A stretch of 64,000 nucleotides of DNA from Sulfurospirillaceae bacterium (GTDB taxonomy: Bacteria > Campylobacterota > Campylobacteria > Campylobacterales > Sulfurospirillaceae): assembly GCA_028684065.1 (NCBI GenBank), contig JAQUGO010000006.1, forward strand, positions 62,001 to 126,000, written 5' to 3'. This document shows, piece after piece, positions 1 through 64,000 of this stretch. A program made the translations under genes and the position numbers. Every line of letters starts with the position of its first letter. The first letter of the stretch is position 1. Below the pieces are notes generated by a model that was given only the letters and a program-made list of their open reading frames with translations, did not search any database and was not told the DNA's origin.

Positions 1-1011
1 AAAAAAATCAATACATCAGCTTACATGCCGACAGAAATAGAAGTAGAAAATGTTGCGACCAATAAAGTCCAAATTTCTGCTTTCCCTTTTGAATCAGGGT
101 TTGCTATTACATTAGCACATCCATTACGACGATTACTGTTAAGTAGTACCGTAGGTTCTGCACCAACGGCTGTAAAAATAGATGGCGTTACCCATGAGTT
201 TGATAGCATGCGTGGTATGCTTGAAGATGTTGCTCTTTTTATCATTAACCTAAAAAATATACGATTCAAAATCAAAAATGATGAGAAACGTGTAGAAATT
301 AACTACTCATTCTCTGGCCCAAAAGAGATTAGAGGTAGTGACCTTTCAAATGCTTTGGTTGATGTCGTGACACCAGATGGTTATTTAGCAACAATCAATG
401 AAGACGCAGAATTCAACTTCTCTTTAATTATTGAAAAAGGAATGGGTTATGTTCCTAGTGAAATTATTAGAGAGATTGTAGGTGAAGACTATATTGCACT
501 AGATGCTTTCTTCACGCCTGTAAAAAAAGCAGTTTACGATATTGAAAACGTTTTGGTAGAAGATAATCCTAACTATGAGAAGATTGTATTTACAATTGAA
601 ACAGATGGTTTAGTGTCACCTATTGAAGCATTTAAAAATGCATTGGAATCGATGTATTCACAAATGTCAGTTTTCAATGGTATTTTAGATATTGCCGTAG
701 CCCCTAAGAGTGAAACCTCTGGTGAAAACGTTGAATTAACTAAACTGTTACAGAGTATTGAAGAATTAAATTTAAGTGCACGTAGCTTTAACTGTTTAGA
801 TAGAGCAGAGGTAAAATATATCGGTGAACTCTCTTTGATGAGTGAACTTGAGCTTAAAAACCTCAAAAATCTAGGCAAAAAATCTTTAGAAGAGATTCGA
901 CAAGTTATGGAAGAGAGCGGTTATCCAGTAGGTTTTAACTTCTCAGAAGATATAGCAAGTCAACTCAAGAAAAAAATTGAAGATTTAAAATCTGAAGCCA
1001 ACGAGGGTTAA
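1..1011 (+). CDS. rpoA: DNA-directed RNA polymerase subunit alpha (5' end cut by window)
   Basis: Alpha subunit of RNA polymerase. It nucleates core assembly through its N-terminal domain and contacts UP elements and activators through its C-terminal domain. An ATG lies at 25, but the frame is open back to base 1 and encodes KKINTSAY before it. Campylobacterota RpoA proteins normally begin with M plus a similar TSAY stretch, so the true start is almost certainly just left of the window. The N-terminal domain carries the [12 protein letters not shown] motif near the start. The helix-hairpin-helix C-terminal domain, with [11 protein letters not shown] and [12 protein letters not shown], covers the last 80 residues or so. 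rplQ follows after 3 bases. Confidence 0.97.
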
Positions 1012-1014
1012 TTT

Positions 1015-1365
1015 ATGAGACATAAGCACGGATACAGAAAGCTTGGTCGTACATCTTCACACAGAGGCGCTTTGTTGAAGAATATGGCTATTGCTGTCAT
1101 TAAATATGAAAAAATCGAAACAACACTTCCTAAAGCAAAAGAGCTTAGAGGTTTTGTTGAAAAATTGATTACTAAAGCAGGTGTTGGTGGCGATAACGCA
1201 CATAAAGCAATTTTTGCAGCACTTCAAGATAAAGAGTGCACTAAAAAATTAGTGAATGAAATCGCTCCAAAATATGTAGAGAGAAATGGTGGTTACACTC
1301 GTATCATCAAAACTCGTCTTAGAAAAGGCGATGCAGCGCCAATGGCTTTTTTAGAGCTCGTATAA
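1015..1365 (+). CDS. rplQ: 50S ribosomal protein L17
   Basis: Large-subunit ribosomal protein L17, which lies near the peptide exit tunnel. The 116 residues begin [17 protein letters not shown], the family signature, and end in the usual [14 protein letters not shown]-type tail. Length is normal for the family. It starts 3 bases after the rpoA stop, and the purine-rich end of rpoA (GAGGG) serves as its ribosome binding site. This is the conserved last gene of the alpha operon. A GC-richer hairpin follows at 1381-1399. Confidence 0.98.
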
Positions 1366-1380
1366 CGCAACTTTTTGTTT

Positions 1381-1399
1381 GGGAGGCTTTTCGCTTCCC
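1381..1399 (+). terminator. Hairpin after rplQ
   Basis: GGGAGGC pairs with GCTTCCC (one G-U) around a five-base loop, 15 bases after the rplQ stop. There is no T-run behind it, so intrinsic termination is uncertain. It may be a processing or Rho-stalling structure at the end of the alpha operon. Confidence 0.4.
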
Positions 1400-1510
1400 G
1401 AATCTCTTACCCTCCCTTCATATCGCTTAGAGCTCACTTTGAGTTTTGAGATTAAGTCATTTTTAACGCAAACTATTGTTAAATTAGATACTTTTGCTAT
1501 AGGAGATTAA

Positions 1511-1792
1511 ATGATACCATTTACCGATGAAGAACTACTTCCTGTTGTTGAAAAATCACTTGAAAAAATAAAGCCTATGCTTGCCTTAGATGGTGGTGGA
1601 TTGACATTGTTAAAAATTGAAGATGGCCGCGTTTTTGTACAATTACAAGGTGCATGTCAAGGTTGCGCATCCAGTGGTCAAACTTTAAAATATGGTGTTG
1701 AACGACAATTACGTATTGATATTCATCCAGAAATTGAAGTTATTAACGTACTTCCAGGTACGGAAAATGAAATAGAGAGTCTAAATCACTAA
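1511..1792 (+). CDS. NFU-domain iron-sulfur cluster scaffold/carrier (NifU C-terminal type)
   Basis: A 93-residue protein made only of an NFU domain, the C-terminal module of NifU and NfuA, which carries or delivers [4Fe-4S] clusters. LALDGGGLTLL lies near residues 24-34. The cluster-binding pair C49-x2-C52 sits in GACQGCASS, the diagnostic motif. AGGAG lies 7 bases before the ATG. The stop overlaps the next ATG (TAATG), so it is translationally coupled to the following gene. It probably matures Fe-S enzymes; several, including PFOR and AddB, are encoded in this window. The choice of name within the family is uncertain. Confidence 0.9.
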   Translation: MIPFTDEELLPVVEKSLEKIKPMLALDGGGLTLLKIEDGRVFVQLQGACQGCASSGQTLKYGVERQLRIDIHPEIEVINVLPGTENEIESLNH

Positions 1793-2355
1793 TGATAGAT
1801 TATTTTAAACAAGGCATTACTGTTTTCTTTGAAAAAAAATTTGATGAAGCTATGCGTAATTTTTCATTAGAGCTTAGTCAAAATCCACTCTCAAAACAAG
1901 CAAGAATAGGTGCTATTTTATCTGATATGGCACAGCACTCAGAAGAGCAAGCTATAGCTTTATTTGAATATTACCTAGTGACAAAAGATAATGGGACAGA
2001 AAACTGTGAAGAGATGATGGAAGAAATTATTAATGCCGTAGAAAATAATTTAGACACGATCTCCAACCTTTTGAGTGATAGTAGTTTTGAGGATAAAATT
2101 AATGCTGAAAATGGTATTCGTTATGAAGATTTTTTAACATTAATTGAGTCACGTGGTTCTTTTAAAGAGGCTTTTGAAGATATTATGTTTTCAACAAAAG
2201 TCATTATTTCTAAAAAAGAAGATTTTGTAGATTTTCTAGCACAATTAATTGACAATGGTTTTGTCGAGATTTCCATGAATTATTTAGAAAGTGCTGTCTC
2301 CATTTTTCCAAACGATGAGCAACTACTGACGCTTATCAAAAAAGTACAAAAATAA
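1792..2355 (+). CDS. Helical-repeat (TPR-like) protein of unknown function
   Basis: A 187-residue acidic, fully helical protein with no signal peptide or membrane segment. The first 45 residues (FDEAMRNFSLELSQNPLSKQAR) read like a tetratricopeptide unit, and the C-terminus (SAVSIFPNDEQLLTLIKKVQK) like another. I do not recognise a catalytic motif. Its start overlaps the NFU stop by one base, and the gap to murE is 9 bases, so it belongs to the same transcript. It is probably a protein-protein adaptor. No specific partner can be named from sequence. Confidence 0.75.
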   Translation: MIDYFKQGITVFFEKKFDEAMRNFSLELSQNPLSKQARIGAILSDMAQHSEEQAIALFEYYLVTKDNGTENCEEMMEEIINAVENNLDTISNLLSDSSFEDKINAENGIRYEDFLTLIESRGSFKEAFEDIMFSTKVIISKKEDFVDFLAQLIDNGFVEISMNYLESAVSIFPNDEQLLTLIKKVQK

Positions 2356-2364
2356 GAAGCTCCC

Positions 2365-3669
2365 TTGAAAATAGATATACCTAATCAATACCCTTTTTTA
2401 CATGTAACGGATAACTCGCATGATTGCTGTGCTCAAAGTATTTTTATGGTTACCGACCAAAATAGAGCCTATCTTGATAGTGCAAAAGCACAAGGCTGCA
2501 CTAAAATTATTACAGCAAAAGAGTGTTTAGATCTCTTTGGCATTACTGATAAAATTAAGATTATCGGTATTACAGGCACCAATGGAAAAACGACGACCGC
2601 CGCTGCTATCTACTCTATATTGTTAGATTTGGGTAAAAAAGTAGGCTTACAAGGAACACGAGGGTGTTTTATTAATGAAAAAAAAATAGAAGATAAAAGT
2701 TTAACCACGCCACCTATTTTACAAACAATTTATAATTTAAAATGTGCCGTTGAACAAGAGTGTGAGTATTTTGTTATGGAAGTCAGCTCTCATGCTATTG
2801 TTCAAAATCGCATCGATGGCTTATCTTTTGCACTAAAAATCTTAACTAATATTACACAAGACCATTTAGATTTTCATAAAAGTCTTGATGCCTATATAGC
2901 AGTTAAAAGTAGCTTTTTTAGTGATGAAACACCTAAATTAATTAACAAAGATGAAACTAAAATTAGATTTAATCGTACGAATTGTATGACATATGGTATC
3001 GAAAATCCTGCCACGTATAAAGTATTGGCGTATGCATTAAAAGATGGTATTAGTGGTGCTTTAGCTAAAATTGAAAAGGTCTACGATTTTAATTCTTCCT
3101 TGCATGGTTTCTTTAATCTTTACAATCTTTTGTGTGCTATTGCGGCAGTGGATATGCTAGGTGTTGCAGAGATGGAAAAGATTTGTGACGTTGTTGATAA
3201 TTTTGCAGGCGTTGAAGGTCGGATGGAAGTTGTGAGTACAGAGCCTTTAATTATTGTCGATTTTGCACATACCCCTGATGGTATGGAAAAAGTGCTTGAG
3301 AGCATGAAAGATAAAGAAATAATAGTAGTTTTTGGAGCAGGTGGTGATAGAGACCGAACAAAGCGTCCTAAAATGGGACTTGTTGCACAACGGTTTGCTA
3401 AAAAAGTAGTGGTAACAAGTGATAACCCACGTTCCGAAAAACCAGAAGCTATTATCTCTGAAATTTTATCAGGAATGAAAGAAAGCAAGGCTATTTGGGT
3501 CGAAAAAGACAGAGCAATGGCCATTAAAAAAGCATTATCATTGCGAGAGAATAATGAAATCGTCATGATTCTTGGAAAAGGTGATGAAACCTATCAAGAA
3601 ATTAATGGTGAGAAATTTGCATTTGATGATAGAGAAATAGTAAGAAGCCTATTAAGTCAAATAGGGTAG
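2365..3669 (+). CDS. murE: UDP-N-acetylmuramoyl-L-alanyl-D-glutamate--meso-diaminopimelate ligase
   Basis: Cytoplasmic ATP-dependent ligase that adds the third residue of the peptidoglycan stem peptide. It has the Mur-ligase P-loop GTNGKTTT (about residues 71-78) and the substrate-specificity motif DNPR at 353-356. In characterised MurE enzymes DNPR goes with meso-diaminopimelate rather than lysine. The 434 residues are slightly shorter than in enterobacteria, which is usual for this phylum. The start is a TTG at 2365 just behind the preceding gene; no ATG lies near the expected N-terminus. A TTACATGTAA palindrome encodes LHV at residues 12-14. Confidence 0.95.
   Translation: MKIDIPNQYPFLHVTDNSHDCCAQSIFMVTDQNRAYLDSAKAQGCTKIITAKECLDLFGITDKIKIIGITGTNGKTTTAAAIYSILLDLGKKVGLQGTRGCFINEKKIEDKSLTTPPILQTIYNLKCAVEQECEYFVMEVSSHAIVQNRIDGLSFALKILTNITQDHLDFHKSLDAYIAVKSSFFSDETPKLINKDETKIRFNRTNCMTYGIENPATYKVLAYALKDGISGALAKIEKVYDFNSSLHGFFNLYNLLCAIAAVDMLGVAEMEKICDVVDNFAGVEGRMEVVSTEPLIIVDFAHTPDGMEKVLESMKDKEIIVVFGAGGDRDRTKRPKMGLVAQRFAKKVVVTSDNPRSEKPEAIISEILSGMKESKAIWVEKDRAMAIKKALSLRENNEIVMILGKGDETYQEINGEKFAFDDREIVRSLLSQIG
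2398..2407. repeat. TTACATGTAA palindrome (in murE)
   Basis: Exact 10-bp palindrome read as Leu-His-Val at the start of murE. It is an isolated upstream copy, followed by a C rather than the usual purine. Confidence 0.8.
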
Positions 3670-3724
3670 AATAAACAAATATCTTTTCTGAGATATTTTA
3701 AAATACTAAAGAGGGTAAAAAGCG

Positions 3725-4090
3725 ATGACGCTTGATATGTTATACAGTAAAATTCACAGAGCCACAGTGAGTGATGCTAATTTAAATTATGTAGGTTCCA
3801 TTACAATTGATAAAGAGCTAATGAATGCTGCAAAGTTACGTGTAGGTCAGAAAGTAGAAATTGTCAATATCAATAATGGCGAGAGATTTTCGACATATGT
3901 GATTGAAGGTATTGCCGGGAAACGCGATATTTGTTTAAATGGAGCAGCTGCCCGAAAAGCTCATGTGGGCGATAAAATTATTATTATTGCGTATGCTAGC
4001 TTGAATGAACAAGAGATTGAAGCCTTTAAACCAGCTGTGGTTTTAGTTGATGAGAAAAATAATATTGCAGAGATCAGAGATTTTATCTAA
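3725..4090 (+). CDS. panD: Aspartate 1-decarboxylase proenzyme
   Basis: Pyruvoyl enzyme that makes beta-alanine from L-aspartate for pantothenate and coenzyme A. The 121-residue proenzyme shows the self-cleavage site Gly24-Ser25 inside NYVGSITID. Lys9 ([11 protein letters not shown]), known from the family to bind substrate, is also present. Cleavage turns Ser25 into the pyruvoyl group. Length is typical. GAGGG stands 9-13 bases before the ATG. The stop overlaps the start of the next gene (TAATG), so the two are coupled although unrelated in function. Confidence 0.97.
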
Positions 4091-4407
4091 TGTTTGAAAA
4101 TTTTGATTTATCCAAAATGGGAGCCATGCTTGAAGAGGCTCAAAAACAAGCGCAAAAAATGCAAGATGATGCATCACAAAGAGAGTTTATCTCCAAAAGT
4201 GGTGGCGGACTTGTACGTGTTAGCATGAACGGTAATGCTGAAGTTATTGATATATCGATTGATAATTCACTTTTAGATGATAAAGAATCTCTTCAAATTT
4301 TGCTAATCAGTGCTGTGAATGATGTCCTTAAGATGGTGGAAGAAAATAAAAAATTGGCTACGACTCAAATGCTCTCAAGCATTGGAGGCTTTGGCCCAAA
4401 AAGCTAA
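4090..4407 (+). CDS. YbaB/EbfC family nucleoid-associated protein
   Basis: A 105-residue member of the YbaB/EbfC family, small dimeric DNA-binding proteins linked to nucleoid organisation. Visible traits are the helical N-terminus with AQKQAQKMQDD, the central SGGGLVRVSMNGNAEVIDISID strand region, and the helical C-terminus LLISAVNDVLKMVEEN. There is no membrane segment. The start overlaps the panD stop by one base. In many bacteria the family sits beside dnaX-recR; here it lies between panD and a PDZ protein, so context does not refine its role. Confidence 0.93.
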   Translation: MFENFDLSKMGAMLEEAQKQAQKMQDDASQREFISKSGGGLVRVSMNGNAEVIDISIDNSLLDDKESLQILLISAVNDVLKMVEENKKLATTQMLSSIGGFGPKS

Positions 4408-4417
4408 GGAGAACGGT

Positions 4418-5506
4418 ATGGTACGTTTGCTCTTGTTGTTTAGTATAGTATGCCAAGGATTGGTATTCGCACAATCAGAAGCAGTGCCTGCACCTGCTGA
4501 TACACAGGCTGCATCAGTAGTTATACCTAGTAAAACGGAATTTATTTATCCAGATTTTTCACAATGCTATGAAAAAAATCGTCAATCAATTGTCTATTTT
4601 GGTAAAACACGTGCTGTCGCCATAGATGAGCACCGAGCTATTGCTTATTCAAAAGAGAAGCCCTCCGTGCCTTTTATAAAACATGATTATCTTTCGCATC
4701 TTTACCTCTTTGAAACTTCCAAAAAGTTAACACCTATTAAATTAAAGTCAACCTTGGAGTTAAAGCCAGGTGAGTGGTTAGGGAGCATGACGGAGAATTC
4801 ACTTATTGTGGTTAATGTTTCTAAAAAAACAAGTAATACTAATGACTTGTTTGAGCATAGCGGACGTGGTGAAGTCAATAGTATCATCGGTGGCTTATGC
4901 TGTGAGATGACGGGGTTAGGCATCGGTGATAAGTATTTTATGGGTTCAGAAAGTTTACAGAAATTTCTTTTTTCTAAAGAAGCTGCCTATGAAGCATTGG
5001 GTGCACGTTTGGAAGAGAACAATGAAAGTATTGTGGTAAGTTTTGTGGATGCTAACAATAAACACACCAAACTCAAAGAGGGTGATAAAATTTTAACTCT
5101 TAACGGTAATAAAGTTAAAACGCTGGCTGAAGTACAAACTGCACTTGCTAATTCTATGAAATCTCAAAAATTAAGTGCACAGATACAAAGAAACAAGGGA
5201 TGGATAGAAGAAAATATTTTAGCCATTGCTCCAAAAGTCATTAAAAAAGCTCCTGTAAGAACAGGTGGTTTTACTGAAACAAAAGGCCTAAAGTTTGGCT
5301 CAAATCTTACATTAATTTCTGTGCCTATGGGCTCTTTTGCAGAACGAAGTGGTCTTAAAATTGGCGATAAGCTTATTCAAATAGATGAAATAAATATGGA
5401 AAAAATTGTGGACGCAGACATTTATTTAGAAAAGTCACGTTTAAAAGAGAATAGTTTGCTTTTTGAAAGAGATAATTTTCAGTTTTTTGTCACACTAAAA
5501 CGTTAA
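4418..5506 (+). CDS. Secreted PDZ-domain protein (DUF7488-like)
   Basis: Periplasmic protein of about 362 residues. The frame opens upstream at 4319 inside the YbaB gene, but the ATG at 4418 follows AAGGAG at a good distance. It begins with a signal peptide, MVRLLLLFSIVCQGLVFAQ, so I place the start there. An N-terminal domain of unknown fold precedes two PDZ-like segments, around GDKILTLNGNKVKTL and RSGLKIGDKLIQIDEI. No serine-protease triad is visible, so it is not a DegP protease. It probably binds C-terminal peptides or scaffolds an envelope complex. The family name is from memory. Confidence 0.82.
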   Translation: MVRLLLLFSIVCQGLVFAQSEAVPAPADTQAASVVIPSKTEFIYPDFSQCYEKNRQSIVYFGKTRAVAIDEHRAIAYSKEKPSVPFIKHDYLSHLYLFETSKKLTPIKLKSTLELKPGEWLGSMTENSLIVVNVSKKTSNTNDLFEHSGRGEVNSIIGGLCCEMTGLGIGDKYFMGSESLQKFLFSKEAAYEALGARLEENNESIVVSFVDANNKHTKLKEGDKILTLNGNKVKTLAEVQTALANSMKSQKLSAQIQRNKGWIEENILAIAPKVIKKAPVRTGGFTETKGLKFGSNLTLISVPMGSFAERSGLKIGDKLIQIDEINMEKIVDADIYLEKSRLKENSLLFERDNFQFFVTLKR

Positions 5507-5520
5507 AATAGAGGGTTCCT

Positions 5521-6384
5521 TTGAGGTCGAATAAAGAATTATTAAATCAATTTGAATTTTTTTTACAAAGTCATTTACCCCGTACACAGAGTTTTCATCC
5601 TTATTTTGAAAAAGCATTAGGGGAAATGTTAGATGTGGGTGGAAAACGTTTTCGTCCTTTGTTGCTTTTAAGTGTTGTTGAAAGTATCAATCCCTTATTG
5701 GTGGAAAATGCTTTGCATGTAGCCCTAGGGATGGAAATGATGCATACATATTCACTTATTCATGATGATTTACCTTGTATGGATAATGCAGAGCTTCGCA
5801 GAGGTCATCCAACACTACATGTAAGTTATGATGAAACTACGGCTGTTTTAGTCGGGGATGCACTGAATACCCATGCTTTTTATTGTATCGCGAATGCTCC
5901 ATTAAGTGCCGAGATTAAAGTAAAATTAGTCTCATTACTTGCGAGTGATGCTGGTATTTTTGGGATGGTTTTAGGTCAAGCTATTGATTGCTTTTTTGAA
6001 GATAAAGTGTTGAGTGTTGATCAACTTAGCTTCTTGCATGTACATAAAACAGCAAAGCTCATTGCTGCTTCTTTAGCAATGGGTGCACTCATCTGTGAGC
6101 TGGATAAACAAAATTATGAAACGCTTTATCAGTTTGGACTTAAACTTGGACTTTTATTCCAAGTGCAAGATGATATTATTGATGCAACGTATTCTAGTGA
6201 AGAAGCAGGTAAACCCACAGGTAATGATGAGCATAAAAATTCTTTTGTTAATTTACTTGGACTAAAGGGTGCAGTAGCAGAAAAAATGCGGTTATTGAGC
6301 GAATTAGATGCTCAGTTGGCAAAACTAGATACGCGATTAGCCGGAACGCTTAAAGCAGTCATAGATGATTATTTTAAAGGATAA
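5521..6384 (+). CDS. ispA: Polyprenyl (geranyl/farnesyl) diphosphate synthase
   Basis: Class I trans-prenyltransferase that condenses isopentenyl diphosphate with allylic diphosphates, feeding undecaprenyl phosphate and quinone side chains. The first Asp-rich motif DDLPCMD is at residues 82-88, followed by RRGHPTLH. The second, DDIID, is at 217-221, followed by GKPTGND. The amino-acid insert inside the first motif is typical of bacterial short-chain (C10-C15) synthases. The 287-residue length fits. The start is TTG at 5521, 14 bases after the previous stop; no nearby ATG gives the expected N-terminus. Confidence 0.93.
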   Translation: MRSNKELLNQFEFFLQSHLPRTQSFHPYFEKALGEMLDVGGKRFRPLLLLSVVESINPLLVENALHVALGMEMMHTYSLIHDDLPCMDNAELRRGHPTLHVSYDETTAVLVGDALNTHAFYCIANAPLSAEIKVKLVSLLASDAGIFGMVLGQAIDCFFEDKVLSVDQLSFLHVHKTAKLIAASLAMGALICELDKQNYETLYQFGLKLGLLFQVQDDIIDATYSSEEAGKPTGNDEHKNSFVNLLGLKGAVAEKMRLLSELDAQLAKLDTRLAGTLKAVIDDYFKG

Positions 6385-6392
6385 GTAGGAAT

Positions 6393-8369
6393 ATGGAAAA
6401 TATAAAAATGTTAAAAAAACAAGCAGATACAATTCGATTTTTAGCGGCTGATATGGTACAGCAAGCAAATAGTGGACATCCTGGAGCTCCTATGGGTCTT
6501 GCAGATATTGTCACAATTCTTTCTCGTCATTTACGCCATAACCCTAAAAATCCAAAGTGGCTTAATCGTGATCGTTTGGTATTTAGCGGAGGACATGCTT
6601 CAGCACTAATTTACTCTTTTTTACATCTTAACGGATATGATTTAAGTATTGATGATTTGAAAAACTTTAGACAATTAGGCAGTAAAACTCCAGGGCACCC
6701 TGAATATGGTGATGTTCCAGGCGTTGAAGTGACAACAGGTCCATTAGGGCAGGGTATTACCAATGCGGTTGGTTTTGCTATGGCTTCAAAATATGCACAA
6801 GGTATTTTAAATACAAAAGAAGCTCCCGTAATAGATCATAAAGTATACTGTTTGTGTGGCGATGGAGACTTACAAGAAGGTATTAGTTATGAGGCATGCT
6901 CACTCGCTGGACATTTAAGTCTTGATAACTTAGTCGTTATTTATGATTCGAATGCCATTACTATTGAAGGCGATACATCATTAGCATGGAGTGAAGATGT
7001 TAAACGTCGTTTTGAGGCTCAAGGCTGGGAAGTCTCACGTATTGATGGTCATGACTATGATGAAATTAATGATGTTTTAGTTCATTCAAAAGAGCAAACG
7101 AAGCCTTATTTGATTATAGCTGACACTTTAATTGCAAAAGGAGCATGTGAGATGGAAGGTAGCCATCACGCCCATGGAGCTCCTTTAGGCTGTGAAGAGA
7201 TTAAAAATTCTAAACTGAAAGCTGGATTTGATGGTGATGCAAAATTTATTGTAGATGTAGATGTAAAAGCTCGCTTTGAGTGTGCGATTGAAAAAGGTGA
7301 CTTAGAAGAAGCCAAATGGAATGAGATGATTAAGACTAAACTCTCCCAAGAGCAAAAAGAGCTTTTGGCGAAACTTCTTAATCCTGATTTTTCAAAAATA
7401 CAATGGCCAAGTTATGTCTCTGGAAGTGATGTCGCAACACGTGATAGTAATGGTAAGATACTTAATGCCATTGCTAAGGCCATCCCAGGTTTTATTGGAG
7501 GAAGTGCTGATTTAGGGCCATCTAATAAAAGTGAGTTAGAGGGAATGGGTTCTTTCCCTGCGGGAAGAAATATTCATTTCGGTATTCGCGAACATTCTAT
7601 GGCCGCGATTTGTAACGCATTTGCCTTGTATGGTTTATTTATTCCTTTTAGCGCGACCTTTTTTATTTTCAGCGACTATATGAAGCCAGCAGTTAGACTT
7701 GCTGCACTGATGAAACTTAAGAATTTTTATATCTGGACACACGATAGTATTGGTGTAGGTGAAGATGGTCCAACGCATCAGCCCATAGAGCAGTTGAGTC
7801 AGTTTAGGGCGCTTCCAGGATTTTATGTTTACCGTCCATGTGACGCTGTTGAGAACGTTAAAAGCTGGCAAAAAGCATTGAGCATGAATGCTCCTGCCGC
7901 CTTTGTATGCTCACGACAAAAACTTAAAGTCCTTAAAGATGACAGAGCTTATGGGGATGTAGAAAAGGGCGGTTATTTGGTGAAACGAAGAGAAAACGCA
8001 ACAGTGACTTTGATGGCAAGTGGAAGTGAAGTATTCACGGTATTACAAGCAGGTTGTCGTTTAGCCAAACTAGGAATTAATGCTAATATCGTCAGTGTGC
8101 CATGTTTTGATTTGTTCGTAGAACAAGATAAGGCGTATCAAGAAGCAGTCGTGGATAAAAGTACAACCGTTTTTGCAGTGGAGGCCGGTTCTGGAACGGA
8201 ATGGTATCGTTATGCAGATGAAGTGATAGGCATGACACGTTTTGGCGCCAGTGCACCTGCTGAATTATTGTTTGAAAAATTTGGTTTTACTCCTGATGCT
8301 GTTACGAAAAAAGTGTGTGTCACAATGGGTTTAGCTTACCAAGATGCAGGCGTAGATTGTAAACTGTAA
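6393..8369 (+). CDS. tkt: Transketolase
   Basis: Thiamine-diphosphate enzyme of the pentose phosphate pathway that transfers two-carbon units between sugar phosphates. At 658 residues it is full length. The ThDP-binding GDGDLQEG signature lies in the first third, after GHPGAPMG and GPLGQGI. The pyrimidine domain contains FGIREHSMAAICN, and the C-terminal domain holds MASGSEV. The ATG sits 8 bases behind ispA, preceded by TAAGTAGGA. gph starts 1 base after its stop, so ispA-tkt-gph look cotranscribed. Confidence 0.97.
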   Translation: MENIKMLKKQADTIRFLAADMVQQANSGHPGAPMGLADIVTILSRHLRHNPKNPKWLNRDRLVFSGGHASALIYSFLHLNGYDLSIDDLKNFRQLGSKTPGHPEYGDVPGVEVTTGPLGQGITNAVGFAMASKYAQGILNTKEAPVIDHKVYCLCGDGDLQEGISYEACSLAGHLSLDNLVVIYDSNAITIEGDTSLAWSEDVKRRFEAQGWEVSRIDGHDYDEINDVLVHSKEQTKPYLIIADTLIAKGACEMEGSHHAHGAPLGCEEIKNSKLKAGFDGDAKFIVDVDVKARFECAIEKGDLEEAKWNEMIKTKLSQEQKELLAKLLNPDFSKIQWPSYVSGSDVATRDSNGKILNAIAKAIPGFIGGSADLGPSNKSELEGMGSFPAGRNIHFGIREHSMAAICNAFALYGLFIPFSATFFIFSDYMKPAVRLAALMKLKNFYIWTHDSIGVGEDGPTHQPIEQLSQFRALPGFYVYRPCDAVENVKSWQKALSMNAPAAFVCSRQKLKVLKDDRAYGDVEKGGYLVKRRENATVTLMASGSEVFTVLQAGCRLAKLGINANIVSVPCFDLFVEQDKAYQEAVVDKSTTVFAVEAGSGTEWYRYADEVIGMTRFGASAPAELLFEKFGFTPDAVTKKVCVTMGLAYQDAGVDCKL

Positions 8370-8370
8370 A

Positions 8371-9021
8371 ATGACAAAAGCAATTATTTTTGATTTGGAC
8401 GGTACGCTTCTTGATACATTAGAAGATATTGCCATCAGCGCTAATTATGCTTTAACAACCCTTGGCTTTCAAGCAGAGCCAAGGGGTAAATATCGCTATT
8501 ATGTTGGCGAAGGTGTCGTCAAGCTTTTTGAAAATATTTTTGCCGCAACCCCTCAAGAAAATAGAATCATTCAAGAAGCAGTTAGACTTTTTGAAGAGCA
8601 TTATACAAAACAGTTTAACCAAAATACCAAGCTTTATGAAGGGGTAAGTAAAATGTTAAGCTTCCTTCAAAAGAGAGGTTACAAAATGGCAATTTTATCT
8701 AATAAGCCTGATAGCTTTGTTAAAATGTGTGCTTTCAAATATCTCAAAAAATGGCACTGGGAAGTGGTTTATGGTGCAAGAGAAAATATTCCTCGCAAGC
8801 CAGATCCACAGGGAGCATTTGATTGTGCACAAGCTTTACATGCAAGCCCTGAAGAGTGTTATTATTTAGGAGATACCAGTATTGATATGCTCACGGCAAA
8901 TCAAGCTGGGATGATAGCCATCGGTGTATTGTGGGGATTTCGCGATAAAGATGAACTTGTGGAAAATGGGGCAAAATTTATTGTAAAAGAGCCAAGCGAG
9001 GTTATCAAACTCCTCGCCTAG
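8371..9021 (+). CDS. gph: Phosphoglycolate phosphatase-type HAD hydrolase
   Basis: HAD-superfamily phosphatase of 216 residues. Motif I is DLDGTLLD at the N-terminus with the nucleophilic aspartate at residue 8. Motif II is ILSNKP, and motif III/IV is GDTSIDMLTANQAG. Cap-domain size fits the Gph/PGP subfamily, which removes phosphate from 2-phosphoglycolate. Substrate cannot be proved from motifs. It starts 1 base after tkt. A second HAD protein of the same family is encoded at 43214-43852, so the two may divide substrates. The gene ends 10 bases from the convergent chemoreceptor. Confidence 0.88.
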   Translation: MTKAIIFDLDGTLLDTLEDIAISANYALTTLGFQAEPRGKYRYYVGEGVVKLFENIFAATPQENRIIQEAVRLFEEHYTKQFNQNTKLYEGVSKMLSFLQKRGYKMAILSNKPDSFVKMCAFKYLKKWHWEVVYGARENIPRKPDPQGAFDCAQALHASPEECYYLGDTSIDMLTANQAGMIAIGVLWGFRDKDELVENGAKFIVKEPSEVIKLLA

Positions 9022-9031
9022 TGTATACGTA

Positions 9032-10912
9032 TTAAGATTTAAATTTTCCTAATTCATTATTAAGGTTTTCTGTCATTGCGTGAAGATGCTCAGATGCTTT
9101 TGAAACATTATCGATGCTAAACACATTATTACTTGCTATTGTATTAATTCTCTCAATTTCTTCGACAATCTGCTTGATTTTAGTTGCGGTATCGATAAAG
9201 TTTGCAACTGTTAAATGAGTATCACCAAGTGTTTTTTGAATGGTATTATCCACATTATTCATGCCATTTTGAAGCTCATGAGAAATGGACGCTAAGGCAT
9301 TAACATCATGTGCATTTTGTATAATGTCCGTGTTGGCATCCATAATTGATTGTACCACGACGTTAATCGTTGCATCAATCTCAACCAAGCTTTTTTGGGT
9401 ACGTTCTGCAAGTTTTCGTACTTCATCAGCAACGACTGCAAAGCCACGCCCATGTTCTCCAGCACGCGCCGCTTCAATAGCAGCATTAAGCGCTAAAAGA
9501 TTAGTTTGATCTGCAATATCTTTGATAATATTTAAAACATCTTTGACTTCATTTGCATTTTGACTGACTGTATTAAGTCGCTCTGCAAGACTTTGTTCTT
9601 TTTGTGCCGTTAATTGCATAGTCGTTTCAAGTTCTTCAACTTTACGTTTAACCGCACTAATGTCATTTTGTGTATTGGTTAGAACGATTTGTGAGTCTTG
9701 AGCTTTTGCAACAGAAGACTCAATAGAGGAAACAAGGTTGGTTCCTTCTTGTTTCGTGTTTTCAACAATTTTTGCCTCAGCATCTACATTGCGCACCACT
9801 TCGGAAGCCGTACGAGAAAGCTCTTCAGAGATAGAGGCGTTTTCGCTGCTAATCTCTTTAGCTTTTTTGACAATATCATGAAGTTTTTCAATAAATTTAT
9901 TAATATTTAATGAAACTTTCCCAAATTCGTCGTTATTATTTGTTTTTAATCGTTGTCTAAGGTCACCTTCACTGCTTGATAATTCTTGTACTATAAGGTT
10001 AAGGGTGTCAAGAGGTTTAAGAAGTACTTTAATTAAAATAATAATTAGGCTGATTGACAGTATGAGCATAGCTACACCCATAAGCATAAGCTCTTTAATT
10101 TGATTGGATAAAAAGGCATAAGCTGACGCTTTGCTAAATGTAATACCTACTCTCCAACCACTTTCATCCGAAATTTTATAGGTATAAAGTTTATCTTCGC
10201 CTTTAAAGGTATAGTTAAGGAGAGCTTCTTTTTTATCACCAAATTGATTTGTTAATTCAGGCATAAGCGTTGCAAAGTCTTTTCCTAAAAATTCTTTATT
10301 AGGGTGTGCGATAATAATTCCTTTAGAGTCTTGAAGGACACTGTATCCACCATTATAATTGATATTGCTGATAGCTTTTACGAGCATATCCAAACTGATA
10401 TCTATACCAAAAACACCCACGAGAGATTTTTCACGAAAGATAGGTGCCATAATTGTTACTATAGGACTTTTGGTGGTGGCATCCATATAAACATCAGTGA
10501 TACCTAATGTGCCCGTTTTTTTAGCTTGGATATACCACGGCCTTAAGCGAGGGTCATAGTCTGCAGGCAGTTTACTCTCACTTCCAAGAGTCATTGTCCC
10601 ATCTTCAAGACCAACATAGGCATCCATAGCCCCTAGCATTTTCATAGTTTCTTGTAATTTTTCTATGAGGTCAGTAGGCGTCATAAGGTCGATATCTTTC
10701 ATAAAACGTGCAGTACTGGCGACACCACTTTTTTTGGTACTAATCCACAGGTTAATATAGTCGGTTAAAGCACTCGAAGCCATTTGTAAGCTTGATTCGA
10801 CTTGAATGACACTATTTTTTTTTGTATCAATGTAACTGAAAACGCCAAAAGTAGCCAAACTGATCAACATCAATGCTGAAATAGCCAAGATAATTTTTGT
10901 CTTGAACAACAT
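9032..10912 (-). CDS. Methyl-accepting chemotaxis protein with amino-acid-type dCache domain
   Basis: Inner-membrane chemoreceptor of 626 residues. TM1 is about residues 5-28, a periplasmic double Cache domain covers about 35-270, and TM2 is 276-297. A HAMP-like region and a signalling hairpin with [21 protein letters not shown] follow. The sensor contains Y119, R124, W126, Y142, D144 and D171. This matches the spacing of the dCache amino-acid motif as I remember it from Pseudomonas PctA (Y121, R126, W128, Y144, D146, D173). An amino-acid ligand is therefore likely. AAGGAG precedes the ATG. It has its own divergent promoter region shared with the aminotransferase. Confidence 0.95.
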
Positions 10913-11081
10913 AGTCTCTCCTTAAATTTAATTTATTTTAACATAAAAATTTCGATGCTTTAGTTTAAAATATAGACAGCATAAAAAATGTATATCTATT
11001 ATTTACGAAAAACTAGCTAAAGAAACAACAAGCAATATTTTGCTAGAATCTTAACCAAATACTAGACTATGAGGACTCTGT

Positions 11082-12185
11082 ATGTTACTTCTAACTCCTG
11101 GCCCAACACCCGTTCCTGAGGCCATCCGCGTTGCTATGAGCACGCCAACTATTCATCATAGAACTCCAGAATTTGAAGCAATTTTTGCCGAAACAAGAGG
11201 CTATTTAAAAAAACTTTTCGATATGGAAGAAGTCTTGATGCTAGCAAGTAGTGGCACGGGGGCGATGGAAGCGTGTGTTCTAAATTTGTGTCACTCTAAA
11301 GCATTAGTGGTTAATTCTGGAAAATTTGGTGAGCGCTTTGGCAAAATATGCGAGGCCTATGGGAAAGATTTTGTAGAGATAAAAAATGAATGGAATACGC
11401 CTGTTGATGTAGAAATACTACTTGACATGGTACGTAAAGATGAGCAGATTGATGCTATTTTTGTACAAGTATGTGAAAGTGCTGGTGGACTTAGACATCC
11501 TGTTGAAGAGATAGCAAAGCGCGTTAAAGCGTTACGCCCTTCAGTGATGGTGGTTGCTGATGGTATTACCGCAGTAGGTGTTGAAAAAGTCGATGCAACG
11601 TATCTTGATGCGCTTATTTCTGGTAGCCAAAAAGCATTAATGCTTCCTCCTGGATTAGCACTACTGGGTTTAAATAAAGCCGCACTTGAGATGATTGAAA
11701 ACAAAGGTGTTGGTTACTATTTTAATCTCAAAATTGAACTTAAAAATCAACGTAAAAATACAACAGCATGGACAGCTGCTACCACATTAGTGATAGGACT
11801 TAAAGCGATGCTTGAGTTACTTGAAGTTGATGGATTAGATAAATTTTACAGTGATACTAAAAAAAGAGCATTAGCGACGAATGAAGCTCTAAAAGCAATT
11901 GGTTTTCATATTTATCCCAAAGTGCCTGCTCTTGCGATGAGTGCTGTTCTGGATGATGATGCAGCAAAAATAAGAAAGATTTTAAAAAGCAAATATGGCG
12001 TCAATATTGCCGGTGGACAAGATCATATTAAAGAGACACTTTTTAGAATTAATCATATGGGATTAATTGAAGTTTACGAAACAGCATGGACACTCAATGC
12101 TATTGAAATGGCAATGAGTGAGTTAGGAAGACGTACATATGATGGTACGGCAAATCGGGTTTTTACCCAAGAATTTTATAAGTAG
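11082..12185 (+). CDS. Class V aminotransferase (serine/alanine--glyoxylate type)
   Basis: PLP-dependent aminotransferase of 367 residues, cytoplasmic. It opens with LLLTPGPTPVPEAIR, followed by HHRTPEF, both typical of the serine-glyoxylate/alanine-glyoxylate and SgaA-like branch. The PLP lysine is K184 in SGSQKALMLPPG. VVADGITAVG supplies the aspartate that contacts the PLP ring. Exact amino donor and acceptor are uncertain: serine-pyruvate, alanine-glyoxylate or an aspartate aminotransferase role are possible. hisZ starts 8 bases after its stop, so it may be read with amino-acid and purine genes. Confidence 0.9.
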   Translation: MLLLTPGPTPVPEAIRVAMSTPTIHHRTPEFEAIFAETRGYLKKLFDMEEVLMLASSGTGAMEACVLNLCHSKALVVNSGKFGERFGKICEAYGKDFVEIKNEWNTPVDVEILLDMVRKDEQIDAIFVQVCESAGGLRHPVEEIAKRVKALRPSVMVVADGITAVGVEKVDATYLDALISGSQKALMLPPGLALLGLNKAALEMIENKGVGYYFNLKIELKNQRKNTTAWTAATTLVIGLKAMLELLEVDGLDKFYSDTKKRALATNEALKAIGFHIYPKVPALAMSAVLDDDAAKIRKILKSKYGVNIAGGQDHIKETLFRINHMGLIEVYETAWTLNAIEMAMSELGRRTYDGTANRVFTQEFYK

Positions 12186-12193
12186 GTTGTTGA

Positions 12194-14297
<2,104 letters not shown>

Positions 14298-14320
14298 GTC
14301 TATAGGTAAGGTGCAAAGCC

Positions 14321-14752
14321 GTGAAAAGTAAATTCTCAAAAATAGCAAAAGTGCGTAAGCAAAAGCGAGATGCTATTGAGCGAGAATTGATTAAAAGCCA
14401 AAATAAAGAGAAGCTATTGCAACATAAAATAGCTTCTCTTTATGAAGAAATTGTAGCCATGCAAACACCTCAGAATGGTACAATTTCATTACTCTCTTTA
14501 CTTAATGAACAAAAGAGAATTCTAAATCGCGATAAAAAAGAGCACGAAAGAGCTTTACATGTAGCGCAAGACAATAGTCAAAAATTGCAAGCAGAATATC
14601 ACAAAGCACATATTGAATTTGAAAAAATTAACTATTTAGAAGAGCAAGACATTAAAGCATTTATGTACAAAATTAAAATGCAAGAGCAACTTGAGCTGGA
14701 TGAAATTTCAACCATGCTCTTTGCTAATGGCAAGAGTAAAAAAGGCGAATGA
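14321..14752 (+). CDS. FliJ-like coiled-coil protein
   Basis: A 143-residue, highly charged, almost entirely coiled-coil protein starting at a GTG with AAGG upstream. Size, charge pattern (KVRKQKRDAIERELIKSQNKE) and position directly before a MotE-like gene fit the flagellar export chaperone FliJ family, but FliJ is poorly conserved and the call rests partly on context. The next gene overlaps by four bases (ATGA). A perfect 16-bp inverted repeat lies inside the coding sequence at 14403-14443, and a TTACATGTAG variant lies at 14555. Confidence 0.65.
   Translation: MKSKFSKIAKVRKQKRDAIERELIKSQNKEKLLQHKIASLYEEIVAMQTPQNGTISLLSLLNEQKRILNRDKKEHERALHVAQDNSQKLQAEYHKAHIEFEKINYLEEQDIKAFMYKIKMQEQLELDEISTMLFANGKSKKGE
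14403..14443. repeat. Perfect 16-bp inverted repeat inside the FliJ-like gene
   Basis: ATAAAGAGAAGCTATT (14403-14418) and AATAGCTTCTCTTTAT (14428-14443) are perfect reverse complements around a 9-base loop. There is no T-run behind it. It is fully coding, so it is either an mRNA structure in the middle of the gene or a constraint on the protein. Confidence 0.85.
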
Positions 14753-15279
14753 TGAAAAGTATTGCACTATTGTTATGTTTAAGTATTTTAATGTGTGCCG
14801 AGACAATAGATTGTACGCAAGTATTTGAAGAACGCAAAACAGAGTTGCTTAAAGAAGTTGAAAAAATTGATGAAGCAAGACAATCATTTGAAGCTCTCCA
14901 AGCAGCGACGAATGCATTGTTTGAAAAACAAAGAAGTGTGATTAAAGAAAAAGAAAATGCTATTGAAAAAACAAAACAAGCAATCGATGATAAAGAGAAA
15001 AAAATTGCGTTAATGCTCGAGGAAAATAAGAAACTTTTAGAACTTATCGACTCGAAAAAGAATGGCAAAGTTGATGAAACATATACTAAAATGAAAGAAG
15101 CTTCAGCTGCTGCTATCTTAGAAAAACTTCCATTACATGAGGCTGCTGCTATTATCTTTAGTTTACCAGCTAAAAAAATATCTCAAATTTTTGCTAAAAT
15201 GGATGCCCAAAAAGCATCAGAAATTACGCAACGCTTGCGTCAAGGCCCTCCATTTATTGAATTAAATCAGAACAAATAA
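14749..15279 (+). CDS. motE: MotE-like flagellar/secreted coiled-coil protein
   Basis: Protein of 176 residues with an N-terminal signal or anchor segment (MMKSIALLLCLSILMCAE) and a long coiled coil over about residues 25-105. The C-terminal domain (LEKLPLHEAAAIIFSLPAKK, then ISQIFAKMDAQKASEITQRL) resembles the N-domain of MgtE. This layout is the MotE type, described as a MotB chaperone in Helicobacter. The second codon is also ATG, so the start may be 14752. Coupled to the FliJ-like gene by ATGA. Symbol by similarity of layout, not certainty. Confidence 0.72.
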   Translation: MMKSIALLLCLSILMCAETIDCTQVFEERKTELLKEVEKIDEARQSFEALQAATNALFEKQRSVIKEKENAIEKTKQAIDDKEKKIALMLEENKKLLELIDSKKNGKVDETYTKMKEASAAAILEKLPLHEAAAIIFSLPAKKISQIFAKMDAQKASEITQRLRQGPPFIELNQNK

Positions 15280-15321
15280 GTCACAGTAGCTTTTCTAAAC
15301 AGATATTTACCTTTCATTGGA

Positions 15322-15327
15322 TACAAT
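15322..15327 (+). promoter_or_regulatory. Probable -10 box (TACAAT) before the DUF507-carA unit
   Basis: TACAAT in an AT-rich stretch 29 bases before the DUF507 ATG, giving a leader of about 22 bases. In this phylum the -10 box is the main conserved element, so no clear -35 is expected. Confidence 0.4.
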
Positions 15328-15355
15328 ATTAAAAATTCTGAAGTAAGGTTTGTTG

Positions 15356-15910
15356 ATGAAAATCAAACTCCCACACGCCCCATACATTGCCAATAAAATA
15401 GCTATTGATATTTTTAATTGTGGATTTGTCACAATGATAAAGGGCTTAGAGCCTGTTACGAAGGTAGCAGAAGATTTAATTGTTGCTGACATAAAAAAAG
15501 AGACTGCACTCGAAGAGAGAGTGTCTGAAATTCTGGACCAAAACGAAGATGAAATGGAGTTCCAGCGCGTTGATAGGCGCAGTATGTTTTGGCTTATTAA
15601 GAAGAAACTTGCCAAAGAATACGGTGTGATACTGTCTTATGAAGATAGGTATAACAACCTCTCCCATGAAATATTAGAAACGTGTTGGAAAAATGATCTC
15701 ATTGAATACAATGTTACTGAAAATCGCATCAAAAACGTTGTTTATACGTCAATTGAAAATTATATTGATTCTTTTCAAGAAATTGAAGATGTTGTGGCAG
15801 AAAATATTTCACATTATAAGCGAAAACTTGTCCCTGGTTCTGAAGAATATGATATGGTTTTTGAGAGACTTTATGAAGAAGAGCTTAAAAAAAGAGGGAT
15901 GATGTCATGA
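15356..15910 (+). CDS. DUF507 family protein
   Basis: A 184-residue cytoplasmic protein of the DUF507 family, whose function is not established. It begins MKIKLPHAPYIANKIAIDI, the family-type start. In-frame TTG codons at 15350 and 15353 exist, but AAGTAAGG lies 7 bases before the ATG at 15356. A duplicated helical domain is suggested by VSEILDQNEDEMEFQRVDRR in the middle and LVPGSEEYDMVFERLYEEEL at the end. The stop overlaps the carA start (ATGA). The same neighbour relation to carA occurs in Campylobacter as I recall. Confidence 0.85.
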   Translation: MKIKLPHAPYIANKIAIDIFNCGFVTMIKGLEPVTKVAEDLIVADIKKETALEERVSEILDQNEDEMEFQRVDRRSMFWLIKKKLAKEYGVILSYEDRYNNLSHEILETCWKNDLIEYNVTENRIKNVVYTSIENYIDSFQEIEDVVAENISHYKRKLVPGSEEYDMVFERLYEEELKKRGMMS

Positions 15911-17043
15911 GCATAGACTTAAAGCCTATATGGATTTATCTTGAAAATGATGTTTTTTTAGAAGCAAAAAGTTTTGGAATAGAGGGCACAAAGACAGGTG
16001 AAATAGTTTTCAATACTTCGATGAGTGGGTATCAGGAAATTATGAGTGACCCAAGTTATGCAGGGCAGTTTATTGTTTTTACGATGCCAGAAATTGGTAT
16101 TGTTGGAACAAATGATAATGATATGGAAAGCCACACAGTACATGCTTCTGGTATGTTTGTTCGTAGTCTTAATGAAACACCTTCAAACTTTAGATCAACC
16201 CATTCTCTGCCAGAATTCTTAACAAAAAATAATAGTATTGGAATTTGTGATATTGATACACGCTATCTTACTAAAATGATTCGAGATTCTGGTCCTAAAA
16301 TGATGATTGCTTCCACAGAAGTTAGTGATAAAATGGCACTTAAGACGCTATTAAAAGCAAGCCCTCGTATTGAAGATGTCAATTACATTGAAAAAGTGAG
16401 CACATCAAAATCTTATGCCCATGTCAGTGGTGTTTGGGATGCAGAAGCACAAGCCTATAATCTTTCACCTAAGCGTATTGGTAAAAAAATTCTTGCAGTT
16501 GATTTAGGTATTAAACGTAATATCTTAAATGAGTTATGTGAAGTAGGTCTTGATGTTGAAGTTATTCCCCACAATTTTAGTGCTGATGATGTTATCGCAC
16601 GTTATAAAAAAGGGGATATTAATGGAATATTCTTATCCAATGGTCCTGGTGATCCACTTATTTTAAAAAGTGAAGCGGTGGAAGTTAGCAAGTTAATTGA
16701 AGCAAAAGTACCTATGTTTGCTATTTGCCTAGGGCATCAATTACTTGCTATTGCCCATGGATATCCTACTTACAAACTTAAATTTGGGCAACACGGTGGT
16801 AATCATCCTGTTAAAAATATGAAAAATAATGTTGTTGAAATTACAACACAAAACCATAATTATAATGTTCCTGATACCATTTGTAAAATTGCAAAAATAA
16901 CGCATGTTAATTTATTTGATAATACTATTGAAGGTTTAGAGTACAATAACGAACCTATTTTTTCAGTCCAGCATCACCCAGAAGCTAGCTCAGGCCCACA
17001 AGAGAGTCGATATATTTTTCAAGAGTTTGCAAATAGACTTTAA
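15907..17043 (+). CDS. carA: Carbamoyl-phosphate synthase small subunit
   Basis: Glutamine amidotransferase subunit that supplies ammonia to CarB for carbamoyl phosphate, the precursor of pyrimidines and arginine. The N-terminal CPSase domain has GTKTGEIVFNTSMSGYQEI. The class I amidotransferase domain has LSNGPGDP, the nucleophile region FAICLGHQLLA and the catalytic QHHPEAS near the C-terminus. 378 residues is normal. carB is not in this window. Start is coupled to DUF507 by ATGA. The next gene begins behind AAGGAG, 14 bases after the carA stop. Confidence 0.97.
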   Translation: MSIDLKPIWIYLENDVFLEAKSFGIEGTKTGEIVFNTSMSGYQEIMSDPSYAGQFIVFTMPEIGIVGTNDNDMESHTVHASGMFVRSLNETPSNFRSTHSLPEFLTKNNSIGICDIDTRYLTKMIRDSGPKMMIASTEVSDKMALKTLLKASPRIEDVNYIEKVSTSKSYAHVSGVWDAEAQAYNLSPKRIGKKILAVDLGIKRNILNELCEVGLDVEVIPHNFSADDVIARYKKGDINGIFLSNGPGDPLILKSEAVEVSKLIEAKVPMFAICLGHQLLAIAHGYPTYKLKFGQHGGNHPVKNMKNNVVEITTQNHNYNVPDTICKIAKITHVNLFDNTIEGLEYNNEPIFSVQHHPEASSGPQESRYIFQEFANRL

Positions 17044-17069
17044 GAAACACAAAGTGAAGGAGCGCCACC

Positions 17070-17750
17070 ATTAGTCCCGTTGATTTTACTGCAATTATTA
17101 GTGTTGCGCTACTTGGTAGTGTTGGGCATTGTATAGGGATGTGTGGAGGCTTTGTCATGGCATATAGTAGTGCAAAGATAGATGCATCAACGTCAAATAT
17201 TCGTCAACTGTTGAGTCATATAACTTATAATATTGGCCGTGTGAGTGCTTATATTTTTCTGGGTATACTTTTTGGTAGTCTTGGTAGTATATTCTCTTTT
17301 TCTTCACAATCCCGTGGATATTTTTATTTTTTGATTGGTCTTATGATGATTTTAATGGGATTATCAATGTGGGGTAAACTCAAATTTTTAACCTCTCTTG
17401 AATCTTCTATCGCGTTTAACAGTACCATTAAAAAACTTTTTTCTTTTTTGATTCATTCAAAATCTTTTTGGAGTTTTTACGGACTAGGGATACTAAATGG
17501 TTTTTTACCATGTGGACTTGTGTATTTTTTCTTAGCCTCTGCTGCTATTACGGGATCTTGGTTTTGGGGTGGAGTTACGATGGCTATTTTTGGCATTTCC
17601 ACTATGCCCTCTTTAATAGGTATTGGTTTTATTATTGGTTTTTTAAAAAGTAGTGGCTTTCGTGAAATTATGATTAAATTAGCTTCTTTCGTTATTATAG
17701 GCTATGGGCTTTATATGGCATATTTAGGTTACTGTGCAGTAATAGCATGA
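17070..17750 (+). CDS. SafE/TauE-type (UreH-like) membrane protein with probable ATT start
   Basis: Integral membrane protein of about 226 residues with around six hydrophobic segments. The first ATG in frame, at 17139, would cut through TM1 and lose the conserved GHCIGMCGG motif. The frame is closed by TGA at 17055 and contains no ATG, GTG or TTG between there and 17139. ATT at 17070 lies 7 bases after a perfect AAGGAG (17057-17062) and yields SPVDFTAIISVALLGSVGHC, a complete TM1. Members of this family occur with cytochrome oxidase genes and may serve metal supply or maturation. It ends coupled to the kinase gene (ATGA). Confidence 0.8.
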   Translation: MSPVDFTAIISVALLGSVGHCIGMCGGFVMAYSSAKIDASTSNIRQLLSHITYNIGRVSAYIFLGILFGSLGSIFSFSSQSRGYFYFLIGLMMILMGLSMWGKLKFLTSLESSIAFNSTIKKLFSFLIHSKSFWSFYGLGILNGFLPCGLVYFFLASAAITGSWFWGGVTMAIFGISTMPSLIGIGFIIGFLKSSGFREIMIKLASFVIIGYGLYMAYLGYCAVIA

Positions 17751-18988
17751 AATTAGAACAGTATCAATCTGCCATTGAAAATAGTAATATTATTTCAAAA
17801 ACAAATATTGATGGTATTATCACATTTGTTAATGACGAATTTTGTAATATTTCTGGCTACACTAAAGAAGAATTAATCGGGCAAAACCATAATATTGTCA
17901 GACATCCAGATGTATCTACTTCCGTATTTAGACAGATGTGGAATGCTATCTTGAATAAAGAAACCTATAAAGCTACGGTTAAAAATCGTGCGAAAGATGG
18001 TAGTACATTCTATGTTAATACAACAGTTTTCCCTATATTAGGTGAAAATGGAGAGATTGAAGAGTTTATTGCTATACGGTATGATGTGACAGAGAGTATT
18101 CGTTTGAATGAAGCACTCTTGCAAAAAGATCAAGAATTAGAGCAACTCAATACAACACTTGAGCAAAGAGTTGACGAGCAAACTAAAGAACTTTTAGCAT
18201 TAAACCAGACACTTGAAGAGCGTATCCAGCTAGAGGTTGAAAAAAATAGAGAAAAAGATCGTTTTCTCTTTCAACAGTCTCGTTTAGCTTCCATGGGTGA
18301 AATGATAGCCAATATTGCACATCAATGGAGACAACCTCTTTCAGAACTTAATATTACACTTTATAAAATGAATAAGCTCCACTATAAAGATAAAAATAAG
18401 CAAGATGTTTTATTTGAAGATAGCTATAGTCATGCTAAAAAAATTATCGCTAAAATGTCAGAAACGATTGAAGATTTTAGAAACTTTTTTAACCCTAACC
18501 GTGAAAGTGAAGAGTTTTTACTAAGTCATGTTGCACAAGAGGCTGTTGACATCATGCATGGTACATTAGAACATAATGAGATTAAAGTTACGATAGAGAT
18601 AAAAGAGGATATGCTTATTAAGGGATATTTCAATGAATTTTCCCAAGTTCTTATTAATTTAATGAATAATTCTATTGATGCATTTTGTCAGAAAAAAATA
18701 AAAAATAGATTAATTTATGTCGAAATTGACACATCTGGCTTGGGAGATGCTATAATTAAAGTCTCAGATAATGCAGGTGGAATTGATCAAAATATTATTA
18801 ATAAAATATTTGAACCTTATTTTAGCACAAAGCACGCAAGTGTAGGAACAGGGCTTGGATTATATATGAGTGAAATGATTGTAAAAAACAGCATGATGGG
18901 AACACTTTCTGTCAAAAATAATGATGATGGCGTTTGTTTTACCATTATAATACCACGAAGTCATAATGAGGGGAAAGAGAATGAGTGA
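17747..18988 (+). CDS. Cytoplasmic PAS-domain histidine kinase (Aer-type PAS)
   Basis: Sensor kinase of 413 residues without a membrane segment. The PAS domain (about residues 10-125) contains GYTKEELIGQNHNIVRHPD, then FRQMW and VKNRAKDG. This matches the FAD-binding PAS of the aerotaxis receptor Aer, so redox sensing is likely. A coiled coil (about 125-170) links to a HisKA box, ASMGEMIANIAHQWRQPL, with phospho-acceptor H192. The HATPase has NLMNNSIDAF, DNAGGI and GTGLGLYMSEMI. It is coupled to the SafE-type gene and overlaps the regulator gene. Likely target: the cbb3 operon downstream. Confidence 0.92.
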   Translation: MKLEQYQSAIENSNIISKTNIDGIITFVNDEFCNISGYTKEELIGQNHNIVRHPDVSTSVFRQMWNAILNKETYKATVKNRAKDGSTFYVNTTVFPILGENGEIEEFIAIRYDVTESIRLNEALLQKDQELEQLNTTLEQRVDEQTKELLALNQTLEERIQLEVEKNREKDRFLFQQSRLASMGEMIANIAHQWRQPLSELNITLYKMNKLHYKDKNKQDVLFEDSYSHAKKIIAKMSETIEDFRNFFNPNRESEEFLLSHVAQEAVDIMHGTLEHNEIKVTIEIKEDMLIKGYFNEFSQVLINLMNNSIDAFCQKKIKNRLIYVEIDTSGLGDAIIKVSDNAGGIDQNIINKIFEPYFSTKHASVGTGLGLYMSEMIVKNSMMGTLSVKNNDDGVCFTIIIPRSHNEGKENE

Positions 18989-19661
18989 ATTAGCTAAACT
19001 GACAGTTCTGTTCGTAGAAGATGAACAGGATTTACGCAATGCACTAGAAAGCGCTATTGGGGATGAGTTTGGTAAGTTCATTGTAGCGCGTGACGGTGAC
19101 GATGGACTCAAAAAATTTAAAAAGTATAAACCCGATATTGTCATCACTGATATTATGATGCCAATAATAGATGGACTTGAAATGGCTAAAGAAATCAAGC
19201 ATATTTCTAAACAAACACCCATTATCATACTTAGTGCCTTTAGCGAAAAAGATAGGCTACTAAAAGCTATTGATGTAGGTATTGATAAGTACCTAATTAA
19301 ACCGATAGACCCAGATGAATTATTAATGACACTTCGTCTTCTTGCAAAAGAGCTTTTTGAGCAAAATGATGTTATCGATTTAGGGCACGCGTATCAATTT
19401 GATAAAAATAGACGTGTTTTGATAAAAGCAGGTAAAACAATCTTTCTTACAAAAAAAGAGTTACTTTTTATCTCTATTTTGGTTAAGAACTTAGGTGTAT
19501 TCGTTTTACATGAAGAGATTAAAAAATATGTCTGGACAAATAAAAATGTAACAGATTCAGCAATTAGGACATTTATTAAACGCGTGAGAGAAAAAACCGA
19601 TAAAGAGTTTATTAAAAATATTCCTGGACTTGGTTATAAAATTAAAACAGAAGACGAATAA
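18981..19661 (+). CDS. OmpR/PhoB-type response regulator
   Basis: Receiver plus winged-helix DNA-binding protein, about 226 residues. FVEDEQDLRNAL carries the acidic pocket, D57 in IVITDIMMP is the phosphorylation site, and LIKPIDPDELL carries the conserved lysine. The C-terminal domain (LTKKELLFISILVKN, then SAIRTFIKRVREKTD, then IPGLGYKI) is the OmpR-type effector. ATG at 18966 is also in frame, but AGGGGA lies at the proper distance only from 18981. The gene overlaps the kinase by 8 bases. It lies directly before ccoN and probably binds the ccoN promoter. Confidence 0.93.
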   Translation: MSELAKLTVLFVEDEQDLRNALESAIGDEFGKFIVARDGDDGLKKFKKYKPDIVITDIMMPIIDGLEMAKEIKHISKQTPIIILSAFSEKDRLLKAIDVGIDKYLIKPIDPDELLMTLRLLAKELFEQNDVIDLGHAYQFDKNRRVLIKAGKTIFLTKKELLFISILVKNLGVFVLHEEIKKYVWTNKNVTDSAIRTFIKRVREKTDKEFIKNIPGLGYKIKTEDE

Positions 19662-19672
19662 CTGCGATTCAC

Positions 19673-19697
19673 AAAGGCTTTTGAATAAAGAGCCTTT
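19673..19697 (+). terminator. Hairpin between the regulator and ccoN
   Basis: AAAGGCT (19673-19679) pairs with AGCCTTT (19691-19697) around an 11-base loop. It is followed by an A-run rather than T-run, so termination is weak or absent. It separates the kinase-regulator unit from the cbb3 operon. Confidence 0.4.
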
Positions 19698-19759
19698 ATA
19701 AAAAAAAGTTATATAAAAAAATTCTTAAATTATTTTGTTTAACACAAATTTAATCTTAT

Positions 19760-19784
19760 TAAGCTTCATTGTAGATAAGCTTCA
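19760..19784 (+). promoter_or_regulatory. Tandem direct repeat TAAGCTTCA upstream of ccoN
   Basis: TAAGCTTCA occurs at 19760-19768 and 19776-19784, a 16-base period, ending 1 base before the probable -10 box. Tandem direct repeats overlapping the -35 region are typical binding sites for OmpR/PhoB-type regulators, and one is encoded just upstream. Confidence 0.55.
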
Positions 19785-19785
19785 C

Positions 19786-19791
19786 TATAAT
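19786..19791 (+). promoter_or_regulatory. Probable -10 box (TATAAT) of the cbb3 operon
   Basis: Perfect TATAAT 52 bases before the ccoN ATG. The leader also has two TGTGA elements (19802-19806 and 19813-19817), 11 bases apart. Confidence 0.55.
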
Positions 19792-19843
19792 TCCAACATT
19801 ATGTGATATTTTTGTGACATAAAAACACAAGCAGGAGGAATTG

Positions 19844-21310
19844 ATGCAGGAAAAAAATGCATTGAACTATGACTATTCTGTAGCCAAATGTTTCACATAC
19901 GCAACGATTCTATTTGGAATTATTGGTATGTTGATAGGTGTGGTAATCGCCTATCAGATGGCTTTCCCTCAGTTGAATTACTTAGCTGGTGAGTACGGTA
20001 CTTACAGTCGTTTAAGACCGCTACACACTTCTGGTGTAATTTTTGGATTTTTGCTAAGTGGGATCTTTGCCACGTGGTACTATGTTGGGCAACGAGTACT
20101 CAAGGTTTCCATGGCAGAATCAAAGTTTTTAATGGTGGTTGGTAAACTCCACTTTTGGATCTACATGATAACCATCTTAACAGCGGTTGTTACATTGTTT
20201 ATGGGTATTAGTACGTCTAAAGAGTATGCCGAACTCGAATGGCCTTTGGATATCGCAGTTGTTGTATTGTGGGTATTATGGGGTATCAGTATTTTTGGGC
20301 TTGTCGGAATTAGACGCGAAAAAACACTTTATATTTCTATGTGGTATTACATTGCAACCTTTTTAGGTGTTGCTATGCTTTACCTCTTTAATAATATGGA
20401 AGTTCCAACGTATTTTGTTTCTGGATATGGTAAATGGTACCATTCTGTTTCAATGTATGCTGGTACAAATGATGCTATGGTTCAATGGTGGTACGGGCAT
20501 AATGCGGTTGCTTTTGTCTTTACCGTGCCAATTATTGCAATGATATATTACTTTTTACCAAAAGAATCTGGTCAGCCAGTGTTCTCTTATAAATTATCAC
20601 TTCTTTCTTTTTGGGGATTGATGTTTGTTTACCTTTGGGCAGGTGGACATCACTTGTTGTTTTCAACGGTTCCTGATTGGGTTCAAACAATGGGATCAAT
20701 CTTCTCTGTTATTTTGATTCTGCCATCTTGGGGTAGTGCCATTAATATGCTTTTAACGATGAAAGGACAATGGGGTCAGCTTAAAGAAAATCCATTAGTC
20801 AAATTTATGGTTTTAGCATCAACATTCTATATGCTTAGTACCCTTGAAGGTCCAATTCAAGCAATTAAATCAGTTAATGCACTTGCGCACTTTACAGATT
20901 GGATTCCAGGTCACGTACATGATGGTACTTTGGGTTGGGTTGGCTTTATGACGATGGCCGCACTTTTCCATATGGCTCCACGCATGTATAAGCGTGAACT
21001 TTACAGTAAAAAATTAATGGAATCACAATTCTGGGTACAAACAACAGGTATTGTGATGTATTTTTCAAGTATGTGGATTGCTGGAATTACACAAGGTATG
21101 ATGTGGAGAGCAACAGACCAATACGGGAACTTGGCATATTCATTTATTGATACGGTAACAGTTCTTATTCCTTACTATGCACTCCGTGCAACGGGAGGAC
21201 TACTATATCTTGTAGGTTTCTTTATGTTTACCTATAATATGTACAAAACGATGACTGCAAGTAAAGCAATTGCGAGCGAGCCTCAAAATGCTTCACCTAT
21301 GGCAGCTTAA
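19844..21310 (+). CDS. ccoN: cbb3-type cytochrome c oxidase subunit I
   Basis: Catalytic haem-copper subunit of the high-affinity terminal oxidase, inner membrane, about 12 membrane segments, 488 residues. Conserved histidines are visible in RLRPLHTSGVIFGF (low-spin haem), WWYGHNAVAF (CuB), WAGGHHLLFSTVPDW (CuB pair) and HVHDGTLGWVGFM (haem ligands). A TTG at 19841 precedes the ATG, but AGGAGG lies at the right distance for 19844. First gene of ccoNOQP, a microaerobic respiratory operon. Confidence 0.98.
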   Translation: MQEKNALNYDYSVAKCFTYATILFGIIGMLIGVVIAYQMAFPQLNYLAGEYGTYSRLRPLHTSGVIFGFLLSGIFATWYYVGQRVLKVSMAESKFLMVVGKLHFWIYMITILTAVVTLFMGISTSKEYAELEWPLDIAVVVLWVLWGISIFGLVGIRREKTLYISMWYYIATFLGVAMLYLFNNMEVPTYFVSGYGKWYHSVSMYAGTNDAMVQWWYGHNAVAFVFTVPIIAMIYYFLPKESGQPVFSYKLSLLSFWGLMFVYLWAGGHHLLFSTVPDWVQTMGSIFSVILILPSWGSAINMLLTMKGQWGQLKENPLVKFMVLASTFYMLSTLEGPIQAIKSVNALAHFTDWIPGHVHDGTLGWVGFMTMAALFHMAPRMYKRELYSKKLMESQFWVQTTGIVMYFSSMWIAGITQGMMWRATDQYGNLAYSFIDTVTVLIPYYALRATGGLLYLVGFFMFTYNMYKTMTASKAIASEPQNASPMAA

Positions 21311-21325
21311 AAGGAGGGCAGGATT

Positions 21326-21991
21326 ATGTTTCATTGGCTAGAGAGAAATCCATTCTTTTTTGCAGTAGGTGTATTTTTAGTAGTTGCTTATGCAGGCGTT
21401 GTTACCATTCTTCCAGATTTTATGGAAAGTGCACGTCCTGTTGTCGGGACAAAACCTTATAGTGTACTTGAATTAGCAGGTCGTCAGATTTACATTAAAG
21501 ATAGCTGTAATGCATGTCATTCACAATTAGTACGTCCCTTTAAGTCTGAAACAGATAGATATGGTATGTATTCTTTAAGTGGGGAATATGCTTATGATAG
21601 ACCATTTCTATGGGGTTCAAAAAGAACGGGTCCAGATTTAATGAGAGTAGGAAATTATCGAACAACGGATTGGCATGAATATCATATGCTAAATCCAAAA
21701 AGTGTCGTCCCGGGCTCTATTATGCCAGCGTATAAGCATATGTTTAAAAATAATGCAGACATTGACACAGCTTATGCTGAAGCATATACTGTTAAAACAG
21801 TCTTCAATGTTCCTTACGATAAACCAGATATGCCAAAACTTGGTACTTTTGACGAGGCTAAAAAAGATGCTTTTGAAGCTGCAGCCGTGATTGTTGCTGA
21901 TATGAAAAGTACAGAAGTCAAAGAGGCATTTAAACGAGGTGAGATTAAAGAGATTGTAGCTCTTGTCGCCTATTTAAATAGCTTAAAGTAA
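21326..21991 (+). CDS. ccoO: cbb3-type cytochrome c oxidase subunit II (monohaem cytochrome c)
   Basis: Membrane-anchored monohaem cytochrome c of 221 residues that passes electrons from CcoP to CcoN. N-terminal anchor FFFAVGVFLVVAYAGVVTILP is followed by the single haem site CNACH (DSCNACHSQLVRPF). Met ligand candidates follow in SIMPAYKHMF. AGGAGG-like GGAGGG precedes the ATG. It lies 15 bases after ccoN. Length is typical for the subunit. Confidence 0.97.
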   Translation: MFHWLERNPFFFAVGVFLVVAYAGVVTILPDFMESARPVVGTKPYSVLELAGRQIYIKDSCNACHSQLVRPFKSETDRYGMYSLSGEYAYDRPFLWGSKRTGPDLMRVGNYRTTDWHEYHMLNPKSVVPGSIMPAYKHMFKNNADIDTAYAEAYTVKTVFNVPYDKPDMPKLGTFDEAKKDAFEAAAVIVADMKSTEVKEAFKRGEIKEIVALVAYLNSLK

Positions 21992-22001
21992 GGTGTTATC
22001 G

Positions 22002-22217
22002 GTGAATATGGAAACAATTAGAGAGCTTCAAGCGTATGGTTATATATTTTTAACAGTTTTTTTAGCAATCGGTTTATATGCATATATTTACCATCTTTAT
22101 CGTGCTGAAAAGAAGGGGACAAGAAATTATGAGAAGTATGCAGATATTGCCTTGCATGACAATATTGATGATGCTCCTGTTGAAGCAATATCACCACTAA
22201 ACAAAGAGAAAGAATAA
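22002..22217 (+). CDS. ccoQ: cbb3-type cytochrome c oxidase subunit CcoQ
   Basis: Small single-span subunit that stabilises the cbb3 complex. Starting at GTG 22002 it has 71 residues. AAGG of TAAGGTG lies 8 bases before this GTG, while ATG 22008 is too far from it. The membrane segment AYGYIFLTVFLAIGLYAYIYHLY is followed by a charged cytoplasmic tail RAEKKGTRNYEKYADIAL. Position between ccoO and ccoP supports the call. Confidence 0.88.
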   Translation: MNMETIRELQAYGYIFLTVFLAIGLYAYIYHLYRAEKKGTRNYEKYADIALHDNIDDAPVEAISPLNKEKE

Positions 22218-22230
22218 AGAGGAGCAATAT

Positions 22231-23079
22231 ATGAATTGGCTGAATGACAATGTAAACGTTTTGGCATTGATGGGCGCAGCAGCTATACTAATTCTTACTA
22301 TTTTTGTTGTCGGTAAATATATGAGACAAATGCAAAATGACAAAAGTAGTGGAGAGTTAACCAAAGATAACTGGGATGGAATAGGGGAATATAAAAATCC
22401 TTTACCTATTGGCTGGGCACTTTCATTTCTAGGAACAATAATTTGGGGATTGTGGTATTTCCTTGTGGGCTACCCTTTAAATTCATACTCTCAAATTGGT
22501 GAATATAATGAGGAAGTCAAAAGTTATAATACGCACTTTGAGAGCAAATTTTCAAATCCAGATAAAACAACACTTATGGGCATGGGTGAAGGCGTTTTCT
22601 TAGTACAATGTGCGCCGTGTCATGGTGTAACGGGCGATGGTATGAATGGCAAAGCTTTAAACCTTTCTAAATGGGGAAATGAAGACGCTGTCGTTGCTAC
22701 TATCTTAAATGGTGCAAAAGGTTCAGACTATCCATTAGGAGAAATGCCAGCAGGCTTACTTGATGCTGAGAGTGCAAAGGCAGTTGCAGCATTTATGTTT
22801 AAAGAAATTTCTGAGGTTAAAAATACAAAGCATCCTGAGCTAATCGAATCAGGGCGTGCACTTTGGGCAACATGTGCAGCATGCCATGGTGATGATGGCA
22901 AGGGTATGGCTGGAAGTTCTCCAGATCTTAGCACTTATGGCGCATCAAAATTTGTTGTTAATGTCCTTGGTATGGGTAAAAAAGGTATGATTGGAAATAT
23001 GCCTAAGTTTAATGATGGGCGTTTAACAAATGTACAAAAACTGGCTGTTGGCACCTATGTCAACTCTTTATCTAAATAA
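22231..23079 (+). CDS. ccoP: cbb3-type cytochrome c oxidase subunit III (dihaem cytochrome c)
   Basis: Dihaem cytochrome c of 282 residues that accepts electrons from soluble cytochrome c. Two N-terminal hydrophobic stretches (LALMGAAAILILTIFVVGKY and LSFLGTIIWGLWYFLVGY) anchor it. The haem sites are CAPCH beginning at C127 and CAACH beginning at C215. A GDGMNGKALNLS / GDDGKGMAGSSPDLS pair shows that the two haem domains are repeats of each other. GAGGAG precedes the ATG by 7 bases. Confidence 0.97.
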   Translation: MNWLNDNVNVLALMGAAAILILTIFVVGKYMRQMQNDKSSGELTKDNWDGIGEYKNPLPIGWALSFLGTIIWGLWYFLVGYPLNSYSQIGEYNEEVKSYNTHFESKFSNPDKTTLMGMGEGVFLVQCAPCHGVTGDGMNGKALNLSKWGNEDAVVATILNGAKGSDYPLGEMPAGLLDAESAKAVAAFMFKEISEVKNTKHPELIESGRALWATCAACHGDDGKGMAGSSPDLSTYGASKFVVNVLGMGKKGMIGNMPKFNDGRLTNVQKLAVGTYVNSLSK

Positions 23080-23087
23080 GGATTAAC

Positions 23088-23300
23088 ATGGAAAATACAA
23101 ACAGAAGTGTATTTGGACTTCATGGTGTAACAGGTATGCTTATTGCTACGGTTCTTTTATTGTCTATTCTTGTTGGTTTGACTATTCTTGGTATTGGTGC
23201 ACAACGTTCAGTTGCTGATAAGCCTTATAAGATTACAGATCCACAAGCATTGAAAATGAGAGATACTGCTAATGCAAATCAAAAAGCTTTAGCGAAGTAA
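23088..23300 (+). CDS. DUF4006 family membrane protein
   Basis: A 70-residue single-span protein (VTGMLIATVLLLSILVGLTILGI) followed by a short charged tail. I recognise it as the DUF4006 family, seen downstream of ccoP in Campylobacterota and without known function. It starts 8 bases after ccoP behind AAGGATTA. Size and context suggest a small accessory subunit or assembly factor of the cbb3 oxidase. Confidence 0.85.
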   Translation: MENTNRSVFGLHGVTGMLIATVLLLSILVGLTILGIGAQRSVADKPYKITDPQALKMRDTANANQKALAK

Positions 23301-23312
23301 GGGGCTGATATT

Positions 23313-23402
23313 ATGGAAAAAATCATTGCGATTGGTTTAGTAATCATCGGGTTAGTAAGTGCATGGGCTGTTTTGACAGCAAATCACTTGTTTATAGGCT
23401 AA
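23313..23402 (+). CDS. 29-residue membrane peptide in the cbb3 operon
   Basis: Short reading frame: ATG at 23313, TAA at 23400-23402. AAGGGG lies 9 bases before the ATG. The peptide is almost only a membrane helix: IIAIGLVIIGLVSAWAVLTA, with MEK before it and NHLFIG after it. The stop overlaps the next ATG (TAATG), so translation is coupled. Spacing, ribosome site and coupling argue for a real gene. It could be a CcoM-like mini-subunit of the oxidase (CcoM is a short single-span subunit known in Pseudomonas stutzeri) or a leader peptide for the structure downstream. No homology can be claimed by eye. Confidence 0.7.
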   Translation: MEKIIAIGLVIIGLVSAWAVLTANHLFIG

Positions 23403-24010
23403 TGAAAAATCATTTATCTATAAAGGCAAAAGAGCTTATGCTCTTTTGCCTTTTTTTAATACTTCCTATACATATTTTCGCACAAGAATTTGTTATTAAT
23501 GAAAATGTAATAGAAGCGCGCACGGCTCAAAAAATAGAAGAAATGGGACAAGAATTATTTTCTAAAAGCGGTGTTAAAGTCTATCTTGTTGCCATGAAAA
23601 ATGGTAATGGAAAAAACATTATTGATTTTGAAAAAGAATTTTCTCAAACACTGCAAGCTCCTTATGCCATATTAACACTTTTTTTAGAAGACCAAAAAGT
23701 AGATATTTACCATTCTGAAGGTCTTGAAAAAGAGTTTGACAAAGAAGCAATGCTTTCACCTCTTCCTTGGAATGGGACTATTATCCCTCTTTTGACAGGC
23801 AAAAAGAAAGATGTGAGCGTCAGTGCAGCACTCTTAAATGGTTATGCTGATATGGTTGAGCAAATCGCTTCTACGCGCAAGATAGTGCTTGAAAGTGCTA
23901 TAGGTAGTTCCAATAAGACAACGCTGTTAGTTATAAAAATAGGTGTTTATGGTTTTGTAGCAGTTCTCTTATTATTAGTATTGGTTAAAAGGATTAAAAG
24001 ACGTGACTAA
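23402..24010 (+). CDS. Secreted/membrane-anchored protein of unknown function (TPM-like)
   Basis: About 202 residues. The frame is open from 23363, but ATG at 23402 overlaps the preceding stop and gives a good signal peptide: a charged start (MKNHLSIKAKE), a hydrophobic core, then FAQEF. The periplasmic domain has short alternating strand and helix segments (VKVYLVAMKNG, PYAILTLFLEDQKVDIYHS) resembling, weakly, the TPM (DUF477) fold. A C-terminal membrane helix (LVIKIGVYGFVAVLLLLVLV) ends in KRIKRRD. A perfect terminator-like hairpin occupies codons 7-19. It overlaps the FixH-like gene by 8 bases. Confidence 0.75.
   Translation: MKNHLSIKAKELMLFCLFLILPIHIFAQEFVINENVIEARTAQKIEEMGQELFSKSGVKVYLVAMKNGNGKNIIDFEKEFSQTLQAPYAILTLFLEDQKVDIYHSEGLEKEFDKEAMLSPLPWNGTIIPLLTGKKKDVSVSAALLNGYADMVEQIASTRKIVLESAIGSSNKTTLLVIKIGVYGFVAVLLLLVLVKRIKRRD
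23422..23457 (+). terminator. Canonical intrinsic terminator inside the 5' end of a gene
   Basis: AAAGGCAAAAGAGC (23422-23435) and GCTCTTTTGCCTTT (23440-23453) form a perfect 14-bp stem with a TTAT loop, ending in seven consecutive T (23451-23457). It follows the 29-codon frame by 20 bases and lies within the signal-peptide codons of the next gene. Confidence 0.85.
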
Positions 24011-24500
24011 AATAAAGAAAGAGCGCAACTATTGGCCTCATGCTATTATAGGAATGATTTTATCAGTCGTTGTTGCTGGTGGTTTTACGATTAGGCTTGC
24101 AATTAAAAATCCTGTTGAAATGGATACTTACTATATGGAGAAATACCAAAAAGTAGATCAAAATATCAATGAAATTTTAGCATTACAGGCCAAATTTGAT
24201 GCAAAATTTGATATAAAATATTCGACTGAAAATTTTGTTTTAGGCAAGAATAGTATTGTGATTAAAGTGCTTGATAAAAATGGGCAAGCGATTACGGATG
24301 CCTCTGTTACTCTCTTACTTAGTCGCCCAGAAACCAATCAGAATAATCTTGAAATGCAACCCTCAAAAGCAGCTAATGGAAACTATACATTTGATGATAT
24401 TACGATAGAAAAACCTGGTCGCTGGCAGATATTAACAAAAATTATTGTAGGTGAATTTCAAGGTTATCAAAAATACGAAGTCTACGCAGCAAAACAATAG
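24003..24500 (+). CDS. FixH family protein
   Basis: Membrane-anchored periplasmic protein of 165 residues. A short basic cytoplasmic start (MTKIKKERNYWPH) leads into one membrane helix (AIIGMILSVVVAGGFTIRLAI). A periplasmic domain with VIKVLDKNGQAITDASVTLL and a C-terminal PGRWQILTKIIVG strand pair is typical of FixH/CcoH. FixH/CcoH proteins are needed for cbb3 oxidase assembly in other bacteria. The start is GTG overlapping the previous gene by 8 bases. A bidirectional hairpin follows its stop. Confidence 0.85.
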   Translation: MTKIKKERNYWPHAIIGMILSVVVAGGFTIRLAIKNPVEMDTYYMEKYQKVDQNINEILALQAKFDAKFDIKYSTENFVLGKNSIVIKVLDKNGQAITDASVTLLLSRPETNQNNLEMQPSKAANGNYTFDDITIEKPGRWQILTKIIVGEFQGYQKYEVYAAKQ

Positions 24501-24506
24501 AAAAAG

Positions 24507-24536
24507 TAACCCATTAAAAAACTTTATAATGGGTTA
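24507..24536. terminator. Bidirectional hairpin between FixH and the AsmA-like gene
   Basis: TAACCCATTA and TAATGGGTTA form a perfect 10-bp stem (loop 10 bases) in the 44-base gap between two convergent genes. Weak T content on either side. Confidence 0.7.
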
Positions 24537-24544
24537 TATGTTCA

Positions 24545-26551
24545 CTAAAACTTCAGTCCTTTGAGAAGGTTTTGAATAGGCGCTTGCTGTGTCGTTGTGT
24601 TACTGTCATTCGTTCCCCCTCCTAGTAAACCTCTTAAAAGAGCCTTTGAATCCATTTTTACTTTAGGATTATCTATTTTTCCACTAACTTTTGCTGTATA
24701 GTGATTCTCTTTGATTTTGATATCAATTTGACTGGATATATCATGCGTCATTTGGTTAATACGACCATCCTCCGTTTTAATTTGAGTATTTTGGCTCACC
24801 ATATTAGCTTTAAAGGTAATTAATTCTTTGATGATATTGGCATCAAAAATGATATTTTTATAAATTTCATTGGTAATATCTAATCCTGTTACAGCGAGTA
24901 ATAAAGCCCCTAATTGATTTTGTTTAAATCTACCATCATCTGAAGTTGCTTTGAGTGTACCTTTGGCATTTTTTAGATCATAATCAATGTTGGCAGCAAT
25001 GGTTGAGGTAAAAAAATCAGGATAAACAAGCATTGCAAGTAGTTCAGAGAGTTGTGCTTTTTGCAAAGTAGCTTTAAAAATATCATTCTCTAGTTTAAAT
25101 TCTAGTTTTCCACCAAAAATAGTGGAATCACCATCGACCATTAAGGACTCTTTAGCTTGCTTCACATGTCCATTAAGTACAATTTTCCCTTTCAGATCTT
25201 TTTTTGCAATTGTATTGAGTTTTGATAAATCATCTATTGAAAGCGCATAGTCAGTCTTAAGTGTTAGATTTTTCAAGTCATATGTAACGTTTGGCAATGT
25301 TATATTCGCCAGTGAAGTGTTGAGAGAGGAAGTAGCTTTGAGCTCATTATTAGCAAGCGTGGCATCAGTTTTCATAGTGTATGTTAAATTTGTTGGTAAG
25401 GTTTGATTAAAATCTTTATTGACTAAAGCTGTATTTACATTGCCGTTTTCAATACGCTCCGTTAGAGTACCTTTAAGCTCTTTGATGCTATCAAGTTTAG
25501 CTTCTAAAGACAACTCTCCTTGAGTATAGGATGATTGATTTAAGAAGCTCATTAAAGAAGCAAGTTTAAGGTTTGCAATAGAAGCGATAAGTGAATCATT
25601 AATAACATGAACTTTGGTATCGCTCCCTAAAATACCACTATTAAGTGTTATATCATAACCTTTTGGGGAGTAGTGAACAAGTCCATCAAAAGAAGCTTCG
25701 CCTTTAAGTTTGATTTTACTGAGTGTTTCAAGTTTTTCAAAATCTGGTATATCAAAGCGATAGTCACTGCTTAAAGATTGTGAAGCGACATTAAACAATG
25801 TTTTGTGTGTTTTAAGAGTAGCAAGCGTGGTTAAAATAGTCAGTGTAGATGTGATGGTTTGACCTTCTAACAAAGCATTCATATCTACTTGAGCCGTGGT
25901 ATTTTTAGGTAAATTAATAGCAAAAACCTTAGAAATAGCTTCAGAGTTGAGTGTCGTTGGAAGTAGTTTGAAATCAACCGCGCCATCCACTGCCGTTTGT
26001 GTGACATTTTTTAAATCAGCTTTAAGATCAAATACCCCTTGTGCATAAGGGGGTTGGGCAAGAAGCAATAAAAGTTCTTTAAGTTCAATATGATTGAGTG
26101 TGACTACAGAGTTTTTAAGAGAGGTTTTGTTGAGCAGATTAGCATTAATAGCAATGGTTCCTTGCAAGGCTTCACCATTTGCGATAACTTGTAAATCTGT
26201 AATATCACCCTTGGCTGTTCCTTTGAGATTCATTTTGGATGTGATAGTAATGGAATCAAAGGTGATATTTTGAAGTGATGTATCAAACGTTAAATCAAAA
26301 CTTTTATTAAAAAGGCTATATGTCCCATTCAGTTTTACAAAAGATGTTTTATCAATAGTTGCGGCTAGATTGATATTTCCCATACGAAGTGCAAAGGTAT
26401 CAAGCGTGACAGTTTTTTTGGTTTCTGCAGCAATCTTTGATTCTACGAAAGGTTTTATGATGGCATTTCCTGGGGAAGTAAAGAGAAGGCCAAATAAAGT
26501 AACACTCAGAATGAGAATAAATCCAAGTATAAACACTATAAATTTTTTCAT
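24545..26551 (-). CDS. AsmA-like membrane-anchored periplasmic repeat protein
   Basis: A 668-residue protein with an N-terminal anchor (FIVFILGFILILSVTLFGLLF) and a long strand-rich periplasmic body. I see three related blocks with a period of about 172 residues. LKELLLLLAQPPYAQG starts near 157, LASLMSFLNQSSYTQG near 330 and LSELLAMLVYPDF near 501. The stretches before the second and third also match each other. The C-terminal part resembles AsmA/TamB-type lipid-transfer proteins. A Gly-rich, low-complexity tail ends it. AAAGGA precedes the ATG. A role in outer-membrane lipid homeostasis is inferred from the family type only. Confidence 0.7.
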   Translation of the reverse strand: MKKFIVFILGFILILSVTLFGLLFTSPGNAIIKPFVESKIAAETKKTVTLDTFALRMGNINLAATIDKTSFVKLNGTYSLFNKSFDLTFDTSLQNITFDSITITSKMNLKGTAKGDITDLQVIANGEALQGTIAINANLLNKTSLKNSVVTLNHIELKELLLLLAQPPYAQGVFDLKADLKNVTQTAVDGAVDFKLLPTTLNSEAISKVFAINLPKNTTAQVDMNALLEGQTITSTLTILTTLATLKTHKTLFNVASQSLSSDYRFDIPDFEKLETLSKIKLKGEASFDGLVHYSPKGYDITLNSGILGSDTKVHVINDSLIASIANLKLASLMSFLNQSSYTQGELSLEAKLDSIKELKGTLTERIENGNVNTALVNKDFNQTLPTNLTYTMKTDATLANNELKATSSLNTSLANITLPNVTYDLKNLTLKTDYALSIDDLSKLNTIAKKDLKGKIVLNGHVKQAKESLMVDGDSTIFGGKLEFKLENDIFKATLQKAQLSELLAMLVYPDFFTSTIAANIDYDLKNAKGTLKATSDDGRFKQNQLGALLLAVTGLDITNEIYKNIIFDANIIKELITFKANMVSQNTQIKTEDGRINQMTHDISSQIDIKIKENHYTAKVSGKIDNPKVKMDSKALLRGLLGGGTNDSNTTTQQAPIQNLLKGLKF

Positions 26552-26589
26552 AATTATATCCTTTAGTTTGAATGTAACAGCATTGTAAC

Positions 26590-26617
26590 AAATTTTTCAT
26601 GAGAGCGTGAAAAATTT
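26590..26617. promoter_or_regulatory. 10-bp inverted repeat in the divergent AsmA-like/addB promoter region
   Basis: AAATTTTTCA (26590-26599) and TGAAAAATTT (26608-26617) are perfect reverse complements around an 8-base spacer. Position between two divergent genes suits an operator. A hairpin role is also possible. Confidence 0.45.
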
Positions 26618-26672
26618 ACTTAATACATCCTTCACATAGGTTTTGATAAAATAGGTATTATAGGTAGGTGAC

Positions 26673-29021
26673 ATGTTAGAAGTATTTTCCACATCGCGCG
26701 CAGTGCGTTCTTTTTACGAAACATTTTTAGAAACCAATAGGCTTTTGCCCAAGGCTATTACGATTGCTGAGTTAGAACAAAAAGCCATTTTAGTGCCCAA
26801 TAGAGTTATGGTTGATGAAGATAAACGAACCCTTTTGATGAAAGAAGCTTCGCAGTTTGCCCGTTTTGAACTGTTGCATATTGAGCGAGAGTTTTTTGTC
26901 TTTCTTAAAAATTCGCAGTATCTGTTTCGCTTTTTTGAGGAGCTTTCTCTTGAAAAAGTAGCGATGGAAGAGCTTGTACTAGCAGACACCTATGCCCATT
27001 ATGCTGAACATTTAGAGGTTTTAAAAACCTTGCTTGAAACCTACAAGAATCTTTTGTTAGAACAAGGGCTGTATGATAAAATAACCCTGCCCGAATGCTA
27101 CAACCTTAATGAGGCATACATTATGTCACTAGGCAGTATCCGCATTCATTTAGAGGGTTTTTTAAACCGTTTTGAAGTGGAGTTACTCAGCCAAATAGCG
27201 CGCCTTATCCCTTTACATGTAACGCTCAGTGTAAACGCTTACAATCAAAAAATGATAGAACTTTTTTCACATTTCAATGTCGCCTTGAGCATTGGGTATC
27301 AGTATGAAATCAATCTCAGTGAAGCAACTATTCTTGCACAAAAACCACTGCCTAAGTTAAGCCCTAACCAAGAGGTTCAAAGCTTCTCCAATCGCCTTGC
27401 ACAAATTGGTTACCTTCACCATACACTTGCACGCTGGATAAGTGAAGGGCTTAGCCCAGAAGAGATTGTAGTGGTCTTGCCAGATGAGAGTTTTGCGCCC
27501 ACACTCAAATCTTTTGACACTTATCATAATCTTAACTTTGCGATGGGTTTTTCACTTAAAGAGAGCTCTTTTTACAGCCATCTATCCGCCCTGGAAAAAC
27601 GCATCAAATACGATAGCATTGAGGATAAATTGCGCACGGAGCGTTTGGGTTTTAGTGAAGAATTTATCCTTACATGTAAGGAGTTGTGGCGCCAAAAAAT
27701 TGAGCTTACCAAACTGTTTGAACTCTTAGATACCATTGGTGCAATGGACGCTAAAGAGATGCAAGAGAGCGTTTTTAGCGAAGAGTTATTTGCCTTTCGC
27801 CATTTTTTAGGAGGCATTGAACCCTTAAAAATGGAGCACGCGGTAAAGTTGCTACTCAATCGCCTCGCACAAGCCAGTAGAGATGATGTTCGTGGTGGAA
27901 AAGTAACGGTTTTAGGAATCTTGGAAACCAGAGGTGTGGCGTACAAAGGCGTTATTGTACTTGATTTTAATGATGATTTTATCCCTAAGCGCAGTCAAAA
28001 AGACCTTTTTCTCTCCTCTGCGGTAAGAGCTCATGCGCATTTGCCGACCAAAAAAGATAGAGAAAATTTACAACGATACTATTACTATCAACTGCTCTCA
28101 CACGCGGACAATGTGGCTTTATGTTATATTGCTAATGAGATGTCGATGCCTTCACGCTTTTTAGATGAGCTTGGATGCAAGGCATCACAAAGGGTGGATG
28201 AAAAGCTCTTTTACCCGCTTTTATTGGATGTGCATACGCCAAAGCCTCGTTATGAATGTGAGTTTATTGATGTGAGTTATTCACTGCAAAGTGCTCCACT
28301 TTCGGCTACGAAGTTAAAATCCTTGCTAAGTTGCCCAAGACAGTTTTACTTTCGTTATATTGCAGGCATTAAAGATGCCAAAATGCCAAGCAGTAAAATT
28401 GAAGAGGTTGATGTGGGACGGGCGTTGCATAAAGCACTTGAAGTGGCTTTGAATGAGCTTACATGTAAAGATGAAACGCTACTGTATCAGGCGATTGAAC
28501 AGGTGTTAAAAGAACAAAATGGCCATGTGGTGTGGAGTTATTTTAGTGATGTTTGGATGCATCGGTTGACTGGATTTATCGCACACGAAGTGGCCCGTTA
28601 TAAGGATGGTTATCGCATAGCTCATCAAGAAATTTCACTTAAAATGGCCTTTCAAGATTTTATACTAGAAGGGCAAATTGATAGAATCGATAGGCGTGAG
28701 AATGCTTTATATATCATTGATTATAAAAGTGGCGCTATCCCCTTGGTGAATGAAAAAAATATCGACAACACTGTGGATTTTCAGTTGGAGTTTTACGCTC
28801 TTTTAGCCCAATCATTAGGGCAAGTTGGTGGTGTATATTATTCTGAACTTTCCAGTGGAAAATTAATAGAAAATAGTTTTTTAGAGGAAAAATTAGCCCT
28901 TTTGAAAACAAAATTAGAAGAGCTCAAAAAGCCCTTAACAGGTTTTGAAAAGTGCGAGGAAATCAAGCATTGTCGCTTTTGCCCGTACGTGATTTTATGC
29001 AATCGTGAGGAGTTGGTATGA
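26673..29021 (+). CDS. addB: ATP-dependent nuclease subunit B (AddB-type)
   Basis: Partner of AddA in double-strand-break repair, 782 residues. The C-terminal RecB-type nuclease has GQIDRIDRRENALYIIDYKSG. A 4Fe-4S staple is formed by C554 (LLSCPRQFYFRY) and the terminal trio C767, C770 and C776 (HCRFCPYVILC), exactly the AddB arrangement. The N-terminal helicase-like region has no GxGKT P-loop, unlike Bacillus AddB. AGGTAGGTG precedes the ATG. The stop overlaps the addA start (ATGA). The gene holds three exact TTACATGTAA palindromes. Confidence 0.92.
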   Translation: MLEVFSTSRAVRSFYETFLETNRLLPKAITIAELEQKAILVPNRVMVDEDKRTLLMKEASQFARFELLHIEREFFVFLKNSQYLFRFFEELSLEKVAMEELVLADTYAHYAEHLEVLKTLLETYKNLLLEQGLYDKITLPECYNLNEAYIMSLGSIRIHLEGFLNRFEVELLSQIARLIPLHVTLSVNAYNQKMIELFSHFNVALSIGYQYEINLSEATILAQKPLPKLSPNQEVQSFSNRLAQIGYLHHTLARWISEGLSPEEIVVVLPDESFAPTLKSFDTYHNLNFAMGFSLKESSFYSHLSALEKRIKYDSIEDKLRTERLGFSEEFILTCKELWRQKIELTKLFELLDTIGAMDAKEMQESVFSEELFAFRHFLGGIEPLKMEHAVKLLLNRLAQASRDDVRGGKVTVLGILETRGVAYKGVIVLDFNDDFIPKRSQKDLFLSSAVRAHAHLPTKKDRENLQRYYYYQLLSHADNVALCYIANEMSMPSRFLDELGCKASQRVDEKLFYPLLLDVHTPKPRYECEFIDVSYSLQSAPLSATKLKSLLSCPRQFYFRYIAGIKDAKMPSSKIEEVDVGRALHKALEVALNELTCKDETLLYQAIEQVLKEQNGHVVWSYFSDVWMHRLTGFIAHEVARYKDGYRIAHQEISLKMAFQDFILEGQIDRIDRRENALYIIDYKSGAIPLVNEKNIDNTVDFQLEFYALLAQSLGQVGGVYYSELSSGKLIENSFLEEKLALLKTKLEELKKPLTGFEKCEEIKHCRFCPYVILCNREELV
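27213..27222. repeat. TTACATGTAA palindrome (addB, frame LHV)
   Basis: Exact copy, read as Leu-His-Val within PLHVTLSV of AddB. Confidence 0.8.
27670..27679. repeat. TTACATGTAA palindrome (addB, frame LTCK)
   Basis: Exact copy, read in another frame as Leu-Thr-Cys-Lys within ILTCKELW of AddB; flanks C and G. Confidence 0.8.
28459..28468. repeat. TTACATGTAA palindrome (addB, frame LTCK)
   Basis: Exact copy, read as Leu-Thr-Cys-Lys within NELTCKDET of AddB; flanks C and A. Confidence 0.8.
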
Positions 29022-31741
29022 GTGCTTTTAAATCGTATCTTGCTCTTGAAGCCAGTGCGGGCAGTGGTAAAACTTTTGCTTTGAGCGTGCGTTATCTCTC
29101 TTTGCTGTTTTTGGGAGCGCATCCGCACAGCATTGTGGCACTCACCTTTACCAATAAATCTGCTTCCGAGATGAAGCAACGCATCTTTGAAACGCTCAAA
29201 AATTTAGAGTATAAAGACGAATTGCATGCTATTGCGGTGCAAACCAATCTCAGTGTAGAAGCGTTGTTACAGCGCAAAGAAGAGGTGCTTGGAAAGCTCT
29301 TACAGGCCGATATCAAGATAGCCACGCTGGATGCTTTCTTTGGTTCAATCTTGCGACATTTTGCCTTACATGTAGGCTTGCTTCCTGATTTTAAAATCGG
29401 GCAGCGCCATCTTCAAGAGGAGATGGTGGAACGTTTTATCGCGCAATGCAAAATGGAACACTGTTATGAAACCTTGATTTCTTTTGGACTGAATGAAGAT
29501 AAAAAACTTAACGATGTGTTTGAGCTTTTAGCGTTTTTATACAAGAAAAAAGGGGAGTTTGATGTAGCAACTTTGCCTGAGAGTCCTTTTTCGCCATTGA
29601 AGCCAGTGCTTGACATTCTTGAAGCGATAAAAGTAGCGTTTAACCTTTTAGGACTTGGAAGTCGTGGGCTTAAAAGCCTCGAAGCGGAGAGTCTTGAAAA
29701 GCTTTTAGATAAAGGCTTTTTGGCGCATGAAGATTTTGGCTATTGGGATTATAAAAAATACGCCAATGAACATGTCAACGCACTTTTAGATCAACTCAAA
29801 ACAGCTTTGAAAAAGCATTGCGAAGCCAAAGAGGCTTACTTTTTAGGTGAGCTTGGCAAACTTTTTGGGGTATTTGATCGCACACTTCAGAGCATCGCCA
29901 AAGAGTTTGGAGAGCTTGGCTTTGATGATGTGACCAATATGCTCTACACGTTATTGCGTCAAGAGATTTCCAAAGATTTTCTTTATTTTAGGCTTGATGG
30001 GGCGATTGAGCATTTACTGATTGATGAGTTTCAAGACACGAGTGTCGTGCAGTACAAGATACTAGAACCCATTATCGAAGAGATACGCGCTGGCGTTGGG
30101 GTGAAAAGTTTTAAAACGCTCTTTTTTGTGGGTGATGTGAAGCAGTCGATTTACCGTTTTCGAGGTGGGGCCAAAGAGCTTTTTGGTTATGCTAAAGAGT
30201 CCTTGCATTTGGATGTGGATTCACTCGATACCAATTATCGAAGCTGTGGGCGCATCATCCACTTTGTGAATGAGACCTTTGAGGGGAAAATTCGTGGCTA
30301 TGAAGCGCAGAAAATAGCCAAAAATCATGAAGATGGCTATGTGCGTGTTGTTAAAAATGATGACATTGAACACAGTGTACTAGAAGCGATTGAAAGCTTC
30401 TTAGCAGCAGGTGTGCAAGCCAAAGATATCGCCCTTTTAGTGCGTACCAATAAAGATGCCAACGTGATGAAAGAGAGGGTTCAAGAGCATTTTAAAAGCT
30501 TACATGTAAGGCTTGAAGCAACGCTTTTGTTGGTGGAGCTTAAACGCATTAAAGCCATCATCGCTTTTGTAAAATACCTCTATTTTAAAGACGCTCTTTA
30601 CCGTGCGCAATTTTTAACTTTAGTAGGGCAAGAATGGGGTGAAAAACTGGGTACAGTAGGCTTTAGTCTTGATGTTCATCCACTGCTTTTGGTTGAGCGC
30701 ATCATTAAAACATTTGAGCTTTTTGATAACAGTGTGGATATGCTTAGCTTCCTTGAAGTCGTTGCACGCCATGAAGATGTTGAGTCATTTTTATTTGCCC
30801 TTGAAGAGATGCGCGATGAAGCTAAAAGTGAAGAGAGTGAAGGGCTTCGCATCTTAACCGTGCATAAGTCCAAAGGTTTGGAGTTTGAACATGTTATTCT
30901 GTGCGATGGGCTTTCTAGGGAGCTGAATCGAAGTGAGAGCATTTTGTATGAGTACGACGAGATTGCTATTAAAGGTGTTTATCTTACGATGGGCGGGCGA
31001 GAGCATGTGGACGCGCTGTATGCTAACGCAAAAGAAAAAGAGGCTGTTTTACGCCTTGAAGATAAACTCAATGCCTTGTATGTTGCTTTTACTAGAGCCA
31101 AGCGTTCGCTAGTCGTGTGTGCAAAGCAAAGCACGAGCACCTTTGAAGCCTTAGGCTTAGAGGAGCTAGAAATCGGAGTTATAAGTTCACCTCACCAAGA
31201 GGAGCCTTTTTCTTATGATGCTTACCGTGTTTATACGCCTCAAAAATATGGTGCTCAAGTCAAACAAGAAAGTGAAGAGATAGAGGAGTCAAACGATATA
31301 GCTTCGATTCATTTTGGGGTGGCTTTGCACTATATGCTAGAAATCATCGATAGTTTTGAAATGCCAAGTTTTGAACGGGCTAAAACAGCGCTATTCAATC
31401 GTTATGCTTCCATTTTACCATGCTTAGCTTTAGAGGAAATACTTAAACGCGTTTCAAATTTGCTTACATGTAAGGCTTTTTTATCTCTGTGTGAAGGTGC
31501 TCAAATTTATAAAGAACAGGGTATTGCATATGAAAAAGAGCGTAAACAGATGGATTTACTTTTAATACGAAGCGATAAAGTTATCGTCATAGACTATAAA
31601 AGCTCTTCAAAATGGAGTGAAAAACACGATGCACAAGTACGTTTATACAAAGAGGCTTTAGCCCATATTTATACGATTCCGATAGAGGGTTACATCTGCT
31701 ATCTTAAGGCGGATACGGTAGAACTTATTCCATGTCAATAA
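29018..31741 (+). CDS. addA: ATP-dependent helicase/nuclease subunit A (AddA/RecB-like)
   Basis: UvrD-type helicase and nuclease of 907 residues. Walker A ASAGSGKT lies at residues 12-19. LTFTNKSASEM is motif Ia, and IDEFQDTS, near 335, is motif II. GDVKQSIYRFRGG is motif III, LTVHKSKGLEFEHVIL is motif V, and YVAFTRAKRSLVV is motif VI. The C-terminal nuclease motif is VIVIDYKSSSKW. Shorter than Bacillus AddA, as is usual here. Translation is coupled to addB. The two proteins together resect DNA ends for RecA. Two exact TTACATGTAA copies and one variant lie in the gene. Confidence 0.95.
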   Translation: MSAFKSYLALEASAGSGKTFALSVRYLSLLFLGAHPHSIVALTFTNKSASEMKQRIFETLKNLEYKDELHAIAVQTNLSVEALLQRKEEVLGKLLQADIKIATLDAFFGSILRHFALHVGLLPDFKIGQRHLQEEMVERFIAQCKMEHCYETLISFGLNEDKKLNDVFELLAFLYKKKGEFDVATLPESPFSPLKPVLDILEAIKVAFNLLGLGSRGLKSLEAESLEKLLDKGFLAHEDFGYWDYKKYANEHVNALLDQLKTALKKHCEAKEAYFLGELGKLFGVFDRTLQSIAKEFGELGFDDVTNMLYTLLRQEISKDFLYFRLDGAIEHLLIDEFQDTSVVQYKILEPIIEEIRAGVGVKSFKTLFFVGDVKQSIYRFRGGAKELFGYAKESLHLDVDSLDTNYRSCGRIIHFVNETFEGKIRGYEAQKIAKNHEDGYVRVVKNDDIEHSVLEAIESFLAAGVQAKDIALLVRTNKDANVMKERVQEHFKSLHVRLEATLLLVELKRIKAIIAFVKYLYFKDALYRAQFLTLVGQEWGEKLGTVGFSLDVHPLLLVERIIKTFELFDNSVDMLSFLEVVARHEDVESFLFALEEMRDEAKSEESEGLRILTVHKSKGLEFEHVILCDGLSRELNRSESILYEYDEIAIKGVYLTMGGREHVDALYANAKEKEAVLRLEDKLNALYVAFTRAKRSLVVCAKQSTSTFEALGLEELEIGVISSPHQEEPFSYDAYRVYTPQKYGAQVKQESEEIEESNDIASIHFGVALHYMLEIIDSFEMPSFERAKTALFNRYASILPCLALEEILKRVSNLLTCKAFLSLCEGAQIYKEQGIAYEKERKQMDLLLIRSDKVIVIDYKSSSKWSEKHDAQVRLYKEALAHIYTIPIEGYICYLKADTVELIPCQ
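30500..30509. repeat. TTACATGTAA palindrome (addA, frame LHV)
   Basis: Exact copy, read as Leu-His-Val within KSLHVRLEA of AddA; flanks C and G. Confidence 0.8.
31464..31473. repeat. TTACATGTAA palindrome (addA, frame LTCK)
   Basis: Exact copy, read as Leu-Thr-Cys-Lys within LLTCKAFL of AddA; flanks C and G. Confidence 0.8.
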
Positions 31742-31831
31742 AACTTACATTACACTTAATTTAAGCTATATATAAGTTTTATTTGACTAAACTTGCACTT
31801 CGATAAATAAATAAGTCAAAGGTTATGACAG

Positions 31832-32263
31832 ATGAAAGCTACACTAGCGATTAAGCCAAGCGAAGTTAAACGCGACTGGATCGTAGTGGATGCTGCTGGT
31901 AAGAGATTTGGTAAAGTCCTTACAGAAGTAGCTACACTGCTTAGAGGAAAACATAAGCCTTACTTTACTCCAAATGTTGATTGCGGCGATTTCGTTATCA
32001 TCATCAATGCAGAAAAAGTAGAGTTTAGTGGAACAAAATTAGACACAAAATTGTATCACAGACACACTGGATATTTCGGTGGTGTTAAGACTGACAAATT
32101 AGGTGATCTTTTGAACAATAATCCAGCAAAATTGTATAGACTTGCCGTAAGAGGTATGTTACCAAAAACAAATCTTGCTAAAGATATGATTAAAAAGCTG
32201 AAAGTTTACGCTGGTAGTGAGCATCCTCACACAGCACAAATTAGCAAGGCAGAGGTAAAGTAA
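31832..32263 (+). CDS. rplM: 50S ribosomal protein L13
   Basis: Large-subunit assembly-initiating protein L13, 143 residues. Family traits: [20 protein letters not shown] near the start, [19 protein letters not shown] in the middle, and the signature [19 protein letters not shown] before the C-terminus. The ATG sits 90 bases after addA, in a short AT-rich gap likely to hold its own promoter. rpsI begins 1 base after the stop, the universal L13-S9 pairing. Confidence 0.98.
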
Positions 32264-32264
32264 C

Positions 32265-32657
32265 ATGGCAAAAGTATATGCAACAGGTAAAAGAAAAACT
32301 GCAATTGCTAAGGTTTGGGTTACAGCTCCAGGCACTGGTAAAATTGAAGTTAATGGTATTGATTTTGAAGCATGGTTGGGTGGTCATGAGACTATCAAAA
32401 TGCGCGTTCGTCAACCATTAGTATTGACTAAACAATTGACAAGCTTTGATATCAAAGCTAATACATTAGGTGGTGGTTATTCTGCACAAGCAGATGCACT
32501 AAGACATGGTATTTCTAAAGCACTTTCTTCTATGGATGCTGATTTTAGAACGATTTTAAAACCATTTGGTTTATTGACTCGTGACTCAAGAATTGTTGAG
32601 CGTAAAAAATACGGTCGCAAAAAAGCAAGAAGAAGTCCTCAGTTCTCAAAACGTTAA
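32265..32657 (+). CDS. rpsI: 30S ribosomal protein S9
   Basis: Small-subunit protein S9, 130 residues. [14 protein letters not shown] opens it, and the basic C-terminal tail [17 protein letters not shown] reaches the P site in ribosome structures. The terminal Lys-Arg is intact. Starts 1 base after rplM. Two hairpins, the second a clear terminator, follow. Confidence 0.98.
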
Positions 32658-32713
32658 TGATTTCCTCAAGGGAATCATTCAAAGTTTCCTTGAAAACGTT
32701 AATCGTTTTTTAT

Positions 32714-32732
32714 AAAAGTCTCTCAGACTTTT
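32714..32732 (+). terminator. First strong hairpin after rpsI
   Basis: AAAAGTCT and AGACTTTT pair perfectly around a three-base CTC loop, 57 bases after the rpsI stop. The stem itself ends in TTTT. Confidence 0.6.
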
Positions 32733-32738
32733 GTACTG

Positions 32739-32768
32739 TGTGCAAGAGATTTTCTCTTGCACATTTTT
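32739..32768 (+). terminator. Intrinsic terminator of the rplM-rpsI operon
   Basis: TGTGCAAGAG and CTCTTGCACA form a perfect 10-bp stem with a five-base loop, followed by TTTTT. Only 7 bases after the first hairpin, so the two form a tandem terminator. Confidence 0.85.
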
Positions 32769-32794
32769 CTCTTTAAAAAATTTAGGAGAATATC

Positions 32795-33226
32795 ATGAAT
32801 GGTATTCGTCTTGCAACCATTGATGACCTAGAGAGTATTCAAACACTCTTAGCACAACTTGATTATCCTGACACCCAAACATTTCTTTCCCCAAAGCTGC
32901 CCACTATATTAAAACATCCTGATGCTATCACCTTGGTTTATGAGATGAATGACGTGGTCGTTGCCTTTCTTTCCTTGCATTTTATTCCTCAAATTGCGCT
33001 TGAAGGGGATTTTGCACGCATCAGTTATTTTGTTGTCGACAAAAGTGCTCGTGGTCAATTTATCGGGCAAGAACTTGAAGCGTATGGTGAAATGGAAGCT
33101 AGAAAACGACACTGCAATAGAATCGAAGTGCATTGTCATACAAGACGAAAAGATGCCCATCGTTTTTACGAACGACAAGGGTATGTTGAATCTCCCAAAT
33201 ATTTTATAAAATTACTTAATACTTAG
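32795..33226 (+). CDS. GNAT family N-acetyltransferase
   Basis: Acetyltransferase of 143 residues that transfers acetyl from acetyl-CoA to an unknown amine. The CoA-binding strand-loop is seen as ISYFVVDKSARGQFIGQELEAYGE, near residues 75-100 (a slightly degenerate Q/RxxGxG/A). The C-terminal HRFYERQGYVESPKYFIK is classic for the family. TTAGGAG precedes the ATG. Its 3' end overlaps a minus-strand gene by 11 bases. It opens the accessory block between rpsI and the OmpA-like gene. Confidence 0.88.
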   Translation: MNGIRLATIDDLESIQTLLAQLDYPDTQTFLSPKLPTILKHPDAITLVYEMNDVVVAFLSLHFIPQIALEGDFARISYFVVDKSARGQFIGQELEAYGEMEARKRHCNRIEVHCHTRRKDAHRFYERQGYVESPKYFIKLLNT

Positions 33227-33500
33227 CTAACTCCTGAATCAGCATTTTGACTTCTTGCTCATCAAAAAAAAGATTAAATTCCAATTCCTTCGCAAACACT
33301 TTTAATAAAGCAATTTTTCTTTTTTGCCGTTCATCGGGATTTGTTATAGAAGAGAGTTCGGTACTCAGTTTTTTTTGATAGCTTAGGCGTATTTCCTCTT
33401 GTTTTTGCTCTTTTGATTTGGGTCGTTTATGGGGTTTAAATAAAAGAAATAAAAAACCAATGAGAGCAAATATAATCAGTATGTTTAAAAGTGTGTCCAT
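33216..33500 (-). CDS. Small membrane-anchored coiled-coil protein, unknown function
   Basis: A 94-residue protein: one N-terminal membrane helix (LLNILIIFALIGFLFLLF) followed by a strongly basic stretch (KPHKRPKSKEQKQEE) and a helical, charged C-terminal part (SSITNPDERQKRKIALLKVF). I do not recognise a family. It overlaps the convergent GNAT gene by 11 bases. A TTACATGTAG variant lies 9 bases upstream of its start. Orientation puts most of it in the cytoplasm. Confidence 0.7.
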   Translation of the reverse strand: MDTLLNILIIFALIGFLFLLFKPHKRPKSKEQKQEEIRLSYQKKLSTELSSITNPDERQKRKIALLKVFAKELEFNLFFDEQEVKMLIQELAKY

Positions 33501-33596
33501 AAAAAGCCTTTACATGTAGCTACTTTTGTAGTTTATATACACTAACAGTATCCTAAGCCTTCTGAGCTTCCCATTAACTCTTAAACAACTTTTTTG

Positions 33597-33602
33597 TAAA
33601 AT
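33597..33602 (+). promoter_or_regulatory. Probable -10 box (TAAAAT) of purT
   Basis: TG-TAAAAT behind a run of T, 28 bases before the purT ATG. Confidence 0.4.
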
Positions 33603-33630
33603 TGACACAATTAAACACAAAGAGGAAATC

Positions 33631-34791
33631 ATGCAATTTACAACTCCCCTAAAAAGCAATAGTATTAAAATCATGTTAGTTGGCAGTGGCGAACTGGGTA
33701 AAGAGGTGGTTATCGAGGCTACGCGTCTTGGCATTGAGACGGTTGCAGTTGATTCGTATCCACAAGCTCCTGCACATTTAGTTGCCAATAAAAGCTATGT
33801 TATCAATATGAAAAACAAAGAAGAACTTTTAGAGGTAATTCGCCGTGAGAAGCCTACGTATATACTTCCTGAAATCGAGGCTTTGAGTATTGAAGCGTTG
33901 ATAGAGGCAGAAAAAGAGGGCTTTTGTGTGATTCCCAATGCGGACGCCGTTAAAAAGACGATGAATCGTAAAAATATCCGTGAGTTTGCCGCAGAAAAAT
34001 TGGGACTTAAAACCAGTAAATATCTTTTTGTTAAAACGCTTGAAGAACTAGAAAGTGCCACCAAAACAGTGGGCATCCCTTGTGTTGTTAAACCGGTTAT
34101 GAGTTCCTCCGGTCATGGGCAAAGTGTTATTAAAAGTAAATCAGACATCCAAAAATCATGGGAAATTGCCAAAGAAGCTAGAGGCGATGCAAGCGAACTT
34201 ATCGTCGAAGAGTTTGTACGATTTGATTACGAAATTACACTTTTAACGGTTCGTAATGGCAAAGAAACGGTCTTTTGTGAGCCAATAGGACATATCCAAG
34301 AAAATGGCGATTACGTGCTCAGCTGGCAGCCTGTGCCGATGAAACCAGAAGTTTTAGCTAAAGCGCAAGTCATGGCAAAAACAGTGACCGATGGTTTGGG
34401 CGGTCGAGGATTGTTTGGTGTTGAGTTTTTTGTCAAAGATGATGAGGTCTATTTTAGTGAACTCAGTCCTCGTCCACACGATACGGGAATGGTCACACTC
34501 ATCACCCAATCTCAGAGTGAATTTGCTTTACATGTAAGGGCAGTTTTAGGCTTACCACTTGATTTTACATTTTACGGTGCAGGGGCGAGTGGGGCGTTTA
34601 AAAGTAGTCAGGAAGCTCATTTACCAGTATTGAACATCCCTAAAAGTACCTTTTCTAAAAACTCCTTCGTGCGTGTTTTTGGAAAACCTGTAAGCCATGT
34701 GGGTCGTCGTATGGCGGTTGCTTTGGTACTTGATGAAGTGGAAGCGGCCAAGAAAAAAGCCAAAGAGATTGTCTCGGCAATCATCGGATAA
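33631..34791 (+). CDS. purT: Formate-dependent phosphoribosylglycinamide formyltransferase
   Basis: ATP-grasp enzyme that makes formyl-GAR from GAR, formate and ATP, an alternative to folate-dependent PurN. At 386 residues it is full length. The N-terminal pre-grasp segment [21 protein letters not shown] is followed by central [19 protein letters not shown]. The metal and ATP residues are in [39 protein letters not shown] precedes the ATG. The DUF523 gene starts directly at its stop. An exact TTACATGTAA sits in the C-terminal third. Confidence 0.96.
34528..34537. repeat. TTACATGTAA palindrome (purT, frame LHV)
   Basis: Exact copy, read as Leu-His-Val within FALHVRAVL of PurT. Confidence 0.8.
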
Positions 34792-35259
34792 ATGAAGCCA
34801 AAAATCTTAATCAGTGCCTGTTTGGTAGGCGAAAACGTCAAATACGATGGCGGTAATAATGCCTTACATGTAAAGATTTTGGAGCAGTGGAAAGAGGAGG
34901 GTGTTTTGGTGCCTCTTTGTCCCGAAGTTCTAGGAGGACTCAGTGTGCCTCGCCTTCCTTGTGAAGTGCTTGCCAGAACGCATACGGTCATCAACAGGCG
35001 TGGTGAAGATGTCAGTGTTGCCTTTGCCAAAGGAGCTTGTGAGAGCTTGCATATTGCCAAAGAAGCGGGCGTTTGCATGGCAATTTTAAAAGCCAGAAGC
35101 CCTTCGTGCGGTAAAGATGTCATTTATGATGGTACATTTACGCACACACATGTTAATGATTCTGGCATTACATGTAAACTTTTGCAAGAAAATGGCATTA
35201 TGGTTTTTAGTGAAGAAGAGCTCGTTTTAGCCGAAGCGTTTTGGAAGCAAAAAGGGTAA
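34792..35259 (+). CDS. DUF523 family protein
   Basis: A 155-residue cytoplasmic protein of the DUF523 family. Conserved cysteines are visible in ISACLVGENVKYDGG, VPLCPEVLGGL, KGACES and ARSPSCGKD. The family has no firmly established reaction; the Cys set suggests metal or redox chemistry. The start codon directly follows the purT stop. The TAA lies in the loop of a 10-bp terminator hairpin. Two exact TTACATGTAA copies lie within this small gene. Confidence 0.88.
   Translation: MKPKILISACLVGENVKYDGGNNALHVKILEQWKEEGVLVPLCPEVLGGLSVPRLPCEVLARTHTVINRRGEDVSVAFAKGACESLHIAKEAGVCMAILKARSPSCGKDVIYDGTFTHTHVNDSGITCKLLQENGIMVFSEEELVLAEAFWKQKG
34864..34873. repeat. TTACATGTAA palindrome (DUF523, frame LHV)
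   Basis: Exact copy, read as Leu-His-Val within ALHVKILE; flanks C and A. Confidence 0.8.
35168..35177. repeat. TTACATGTAA palindrome (DUF523, frame ITCK)
   Basis: Exact copy, read as Ile-Thr-Cys-Lys within GITCKLLQ. It is the only exact copy preceded by A. Confidence 0.8.
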
Positions 35260-35270
35260 ACCCTTTTTGC
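35247..35270. terminator. Bidirectional terminator spanning the DUF523 stop codon
   Basis: GCAAAAAGGG and CCCTTTTTGC form a perfect 10-bp stem with a TAAA loop. The loop contains the TAA stop (35257-35259) of the DUF523 gene, and the minus-strand dehydrogenase ends 7 bases beyond. Each strand shows a T-rich descending arm. Confidence 0.75.
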
Positions 35271-35276
35271 CTTTGG

Positions 35277-36422
35277 CTATGCGTTATGTAAAATAGTTTC
35301 GATAACTTCTTGAGTGTAAACTTTACTAGCGCCTTGTCTTTGCGCTGCTAAAAATACATTTGCCGCAATATTAGGAATAGAATCTGTACTAATTCCAGCC
35401 TCTTTTAAACTCACAGGTGCGCCAATTTTGGCGAACCAGCTTTTAAGTGCAACGATGCCTTCTTCTGCACTGTTTTCCCCAAAAATCTTCTGCGCAAAAC
35501 GTTTGAATTGTGCAGGATTTTGTGTGTGATACCACGTCATCCACGCAGGAATGACAATCGCCAAACCTGCACCATGGGCGATGTTGAAAAGCGCTGAAAG
35601 CGAGTGTTCGATCATATGGTTAGGAAAGAGCGTTGGATTTGTTCCAGCCGTTGTTGAGCCATTAAGCGCTTGGGTTGCCGCCCACGTAAATTCAGCTCGT
35701 GCATTGTAATCATCAGGATTTTGAAGCAAAATTTCCGTCGTTTCCATAACCGTTTGGATGATGCCTTCTACCATACGTGATTGAAAATGCGGTTGAATGG
35801 ATGCCGTTAAATAGCCCTCAATGACGTGTGCGATGATATCAACGGCAGAATACGCGAGGTAATTTTTAGGAACACTTTTGGTCAACTCTGGGTTGAGAAT
35901 GGAGAGTCGTGGATAGACGTGAATGGAGGCGATATTGTACTTTTGTTGAAGGGTATCGTTGGTGACAACCGCAAAACCGTTCATTTCACTGCCTGTGGCG
36001 GCCAGTGTCATGATGGCATACACAGGGAGCGCTTTTTCAATGACAGATTTGCCAATAAAAAAGTCCCAAACGTCGCTATGGTATAAAGCCCCCGCAGCGA
36101 TACTTTTGGCACTGTCTAAAACAGAACCACCACCGATGGCAAGGACGGCTTCAACCTTTTCTGCTTTAGCGATGGCAATGCCTTCGTGCACTTTGGAAAG
36201 AATGGGGTTGCTAATAATCCCTGAGAGTTCCACCCAAGTGATACCTTTTTCTTTTAAACTAGTAATCACTTTTTCGTAGAGGCCGTCACTTTTAATGCGC
36301 TCACTACCGTAGCAGAGCAGCACTTTTGTGATGTTGTCTTCTACGATGGCTGAGCCGATGAGTTTTTCTTTACCTTTTCCAAATTCGATTTTTGTAGGGT
36401 TGTGATACATAAAATCAACCAT
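35277..36422 (-). CDS. Iron-containing alcohol dehydrogenase
   Basis: Group III NAD(P)-dependent alcohol/butanol dehydrogenase (YqhD/BDH type), 381 residues. An upstream ATG exists at 36461, but AAAGGAG stands 6 bases before the ATG at 36422, giving MVDFMYHNPTKIEFGKGKE. The nucleotide site is AIGGGSVLDSAKSIAAG. Metal ligands sit in AVDIIAHVIEG, PNHMIEHSLSALFNIAHGAGLA and WMTWYHTQ. It reduces or oxidises short-chain aldehydes and alcohols; substrate cannot be set from sequence. Confidence 0.93.
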   Translation of the reverse strand: MVDFMYHNPTKIEFGKGKEKLIGSAIVEDNITKVLLCYGSERIKSDGLYEKVITSLKEKGITWVELSGIISNPILSKVHEGIAIAKAEKVEAVLAIGGGSVLDSAKSIAAGALYHSDVWDFFIGKSVIEKALPVYAIMTLAATGSEMNGFAVVTNDTLQQKYNIASIHVYPRLSILNPELTKSVPKNYLAYSAVDIIAHVIEGYLTASIQPHFQSRMVEGIIQTVMETTEILLQNPDDYNARAEFTWAATQALNGSTTAGTNPTLFPNHMIEHSLSALFNIAHGAGLAIVIPAWMTWYHTQNPAQFKRFAQKIFGENSAEEGIVALKSWFAKIGAPVSLKEAGISTDSIPNIAANVFLAAQRQGASKVYTQEVIETILHNA

Positions 36423-36520
36423 AGCTTCTCCTTTTATTGGTAGTGTTCTATTATAGAGCAAAAGCGTCTAAAAGCGATAGAACATTTTCTCAGAATTCTT
36501 GCCTATTTCTGCAAAACTGT

Positions 36521-36949
36521 TTATTGACCGATATACCCTCGATCCAATGCCCCTTTTTGGTCTTTAAAAATTGCCATTGCGGTATTCATTTTATAAAAAC
36601 CAAGTTTGGCGTAAAAAGGTTCTTTCCCGATATTGGCATAAAGAATGATTTTAGTATGCTCTTTAGAAAGTTCTACGAGTTTCATCACAATAGCTTTACC
36701 AATACCTAAACCTTGAAACTCTGGATGGATGGCAATATCGCAAAGGTATGAACAGTCAACGCCATCCGCTAGTGCTCTTCCCACTCCCACTAGAAGGTCA
36801 TTTTCATAGACAAAACAGACATAGCGGCTGTTTGAAAAAGCAATTTTTAGATTTTCGGGCTTTTTATCGCCTAAGGGAGCGATTTTATAAAGGTATGAGA
36901 GTTCTTGCCAATCGATAGAATCTAATGTGTAATGCCATATTTGCGCCAT
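36521..36949 (-). CDS. GNAT family N-acetyltransferase
   Basis: Acetyltransferase of 142 residues. The acetyl-CoA motif is clear: CDIAIHPEFQGLGIGKAIVMKLVEL (near residues 70-95) with the Q-x-x-G-I-G-K loop. KEPFYAKLGFYKMNTAMAIF follows near the C-terminus. It opens with WHYTLDSIDWQELSYLYKIAPLG, a form common to small-amine or aminoglycoside-like GNATs. AAAGGAT precedes the ATG. Substrate unknown. Confidence 0.9.
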   Translation of the reverse strand: MAQIWHYTLDSIDWQELSYLYKIAPLGDKKPENLKIAFSNSRYVCFVYENDLLVGVGRALADGVDCSYLCDIAIHPEFQGLGIGKAIVMKLVELSKEHTKIILYANIGKEPFYAKLGFYKMNTAMAIFKDQKGALDRGYIGQ

Positions 36950-36971
36950 AGAAATCCTTTGTTGTCACATG

Positions 36972-38129
36972 TCACTTTTTGATGTAAAAGTGTAGCATAA
37001 TCAATGCTGCTGTAGCTATCAAAAACATTCCAATACCTATAGGGAGGAGCGTTTGTCCATGGAAAAGCACGACCAGTGAAGAGATAAAAGAGGCCAAGCC
37101 AAATTGAATAACACCAGCAACAGAAGAAGCAACGCCTGCATTTGTAGAAAAATTTTCAAGGATAAGGGCTGTACAATTACCATAGATTAAGCCATTCATC
37201 GAGATAAATATTCCAATAAATAGCATGGCAAGTGGTAAACTCATATTTGCGTGGTTAAGTGCAAACAGTATACCCGCGATGATTTGTATCAAAATAGCAG
37301 TTTTGACAATGTTGACTTGTGAAAAATAACGTAAAAATTTGACATTTAACCCTGCCATCAGCATTAATCCTACATAATTTAGCCCATAATAAAAAGGAAA
37401 AGCATCGGTACTTAATTTATAATATTGAATATAAATAAAAGAGGCTTTGGAAACAAGCGAAAACATCCCTGAAAAACTAAGGGCTAAAACAAAAATCATT
37501 AACATCGCTTTTAAATGGGTAAATACTGATGTATAGGATTCGATGATACTTCTTTTGGTATAGGTAAAGGTTTCTTCAAAATCTTTGATAATAAAGAAAG
37601 CGACGCTTAAAGCATAAAGGGTTAAAAAGATAAAGATTGCTTTCCATGAGTAAAAATGAATGATTGCAGCACCAATGGCAGGTGAAAAAAGGGGTGCAAG
37701 ACTTCTCACGGTACCTAGTAACGAAAAAACTTTAGCCGCTTCTTTTCCTTTAAAAATATCTCTTACGGTTGCTGTACCGTTAACAACAATAAAACCTCCA
37801 AAGAAAGCTTCACAAAAACGATAAAACCAAAGTTCATATACAGAATGACTAAAAATGATAATGAAACTAAAAAGAGCAAATCCAAAGAGCCCCATAAGAG
37901 AACTTTTCTTACGGCCCATTCTATCAGAAACAATACCTCCAAAAATTTGTCCAATGGCAAAGCCAATTAAAAAAATGGATAAACTTAGTTCTATTTTGTC
38001 AATATTGCTATCAAAGTGTATTGCCATGCTCGGCATTGCTGGAAGATACGTAGCAATAGACACAGGTGCTATTGCAGACAAAATAGCCAACAGTACAATA
38101 AGATAAAGGTGGTTAATCGATTTTTTCAA
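36972..38129 (-). CDS. MFS multidrug transporter, Bcr/CflA type
   Basis: Twelve-segment drug/proton antiporter of 385 residues. TM1 contains ISAIAPVSIATYLPAMPSMA, the Bcr/CflA hallmark, and the loop between TM2 and TM3 has GGIVSDRMGRKKSSL (MFS motif A). The start is a TTG at 38129; the next Met falls after TM1, so a non-ATG start is needed. It lies 8 bases behind tag on the same strand and is probably cotranscribed with it. Confidence 0.9.
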   Translation of the reverse strand: MKKSINHLYLIVLLAILSAIAPVSIATYLPAMPSMAIHFDSNIDKIELSLSIFLIGFAIGQIFGGIVSDRMGRKKSSLMGLFGFALFSFIIIFSHSVYELWFYRFCEAFFGGFIVVNGTATVRDIFKGKEAAKVFSLLGTVRSLAPLFSPAIGAAIIHFYSWKAIFIFLTLYALSVAFFIIKDFEETFTYTKRSIIESYTSVFTHLKAMLMIFVLALSFSGMFSLVSKASFIYIQYYKLSTDAFPFYYGLNYVGLMLMAGLNVKFLRYFSQVNIVKTAILIQIIAGILFALNHANMSLPLAMLFIGIFISMNGLIYGNCTALILENFSTNAGVASSVAGVIQFGLASFISSLVVLFHGQTLLPIGIGMFLIATAALIMLHFYIKK

Positions 38130-38137
38130 AAGCTTTT

Positions 38138-38704
38138 CTACGCTTTACACATACAGCTATTTTCGTGGTCATTGACCATACCGCATGCTTGCATAAACGC
38201 ATAAATTGTAGTAGACCCGACAAATTTAAAACCTCGTTTTTTCATATCTTTTGTCAGTGCATCCGAAATAGAGGAGGTGCATACCGCAGTTTGATAATCA
38301 GGTACATCATTGAGGATAGGCTTTCCCTCAACAAAATTCCATAAATAAGTATCGAGTGAACCATATGCTTGAATGATAGTTTGTGTACATTTTGCATTGG
38401 CAATAATGGCGTTTATTTTTGGACGACTTTTGATAACTTCACCCGTAGACATAATACGTTCAACATCGGCTTCCGTATAGAGAACAATTTTTGAAAGTTC
38501 AAAGTTTTCAAATGCTTTTCGGTAACCTTCTCTTTTTTTGAGAATCGTGAGCCAACTAAGGCCTGCAGATTGCGTTTCAAGGCACAAGAGCTCAAATAAG
38601 GCTCTGTCATCATGTAAGGCTTTGCCCCATTCTTCATCATGATAGGCAACGTAGATAGGATCACTTAGTTTGACCCAACCACAGCGTGAGATATTATGTA
38701 ACAT
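38138..38704 (-). CDS. tag: DNA-3-methyladenine glycosylase I
   Basis: Base-excision enzyme that removes 3-methyladenine from alkylated DNA, 188 residues. The start RCGWVKLSDPIYVAYHDEEWG carries the zinc cysteine and the typical YHDEEWG. LFELLCLETQSAGLSW holds the catalytic glutamate region. GFKFVGSTTIYAFMQACGMVNDH ends the domain with the Cys and His zinc ligands. Preceded by AAGGAG. It shares the 233-base divergent region with the solute-binding-protein gene. Confidence 0.95.
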   Translation of the reverse strand: MLHNISRCGWVKLSDPIYVAYHDEEWGKALHDDRALFELLCLETQSAGLSWLTILKKREGYRKAFENFELSKIVLYTEADVERIMSTGEVIKSRPKINAIIANAKCTQTIIQAYGSLDTYLWNFVEGKPILNDVPDYQTAVCTSSISDALTKDMKKRGFKFVGSTTIYAFMQACGMVNDHENSCMCKA

Positions 38705-38756
38705 GACTGACTCCTTAAATAAAAAATTATAACAAAAAAAAGAGAAAATAACTCTT

Positions 38757-38784
38757 ATTAACTTTTTATTTACAATAAGTTAAT
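38757..38784. promoter_or_regulatory. Palindrome ATTAACTT-N12-AAGTTAAT in the tag/SBP intergenic region
   Basis: Perfect 8-bp arms (38757-38764 and 38777-38784) with a 12-base spacer, 53 bases from tag. The arm length and spacing suit a dimeric repressor. No regulator is adjacent. Confidence 0.4.
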
Positions 38785-38869
38785 TTAGTGTTTAAACTAT
38801 CATCCTATACTTCTCTTACCAAAACAATTACCTCCTTTTTGTGTAGAACGTAACAACTTTAAAAGATGA

Positions 38870-38912
38870 GCTCTCAGATTGCCCGGTCTGAGAGCGACAC
38901 CTTTACATGGTG
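38870..38912 (+). promoter_or_regulatory. Two tandem hairpins in the leader of the solute-binding-protein gene
   Basis: GCTCTCAGA and TCTGAGAGC (38870-38878, 38887-38895) form a perfect 9-bp stem with an 8-base loop TTGCCCGG. Two bases later CACC/GGTG (38898-38912) forms a second, small stem. The pair is GC-rich for this genome and lies 25 bases before the start codon. It is a candidate cis-acting RNA. I could not match it to a known riboswitch. Confidence 0.5.
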
Positions 38913-38937
38913 ACTTCCAAAAATGTATAATCCCTTT

Positions 38938-40440
38938 ATGAAAACACTTATTTTAATTATTTTTTTATCACTATCCTTACTAGCTCAAACACTGCATTTA
39001 GCTATATCTTCGAATCCTAGTCGTATCAATCCGATACTTTCAACAGACTCGGCAAGTAGTGAAATTACCCGTTGGATTTTTAATGCGCTGATTACCTACG
39101 ATAAAGATGCTAAGATTATCCCTGAATTGTGTGAATCGTATGAATTTTTAGATGATACAACATTAGTATTTCACCTGAGACGTGATGTTTTATGGAGTGA
39201 CGGTGTGCCTTTTAGCGCCAAAGATGTATTATTTACCTATCAAACCATTATTTCTCCCACAATTTATACCCCTTATGCTTCGGGTTTTACCCATATTGAT
39301 TCCGTTGAAATGCTCGATGACTTTACTCTCAAAGTACACTACAAACACCCTTATTTTAAGGCTCTTGAAATTTGGATGATGGAGATTTTACCTGAACATA
39401 TTCTTGTGGGTGAAAAAGATTTGATGACGAGTAAATTTAATCAAGCACCTATTGGTACGGGACCTTATATTTTAACGCAATTTGCAATTTCTCAAGATAG
39501 TGTATTGCAAGCTAATCCAAGCTATTTTATCCATAAACCTAATCTTGATAAAATTATTGTTCATTATTTGCCTGATAAATCGGCGGAATTTTTAATGCTC
39601 AAGTCCAAACAAATTGATGTAGGTTCGCTAACGCCCTTACAGCTTGAGCGACAAATTGATCGAGAGTTTCGAAAAAATTATGCTATTTACGAAGATATAG
39701 CGCATAATTATTCCTATATGGGATTTAATTTAAACAATGAAAAATTTAAAGACCCTAAGGTTCGGCAAGCGCTCTCTTTAGCAATTAACCGTCAAGAGTT
39801 GGTTGATATTCTCTATTTTGGGCATGGCAAAGTATGTACGGGGCCTTTTTTGCCAGGGACAGGAGCCTTTAATGCTTCTGTGGCTGCTCCTAAACAAGAT
39901 ATTGCCAAAGCCAAAGCCTTATTAAAAGAAGCAGGGTATGATGAAAATCATCCCTTCGAGTTTGAACTAAGTACGAGTGCTAGTGGCAGTGGAAGTTATT
40001 CGGCACAAATTTTGCAACATCAGTTGAAAGATGCAGGCATTGTAATGAAATTACGCGTTATGGAGTGGCAGGCATTTTTAAATACGGTTGTAATGCCTCG
40101 TCATTTTGATGCAGTACTGATGGGGTGGTCCTTAGGGCTGAAACCCGATGCTTATAGTATTTGGCATAGTGAATCGTCACGAAAAGGTGGCTTTAATTTT
40201 GTGGGTTATCACAATGAAGAGGTTGATACGTTGATTAAAGAGGCTGAAAAAACAGTCGACCAAAAAAAGTTTGATGCCATTTATACAAAGATTTTCACGC
40301 TTATTACAGAAGATAATCCTTATCTCTTCTTAGTCATTCCTAACAGTATTACCGTCGTCAATAAAAAGATTTCGCCTGTTTCTAGCTCTATTATAGGGGT
40401 TATGCATAATACAATTGATTGGTTTAAAGAAGATTTCTAG
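38938..40440 (+). CDS. Family 5 ABC solute-binding protein (peptide/nickel type)
   Basis: Periplasmic binding protein of about 500 residues, like DppA/OppA/NikA. An ATG also occurs at 38923, but MKTLILIIFLSLSLLAQTLH from 38938 is a better signal peptide. Neither start has a good ribosome site. NPILSTDSASSEITRWIFNAL opens the mature domain. FHLRRDVLWSDGVPFSAKDVLFTY and KVRQALSLAINRQELVDILYFGHG are core family motifs. No permease or ATPase gene is nearby, so it is an orphan binding protein. It has its own structured leader. Confidence 0.9.
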   Translation: MKTLILIIFLSLSLLAQTLHLAISSNPSRINPILSTDSASSEITRWIFNALITYDKDAKIIPELCESYEFLDDTTLVFHLRRDVLWSDGVPFSAKDVLFTYQTIISPTIYTPYASGFTHIDSVEMLDDFTLKVHYKHPYFKALEIWMMEILPEHILVGEKDLMTSKFNQAPIGTGPYILTQFAISQDSVLQANPSYFIHKPNLDKIIVHYLPDKSAEFLMLKSKQIDVGSLTPLQLERQIDREFRKNYAIYEDIAHNYSYMGFNLNNEKFKDPKVRQALSLAINRQELVDILYFGHGKVCTGPFLPGTGAFNASVAAPKQDIAKAKALLKEAGYDENHPFEFELSTSASGSGSYSAQILQHQLKDAGIVMKLRVMEWQAFLNTVVMPRHFDAVLMGWSLGLKPDAYSIWHSESSRKGGFNFVGYHNEEVDTLIKEAEKTVDQKKFDAIYTKIFTLITEDNPYLFLVIPNSITVVNKKISPVSSSIIGVMHNTIDWFKEDF

Positions 40441-40462
40441 TACATTTTCCCCAAATATATGG

Positions 40463-40468
40463 TATAAT
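40463..40468 (+). promoter_or_regulatory. Probable -10 box (TATAAT) of the OmpA-like gene
   Basis: TATAAT 37 bases before the start, with AAAGGAAAG as ribosome site. A strong promoter is expected for a major outer-membrane protein. Confidence 0.6.
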
Positions 40469-40504
40469 GTGTGACTAAAATATGAGTTTTAAAGGAAAGA
40501 AAAA

Positions 40505-41527
40505 ATGAAAAAGCTTTTATTGTCATTGGCGGCGATATCTACTTTAATGTTTGCGAACACAACAGCTTACAATTATGAAGTTACACCAACTATTGGTGGT
40601 GTTTTACCAGAAGGAAACTTGGATTTAAAAAGCCAATTAACTTATGGCCTACGTTTTGGTATTAATCTTGATAATACGATTTTTGACCAGTTTGAATTAG
40701 GTTATGACAGAACTAATAACACTAAATATGATGCTATTGGTGCCACAGAGAAAACTGCATTTAATCGTTACTATGGTAACTTGGTTAAAGAATACAAAAT
40801 GTCTCCAGAGATGGCGCTTTATTCATTAGTAGGTATTGGTTATGAAGATGTTAGAAATGAAATGTATGATAACAGAGATAGTATGTTTGCACAATACGGT
40901 GGTGGTGTAAAATATTGGGTAACTGATAGTTTTGCCCTTAAAGCAGAAGTACGTCACGCTGTGAAATTTCATGGTGGTGACAATAACCTCTTTTATAGTC
41001 TAGGTTTTGTGATTCCTTTTGATGCAAAAACTGCTCCAGTGGTTGCTAAAGTTGAGCCAAAACCAGTTGTTGCTCCAGCGCCTGTGGCAAAAGCTGCTCC
41101 AAAAGACAGTGATGGTGATGGTGTTTATGATGATAAAGATCAATGCCCAAATACTCCAAAAGGTGCAGTTGTTGATGAAGTAGGTTGTGTAAAAATTATT
41201 CGTTTACATGTAAACTTTGATTTTGACCAATCAAACATTAAACCAGAGTTTAAAAAAGAGATTGCTAAGGTAGCAGATTTTATGAAAATCAACAGTGGTT
41301 ATAAAGTTGTTTTAGAAGGTCATACTGATTCAAAAGGTAGTGATGCTTACAACATGAAACTTTCTGATCAACGTGCAAAAGCGGTTGCTAAAGCATTGGC
41401 AGAGCTTGGTGTTCCAAATGCGAAAATTACTACTGAAGCGTATGGTGAGAGTAAACCTATTGCGACAAATGATACTGATGCAGGTCGTGCAGAAAATAGA
41501 AGAGTTGACGCTAAATTTAATAAGTAA
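40505..41527 (+). CDS. OmpA-family outer-membrane protein (CadF-like position)
   Basis: Outer-membrane protein of 340 residues: signal peptide (LLLSLAAISTLMFANT), an N-terminal 8-strand-type barrel (about 20-170), and a Pro/Ala/Lys linker (PKPVVAPAPVAKAAPK). A thrombospondin-type calcium repeat (DSDGDGVYDDKDQCPNTP) and an OmpA peptidoglycan-binding domain (FDFDQSNIKPEF, then EGHTDSKGSDAYNMKLSDQR) follow. C. jejuni CadF has the same layout and, as I recall, also lies between rpsI and the HAD/PFOR genes, so this is probably its orthologue. Adhesion cannot be inferred. One TTACATGTAA encodes LHV. Confidence 0.93.
   Translation: MKKLLLSLAAISTLMFANTTAYNYEVTPTIGGVLPEGNLDLKSQLTYGLRFGINLDNTIFDQFELGYDRTNNTKYDAIGATEKTAFNRYYGNLVKEYKMSPEMALYSLVGIGYEDVRNEMYDNRDSMFAQYGGGVKYWVTDSFALKAEVRHAVKFHGGDNNLFYSLGFVIPFDAKTAPVVAKVEPKPVVAPAPVAKAAPKDSDGDGVYDDKDQCPNTPKGAVVDEVGCVKIIRLHVNFDFDQSNIKPEFKKEIAKVADFMKINSGYKVVLEGHTDSKGSDAYNMKLSDQRAKAVAKALAELGVPNAKITTEAYGESKPIATNDTDAGRAENRRVDAKFNK
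41214..41223. repeat. TTACATGTAA palindrome (OmpA-like gene, frame LHV)
   Basis: Exact copy, read as Leu-His-Val within RLHVNFDF at the first strand of the OmpA domain. Confidence 0.8.
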
Positions 41528-41535
41528 TTGAAAAA

Positions 41536-42330
41536 ATGGATTTAAGCTGGGATAGTATTTCAGAGTTTTCCACATTGTATGGGATGAGAGCAATCGTCTC
41601 TCTTCTCATCTTTGTTATCGGAAAGAAAAGCGCATCATTTTTAAGCTCTTTAATTATTAAAGGGATGCGTAAGTCTCAAATTGATGAGACGATTATTAGT
41701 TTTTTCTCTAACGTTATCTACGGTGGCTTTTTAGTCATCATTATTCTCGCTTCTCTAAGCAATTTAGGTTTTGATACCACTTCTTTTATAGCTGTTCTTG
41801 GTGCTGCTGGACTTGCCATTGGCTTAGCTCTTCAAGGCACTCTTTCCAATGTAGGTGCTGGAGTTCTTATCGTTTTTTTTCGCCCTTTTAAAATAGGTCA
41901 TTTTGTGACCATTGCAGGCGAGAGTGGAACTGTTGAAACGATTAATCTTTTTAGTGTCATCATTAAAACGCCAGATAATAAACAAATTATTATCCCAAAT
42001 TCTGCTGTTATTGGTAAAAGTATCGTAAATTTTTCAGCTAAAGAGACGAGACGTCTTGATATAGTCTTGACGATTAGTTATGAGTCAAATCTGATGCATG
42101 CAAAAGAGGTCCTTCAAACTTTGATTCAACAAGAATCAAGAGTATTAGCTGAACCAAGCTCTTTGGTTGTGGTAAGCGAATTATCTGATATAGGTGTTAA
42201 GATAACGATTCGAGTCTGGGTTAAAAATGATGATTATTTTACAGTGAATTGTGACTTTCTAGAAAAGACAAAATTTGCTTTTGATGCACGAGGGATTGTT
42301 GTTCCTCACATTCAACCCCTCATCAAGTGA
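41536..42330 (+). CDS. Small-conductance mechanosensitive channel (MscS family)
   Basis: Inner-membrane tension-gated channel of 264 residues. Three hydrophobic segments are seen. The third, pore-lining one is AVLGAAGLAIGLALQGTLSNVGAGVLIVFF, with the Gly/Ala-packed motif of MscS. The cytoplasmic beta domain follows: RPFKIGHFVTIAGESGTVETINLFSVIIKTPDNKQIIIPNS. It releases solutes on osmotic downshock. The ATG is 8 bases after the OmpA-like gene. Its stop is 1 base from a convergent gene. Confidence 0.93.
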   Translation: MDLSWDSISEFSTLYGMRAIVSLLIFVIGKKSASFLSSLIIKGMRKSQIDETIISFFSNVIYGGFLVIIILASLSNLGFDTTSFIAVLGAAGLAIGLALQGTLSNVGAGVLIVFFRPFKIGHFVTIAGESGTVETINLFSVIIKTPDNKQIIIPNSAVIGKSIVNFSAKETRRLDIVLTISYESNLMHAKEVLQTLIQQESRVLAEPSSLVVVSELSDIGVKITIRVWVKNDDYFTVNCDFLEKTKFAFDARGIVVPHIQPLIK

Positions 42331-42331
42331 T

Positions 42332-43135
42332 TTATTTCCCAAAAATATCTTGAATAACTTTACTTCCACTGCTTAATGGGTTGGCTCGTAAAGCTTTCTC
42401 TTTTTCTCCTATCATGTAAAAAAGTCCATCGAGTGTTTTTCTCCCAATATAGGTTTCAATATCTTCATTTTCATTAGGTAAGGCATCACCCATACCAAAT
42501 GATTTTGCTACACCAGAAGCCTGCCCTAATAAATTTGACCCAGGAATGGAGCCTTTATTACTAGAATAGAGACTTGTCAATGTTTGATAAGAGGAAAGCA
42601 CTTTATTTTCTTTTGCACTCTCTTTAACGATAGGCATAATGGCTTCTAGGAGTTGTGCGGAAGATTTACTTTTAAAATAATCTGTTGCCGCAGTTCCTGT
42701 GCCATTTGCGATAGATTTCGCATCTTCCATACTCATATTGGAGACAGTCTTTCCCAAAATATTTGCCGTTTTCGGTACGGCTTTGGATGCTGCTGTATTC
42801 ATCGTTTTGACAAGGTCATCAACATAGGCTTTTCCACCTGCTTTTTCAGCAAGACTTGCAACAGATTGTAAAGAAGAGGGTAGAGGAATTTTAACAGCAC
42901 TATTGTTTAAAAAACCGCCATCTTTACTTAATAGGGAAATGGCTTGATTAACACCAAGTCCAAGTGCTTCTTTGAGCCCTTTAGAGGTGTAGTCTTGACT
43001 TAAGGCCGAAGATGTCGTAGAAGTTGAAGTTTTTTGCGTGTTAGGCGAAGTTGTTTCTACTACTGATTGTAGAGCATTTTGCCAGCCAGCAAACAAGAGT
43101 AGAGGAAGACTTAAAAAAATTGTTTTTTTGAGCAT
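42332..43135 (-). CDS. DUF4197 family secreted protein
   Basis: Protein of 267 residues with a signal peptide (LKKTIFLSLPLLLFAGWQ). The DUF4197 core runs from GLKEALGLGVNQAISLLSKDGGF to the C-terminus, with IPLPSSLQSVASLAEKAG and the terminal DGLFYMIGEKEKALRANPL typical of the family. Function of the family is unknown. A low-complexity Thr/Ser stretch (TTSPNTQKTSTSTTSSAL) links the signal to the domain. It converges on mscS with a 1-base gap. Confidence 0.88.
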   Translation of the reverse strand: MLKKTIFLSLPLLLFAGWQNALQSVVETTSPNTQKTSTSTTSSALSQDYTSKGLKEALGLGVNQAISLLSKDGGFLNNSAVKIPLPSSLQSVASLAEKAGGKAYVDDLVKTMNTAASKAVPKTANILGKTVSNMSMEDAKSIANGTGTAATDYFKSKSSAQLLEAIMPIVKESAKENKVLSSYQTLTSLYSSNKGSIPGSNLLGQASGVAKSFGMGDALPNENEDIETYIGRKTLDGLFYMIGEKEKALRANPLSSGSKVIQDIFGK

Positions 43136-43174
43136 ATGAGTCCTTTTTAATGAGCTATTGATTATAATACATCC

Positions 43175-43184
43175 TTACATGTAA
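43175..43184. repeat. TTACATGTAA palindrome (intergenic)
   Basis: Exact copy in the 78-base divergent region between DUF4197 and the HAD gene; flanks C and A. Confidence 0.8.
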
Positions 43185-43213
43185 AGAAATACTAAAATAA
43201 TAGGGATAGTGGA

Positions 43214-43852
43214 ATGAAGACAATTTTATTTGACTTAGATGGGACGCTCATTGATTCAACTGAAGCTATTATAGAGAGTTTTGGTGTAGCGTATGATACT
43301 TTTACGCGTTTAACTCCTGCCGAAGATGAAATAAAAAAGCTTATAGGGCACCCTCTTGATATGATGTTTACAATGCTTGGCGTTCAATACAAAGAAGTTG
43401 ATTCTTATGTTTCAGCATATAAAGGGCATTATCGTTTGATTTCACGCGCAAAAACAACCCTTTTACCTTTAGCAAAAGAAGCCATTAAACAAGCCTCATG
43501 CATTGCAAACTTAGGAATCGTAACAACTAAAACGGCACAATATTCGGAAGAGCTTTTGGAACATTTAGGTGTGATGCAATACTTTGACGTACTTATAGGT
43601 AGAGAATCTGTTGATAATCCAAAGCCTCATCCAGAACCCATATTGAAAGCTTTAAAGCATTTAAAAGCAGATGCAACTCGTACATGGATGGTGGGAGATA
43701 CTCCAATGGATCTTATTTCAGCCAAAGAAGCAGGTGTTATAGGTATAGGAGTGTTGTGTGGATATAGTCAAAAAAGCGATTTGGAGGAGCATTCAAGACA
43801 TATCGTGCATAATGCTTTAGAGGCAGTTCAGCTTATCGCCAAGCAGTCGTGA
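43214..43852 (+). CDS. HAD-family hydrolase (Gph/PpaX type)
   Basis: Phosphatase of 212 residues. FDLDGTLIDSTEAI carries motif I with the nucleophile D7. LGIVTTKTAQYSEELLEHLGV contains motif II, and KPHPEPILKAL and VGDTPMDLISAKEAGV give motifs III and IV. It is a paralogue of the gph product at 8371-9021, with a somewhat different cap. Phosphoglycolate, pyrophosphate or sugar phosphates are possible substrates. Its place before the PFOR gene is shared with C. jejuni as I recall. Confidence 0.88.
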   Translation: MKTILFDLDGTLIDSTEAIIESFGVAYDTFTRLTPAEDEIKKLIGHPLDMMFTMLGVQYKEVDSYVSAYKGHYRLISRAKTTLLPLAKEAIKQASCIANLGIVTTKTAQYSEELLEHLGVMQYFDVLIGRESVDNPKPHPEPILKALKHLKADATRTWMVGDTPMDLISAKEAGVIGIGVLCGYSQKSDLEEHSRHIVHNALEAVQLIAKQS

Positions 43853-44024
43853 AATTGTTATATAATTATCATTTTTTTTTACTATTATGCTTTATATCGT
43901 TTAGTTAAACTTTGATTAAATACTGCGTGCTAAACTTCTATTTATGAGTTATTAAGAGAATGGCAAGTAGAATAAAAAAGTTATCAGTAAGACTCTAAAA
44001 TGAAAATAAAACAAGGGGAATTTA

Positions 44025-47000
44025 ATGGCTAAAGTCATGAAAACTATGGATGGTAACGAAGCTGCAGCATATGCATCTTACGCATTTACCGAAGTTGCTG
44101 GTATTTACCCAATCACGCCTTCTTCACCGATGGCTGATTTTACAGATATCTGGGCGGCTCAAGGAAAGAAAAACTTATTTGGAATGCCTGTTAAAGTTGT
44201 TGAAATGCAAAGTGAAGGTGGCGCAGCTGGAACGGTTCATGGTTCTTTACAAGCTGGAGCTTTAACGACTACTTATACAGCTTCTCAAGGCTTACTCCTA
44301 AAAATACCTAATATGTATAAAATGGCTGGACAATTACTTCCAAGCGTTATTCATGTTAGTGCAAGAACTTTGGCTACTCATGCCCTTTCTATCTTTGGTG
44401 ATCATCAAGATGTTTATGCCGCTCGCCAAACAGGGTATGCCATGCTTTCATCTGGTTCAGTACAAGAAGTTATGGACTTAGCGGGTGTTGCTCATTTATG
44501 TGCTATTAAAGGTCGTGTTCCTTTTATGCACTTCTTTGATGGTTTTAGAACCTCTCACGAAATTCAAAAAATTGAATTAATGGATTATGCCGTATTTGAT
44601 AGATTGTTAGATAAAAAAGCAGTTCAAACATTTAGAGATGAAGCGCTTAATCCAGAACACCCAAAAACTCGTGGTACTGCACAAAACGACGATATCTATT
44701 TCCAAGGCAGAGAAGCACAAAACAAATTTTATGATGCCCTTCCTGATATCGTAGCGGATTATATGGCAGAAATCTCAAAAGAGACTGGACGTGATTATAA
44801 GCCATTTACATACTATGGTGCGCCTGATGCTGAGCGAATTGTCGTTGCAATGGGTTCCGTCACTGAGTGTTTAAAAGAAACTATTGATTATTTAATGAGC
44901 AAAGGTGAAAAAGTAGGTTTAATTACCCCACATCTTTATCGTCCATTTAGTGTTAAATACCTTATGGATGTTATGCCTGAATCGGTTAAAAAGATTTCAG
45001 TACTTGATAGAACTAAAGAAGCAGGTTCTATTGGTGAGCCATTGTATTTAGATATGAGAGCAGCTTTCTATGGACAAACTAATGCTCCTATTATTGTAGG
45101 TGGACGCTATGGTCTTTCTTCAAAAGACGTTGATCCTGCGCAAATGCTTGCAGTATTTGAAAATCTCAAACTAGACACTCCAAAAAATGACTTTACTGTT
45201 GGTATCGTTGATGATGTTACGTTTAAATCTCTTGATGTTAAAGAAAAAATGAGTTTAGGTGACGCAGCTACAAAAGAATGTTTATTTTATGGACTTGGAG
45301 CTGATGGTACGGTAGGCGCAAATAAAAGCTCTATTAAAATCATCGGTGATGAGACGGATATGTATGCTCAAGCATATTTTGCTTACGACTCTAAAAAATC
45401 AGGTGGTTTTACGCGTTCTCACTTACGTTTTGGTAAACAACCAATTCGCTCAACATACCTCGTTTCTAATCCTCACTTTGTAGCATGTTCTGTTGCTGCG
45501 TATTTGGAATTATATGATGTTATTGATGGTATCAGAGAAAATGGTACATTTTTATTAAACTCTATTTGGGATGCAGACGAAACGATTAAAAGAATTCCTA
45601 ATAAAGTTAAAAAAATTCTAGCAACTAAAAAAGTTAACTTCTATATTATCAATGCAACAAAACTAGCACATGATATTGGCTTGGGAAATAGAAGCAATAC
45701 CATTATGCAATCTGCATTCTTTAAACTCGCCGAAATTATTGATTTTGAAGAAGCACAAGCCTTTATGAAAAAACAAGCGTATAAATCTTACCACAAAAAA
45801 GGTGACCAAATCGTTGAGCTTAACTATAAAGCGATTGATGTGGGTGCTAATGGTTTGATTAAAGTTAATGTTGATCCTTCATGGGCTAACTTAGTAGATG
45901 AAGTCAAAGAAGTAGAAGACAAATACATCGGTACTGCATTTGTTGAAAAAATTGCAAAACCTATCAATGCCGCACGTGGTGATAGCTTACCAGTTTCAGT
46001 GTTTAATGGCTATGAAGATGGTTCTTTTGAGCATGGAACAACAGAATATGAAAAACGTGGTGTTGGTGTAACAGTTCCAAAATGGATTGAGGAAAATTGT
46101 ATTCAATGTAATCAATGTGCCTTTGTATGTCCTCACGCAGTTATTCGTCCATTCCTTATCAATGATGCAGAATTTGCTGCTGCACCTGAGGGTGTTAAAG
46201 TCCATGCACTTGAGGCTAAAGGTAAAGAGCTTAAAGGCTTAAAATACAAAATTCAAGTTTCAGCGCTTGATTGTACTGGATGTGACCTTTGTGTTGCTGC
46301 TTGTCCTACAAAAGAAAAATCACTTGTTATGGTTCCACTAGGTGAGAGTATTGATGCTGGTGAGCAAGTAAATGCAGATTATTTATTTAAAAAAGTAACC
46401 TACAAAGATGACATTCTGTCTAAAAATACCGTTAAGGGTTCACAGTTTGCAAAACCACTTTTCGAATTCCATGCGGCATGTCCAGGATGTGGTGAAACTC
46501 CATATATTACGCTTGTAACACGTTTATTTGGTGAGAGTATGATGATTGCCAATGCTACTGGATGTTCATCTATCTATGGTGGCTCTGCTCCTTCAACGCC
46601 ATACCGCAAAAATGACGATGGTAATGGTCCTGCATGGGCAAACTCATTGTTTGAAGACAATGCTGAGTTTGGTTTAGGTATGCATGTTGCTGTTGAAACA
46701 ATGAGACATAGAATTCACAGTGTTATGGAAAGCTCACTTGAAGCTGCTCCAAACGCAATTGCTGCTCTTTATAAAGATTGGATTGAATTTAGAGACGATA
46801 GAGCTAAGAGCACAGAAATTAGAAATCTTTTAGTGGCACAATTGGAAGCGAATCCAACAGCTGCTGGTGCAGAAGTTATTTTAAGTTTAAAACAATATCT
46901 TTCTAAAAAATCCCAATGGATTTTTGGTGGAGATGGTTGGGCTTATGATATTGGTTACGGTGGACTTGATCATGTTATCGCAAGTGGTGAAGATGTCAAT

Positions 47001-47582
47001 ATCTTAGTTCTTGATACAGAAGTTTACTCAAATACAGGTGGACAAAGTTCAAAATCTTCACGTACAGGCTCTATTGCGCAATTTACAGCAGCAGGTAAAC
47101 CAATGCAAAAGAAAGATCTAGGTTATATCGCTATGACTTATGGAAATGTATTTGTTGCACAAATTAACTCCAATGCCTCAGCGGCACAAACGATTAAAGC
47201 GTTTGAAGCAGCAGAAGCGTATCCTGGTGTATCACTTATTATTGCATACTCTCCATGTATTGCACACGGAATTAAAGGCGGTATGGGCAAATCTGGTAAC
47301 CAAGGTGAATTAGCTACAAAATGTGGTTACTGGCCAATTTATACCTATGATCCAAGACTTGAAAAAGAGGGTAAAAACCCTGTTAAGATTACAGGAAAAG
47401 AGCCTGATTGGTCATTGTATGATGATTTCTTAATGAACGAAGTTCGTTATGCATCACTCAAAAAATCAAATCCTGATCATGCGCAAGCGTTATTTGAACA
47501 TAACAAAAAAGATGCACAAAGAAGATGGAGACAACTCAACCGTCTAGCAAATGCAGATTTTTCAAATGAGATGGGTGAATAA
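44025..47582 (+). CDS. nifJ: Pyruvate:ferredoxin (flavodoxin) oxidoreductase
   Basis: Single-chain PFOR of 1185 residues. It oxidises pyruvate with CoA to acetyl-CoA and CO2 and reduces ferredoxin or flavodoxin. The N-terminal domain has YPITPSSPMADFTDIWAAQG. A 2[4Fe-4S] insert has CIQCNQCAFVCPHAVIRP from C692 and CTGCDLCVAACPTKEKS from C750. The ThDP-binding part has AACPGCGETPY, ANATGCSSIYGGSAPSTPY and GGDGWAYDIGYGGLDH, then DTEVYSNTGGQ. AAGGGGAA precedes the ATG. It is transcribed alone and ends at a strong terminator. Confidence 0.98.
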   Translation: MAKVMKTMDGNEAAAYASYAFTEVAGIYPITPSSPMADFTDIWAAQGKKNLFGMPVKVVEMQSEGGAAGTVHGSLQAGALTTTYTASQGLLLKIPNMYKMAGQLLPSVIHVSARTLATHALSIFGDHQDVYAARQTGYAMLSSGSVQEVMDLAGVAHLCAIKGRVPFMHFFDGFRTSHEIQKIELMDYAVFDRLLDKKAVQTFRDEALNPEHPKTRGTAQNDDIYFQGREAQNKFYDALPDIVADYMAEISKETGRDYKPFTYYGAPDAERIVVAMGSVTECLKETIDYLMSKGEKVGLITPHLYRPFSVKYLMDVMPESVKKISVLDRTKEAGSIGEPLYLDMRAAFYGQTNAPIIVGGRYGLSSKDVDPAQMLAVFENLKLDTPKNDFTVGIVDDVTFKSLDVKEKMSLGDAATKECLFYGLGADGTVGANKSSIKIIGDETDMYAQAYFAYDSKKSGGFTRSHLRFGKQPIRSTYLVSNPHFVACSVAAYLELYDVIDGIRENGTFLLNSIWDADETIKRIPNKVKKILATKKVNFYIINATKLAHDIGLGNRSNTIMQSAFFKLAEIIDFEEAQAFMKKQAYKSYHKKGDQIVELNYKAIDVGANGLIKVNVDPSWANLVDEVKEVEDKYIGTAFVEKIAKPINAARGDSLPVSVFNGYEDGSFEHGTTEYEKRGVGVTVPKWIEENCIQCNQCAFVCPHAVIRPFLINDAEFAAAPEGVKVHALEAKGKELKGLKYKIQVSALDCTGCDLCVAACPTKEKSLVMVPLGESIDAGEQVNADYLFKKVTYKDDILSKNTVKGSQFAKPLFEFHAACPGCGETPYITLVTRLFGESMMIANATGCSSIYGGSAPSTPYRKNDDGNGPAWANSLFEDNAEFGLGMHVAVETMRHRIHSVMESSLEAAPNAIAALYKDWIEFRDDRAKSTEIRNLLVAQLEANPTAAGAEVILSLKQYLSKKSQWIFGGDGWAYDIGYGGLDHVIASGEDVNILVLDTEVYSNTGGQSSKSSRTGSIAQFTAAGKPMQKKDLGYIAMTYGNVFVAQINSNASAAQTIKAFEAAEAYPGVSLIIAYSPCIAHGIKGGMGKSGNQGELATKCGYWPIYTYDPRLEKEGKNPVKITGKEPDWSLYDDFLMNEVRYASLKKSNPDHAQALFEHNKKDAQRRWRQLNRLANADFSNEMGE

Positions 47583-47599
47583 CAAGACGTTATATATTA

Positions 47600-47638
47600 A
47601 AAAAGGGTTAGGCAAGTCAATCTTGCCTAACCCTTTTT
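47600..47638. terminator. Strong terminator after nifJ
   Basis: A perfect 17-bp stem (47600-47616 with 47622-47638), five-base loop, core GGGTTAGGCAAG, A-rich ascending and T-rich descending arms. It can act in both directions and also serves the minus-strand gene ending at 47665. Confidence 0.92.
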
Positions 47639-47664
47639 CTGTAGTTTTAAAATAGTCGTTGAAA

Positions 47665-47859
47665 TTATTGTTGAAATTCTGCAGCTACCGTAGCATTAGA
47701 CTTGACAACATCGCCACTGCCATGAATAATATGAGGAATACAGCTTGTACAGACGTGTATCTCTTCACCATTTTGTACTGCTTTAATAAAAACAGTTCCT
47801 TTACTTTCCTCGCTTGAACGCATACAAACATTACATATTTGAATATTATTGATTTCCAT
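47665..47859 (-). CDS. Small two-CxxC (zinc-ribbon-like) protein
   Basis: A 64-residue protein with IQICNVCMRSSEE near the start and IHVCTSCIPHIIHG in the middle: two CxxC pairs about 28 residues apart, as in a zinc ribbon or rubredoxin-like knuckle. The frame extends upstream to 47925, but AAAGGAG lies 6 bases before the ATG at 47859, which I take as the start. Partner and role are unknown. It sits alone between the nifJ terminator and a lipoprotein gene. Confidence 0.75.
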   Translation of the reverse strand: MEINNIQICNVCMRSSEESKGTVFIKAVQNGEEIHVCTSCIPHIIHGSGDVVKSNATVAAEFQQ

Positions 47860-47928
47860 TGTCTCTCCTTTTGAATTTGAGATATTATAGTCAAAAGATC
47901 GAACAAAAGAAATGAGGTAAATCAAGCA

Positions 47929-48702
47929 TTATAAAAAGAGTGCAAAAGTAATCATAGTTTGAATACCAATGTCAACAGGCTCTTCACCAATGATACGTGC
48001 GCTATTCTTAACATGAAATATCATTTGACTCAATAAGACCTCAAAATTAAAATTGGAAGGACTGTAGAGCATCTCAGTATTGTTTAGAAGTGAAGGCAGA
48101 TTCTCTATCATTTGCCAGGAAGGAAGATTGCCTTGTTTAATTTTTTTTTCGAGCTCAATTTGCCAATTGTTTTGCCACGTTATAAAAAGGTAATTTCCAT
48201 TGGTGTCTTTGGCCGTTCTGATTTTCCAGCGAATGACTTCAAGATAGTAATAAAGCCTCTTAAATTCTTCTTTTTGATACGATAATGTAGTCAGTTGATG
48301 TCCTTTATCTCTTTGATATGTTTCCCAAATAAGTTTATGTAATCCAAGAATTAAAAAATCGTTTCTGTCATTGATATTTGGATTTTTGTCAAAGGCAATA
48401 CGCAGATAATCATCATAGGTTTTGAGGTAAGTGTTATTATAATTGATGCGAATAGTATTGCGTGATTGTTGGAGGTTATTATAGATATAGGCTTTTTGTG
48501 TTTTACTGTAATGTGAAGGATTACGAAGGTCTAGTTTTTCCTTATATTGCACAAGAAGGGAAAGCAGTGATTTATAGTCTCTATTGACTTGTGTGGCACC
48601 GTGTGATTGTAAGACTTCTGAAACCTTTTCTTGATGCGTTGCACAGCCCGTTGACAATACAAAAAGTACGAGAAGTCCAAATAAAGATAAAAATCTATTC
48701 AT
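47929..48702 (-). CDS. Lipoprotein of unknown function
   Basis: A 257-residue protein with a lipoprotein signal peptide: LFGLLVLFVLSTGC, lipobox LSTGC with the acylated cysteine at residue 20. The body is helical and rich in Tyr, Asn and Lys (RNTIRINYNNTYLKTYDDYL). The C-terminus (IMFHVKNSARIIGEEPVDIG) ends in a hydrophobic stretch. I recognise no domain. It overlaps the small coiled-coil gene upstream by 8 bases and is the last gene of a three-gene unit with a phosphate-type transporter. Confidence 0.72.
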   Translation of the reverse strand: MNRFLSLFGLLVLFVLSTGCATHQEKVSEVLQSHGATQVNRDYKSLLSLLVQYKEKLDLRNPSHYSKTQKAYIYNNLQQSRNTIRINYNNTYLKTYDDYLRIAFDKNPNINDRNDFLILGLHKLIWETYQRDKGHQLTTLSYQKEEFKRLYYYLEVIRWKIRTAKDTNGNYLFITWQNNWQIELEKKIKQGNLPSWQMIENLPSLLNNTEMLYSPSNFNFEVLLSQMIFHVKNSARIIGEEPVDIGIQTMITFALFL

Positions 48703-48931
48703 TTAAAATTTCTTCTGCTTTTTTAATCTGTTTTTTGATAATTTTTATACTATCTTTGAGTGTTTCCCTCTTGATAATATCGGTCTCACATTTCATCTCT
48801 TGTTTCAGAACAATACGTTTAGCTTTAAGTTTGTACATTAACTCTTTGATAGCAACTTTTTTGGATTCATCACTATGTGGTTCCAATCCAAAGAGTTCTT
48901 GAACTTTCGTGATAAATTTTGATTTACTCAT
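48695..48931 (-). CDS. Small basic coiled-coil protein, unknown function
   Basis: A 78-residue protein without signal or membrane segment. After FITKVQELFGLEPHSDESKK it is a single long charged helix (LMYKLKAKRIVLKQEMKCET and onward), likely a coiled coil. It overlaps both neighbours: 4 bases with the transporter upstream and 8 with the lipoprotein downstream. The tight coupling argues that it is real. It could be a cytoplasmic partner of the PhoU-like tail of the transporter. Confidence 0.7.
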   Translation of the reverse strand: MSKSKFITKVQELFGLEPHSDESKKVAIKELMYKLKAKRIVLKQEMKCETDIIKRETLKDSIKIIKKQIKKAEEILNE

Positions 48932-50751
48932 GAAGCATTCCTTTTCTCGGGGGGATGAGTTATTTCATTGACTTCGTTTTCATTAAGCAAGAGCGCTTCT
49001 CTTCCTTCTTTAAGCGTGCTATCTTCATGGACAAAAAGAGTATGTGCCACTTCTGAAAGCTCTGAAGAGATGGTATAAGCATATGTCGTATCATTCATTA
49101 GTGACGTTGCCATCGCAAAGGTGATTTTATTGGTACGAATAAGATTGTCTAGTGATTTATTTGCAGCGATATCGTATTTTTGAATATCGAGTTTGATTTT
49201 ACTTAACAAGAGGATAGCCACATCTTCTTCGCTTGCATTGATGATAAGTTGCATATTGCGTAACAGTTTGATAAGGTTTTTTCGAATATGATTGTATTCT
49301 TCTTTGATGTATTCATTATCCGATTCAAGGTAATGTATCATATTTTTTTGCATATGCTTAGAGGCTTTAAATGCTTCAATGATTTTAATATTAGCATTCT
49401 TGATAGGAATCAATTTAATATTGGCATCTTCTGAAAATCTACCTTGTGCCATAACCGCAAAATTAATAATTTTGCCATAAATATTTTTAATTCGATTTTC
49501 ATAGAAGAGTTCCATATCGACACGTAAGGCTTGATGGCGAAGTTTAATCATGTCTTCGATTTCCATACCTGAGATAATATCTTCCTTTGTAATACTCATC
49601 CCTTTAGCGATAATTTCAAAGACATTATTATATAAATGTTTGGTTTCTTTAAAAAGTACGGCTTGCGCAGTGTCTGGAAAATCAAGGGCCAAGTCATTGA
49701 GATAAAGTACATCATCGGTAATACTCTCTTCACGGGCAGGTTTTTTAAACACCGTGTCTAATAGGTAACTTACTTTAGAAATAAGCGGGGCAAACAAAGC
49801 CACACAAAGTAGGTTGAAGTACGTATGATAAAGCGCAATTTTTAAAGCAAAATCATTGGGGTTAATACCCAAATAAGGTGCAGTCAGTTCTATTAATTGT
49901 ATAGACTGTGGCACTAAACCAATAACTAAAATCCCTGTTGTAAGGTTGACAATACAATGAGCCCCCGCTAGCTTTTTGCCCTCCAAACTTGCACCTATAG
50001 CACCAATAATTGCTGTAATTGTTGTACCCATATTGGCGCCGATGGTTAGTGCAATAGCATTTTCATAAGTAATTTGTGATGCGGACAGTGCCGTCAGGAT
50101 AAGGACTAAGCTCGCATGAGAAGATTGCATAATAATCGTTGCAATAATACCAATAGCCACAAAAATCAAAGTTCCATGAAAGCCAACGATAGCATATTTG
50201 GTTAAATCAATGGTCTCTTTAAAGGCATCAAAACCTTCTTTCATATAGGCAATACCTAAAAATGCAAAACCCAGACCCGTAAGGACATAACCAAAACCTT
50301 TAAGCTTTTGATTGCTTTGAAAGATAAATATGGTGCCAAAAACCAGCATGGGCATGGCATAGGTTGCAAGGCTAATTTTAAGCCCATATCCAGCAATCAG
50401 CCAAGCTCCCGTCGTCGTTCCAATATTAGCGCCCAAAACAATTCCAATACCTTGAGTCAGTCCGATAAGACCTGCACTAATAAAGGATATGGCAATGACA
50501 GCGACAAGGCCACTAGATTGCATAAGCGTGGTTGTGATGGCTCCAAAAATGATGCTTTTATAGACTCTATTTGTGAAAGCTTTTAAAAATTTGTCTAAAA
50601 GACCTCCTGTAAAAAAGCGAAAGCCCTCTTCCAAAGAGAGCATTCCAAAAAGGAAAATAGCCACACCCGCACTAATGCTTAAGATGTTTTTACTTTGGAT
50701 AAAAGCATAGCTAAGTGTCACAATCATCAAAAGTAGAAACAGGCGTTTCAT
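48928..50751 (-). CDS. Na+/phosphate cotransporter (NptA/PhoU-fused type)
   Basis: Inner-membrane protein of 607 residues. Two inverted Na/Pi repeats are seen, each with the QSS motif: MQSSGLVAVIAISF followed by GIVLGANIGTTTGAW, and MQSSHASLVLILTA followed by LTIGANMGTTITA. About eight membrane segments are followed by a helical PhoU-like cytoplasmic domain over the last 230 residues. It takes up phosphate with sodium or exports small ions. Transcribed with two small unknown genes. Start lies 11 bases from a TTACATGTAA site. Confidence 0.9.
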   Translation of the reverse strand: MKRLFLLLMIVTLSYAFIQSKNILSISAGVAIFLFGMLSLEEGFRFFTGGLLDKFLKAFTNRVYKSIIFGAITTTLMQSSGLVAVIAISFISAGLIGLTQGIGIVLGANIGTTTGAWLIAGYGLKISLATYAMPMLVFGTIFIFQSNQKLKGFGYVLTGLGFAFLGIAYMKEGFDAFKETIDLTKYAIVGFHGTLIFVAIGIIATIIMQSSHASLVLILTALSASQITYENAIALTIGANMGTTITAIIGAIGASLEGKKLAGAHCIVNLTTGILVIGLVPQSIQLIELTAPYLGINPNDFALKIALYHTYFNLLCVALFAPLISKVSYLLDTVFKKPAREESITDDVLYLNDLALDFPDTAQAVLFKETKHLYNNVFEIIAKGMSITKEDIISGMEIEDMIKLRHQALRVDMELFYENRIKNIYGKIINFAVMAQGRFSEDANIKLIPIKNANIKIIEAFKASKHMQKNMIHYLESDNEYIKEEYNHIRKNLIKLLRNMQLIINASEEDVAILLLSKIKLDIQKYDIAANKSLDNLIRTNKITFAMATSLMNDTTYAYTISSELSEVAHTLFVHEDSTLKEGREALLLNENEVNEITHPPEKRNAS

Positions 50752-50762
50752 AAGGCATTTCC

Positions 50763-50772
50763 TTACATGTAA
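50763..50772. repeat. TTACATGTAA palindrome (intergenic)
   Basis: Exact copy in the divergent region between the Na/Pi transporter and luxS; flanks C and A. Confidence 0.8.
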
Positions 50773-50809
50773 AGATGTCGTATGCGTGAATATTGTATCA
50801 CTTTTTTGA

Positions 50810-50815
50810 TATAAT
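50810..50815 (+). promoter_or_regulatory. Probable -10 box (TATAAT) of luxS
   Basis: TGATATAAT 21 bases before the luxS ATG, giving a short leader of about 15 bases with AAAAGGA as ribosome site. Confidence 0.5.
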
Positions 50816-50835
50816 CAAAACAAAAAAGGATTACG

Positions 50836-51336
50836 ATGCCACTACTGGATAGTTTTTGTGTAGATCACGTCAAAATGCCCGCACCAGCGGTTAGAGTAGC
50901 CAAAAAGATGAAAACACCAAAGGGGGATGAAATCAGTGTGTTTGATTTGCGTTTTTGTAAACCCAATCAAGACATTTTACCAGAGCGAGGTATTCATACC
51001 TTAGAACATCTATTTGCGGGTTTTATGCGTCAGCATCTTAATGGCAATGGTGTGGAAATTATCGATATTTCACCTATGGGGTGTCGTACTGGATTTTATA
51101 TGAGTCTGATAGGAGACCCATTAGAACAACGTGTCATCGAAGCATGGGAAGCATCTATGAAAGACGTTTTAGGCGTTAAGAGTGAAGCGGATATTCCTGA
51201 GCTTAATATTTATCAGTGTGGGACATGTGCCATGCATTCCTTAGATGAAGCGAAAGTGATTGCGCAAAAAATCTTAACACAAGGAATTGCTACAATGGAT
51301 AATGACGCTTTAAAGCTAGATACTTCCAAACTTTAA
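50836..51336 (+). CDS. luxS: S-ribosylhomocysteine lyase
   Basis: Metalloenzyme of the activated methyl cycle that splits S-ribosylhomocysteine into homocysteine and DPD, the AI-2 precursor. The metal site is H54 and H58 in HTLEHLFAG plus C128 in YQCGTC. The catalytic C83 lies in [10 protein letters not shown], and E57 is conserved. 166 residues is normal. Its TAA shares TTAA with the TAA of the convergent gene. Both stops lie in one hairpin. Confidence 0.97.
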
Positions 51337-51358
51337 AGAGAGTTTTCACTCTCTTTAA
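51333..51358. terminator. Bidirectional hairpin containing the luxS stop codon
   Basis: TTAAAGAGAG and CTCTCTTTAA form a perfect 10-bp stem with a six-base loop. The left arm begins with TTAA, which is the stop codon of luxS on one strand and of the flavin-type gene on the other. Confidence 0.8.
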
Positions 51359-51758
51359 CATACTCGAGTTTTGTGCCAAAACCTAGCGTATTATCGGTGA
51401 ATTTGATATACTCAATGACAATGCTCCATAGTGATGGATTCATCGCTAAAGCATAAGGGAAGCGTTTAAAATAAGTTTTAATTTCTTGTTCATTGGCCTT
51501 TTGGTAGTGCCCTGTAAATTGAATACCTTGAATTTTCCCTATCACTTTGGTTTCAAGTGCGATAGTTCCTGATACAGCAGTATTTTCTACTGCTTCCCGT
51601 CCATGTCTTGTCTTTTCATCCGTGGCAATGACAAGGCTTGTATTTTGTTTATCAAAGGCATAAAAGCATGTCGCACAGTAGGGCTGATTGTGCTTACATG
51701 TAGCCAGTGTTAAAAGATGGTGTTTGGTGATAAATTTTTGAATAGAAACATCAATCAT
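51333..51758 (-). CDS. Pyridoxamine 5'-phosphate oxidase-like (split-barrel) protein
   Basis: A 141-residue split-barrel flavin-binding-type protein, like the YhbP/PPOX family. [21 protein letters not shown] is the first strand pair, [14 protein letters not shown] the second, and [15 protein letters not shown] the third, near the usual FMN-contact positions. Whether it binds FMN, F420 or haem is unknown. Its 3' end overlaps luxS by four bases. The TTACATGTAG variant at 51694 lies in its start region. Confidence 0.82.
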
Positions 51759-51760
51759 TC

Positions 51761-52873
51761 TTACTCCAAGGTCTTTTTAAATCGTTTGGCTGCAATGATA
51801 ACAAAAAAACTGCCCAATCCCATAAGTGCAAAAAAATCTTTCCATATATCCATAAATTCTGCTCCTCGAAGTACAATGCCCCGCATAATTTCAATATAGT
51901 ATGTTGCCGGGATAAGATAGCTAAAGGCATAAATGGCTAAGGGCATTTCTTCGCGCGGGAACATAAAACCTGAGAGTAAGACAGAGGGAAGCAGTGTTAA
52001 AAAGGCATATTGAATGGCTTGCATTTGGTTTTGCGCTTTGGTAGAGATAAGAAGCCCCAGACCAAGTGTACAAAAAATATAGGCTAAGCTCATGAGTAAA
52101 AGAAGTAATATACTACCGACAATAGGTACGGCAAATAGTGTATTCATAATCCCTACAACCACAAGGATTTGAATAAATGCAATGATAATGAAGGGGGCTA
52201 ATTTCCCCAACATTAAACCCATGGGCTCAACGGGGGTAACTAAGATTTGCTCCAAGGTACCTTTTTCTTTCTCTTTGACAATAGAAAGAGATGTGAGAAT
52301 TACCGTTGTAATCGTAAGGATGATAGCAATCAGACCAGGTACCATAAAATTAGCCGTCTTAGACTCAGGATTGTAAAGCATTTGGGTACGCACATCGAGC
52401 GCTTTGGGAGCTTCATTAAATGTTTTGAGATTTAGGCCATAATGAAATCCCACCAATGAAGCGGCTTGTTGGGCTTGAGAGGCGATTGTTGAATCACTAC
52501 CATCTATTAATACTTGTACAGAAGCTTCGCGGTTGTCTAAAAGATTGCGCGTATAGTTTTCAGGGATGATAATACCTACTTTAGATTCACCTTTGACAAT
52601 ACTTTGAAGAAGCACTTCTTTACTGTTCGCTTCTCGTTGGATTTTAAAATAGCCACTGTTGGTAAATTGCCACAACAATTCACTACTTTTTTGAGTACGG
52701 TCAAGGTTAAGCACAATAGTTGGTATGTCGTGAACTGTCGTATTAATAGCATAACCAAAGACAATAAGTTGAAAAATAGGAATTAAAAAGATAAAAAAAA
52801 GTGTGCCACGATCACGGCTTATTTGTTTGCTCTCTTTGTAAAAGATGGCTTTAAACCCTCTGAACATTTTCAT
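51761..52873 (-). CDS. ABC-2 type transporter permease (drug/lipid exporter)
   Basis: Membrane subunit of 370 residues. TM1 (LFFIFLIPIFQLIVFGYAIN) is followed by a periplasmic domain of about 140 residues, then five C-terminal membrane helices with VTPVEPMGLMLGKLAPFIII, the ABC-2 signature region. This is the YhhJ/YbhR layout. The start may be M1 or M3. It overlaps the ATPase gene by 23 bases, so the two are translated together. Last gene of a three-part exporter. Confidence 0.92.
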   Translation of the reverse strand: MKMFRGFKAIFYKESKQISRDRGTLFFIFLIPIFQLIVFGYAINTTVHDIPTIVLNLDRTQKSSELLWQFTNSGYFKIQREANSKEVLLQSIVKGESKVGIIIPENYTRNLLDNREASVQVLIDGSDSTIASQAQQAASLVGFHYGLNLKTFNEAPKALDVRTQMLYNPESKTANFMVPGLIAIILTITTVILTSLSIVKEKEKGTLEQILVTPVEPMGLMLGKLAPFIIIAFIQILVVVGIMNTLFAVPIVGSILLLLLMSLAYIFCTLGLGLLISTKAQNQMQAIQYAFLTLLPSVLLSGFMFPREEMPLAIYAFSYLIPATYYIEIMRGIVLRGAEFMDIWKDFFALMGLGSFFVIIAAKRFKKTLE

Positions 52874-53801
52874 CCGCCATAGTCGTTAAGCTTACAAAAG
52901 CATCTTCTAAGGAAGCTTCAAGTGGTATAATTTTTTCACATACAACGCCATCGTTTTCCAACTGCTTTATCATTGTTTGAATGGAATAATTTTCATGATA
53001 TAAAAGATGCACAGAGCGCCCAAAAATAGTTGCATCTTTAATAAAATCATAATTTTTTAAACACGCCAATGCTTTAGCAATCGGTGTGGCAAAAACTTCA
53101 GCACGAAGGTAACCTTTAGGATTAAGGCATGGATGATGTCGTATCTCATCTAAGGAGCCATTAATAACAAGCTTTGAGAGATAGATATATCCTAACCGTC
53201 CACATCGCTCCGCTTCATCCATGTAGTGAGTGGTGACAAAAAAAGTGACACCCATAGCGGCATATTCAAAAAAAATGTCCCATAATTGACGACGTGCTAC
53301 TGGGTCAATACCTGCAGTGGGCTCATCCAAAAAAAGCACTTTTGGCTCGTGCAAAATGGCACATGCAAAGGCTAAGCGTTGTTTCCATCCACCGCTGAGT
53401 TTCCCCGCCAAACGCTCTTTGTAGGGTAGAAGTTCTAATTTGGTGAGCAAAAAGTTTATGCGTTCATTAAGTTTGGTAGCTTCTAAACCATAGATAGAGC
53501 CATAAAAGCGCATATTTTCAATAACACTTAAATCTTCATAGAGGCTAAATTTTTGAGACATGTAGCCCACGTTTTGACGTATCATCTCGCCTTCTTTTTG
53601 GGCATCAAAGCCTAAAACAGATGCCTTGCCTTCACTGGGTGCTAAAAGACCGCATAGCATTTTAATAACAGTGGTTTTACCCGAACCATTGGGTCCTAAA
53701 AAGCCATAAATTTCACCTTGCTTGACCTGTATATTTAAGTCGTCAACTGCTAAGAAAGAGCCAAAACGCTTGGTTAGACCTTCCGTTGAAATGGCATTCA
53801 C
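52851..53801 (-). CDS. ABC transporter ATP-binding protein
   Basis: ATPase of 316 residues for the export system. Walker A GPNGSGKTT, the signature LSGGWKQRLAFACAILHEP, Walker B VLFLDEPTAGIDP and the switch FVTTHYMDEAERC are all intact. The last third (ATIFGRSVHLLYHENYS and after) is the extra domain common to ABC-2 drug and daunorubicin-type ATPases. It is coupled to the membrane-fusion gene by ATGA and overlaps the permease. Confidence 0.95.
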   Translation of the reverse strand: MNAISTEGLTKRFGSFLAVDDLNIQVKQGEIYGFLGPNGSGKTTVIKMLCGLLAPSEGKASVLGFDAQKEGEMIRQNVGYMSQKFSLYEDLSVIENMRFYGSIYGLEATKLNERINFLLTKLELLPYKERLAGKLSGGWKQRLAFACAILHEPKVLFLDEPTAGIDPVARRQLWDIFFEYAAMGVTFFVTTHYMDEAERCGRLGYIYLSKLVINGSLDEIRHHPCLNPKGYLRAEVFATPIAKALACLKNYDFIKDATIFGRSVHLLYHENYSIQTMIKQLENDGVVCEKIIPLEASLEDAFVSLTTMADENVQRV

Positions 53802-54754
53802 GGAGCTAATACCTCGATAAACATGCCACTTTTTAATTGAGTATCAGTGATGGTCGCTTTAATGGCAAAAAGTAGGTTGGCTCTGTCATTTTGTGTGGAG
53901 ATATTTTTGGGTGTAAATTCGGCACTATTGGCGATATAAAACACTTCGGCATTAAAAAGCTTAGGTGAGCCATCGATGCGTAGTGTGACTTTTTGTCCAA
54001 GATTAATCGTGTGCAAAAGTGTCTCAGGAACGTAAAATTTTGCATACATGTTTTGAGGAGTGCTAAACTGTACGGCAATTTGATTTTTACTGACCAAATC
54101 ACCTACTTGCACAGAAATTTTTTCAATTCTTCCATCCTCTGGTGCGATAATCGTGGCTTCATCTAATGCTATCAACCAAAGATTAAGTCCTGCTTGACTC
54201 TCTTTCAAAAGAGCTTTTTGCAAAGCAATATCTTCTACTCGAAAACCATTTTGGTAAAGAGTGAGTTTTGCAGCACTTAATGCGTAATTTGCTTCGGCTT
54301 CATGCAAAGATTTTTGAGCAATGTCATATTCTTGTTGTGTGGTAGCCTTAGCAAGAAAAAGTTTATGCTGTCTTTCATATTGTGCTTTTGCATTGATACG
54401 AGTAGCATTTTTAGCATCCATTTCTGCTTTGACCATCATAATTTCTTCTTTTTGGTAGCCATTGTTGAGTTTGTTAAGGGATTGTTGTATGGATTCTATT
54501 TTGGCTTTTAAGGCTTCAATGTTAGCTTCGGTCTCTTTTGTGTCAAAGCGAAGAATAGCATCGCCTTTTTTAACATTTTCGCCTTCTTGTTTGAAAACGT
54601 GTTCAACCCTTCCACCAACTTTGGAACCAAGATAGGCATCGTGTGTCTCAATTTGTCCGCTAAAAGTGAGGTGAGTAGGTGAAAAAAATGAAAATCCAGA
54701 AAGAAATCCAACCAAAAGAACTAGTAAAGAGCTGTCAAATAGTCGCTTTAGCAT
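53798..54754 (-). CDS. HlyD/YbhG-type membrane fusion protein
   Basis: Periplasmic adaptor of 318 residues: N-terminal anchor (LLVLLVGFLSGFSFFS), a first half-lipoyl segment (VGGRVEHVFKQEGENVKKGDAIL), a long alpha-hairpin (about 70-190) and the second half-lipoyl segment (TIIAPEDGRIEKISVQVGDLV). It links the ABC permease to an outer-membrane channel. No TolC gene is nearby, so a channel encoded elsewhere must be used. First gene of the exporter operon. Confidence 0.92.
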   Translation of the reverse strand: MLKRLFDSSLLVLLVGFLSGFSFFSPTHLTFSGQIETHDAYLGSKVGGRVEHVFKQEGENVKKGDAILRFDTKETEANIEALKAKIESIQQSLNKLNNGYQKEEIMMVKAEMDAKNATRINAKAQYERQHKLFLAKATTQQEYDIAQKSLHEAEANYALSAAKLTLYQNGFRVEDIALQKALLKESQAGLNLWLIALDEATIIAPEDGRIEKISVQVGDLVSKNQIAVQFSTPQNMYAKFYVPETLLHTINLGQKVTLRIDGSPKLFNAEVFYIANSAEFTPKNISTQNDRANLLFAIKATITDTQLKSGMFIEVLAP

Positions 54755-54836
54755 TATCCTATCCTTATATACGCGCCTAGTGTGCCATTATAAAACAATT
54801 AGCTGCTTTGGTCAAGTAGTGTGATAAAAAATAAAC

Positions 54837-54851
54837 AATTTAAGTTAAATT
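54837..54851. promoter_or_regulatory. 15-bp palindrome in the exporter/rhodanese intergenic region
   Basis: AATTTAA-G-TTAAATT is perfectly symmetrical, about halfway between the two divergent start codons. It may be an operator for the exporter operon. Confidence 0.35.
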
Positions 54852-54920
54852 AGTTTTTGTGATAACTTTAAACATCCCCATACTACAATATAAGATAAAT
54901 TGATAGGTAAAGGATTGAGA

Positions 54921-55619
54921 ATGTTCAAAATAGTTTTATTAGCGTTTGTAGCATCCTTTTTATGGGCAGAATACAATCCTATGGTTCTTCAATTAACGGG
55001 CGTTAAAACAACACATGAATATAGTAATGGCACTCAAAAAGAGATTGATATTCAGCGTGAAAGTCCCAAAGAATGCCTTAATGTTGGCATTGATGTAGCC
55101 CTTATATTTAATGGCAATTTTGCAAATGAAAAAGTGCCACAAGCGTGTGTTAAAAGTTTTGTAACGACTGTTGGTAAAGCACAACCAATAATAGTAGCAC
55201 CAGGTGTTCGGACTGTTGGAGAGGTGGAGGTGCTCGATTTTATCAAACATAAATCAGGGAGTATTCCTCGTGACTATATACTCGTAGATGCTCGTGGAAC
55301 GGAATGGTTTGAGCAAATGAGTATTCCTAGTAGTGTCAATATTCCTTATACTGACATGGAATACGATGAGGTCGTACCAGAAGATTTTGCACGTACCATG
55401 AACCTTTTATCGTTTGAAAAAAAAGGAGATACCTATGATTTTAGTCATGCTAAAACGGCATTGTTATTCTGTAATGGTCCGTGGTGCTCACAATCACGAC
55501 TTGGAATTCAAAAGTTATTGAAAATCGGCTATCCCAAAGAGAAATTATTGTGGTATCGAGGTGGAATGCAAGATTGGCTTATCTTTGGTTTTACAACCGT
55601 AAAGCATTCTCCTCATTAA
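54921..55619 (+). CDS. Secreted rhodanese-like protein
   Basis: Periplasmic protein of about 232 residues with a signal peptide (FKIVLLAFVASFLWA). The frame opens at 54900, but ATG 54921 follows AAAGGATTGAGA. The rhodanese domain spans the second half: YILVDARGTEWFEQMSIPSSVNIPYTD, then the active-site loop ALLFCNGPWCSQSR and a terminal LWYRGGMQDWLIFG. The loop has a second Cys (CNGPWC) next to the nucleophile position. It probably handles sulfane sulfur. It shares TTAA stop codons with the convergent haemerythrin gene. Confidence 0.88.
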   Translation: MFKIVLLAFVASFLWAEYNPMVLQLTGVKTTHEYSNGTQKEIDIQRESPKECLNVGIDVALIFNGNFANEKVPQACVKSFVTTVGKAQPIIVAPGVRTVGEVEVLDFIKHKSGSIPRDYILVDARGTEWFEQMSIPSSVNIPYTDMEYDEVVPEDFARTMNLLSFEKKGDTYDFSHAKTALLFCNGPWCSQSRLGIQKLLKIGYPKEKLLWYRGGMQDWLIFGFTTVKHSPH

Positions 55620-56047
55620 AATAGTGGTTGAATATCACCCATGGGAATATAAGTATTTTTACGCCATTTCTCAATTTTGATATCATTTTCGAGAATGTGT
55701 TCCACTAGCCATTTATGGGTGATATACTTCATACTTTCTTGTAACGAAAAAATGGTTTTTTTTTCTTTGAGCGCAGTCGTGATATCTTTGATAATATGTT
55801 CATGTAGTTTTTTATGCTGTGCAAAGTGTGGGTATTCTATGCTTTGCATGTAGGCTTCTTCTTCTGCAAAATGTTCTTTCATATAGGTAAAAAATTCTTT
55901 AAAAAGAGCGGCTAAATCTTCTTTAGTTGTTGTACTTTTATCCAATTGGCTAACACGATTGGCGAGCTTAAAAAGCTCTTTATGCTGTGCATCTATTTTG
56001 TTATGATTGAGGCTAAAACGTTCTTGCCACTCTATCGCCATATCCAT
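55616..56047 (-). CDS. Bacteriohaemerythrin
   Basis: Non-haem di-iron oxygen-binding protein of 143 residues, one four-helix bundle. The ligands are visible in HNKIDAQHKELF, HFAEEEAYMQ, YPHFAQHKKLHEHI and THKWLVEHILENDIKIE. It is proposed to carry, store or sense oxygen in microaerophiles. The stop codon overlaps that of the rhodanese gene in the sequence TTAA. It stands as a single-gene unit. Confidence 0.95.
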   Translation of the reverse strand: MDMAIEWQERFSLNHNKIDAQHKELFKLANRVSQLDKSTTTKEDLAALFKEFFTYMKEHFAEEEAYMQSIEYPHFAQHKKLHEHIIKDITTALKEKKTIFSLQESMKYITHKWLVEHILENDIKIEKWRKNTYIPMGDIQPLF

Positions 56048-56126
56048 TTCCTTTTATGAAAAATAATTATATTGTAGCATTCTTTTTAAATTTTGTCGTC
56101 TTGGCTAAATAGTATTATGTTACATA

Positions 56127-57632
56127 TTATCTTTGGTTCAGCTTCTTCATTGGTAGGAGCAAAATTACCAAAATACCACTAAGAATAGAGAGAATACACC
56201 CTAAAATCATCGTCTGATGTACGCCATCCACAAAAGCGTTATCGACAAGATTCAAAAGCTTTTCGTGAAGGGCACTGTTTGGAAGTGCAGTGATGGTTTG
56301 ATGAGCGGATTGAATAGACATTTTTAGCGCTTCTAATAGGCTCGAATCTGTCTCAATGGTATTTACATGTAAAAGGTAAATACGGTTAACGTAACTGCCC
56401 AAGATAGCAATGCTCATTGCAGCAGAGAGCTCTATGGTTGTATCGTTTAAGGCACTTCCCACACCCGCTTTTTCGCTAGGGATTGAGCCCATAATCGAAT
56501 CGGTCGAAGGTAGCATGGAAAGTCCCATCCCCAAGCCTTGAACAAAAAACCCAATCAGAATTGCCCAAAGCGGCATATGCACATCAATCGTAAAGACAAA
56601 TATTGCCATTCCGAGCGCTGAAATGATCATTCCACCGCCAATAACTATAGGCGTTCCATACGCTTTGACGGCATTGGATGCAAACTTAGAGCCTAGTGCA
56701 ACACCCAGTGTCATCGGCATAAGCAGTAATCCCGCTTCCAAAGCGCTGTAGCCTTGCACCGTTTGAAAAAGTTGTGAGAAGAAAAACATCGAGCCGACCA
56801 TTCCAAAAACAATGAGCGCAATCGCCAAAGAGGGAATGGTAAACGTGCGTTTTTCAAACAGCTCAAAAGGAATCATGGCATACGAACAACGCCTCTCCCA
56901 AAAGATGAAAAGAAGACAAAATATCAGCCCAAGCATCAAACTTATATGAACAGTGGTATCACTCCAGCTTCTAACCCCCGCTTCGATAATGCCATATGTC
57001 AGTGCAAATAAGAAGAGCACACATAAAAACATGCCAACAATGTCGGCTTTAGCGCTTTGATTGTGCGATTCAGGCAAGAGCCATGAGGCGTAGAGAAAAG
57101 CGATGAGTCCAATAGGAAGATTGATAAAAAAGACCCAATGCCATGACGCATATTCGATGATGATACCTCCCACTAACGGCCCAATGCCTTGGCTTAAGCC
57201 AAAAATCATCGACCAAAGGCCAATCGCTTTCATGCGCTCATTGGCATCTGTAAACATATGCGTGATGATGGAGAGTGTGGAGGGCATAATAAATGCGGCT
57301 CCAAAGCCACTGAGACTACGAAAAAGTATCAACTCTTGCGTTGAGCTTGACAGCCCTGCCCCTAAAGAGGCAAAGCTAAAGAGGACAATGCCAATTTTGA
57401 GAAATAATTTTCGTCCATAATAATCTCCCAAAGCGCCAATCGTAATTAAAATGGAGGCAAATACGAGGATGTAAATATCGACAATCCATTGAAGTTCACT
57501 CATGCTAGATTTTAAATCAGTTGATATAGAGGGAAGGGCAACATCAAGGACAGTATTGTCCAATGTGATAACGGACATAGCAAGGCAAAGTGCGCCCAGT
57601 CCTGCCCATCTTTTTTCATAGGTATAAGGCAT
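56127..57632 (-). CDS. MFS drug transporter, DHA2 (14-segment, EmrB) type
   Basis: Proton-driven exporter of 501 residues with about 14 membrane segments. LDNTVLDVALPSISTDL (TM1, motif D1), GALGDYYGRKLFLKIG (motif A), and RSLSGFGAAFIMPSTLSII (motif B region) mark the DHA2 family. LWSMIFGLSQGIGPLVGG is motif C, specific for exporters. A long loop near the C-terminus is typical. The upstream gap holds a 13-bp inverted repeat and a TTACATGTAA site. No EmrA adaptor is adjacent. Confidence 0.93.
   Translation of the reverse strand: MPYTYEKRWAGLGALCLAMSVITLDNTVLDVALPSISTDLKSSMSELQWIVDIYILVFASILITIGALGDYYGRKLFLKIGIVLFSFASLGAGLSSSTQELILFRSLSGFGAAFIMPSTLSIITHMFTDANERMKAIGLWSMIFGLSQGIGPLVGGIIIEYASWHWVFFINLPIGLIAFLYASWLLPESHNQSAKADIVGMFLCVLFLFALTYGIIEAGVRSWSDTTVHISLMLGLIFCLLFIFWERRCSYAMIPFELFEKRTFTIPSLAIALIVFGMVGSMFFFSQLFQTVQGYSALEAGLLLMPMTLGVALGSKFASNAVKAYGTPIVIGGGMIISALGMAIFVFTIDVHMPLWAILIGFFVQGLGMGLSMLPSTDSIMGSIPSEKAGVGSALNDTTIELSAAMSIAILGSYVNRIYLLHVNTIETDSSLLEALKMSIQSAHQTITALPNSALHEKLLNLVDNAFVDGVHQTMILGCILSILSGILVILLLPMKKLNQR
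56363..56372. repeat. TTACATGTAA palindrome (DHA2 transporter, frame LHV on minus)
   Basis: Exact copy, read on the minus strand as Leu-His-Val within LLHVNTIET. Confidence 0.8.
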
Positions 57633-57683
57633 TTAAACGGTTCCTAGAAGTGCAAAAAATTGTAATTTTATAGGAGATGATAA

Positions 57684-57717
57684 TATCAAAAATCAGCTTA
57701 GGCACTGATTTTTGATA
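57684..57717. terminator. 13-bp inverted repeat between the two MFS genes
   Basis: TATCAAAAATCAG and CTGATTTTTGATA are perfect reverse complements around an 8-base loop. It lies 30 bases after the upstream MFS gene's stop and 52 before the DHA2 start. Best read as a terminator for the first, but an operator for the second is possible. Confidence 0.6.
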
Positions 57718-57731
57718 CGACAACAATATCT

Positions 57732-57741
57732 TTACATGTAA
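57732..57741. repeat. TTACATGTAA palindrome (intergenic)
   Basis: Exact copy 6 bases after the stop of the MFS gene at 57748. Confidence 0.8.
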
Positions 57742-57747
57742 AAGAAT

Positions 57748-58920
57748 TTAGGCCACTTTGGTCTGTTGTGTGGATAACGCAGCGTAGATAATAATGGCTA
57801 AAGAGAGGACACTTAAGCTTAGGAGTTGAATGGTCACAAGCGCCCAACCACCATGTTCCCAACAATAGACGCCAATAAACGTTCCAAACGCACCTCCTAC
57901 AAACATTGAGCTCATGTAAGCAGTGTTGATACGGCTGTGCGCGCGCTCATCTAAGGTGTAGATTTGCGCTAAGTTATTGATTTGCACCGCTTGAAAGCCG
58001 ATGTCAAGCAACAAAATTGCTACGATAAAGGCGGCGAGGCTGGTATCAAACCACTTCATGATAAGAATACTAACAACAATCATTCCCACGGAGAGTATTT
58101 TAGTAAAGGTTGGGTTGACCTTGTCTGCTACTTTGCCAATATAAGGGGCTAAAAGTGCTCCTGCGGCTGCAAGGATTCCAAAAAGACCGATGATATCGCT
58201 CTCAAAATTAAAAGGTGATTGGGAGAGTTTAAACGTCAGTGTTGTCCAAAAAGAGCAAAATACACCAAATAAAACGGTAATCAACAGCGCATTGCTACGT
58301 AAAAGTGCAAAGCGTTTGAGTTGGTACACAGAAGAGTAGAGCAGGGAGGCGTAACTTTTAGAGAAGTTTGGCGTAACATTAGGAAGCATTTTAGCCACCA
58401 TCACCATACAGCCAAGTACAAGGAGCGCTGAGAGTGCAAAAATAACATGCCAGTTGTCAAACCAATCGGTGATGTATCCGCTCAGCGTTCGAGCCAACAA
58501 AATGCCTGTGAGTAGACCGCTAAAGATGGAGCCTACGACTTTGCCTTTGTCTTTGCCACTCATGGCTGCTGCCATTGGGATAACGATTTGTGCGGAGACG
58601 GCAAAAAGTCCTGCAAAAAGGCTCAGAGCGTAGAGCACATAGATGTTCTCCACAAAAGAGAGTCCAATCAAGGAGAGGCCCAATAAAAAATGTGAAAGCA
58701 ACAGGAGCTTTTTTCGATCCATTTTATCGCCAAGGGGGCTTACAAAAAAGAGCCCTAAACCGTACCCGATTTGCGAAAATGTGGGTAGATTTCCAACGGC
58801 TAAAGCGCTTACATGTAAATCGTGAGCGATGATATTTAAAATGGGTTGATTGTAGTAAATATTGGCCACATTAACGCCCGCAACCGCAGATATCACGTAG
58901 ATCTGTTTTGGTGAAATCAT
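57748..58920 (-). CDS. MFS transporter (12-segment, YgaY/arabinose-efflux-like)
   Basis: Membrane exporter of 390 residues. The opening AVAGVNVANIYYNQPILNII and the motif A segment VSPLGDKMDRKKLLLLSHFLLG identify a branch of uncharacterised 12-segment MFS permeases. SGLLTGILLARTLSGYITDW continues the exporter-like pattern. It follows the AraC-type regulator gene on the same strand, with a 184-base gap, and is a likely target of it. One TTACATGTAA encodes LHV near residues 35-37. Confidence 0.9.
   Translation of the reverse strand: MISPKQIYVISAVAGVNVANIYYNQPILNIIAHDLHVSALAVGNLPTFSQIGYGLGLFFVSPLGDKMDRKKLLLLSHFLLGLSLIGLSFVENIYVLYALSLFAGLFAVSAQIVIPMAAAMSGKDKGKVVGSIFSGLLTGILLARTLSGYITDWFDNWHVIFALSALLVLGCMVMVAKMLPNVTPNFSKSYASLLYSSVYQLKRFALLRSNALLITVLFGVFCSFWTTLTFKLSQSPFNFESDIIGLFGILAAAGALLAPYIGKVADKVNPTFTKILSVGMIVVSILIMKWFDTSLAAFIVAILLLDIGFQAVQINNLAQIYTLDERAHSRINTAYMSSMFVGGAFGTFIGVYCWEHGGWALVTIQLLSLSVLSLAIIIYAALSTQQTKVA
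58809..58818. repeat. TTACATGTAA palindrome (MFS gene, frame LHV on minus)
   Basis: Exact copy, read on the minus strand as Leu-His-Val within HDLHVSALAVG. Confidence 0.8.
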
Positions 58921-59104
58921 TTTCTTTCCTTATCGATTTTTATTAGAGTCCTTTACACGTCTTTAAAGCAAAGCTCTAAAGACTACGTTAACACTGGGTA
59001 ATCTTTCGCAGAATGCCCATGCATCTTCGATGCTCTAAGTAATGAAATAGTACCTGATAAGGAAGATTTTTTAAGTGCTAGATTCAAGCGAATCATTGCG
59101 CAAA

Positions 59105-60004
59105 TCAAACATTTTGGGTTTGTCGATAGATTTGCGGTGTTTGGTTGAGCTTTTTTTTGAAAAAGTTGATGAAATGCGCCGACTCTTCGTAGCCTAACGC
59201 ATAGGCGATGTCACCCACACTCCATGAGGAGTGTTTGAGCAAAATCTTCGCCTCTTCCAACACGCGCTGTGCGATGCGCTCGGTGGTGGTTTTTTCGCTC
59301 ACCTCTTTGAGGGTTCGATTCAAGTGATTGGGGTGAATATTAAGAAGTCTGGCAAAATCACTGGGGTTTTTAAGCTCAAGGCGCTCATAGGGCGATGTGA
59401 TCGGGAATTGTCTTTCAAGCAGTTCGTTAAACAGTGAATCAATTTTGCGTTTTTTATCGCTTTGCACATCGGGAATGATACTCGCAGGCTCCATCTTAAG
59501 GGCGATATGAATGAGCTCCATCGTCCAGTTGCGCAACAGATCATCCCTATAAGCATAAGTGGAGCTAATTTCTGTGAGCATCTTTTCAAAAAGCGCTTCG
59601 ACCTCTTTGGCTGTTTTATCATTGAGCAAAAACAGTTTGGGGTGCTCAGGTTTGTAGATGGGATAGTTTCGAATCGCTCCGTAGTTGTAAAAAAAAGCTT
59701 CGGTAAAAATACAAAAATAACCGCACTTCTTACCATCAAGTGACTCCCAACTGTATGGCACCAAAGGGTCTGAAAACATCAGTGCGTACTGGTCACTTTG
59801 CAAAGTTTTATCGGCGTAATGAACCCTATGTTTGCCTTTTAAAAACGTGATTTTAAAGTAATCCTTGCGACTGTAAGGGATTTCAGCACATTCTTGTCTG
59901 GTAAAGACATTGAAGTGCCCGATGCCATTGTCTACGTTTTGGGGCAGTGGGTGTGTGATTCGTTTGTAAAATGCTTCCAGTGTTTCCATAAAATAATTAT
60001 ACAT
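59105..60004 (-). CDS. AraC family transcriptional regulator
   Basis: Regulator of about 299 residues (294 if started at the second Met, 59989). The N-terminal half is a cupin-type sensor (KITFLKGKHRVHYADKTL, LVPYSWESLDG). The C-terminal double helix-turn-helix has FARLLNIHPNHLNRTLKEVS and WSVGDIAYALGYEESAHFINFFKKKLNQTP, the family signature. It probably controls the MFS genes downstream. The 184 bases between it and the MFS gene carry only a short TCTTTA/TAAAGA hairpin that I can see. No clear ribosome site precedes either start. Confidence 0.92.
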   Translation of the reverse strand: MYNYFMETLEAFYKRITHPLPQNVDNGIGHFNVFTRQECAEIPYSRKDYFKITFLKGKHRVHYADKTLQSDQYALMFSDPLVPYSWESLDGKKCGYFCIFTEAFFYNYGAIRNYPIYKPEHPKLFLLNDKTAKEVEALFEKMLTEISSTYAYRDDLLRNWTMELIHIALKMEPASIIPDVQSDKKRKIDSLFNELLERQFPITSPYERLELKNPSDFARLLNIHPNHLNRTLKEVSEKTTTERIAQRVLEEAKILLKHSSWSVGDIAYALGYEESAHFINFFKKKLNQTPQIYRQTQNV

Positions 60005-60066
60005 AAATTGTTTGACCTATAAAAATTTTGCATAATAAAACAACACTCCTTTTGTTACCAAGTTGA

Positions 60067-60072
60067 TATAAT
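60067..60072 (+). promoter_or_regulatory. Probable -10 box (TATAAT) of phoH
   Basis: TTGATATAATG. It overlaps the upstream in-frame ATG (60071), so that ATG cannot be in the transcript and the 60107 start is favoured. Confidence 0.5.
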
Positions 60073-60106
60073 GTTTGCATATAATTACTGTGTGAAAGGA
60101 AGGCAG

Positions 60107-61501
60107 ATGTCAGTCAGCAAAGCTTATGTGCTTGATACCAACATTATCTTGCATAACACCAATTTTATTAAAGAGTTATGTGATGGTGGCAATAACATCA
60201 TCGTGATTCCAGAAACCGTTCTCATTGAATTAGAGGACTTTAAGAAAAACTTCACAGAACTGGGTTATCAAGCCAGAAGTTTTGCACGAATGTTAGCCTC
60301 GTGCACGGTGTTAGAAGTAGATATTAGAGAAAATGTACGCATCGTTAAGATGCAACACGGCGAAGATGTTTTCATCCATCTTTTCTCAAAAAATCTGTAC
60401 GAATCTGATTTAGATGCACAGTATATTAATGAGTCAAACGATAAACGCATTATTGAAGTAGCCGCTTCTGCACAAGAGTATTATACGGATAAAAAAGTCG
60501 TTTTTCTCTCTATTGATGTTTATGCACGAATGTTTGGTCTTTTCTCTAACGTCACAGTGGAGTCTTTACGAGAAGATAGAAGCGATGTACCTGATTTTGA
60601 ATTTGTCAAACAACTCAAACTTGATTCGGCACTGTTTAATACCCTTGATAAAAAGCTGATTACCGAGTATGACCCAGAGTATCGAAGTGGCAATTACAGT
60701 TATGAATTTCTCAGCGATGATGGCAACAGCACCTATGGCGTAATATCCCCTGGTGGGGTGATACATATCATCAATGAAGATTTGGATTTTAGAGGTTTGG
60801 AAGTTAAGCCTATCAATACCAAGCAAAAGTTTTTTATGAAAGCCCTTCTGAGTAATCTCTATGATATACATGTCATTGATGCTCGTGCGGGAAGTGGTAA
60901 AACTTTGATGGCCTTTGTGGCGGCGATGCGTTTAGTGATGAAAGGAAGTTACGAAAAGATTGTGTATGTACGAAACTCCATCGAAAGTGTGGATAAGGGT
61001 GCGGATATCGGATTTTTATCGGGCAATGATGAAAAATTTAGAATTTACAATATGGCCTTGTACGATACGCTTGAATTTATCGCTAAGAAAAAGATGAAAA
61101 AACGTGATGTAATGGAGCCTCAAGTGGCAATTGAGAAAAAGGTTGCTGAGTTGATTACGAAGTTTAACATCGAAAAATTGTGGCCAGGTGAAGCGAGAGG
61201 GCGAACACTCAGTAATGCCATTGTGATTTTAGATGAGTGGCAAAACAGCTCCAACAATACCACACAGCTTATTCTCTCACGCCTTGATAATAACTGTAAA
61301 GCGATTGTGATTGGCTCAAACAGACAAATCGACAATATGTATCTCAATCGTTTCAACAATGGTTTGACGTCGCTTTTAAAACAAACGAAAAAAGAACAAA
61401 CACATATCTCATTGTTTGCGATAGAGCTTGACAAATCCGTTCGCGGTAAGTTTTCACATTTTGCCGATGAAATATTTGGAGATATTGATAAAAATAAATG
61501 A
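60107..61501 (+). CDS. PhoH family ATPase with N-terminal PIN domain (PhoH2/YlaK type)
   Basis: Cytoplasmic protein of about 464 residues. The N-terminal PIN nuclease domain (KAYVLDTNIILHNTNFIKEL, then VIPETVLIELEDF) covers the first 130 residues. The PhoH ATPase begins near 250 with DARAGSGKTLMAFVAAM (Walker A), then YVRNSIESVDKGADIGFL and AIVILDEWQN (Walker B). PIN-PhoH proteins act as RNA helicase/RNases in other bacteria. AAGGAAGG lies before ATG 60107. The next gene overlaps by ATGA. Confidence 0.93.
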   Translation: MSVSKAYVLDTNIILHNTNFIKELCDGGNNIIVIPETVLIELEDFKKNFTELGYQARSFARMLASCTVLEVDIRENVRIVKMQHGEDVFIHLFSKNLYESDLDAQYINESNDKRIIEVAASAQEYYTDKKVVFLSIDVYARMFGLFSNVTVESLREDRSDVPDFEFVKQLKLDSALFNTLDKKLITEYDPEYRSGNYSYEFLSDDGNSTYGVISPGGVIHIINEDLDFRGLEVKPINTKQKFFMKALLSNLYDIHVIDARAGSGKTLMAFVAAMRLVMKGSYEKIVYVRNSIESVDKGADIGFLSGNDEKFRIYNMALYDTLEFIAKKKMKKRDVMEPQVAIEKKVAELITKFNIEKLWPGEARGRTLSNAIVILDEWQNSSNNTTQLILSRLDNNCKAIVIGSNRQIDNMYLNRFNNGLTSLLKQTKKEQTHISLFAIELDKSVRGKFSHFADEIFGDIDKNK

Positions 61502-62271
61502 CAAAACACTATTTTGCCCAGCATGAGGAACCTTTGCATTTTCGTTCTATCTTTATTTCGGATGTGCATTTAGGGACAAAATTTTCGCAAACCGATGAAT
61601 TGTTAGAATTTTTCAAATACACGAGGTGCGAAAATCTCTATTTGGTGGGCGATATCATCGACGGCTGGGCAATCAAGCGAAAACTCAAATGGGCACAGTC
61701 TCACTCTGATGTGATTCAAAAGATTCTTCGTAAAGCACGTAAGGGAACTAATGTTTTTTATGTGACGGGAAATCATGATGATTTCTTGCGCTCATTTTTA
61801 CCTTTAGGTTTGGGTGAAAATTTTACGATTGCCGATGAGGTTGAGTACATTTCACTCAATAAAGAGCGCTTTTACGTCACGCATGGGGACTTCTTCGATA
61901 GTGTCACTATGACAAAACGTTGGCTTGCCGTGCTGGGTGATTGGGGGTACGATGTACTCTTACATGTCAACCAAGTCTTAAATTGGTGGCGTAAAAAATT
62001 GCATTATAAAAGCCATTGGTCGCTTTCAAAATACGTCAAAGACAATGTCAAAAGTTCAGTGAGTTTTATCACCGATTTTGAGCAGATACTGAGTGAACAT
62101 GCGAAGCGACATTCTTATGATGGCGTGATTTGTGGGCATATCCATAAAGCGGAGATTCGCGAGATAGATGGCATAAAATACCTTAATTGTGGGGATTGGG
62201 TGGAGTCTTGCAGCGCTATCGTTGAAACAGATGAGGGTGAATTTAAAGTCATCCATTGGTTGGAAGATTGA
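61498..62271 (+). CDS. UDP-2,3-diacylglucosamine pyrophosphatase-like metallophosphoesterase
   Basis: Calcineurin-type phosphoesterase of 257 residues. The metal motifs are all present: SDVHLGT, GDIIDGW, GNHDDFLR, THGDFFD and CGHIHKAEI. The layout matches the LpxH-related group that cleaves UDP-2,3-diacylglucosamine in lipid A synthesis, but other substrates are possible. Its ATG overlaps the phoH stop, and its TGA overlaps the TTG start of the patatin gene. The three genes form one unit. Confidence 0.85.
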   Translation: MTKHYFAQHEEPLHFRSIFISDVHLGTKFSQTDELLEFFKYTRCENLYLVGDIIDGWAIKRKLKWAQSHSDVIQKILRKARKGTNVFYVTGNHDDFLRSFLPLGLGENFTIADEVEYISLNKERFYVTHGDFFDSVTMTKRWLAVLGDWGYDVLLHVNQVLNWWRKKLHYKSHWSLSKYVKDNVKSSVSFITDFEQILSEHAKRHSYDGVICGHIHKAEIREIDGIKYLNCGDWVESCSAIVETDEGEFKVIHWLED

Positions 62272-63056
62272 AAGTTTCCCTCGCTCTCTCAGGTGGCGCG
62301 GCACGTGGCGCTTTTCATCTAGGTGTTTTAAGCGCCCTTGAAGAGTGTGGCATTGAAGTAGGAGCTATCTCTGGTACGAGCATTGGTTCAGTTATTGCTG
62401 TGGGGTATGGTTCAGGGTTAAAACCCCGTGAGATGTTGGAAATTTTTAAATCCAAAGATTTTAAAAAGGTGTTACGTTTCAACTATTTTCAAAAAGGGCT
62501 TTTAAAGATAGAAGAACAGCATTCTATCCTTCATACATTTGCTCCCATTAAGAGATTAGAAGATATGAACATGCCTATTTTTATCACATGTGTCGATGTA
62601 TTGAGTGGAAAAATTGTGCGTTTTCATAAAGGAGATGCTATTAAACTCTCCATTGCTAGTTCAGCCTTAATACCACTGTTTAGACCCATTATTTACGAAA
62701 ATTACCTCTTAATTGATGGAGGATTTATGGATAACCTTCCCATAACACCACTTAAAGCCTTTAGTAGCCCCATCTTTAGTGTTGATTTGCATCCATTATT
62801 ACTAAGCAAGAAGCACCATTTTTTTGCGATGTATTTTCGCTCTTTATTTTTAACCTTTATCGCGTCCTCTCAGAGACAGAAAGATGAGAGTGATTTATAT
62901 ATAACAGATTTTAGATTGGATGGTCTAAGCCTCTTTGGCTTTCATGATTTGGATCAATGTTTTACATTAGGCTATGAAAGCGGAAAGGCACAAATTTTGA
63001 CATACCTATCCCAAACAATGTATAATAATAGTTACAAGAGCGAAGGAATAAGATGA
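62268..63056 (+). CDS. Patatin-like phospholipase
   Basis: Serine lipid acyl hydrolase of about 262 residues. The oxyanion loop LSGGAARGAFHLGVL opens the protein, the nucleophile S38 lies in GTSIGS, and the catalytic aspartate is in LIDGGFMDN. The start is TTG 62268, overlapping the previous TGA (TTGA). A TTG at 62256 is also in frame but lacks a better ribosome site. Cytoplasmic, with a C-terminal region containing SSQRQKDESDLYITDF. The dut start overlaps its stop. Confidence 0.9.
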   Translation: MKVSLALSGGAARGAFHLGVLSALEECGIEVGAISGTSIGSVIAVGYGSGLKPREMLEIFKSKDFKKVLRFNYFQKGLLKIEEQHSILHTFAPIKRLEDMNMPIFITCVDVLSGKIVRFHKGDAIKLSIASSALIPLFRPIIYENYLLIDGGFMDNLPITPLKAFSSPIFSVDLHPLLLSKKHHFFAMYFRSLFLTFIASSQRQKDESDLYITDFRLDGLSLFGFHDLDQCFTLGYESGKAQILTYLSQTMYNNSYKSEGIR

Positions 63057-63745
63057 CAAGCAAAGAGTATTTAACACAAATGTTCACACTCCAGCAAAAA
63101 CTCAATGATGATACGAATGGCATTGGCTGGGAAAACGGGTACACCAAAAATAATCGTATGATTAATTGGAAACGTTGTATTTATATGGAAAGTGCAGAGC
63201 TGATTGACAGTTTTAGTTGGAAGCATTGGAAGAGCCTCGGCAAACCAACCGATTGGGACAATGCAACGATTGAAATCGTTGATATTTGGCATTTTGTGAT
63301 GAGTTTATTACTGGAAGATTATAAGGTCAATCATAGAGGTGATTTGGATAAACTTATTTTAGATGTTTTAGATGTTCAAGGCTTTGAAGCATTTACCAAA
63401 GAGCCACAATCTAATCAATCTGCTGATATTATGGAACTTATTAATGACATCGAAAGAATTATCCATGAAACGACTGGGTTCGAGCTGGACTTATTTGATG
63501 GTTTAGCGAGACATTATTTTGGACTTGCGCGAAAGTGCGGTGTGAATTTAAAGATATTGTATAAATTTTATGTAGCCAAAAACGTACTCAATCAATTTAG
63601 GCAAGATCATGGGTACAAAGAGGGCACCTATAAAAAGATATGGAATGGCAAAGAGGACAACGAAGTTATGCTAAGTTTTCTTGACGGCGAAGACGCTCCT
63701 ACTATCGAGGTACTATACCAACAACTTGAAAAAGCGTATAAGTAG
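63053..63745 (+). CDS. dut: Dimeric dUTP diphosphatase
   Basis: All-alpha MazG-like dUTPase of 230 residues, hydrolysing dUTP to dUMP to keep uracil out of DNA. The core motifs are INWKRCIYMESAELIDSF (ExxE-type metal ligands), KPTDWDNATIEIVDIWHFVM (ExxD) and the later FVAKNVLNQFRQDHGYKEG region. The dimeric form, not the trimeric Dut, is usual in Campylobacterota. The start overlaps the patatin stop by ATGA. Its TAG lies in a 12-bp hairpin. Confidence 0.94.
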   Translation: MTSKEYLTQMFTLQQKLNDDTNGIGWENGYTKNNRMINWKRCIYMESAELIDSFSWKHWKSLGKPTDWDNATIEIVDIWHFVMSLLLEDYKVNHRGDLDKLILDVLDVQGFEAFTKEPQSNQSADIMELINDIERIIHETTGFELDLFDGLARHYFGLARKCGVNLKILYKFYVAKNVLNQFRQDHGYKEGTYKKIWNGKEDNEVMLSFLDGEDAPTIEVLYQQLEKAYK

Positions 63746-63764
63746 TGGTTATCCACTACTTATA
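63737..63764. terminator. Bidirectional hairpin containing dut and queD stop codons
   Basis: TATAAGTAGTGG (63737-63748) and CCACTACTTATA (63753-63764) form a perfect 12-bp stem with a TTAT loop. The dut TAG lies in the left arm, and the queD TAG, read on the minus strand, lies in the right arm. Confidence 0.8.
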
Positions 63765-64000
63765 AACGATACTTCTACTTTTAGGCGTTTCCAAAAACTC
63801 TACATGTGAGACTTCCACCCCCAGTTTTTCCATTTTTGCTTGTATGATATGCAACAGCCACGTTGAGATATTTTCACTCGTTGGTACAAAATCAACGATA
63901 ATATAGCCTTCATACATTTCAAAAATATGACTAGGCTCATCTTTAATGCGCGTTAAATCAGGCGTTTGATAACCACTGTCATGCATAATAAGCTGTTGCT
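63756..64000 (-). CDS. queD: 6-carboxy-5,6,7,8-tetrahydropterin synthase, C-terminal part (cut by window)
   Basis: C-terminal 81 residues of a QueD-type protein. The gene begins beyond base 64000, because the frame is open through the window edge (QQLI before the Met at 63986). VDFVPTSENISTWLLHII and VEFLETPKSRSIVYK are the pterin-synthase end motifs, with the conserved PTSEN and glutamate in the ETP segment. It makes the queuosine precursor CPH4. It converges on dut with 10 bases between stops, both in a shared hairpin. Confidence 0.88.
   Translation of the reverse strand, partial: QQLIMHDSGYQTPDLTRIKDEPSHIFEMYEGYIIVDFVPTSENISTWLLHIIQAKMEKLGVEVSHVEFLETPKSRSIVYK

Follow-up and report, generated by a model that had tools for sequence, protein, structure and literature searches.

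An RNA hairpin conserved behind ccoY in Campylobacterales as a candidate 3' boundary element of the cbb3 oxidase message

Leaky intrinsic terminators are found inside operons, for example in E. coli rpsU-dnaG and rplL-rpoB, where a stem and a U-run are placed between genes of differing demand. The hairpins linked to differential decay of operon messages in E. coli, Salmonella and Enterobacter are stable boundary stems that often lie in the downstream open reading frame and are conserved among relatives; they lack a U-tract and are located, on average, 107 nt into the downstream frame (PMC5927463). For the Clostridium cip-cel operon, orthologous processing/stabilisation stem-loops have been described between genes whose products form one complex; they are believed to set the subunit ratios, lie in intergenic DNA and are linked to mapped processing sites (PMC4423207). 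In E. coli, premature RNA 3' ends can form within coding sequence (PMC7815308). The hairpin described here, at the ccoY-ccoZ boundary of the cbb3 oxidase operon, resembles each of these systems in part. It differs from the rpsU-dnaG and rplL-rpoB terminators in being located mostly in signal-peptide codons, with a U-tail that is not universal, and from the differential-decay hairpins in its position 12-26 nt past the upstream stop, its frequent U-tail and its persistence across an order with full sequence turnover, even outside coding DNA. Unlike the cip-cel stem-loops and the ORF-internal 3' ends, it is known from sequence alone; in contrast to the latter, it follows an upstream gene.

The equivalent gene row of C. 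jejuni comprises ccoNOQP, ccoX (cj1486c), ccoY (cj1485c, 33 residues), ccoZ (cj1484c) and ccoH (cj1483c). For oxidase activity in this species, CcoX and CcoH are essential and CcoY and CcoZ important, and CcoZ and CcoH co-migrate with the oxidase and Qcr proteins (PMC8267372). No literature on transcript ends or operon structure at the ccoY-ccoZ locus was found, and the papers found contain no description of how the ratio of CcoX, CcoY, CcoZ and CcoH is controlled.

The window, a stretch of 64,000 nt from a Sulfurospirillaceae bacterium, contains the genes in the order ccoN, ccoO, ccoQ, ccoP, DUF4006, a 29-codon frame, TPM_phosphatase and FixH, as assigned by Pfam. The features are as follows.

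19844-23079, + strand: ccoN, ccoO, ccoQ and ccoP, oxidase subunits, upstream of the hairpin (Pfam)
23088-23300, + strand: ccoX (DUF4006), upstream of the hairpin (Pfam)
23313-23402, + strand: ccoY, 29 codons, one transmembrane helix (name from PMC8267372); the stem begins 19 nt past its stop
23402-24010, + strand: ccoZ (TPM_phosphatase domain, Pfam), which holds the hairpin
23422-23435, + strand: 5' arm of the hairpin, AAAGGCAAAAGAGC (folding and covariation)
23436-23439, + strand: hairpin loop, TTAT (sequence, folding)
23440-23453, + strand: 3' arm of the hairpin, GCTCTTTTGCCTTT (folding and covariation)
23451-23457, + strand: U-tail, seven T, the first three of them also part of the outer stem pairs
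24003-24500, + strand: ccoH (FixH), downstream of the hairpin (Pfam)

Directly 5' of ccoN and on the same strand (17747-19661), the translations indicate a PAS-type histidine kinase and a response regulator, which may control the operon.

By inspection, positions 23422-23453 of the window form a perfect 14-bp stem with a UUAU loop, followed by a run of seven U; hairpin and U-run together occupy codons 7-19 of ccoZ, whose ATG (23402) overlaps the ccoY TAA (23400-23402) by one A. The 71-nt hairpin region was predicted to fold at -25.9 kcal/mol (z -6.5), a value reached by none of 200 dinucleotide shuffles, and the 14-bp stem alone at -21.4 kcal/mol. Seven of the eight bases after the last G-C pair are T. 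Both the stable stem-loop and the U-tract of an intrinsic terminator are present, and a sequence-only reading of the window, which had described a canonical terminator inside the first codons of the gene that follows the cbb3 operon, with FixH downstream, was borne out on all of these points. When 383 kb of the source genome were scanned, the hairpin ranked third in stability among hairpins with a strong U-tail. Three other hairpins have similar stability, two of them the opposite strands of a single site; these three and the next in rank lie 13-80 nt after stop codons, in keeping with post-stop terminators, and the ccoZ hairpin is the sole one at a gene 5' end among these most stable hairpins. 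Elsewhere in the window, positions 47599-47639 form a very strong stem that has a U-tail on each strand, apparently a shared terminator of convergent genes. Rfam gave no family above its gathering score for the hairpin; the only hit, VrrA, scored 27.3 bits, below the cut-off of 50 (E 0.17), and was regarded as a chance match. An internal start of ccoZ at ATG 23438, in the loop and stem, was rejected, as relatives do not have this ATG but retain the TAATG start and the in-frame spacing.

ccoZ was present in 23 of the 24 genomes of the genus, and further ccoZ loci were gathered from other families of Campylobacterales. Families were labelled f1-f23, with lineage names partly assigned by similarity; start codons and ccoY calls were automatic, and many loci came from metagenome-assembled genomes. 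For each locus, the hairpin was taken as the local stem of lowest energy. A hairpin at the same place was found in Sulfurospirillum, other Sulfurospirillaceae, Campylobacter, Arcobacter-like, Sulfurimonas-like, Sulfurovum-like and Nitratiruptor-like lineages and at several Helicobacter loci. Neither the stem sequences nor the encoded peptides are related between these lineages: in close relatives of C. jejuni, for instance, the stem reads AAGATGGC-TTTTTA-GCCATCTT and lies within the first 15 codons of cj1484c. Displaced or odd cases comprised a stem 67 nt past ccoY (L034) and a long-loop structure in C. concisus, and at some Helicobacter loci the stem was weak or absent. The hairpin is thus kept at the same place in nearly all Campylobacterales lineages sampled, with a sequence that is wholly different between lineages.

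Signal peptides place purine-rich Lys/Arg codons before pyrimidine-rich Leu/Phe codons, so a stem of this kind could arise by accidental pairing as a by-product of coding. A 26-codon region of 112 distinct ccoZ loci was compared with synonymous recodings that used the own codon usage of each gene. The native region folded better than its recodings (mean z -2.75; p<0.05 in 80 loci and p<0.01 in 58). The p-values of related loci are not independent and these counts are descriptive, but the start of ccoH, which has the same relatedness, gave a mean z of -0.02 in 87 of the same loci, and signal-peptide-like genes of the source genome gave -0.19 (n=49). The synonymous test was weak in family f17, where the peptide is itself conserved, as a coding by-product would predict. 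Covariation was assessed in 17 distinct Sulfurospirillum sequences, codon-aligned without gaps. Stem positions could pair in 94% of cells, compared with 46-66% when one arm was slid, and both sides had changed in 8 of 14 pairs, a number as high as this being obtained in 0 of 500 shuffles. Typically, a silent change of a Lys codon (AAG/AAA) is matched by a Leu/Phe replacement (CTT/TTT) in the opposite arm. Given the recoding result, the controls, the two-sided changes and the copies in noncoding DNA described below, accidental pairing was rejected, and its probability is considered negligible: the stem has been strongly selected in relatives and is neither chance nor a by-product of the signal peptide. 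The inner 11 pairs show G-U but never A-C exchanges, which suggests that the mRNA strand is the one that folds; a palindrome acting at the DNA level or an antisense RNA is less likely on the same grounds.

Folding excess was also noted at other sites. The last 26 codons of ccoX folded better than their recodings, more weakly (mean z -1.09 in 90 loci, 18 of them below -2), which may reflect a second structured site (e.g. L039, 1210-1236); it is absent in the window itself (23220-23300). The start of a SecY-like gene in the same genome (L140, 17820-17910) gave a z of -3.6 against its recodings, with the stem ACTGGCATATGTGCCAGT.

When the 1.6 kb surrounding the ccoY stop were scanned in 33 diverse loci, one main peak emerged, in the 60 nt past this stop (mean z -4.36; z below -2 in 97% of the loci). 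In most loci, the stem begins 12-26 nt past the ccoY stop and 12-24 nt past the ccoZ start, and the two genes overlap as TAATG or TGATG in many lineages. Because the ccoZ start adjoins, the distance to the ccoY stop alone cannot tell which gene the stem belongs to. In family f15 (L169, L172, L173, L174 and L058), however, ccoZ begins about 58-108 nt past ccoY, and the stem is located in the noncoding spacer, 4-12 nt past the ccoY stop and tens of nt before the ccoZ start. In family f18 (L162 and L163), the hairpin loop contains the ccoZ start codon itself, with a stem arm on either side, and the arms of the two loci differ by compensating changes (GCGG/CCGC, GCAG/CTGC). Thiovulum-like loci had no stem, and a search for ccoY upstream of their ccoZ found none. 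These three cases together place the element at the 3' end of the ccoNOQPXY segment: the stem is tied to the ccoY stop, and its coding position results from tight gene packing. Two TPM-domain matches in one 357-codon frame at L173/L184 (G054:C96 14675-15730) likely represent a tandem duplication or fusion of ccoZ.

The same positions bear on two explanations that involve ribosomes. In the first, put forward by the sequence-only reading, ribosomes moving from ccoY into ccoZ would melt the stem and let polymerase continue, while uncoupled transcripts would stop. The frequent overlap of the two genes and the location of the stem within the first codons suit such an attenuator, and the stem of the window is indeed translated, so a ribosome arriving from ccoY could melt it there. 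As a shared mechanism it is not supported: the stem is untranslated in f15 and surrounds the start codon in f18, the U-tail is missing in Sulfurimonas-like and several further lineages, and the 1.6-kb scan of local folding in 33 loci revealed no notable signal upstream of the stem that would indicate an alternative (antiterminator) fold. We consider this explanation very unlikely. In the second, the stem would meet the leading edge of an initiating ribosome and either hold terminating ribosomes near the ccoZ start or pace the synthesis of the signal peptide. Its spacing from the ccoZ start in most loci agrees with this, as does the start codon in the f18 loop, but the f15 stem is noncoding and tens of nt before the ccoZ start, yet close behind ccoY, which makes control of ccoZ translation very unlikely. 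The strong f18 stem itself, with the start codon in its loop, could hide the ccoZ start from ribosomes.

A strong U-tail (at least 6 T among the 8 bases after the last G-C pair) was found in 54 of 103 loci. The mean T count was 5.28 of 8, against 5.00 expected from synonymous recoding, and exceeded expectation in 73 of the 103 loci (Wilcoxon p 5e-5, uncorrected for relatedness). The excess was clearest in other Sulfurospirillaceae genera (6.07 against 5.12). Sulfurimonas-like loci have no U-tail (2.5 of 8 against 3.2 expected), nor does f17, and it is weak in several Sulfurospirillum. The stem is therefore the feature common to the order, the U-tail being the less conserved of the two, and the loci in which the tail is lacking or weak show that termination cannot account for the hairpin in all lineages.

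This pattern leaves room for a role without any termination, in which the hairpin would only shield the upstream message at its 3' end, once that end had been formed by cleavage or by Rho-dependent termination farther on (differential operon decay), the U-rich tail being a by-product of Leu/Phe codons. The stem is indeed kept where the U-tail is absent, and protective hairpins of E. coli that lack a U-tract often lie, conserved, inside the downstream frame (PMC5927463). The ccoY-ccoZ element shares with them a conserved, stable stem at a gene boundary that is encoded in the downstream frame; the lack of a U-tract is shared by f17 and others, not by the window. Against protection alone stand the strong U-tail of the window and of about half of the loci, slightly above synonymous expectation, and the noncoding stem of the f15 locus L173, which is followed by TTTTTTATT. 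We judge protection alone to be rather unlikely.

The reading we favour, at somewhat better than even confidence, is that the hairpin is a 3' boundary element of ccoNOQPXY, shaped in this genome as a leaky intrinsic terminator that would limit ccoZ-ccoH. The stem sits just beyond a ribosome that ends at the ccoY stop. Where the terminator form is present, as in the window and about half of the relatives, a share of the polymerases would stop at the U-run, with the rest continuing into ccoZ and ccoH, and the stable stem would also halt 3'-5' exonucleases, so that message for the oxidase subunits would exceed that for ccoZ/ccoH. A strong terminator at this place would need leakage or a second promoter, because CcoH is essential in C. 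jejuni (PMC8267372). Across the order, a 3' boundary appears the more likely function, by termination where a U-tail is present and by exonuclease arrest at the stem elsewhere. The hairpin thus probably marks where many oxidase messages end and so sets the amount of the helper genes made. The sequence-only reading had likewise proposed control of the ratio of oxidase subunits to assembly factors; the position between the subunit genes plus ccoX/ccoY and ccoZ/ccoH suits this, and the effect on ratios is predicted from that arrangement. For C. jejuni NCTC11168, Term-seq data of the wild type and of rnc, rny, pnp and rnr mutants are public (GEO GSE230837; PMC11187230).

In most lineages ccoZ overlaps ccoY or follows it directly, so that the hairpin is encoded within the signal-peptide codons of ccoZ, where it would dictate that part of the peptide. 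We give an even chance to the broader proposal that one RNA boundary has been held behind ccoY across most Campylobacterales families, despite full sequence replacement and moves between spacer, start codon and signal-peptide codons, that its structure dictates the CcoZ leader peptide, and that it sets the ratio of the oxidase to its assembly/supercomplex factors. In C. jejuni and other microaerophiles, the high-affinity oxidase is the cbb3 enzyme, which reaches full activity only with CcoX, CcoY, CcoZ and CcoH (PMC8267372). An order-wide structure at one gene boundary suggests that this boundary matters for the oxidase, and ccoZ would be a case in which a protein sequence, the signal peptide, is bent to serve an RNA structure.
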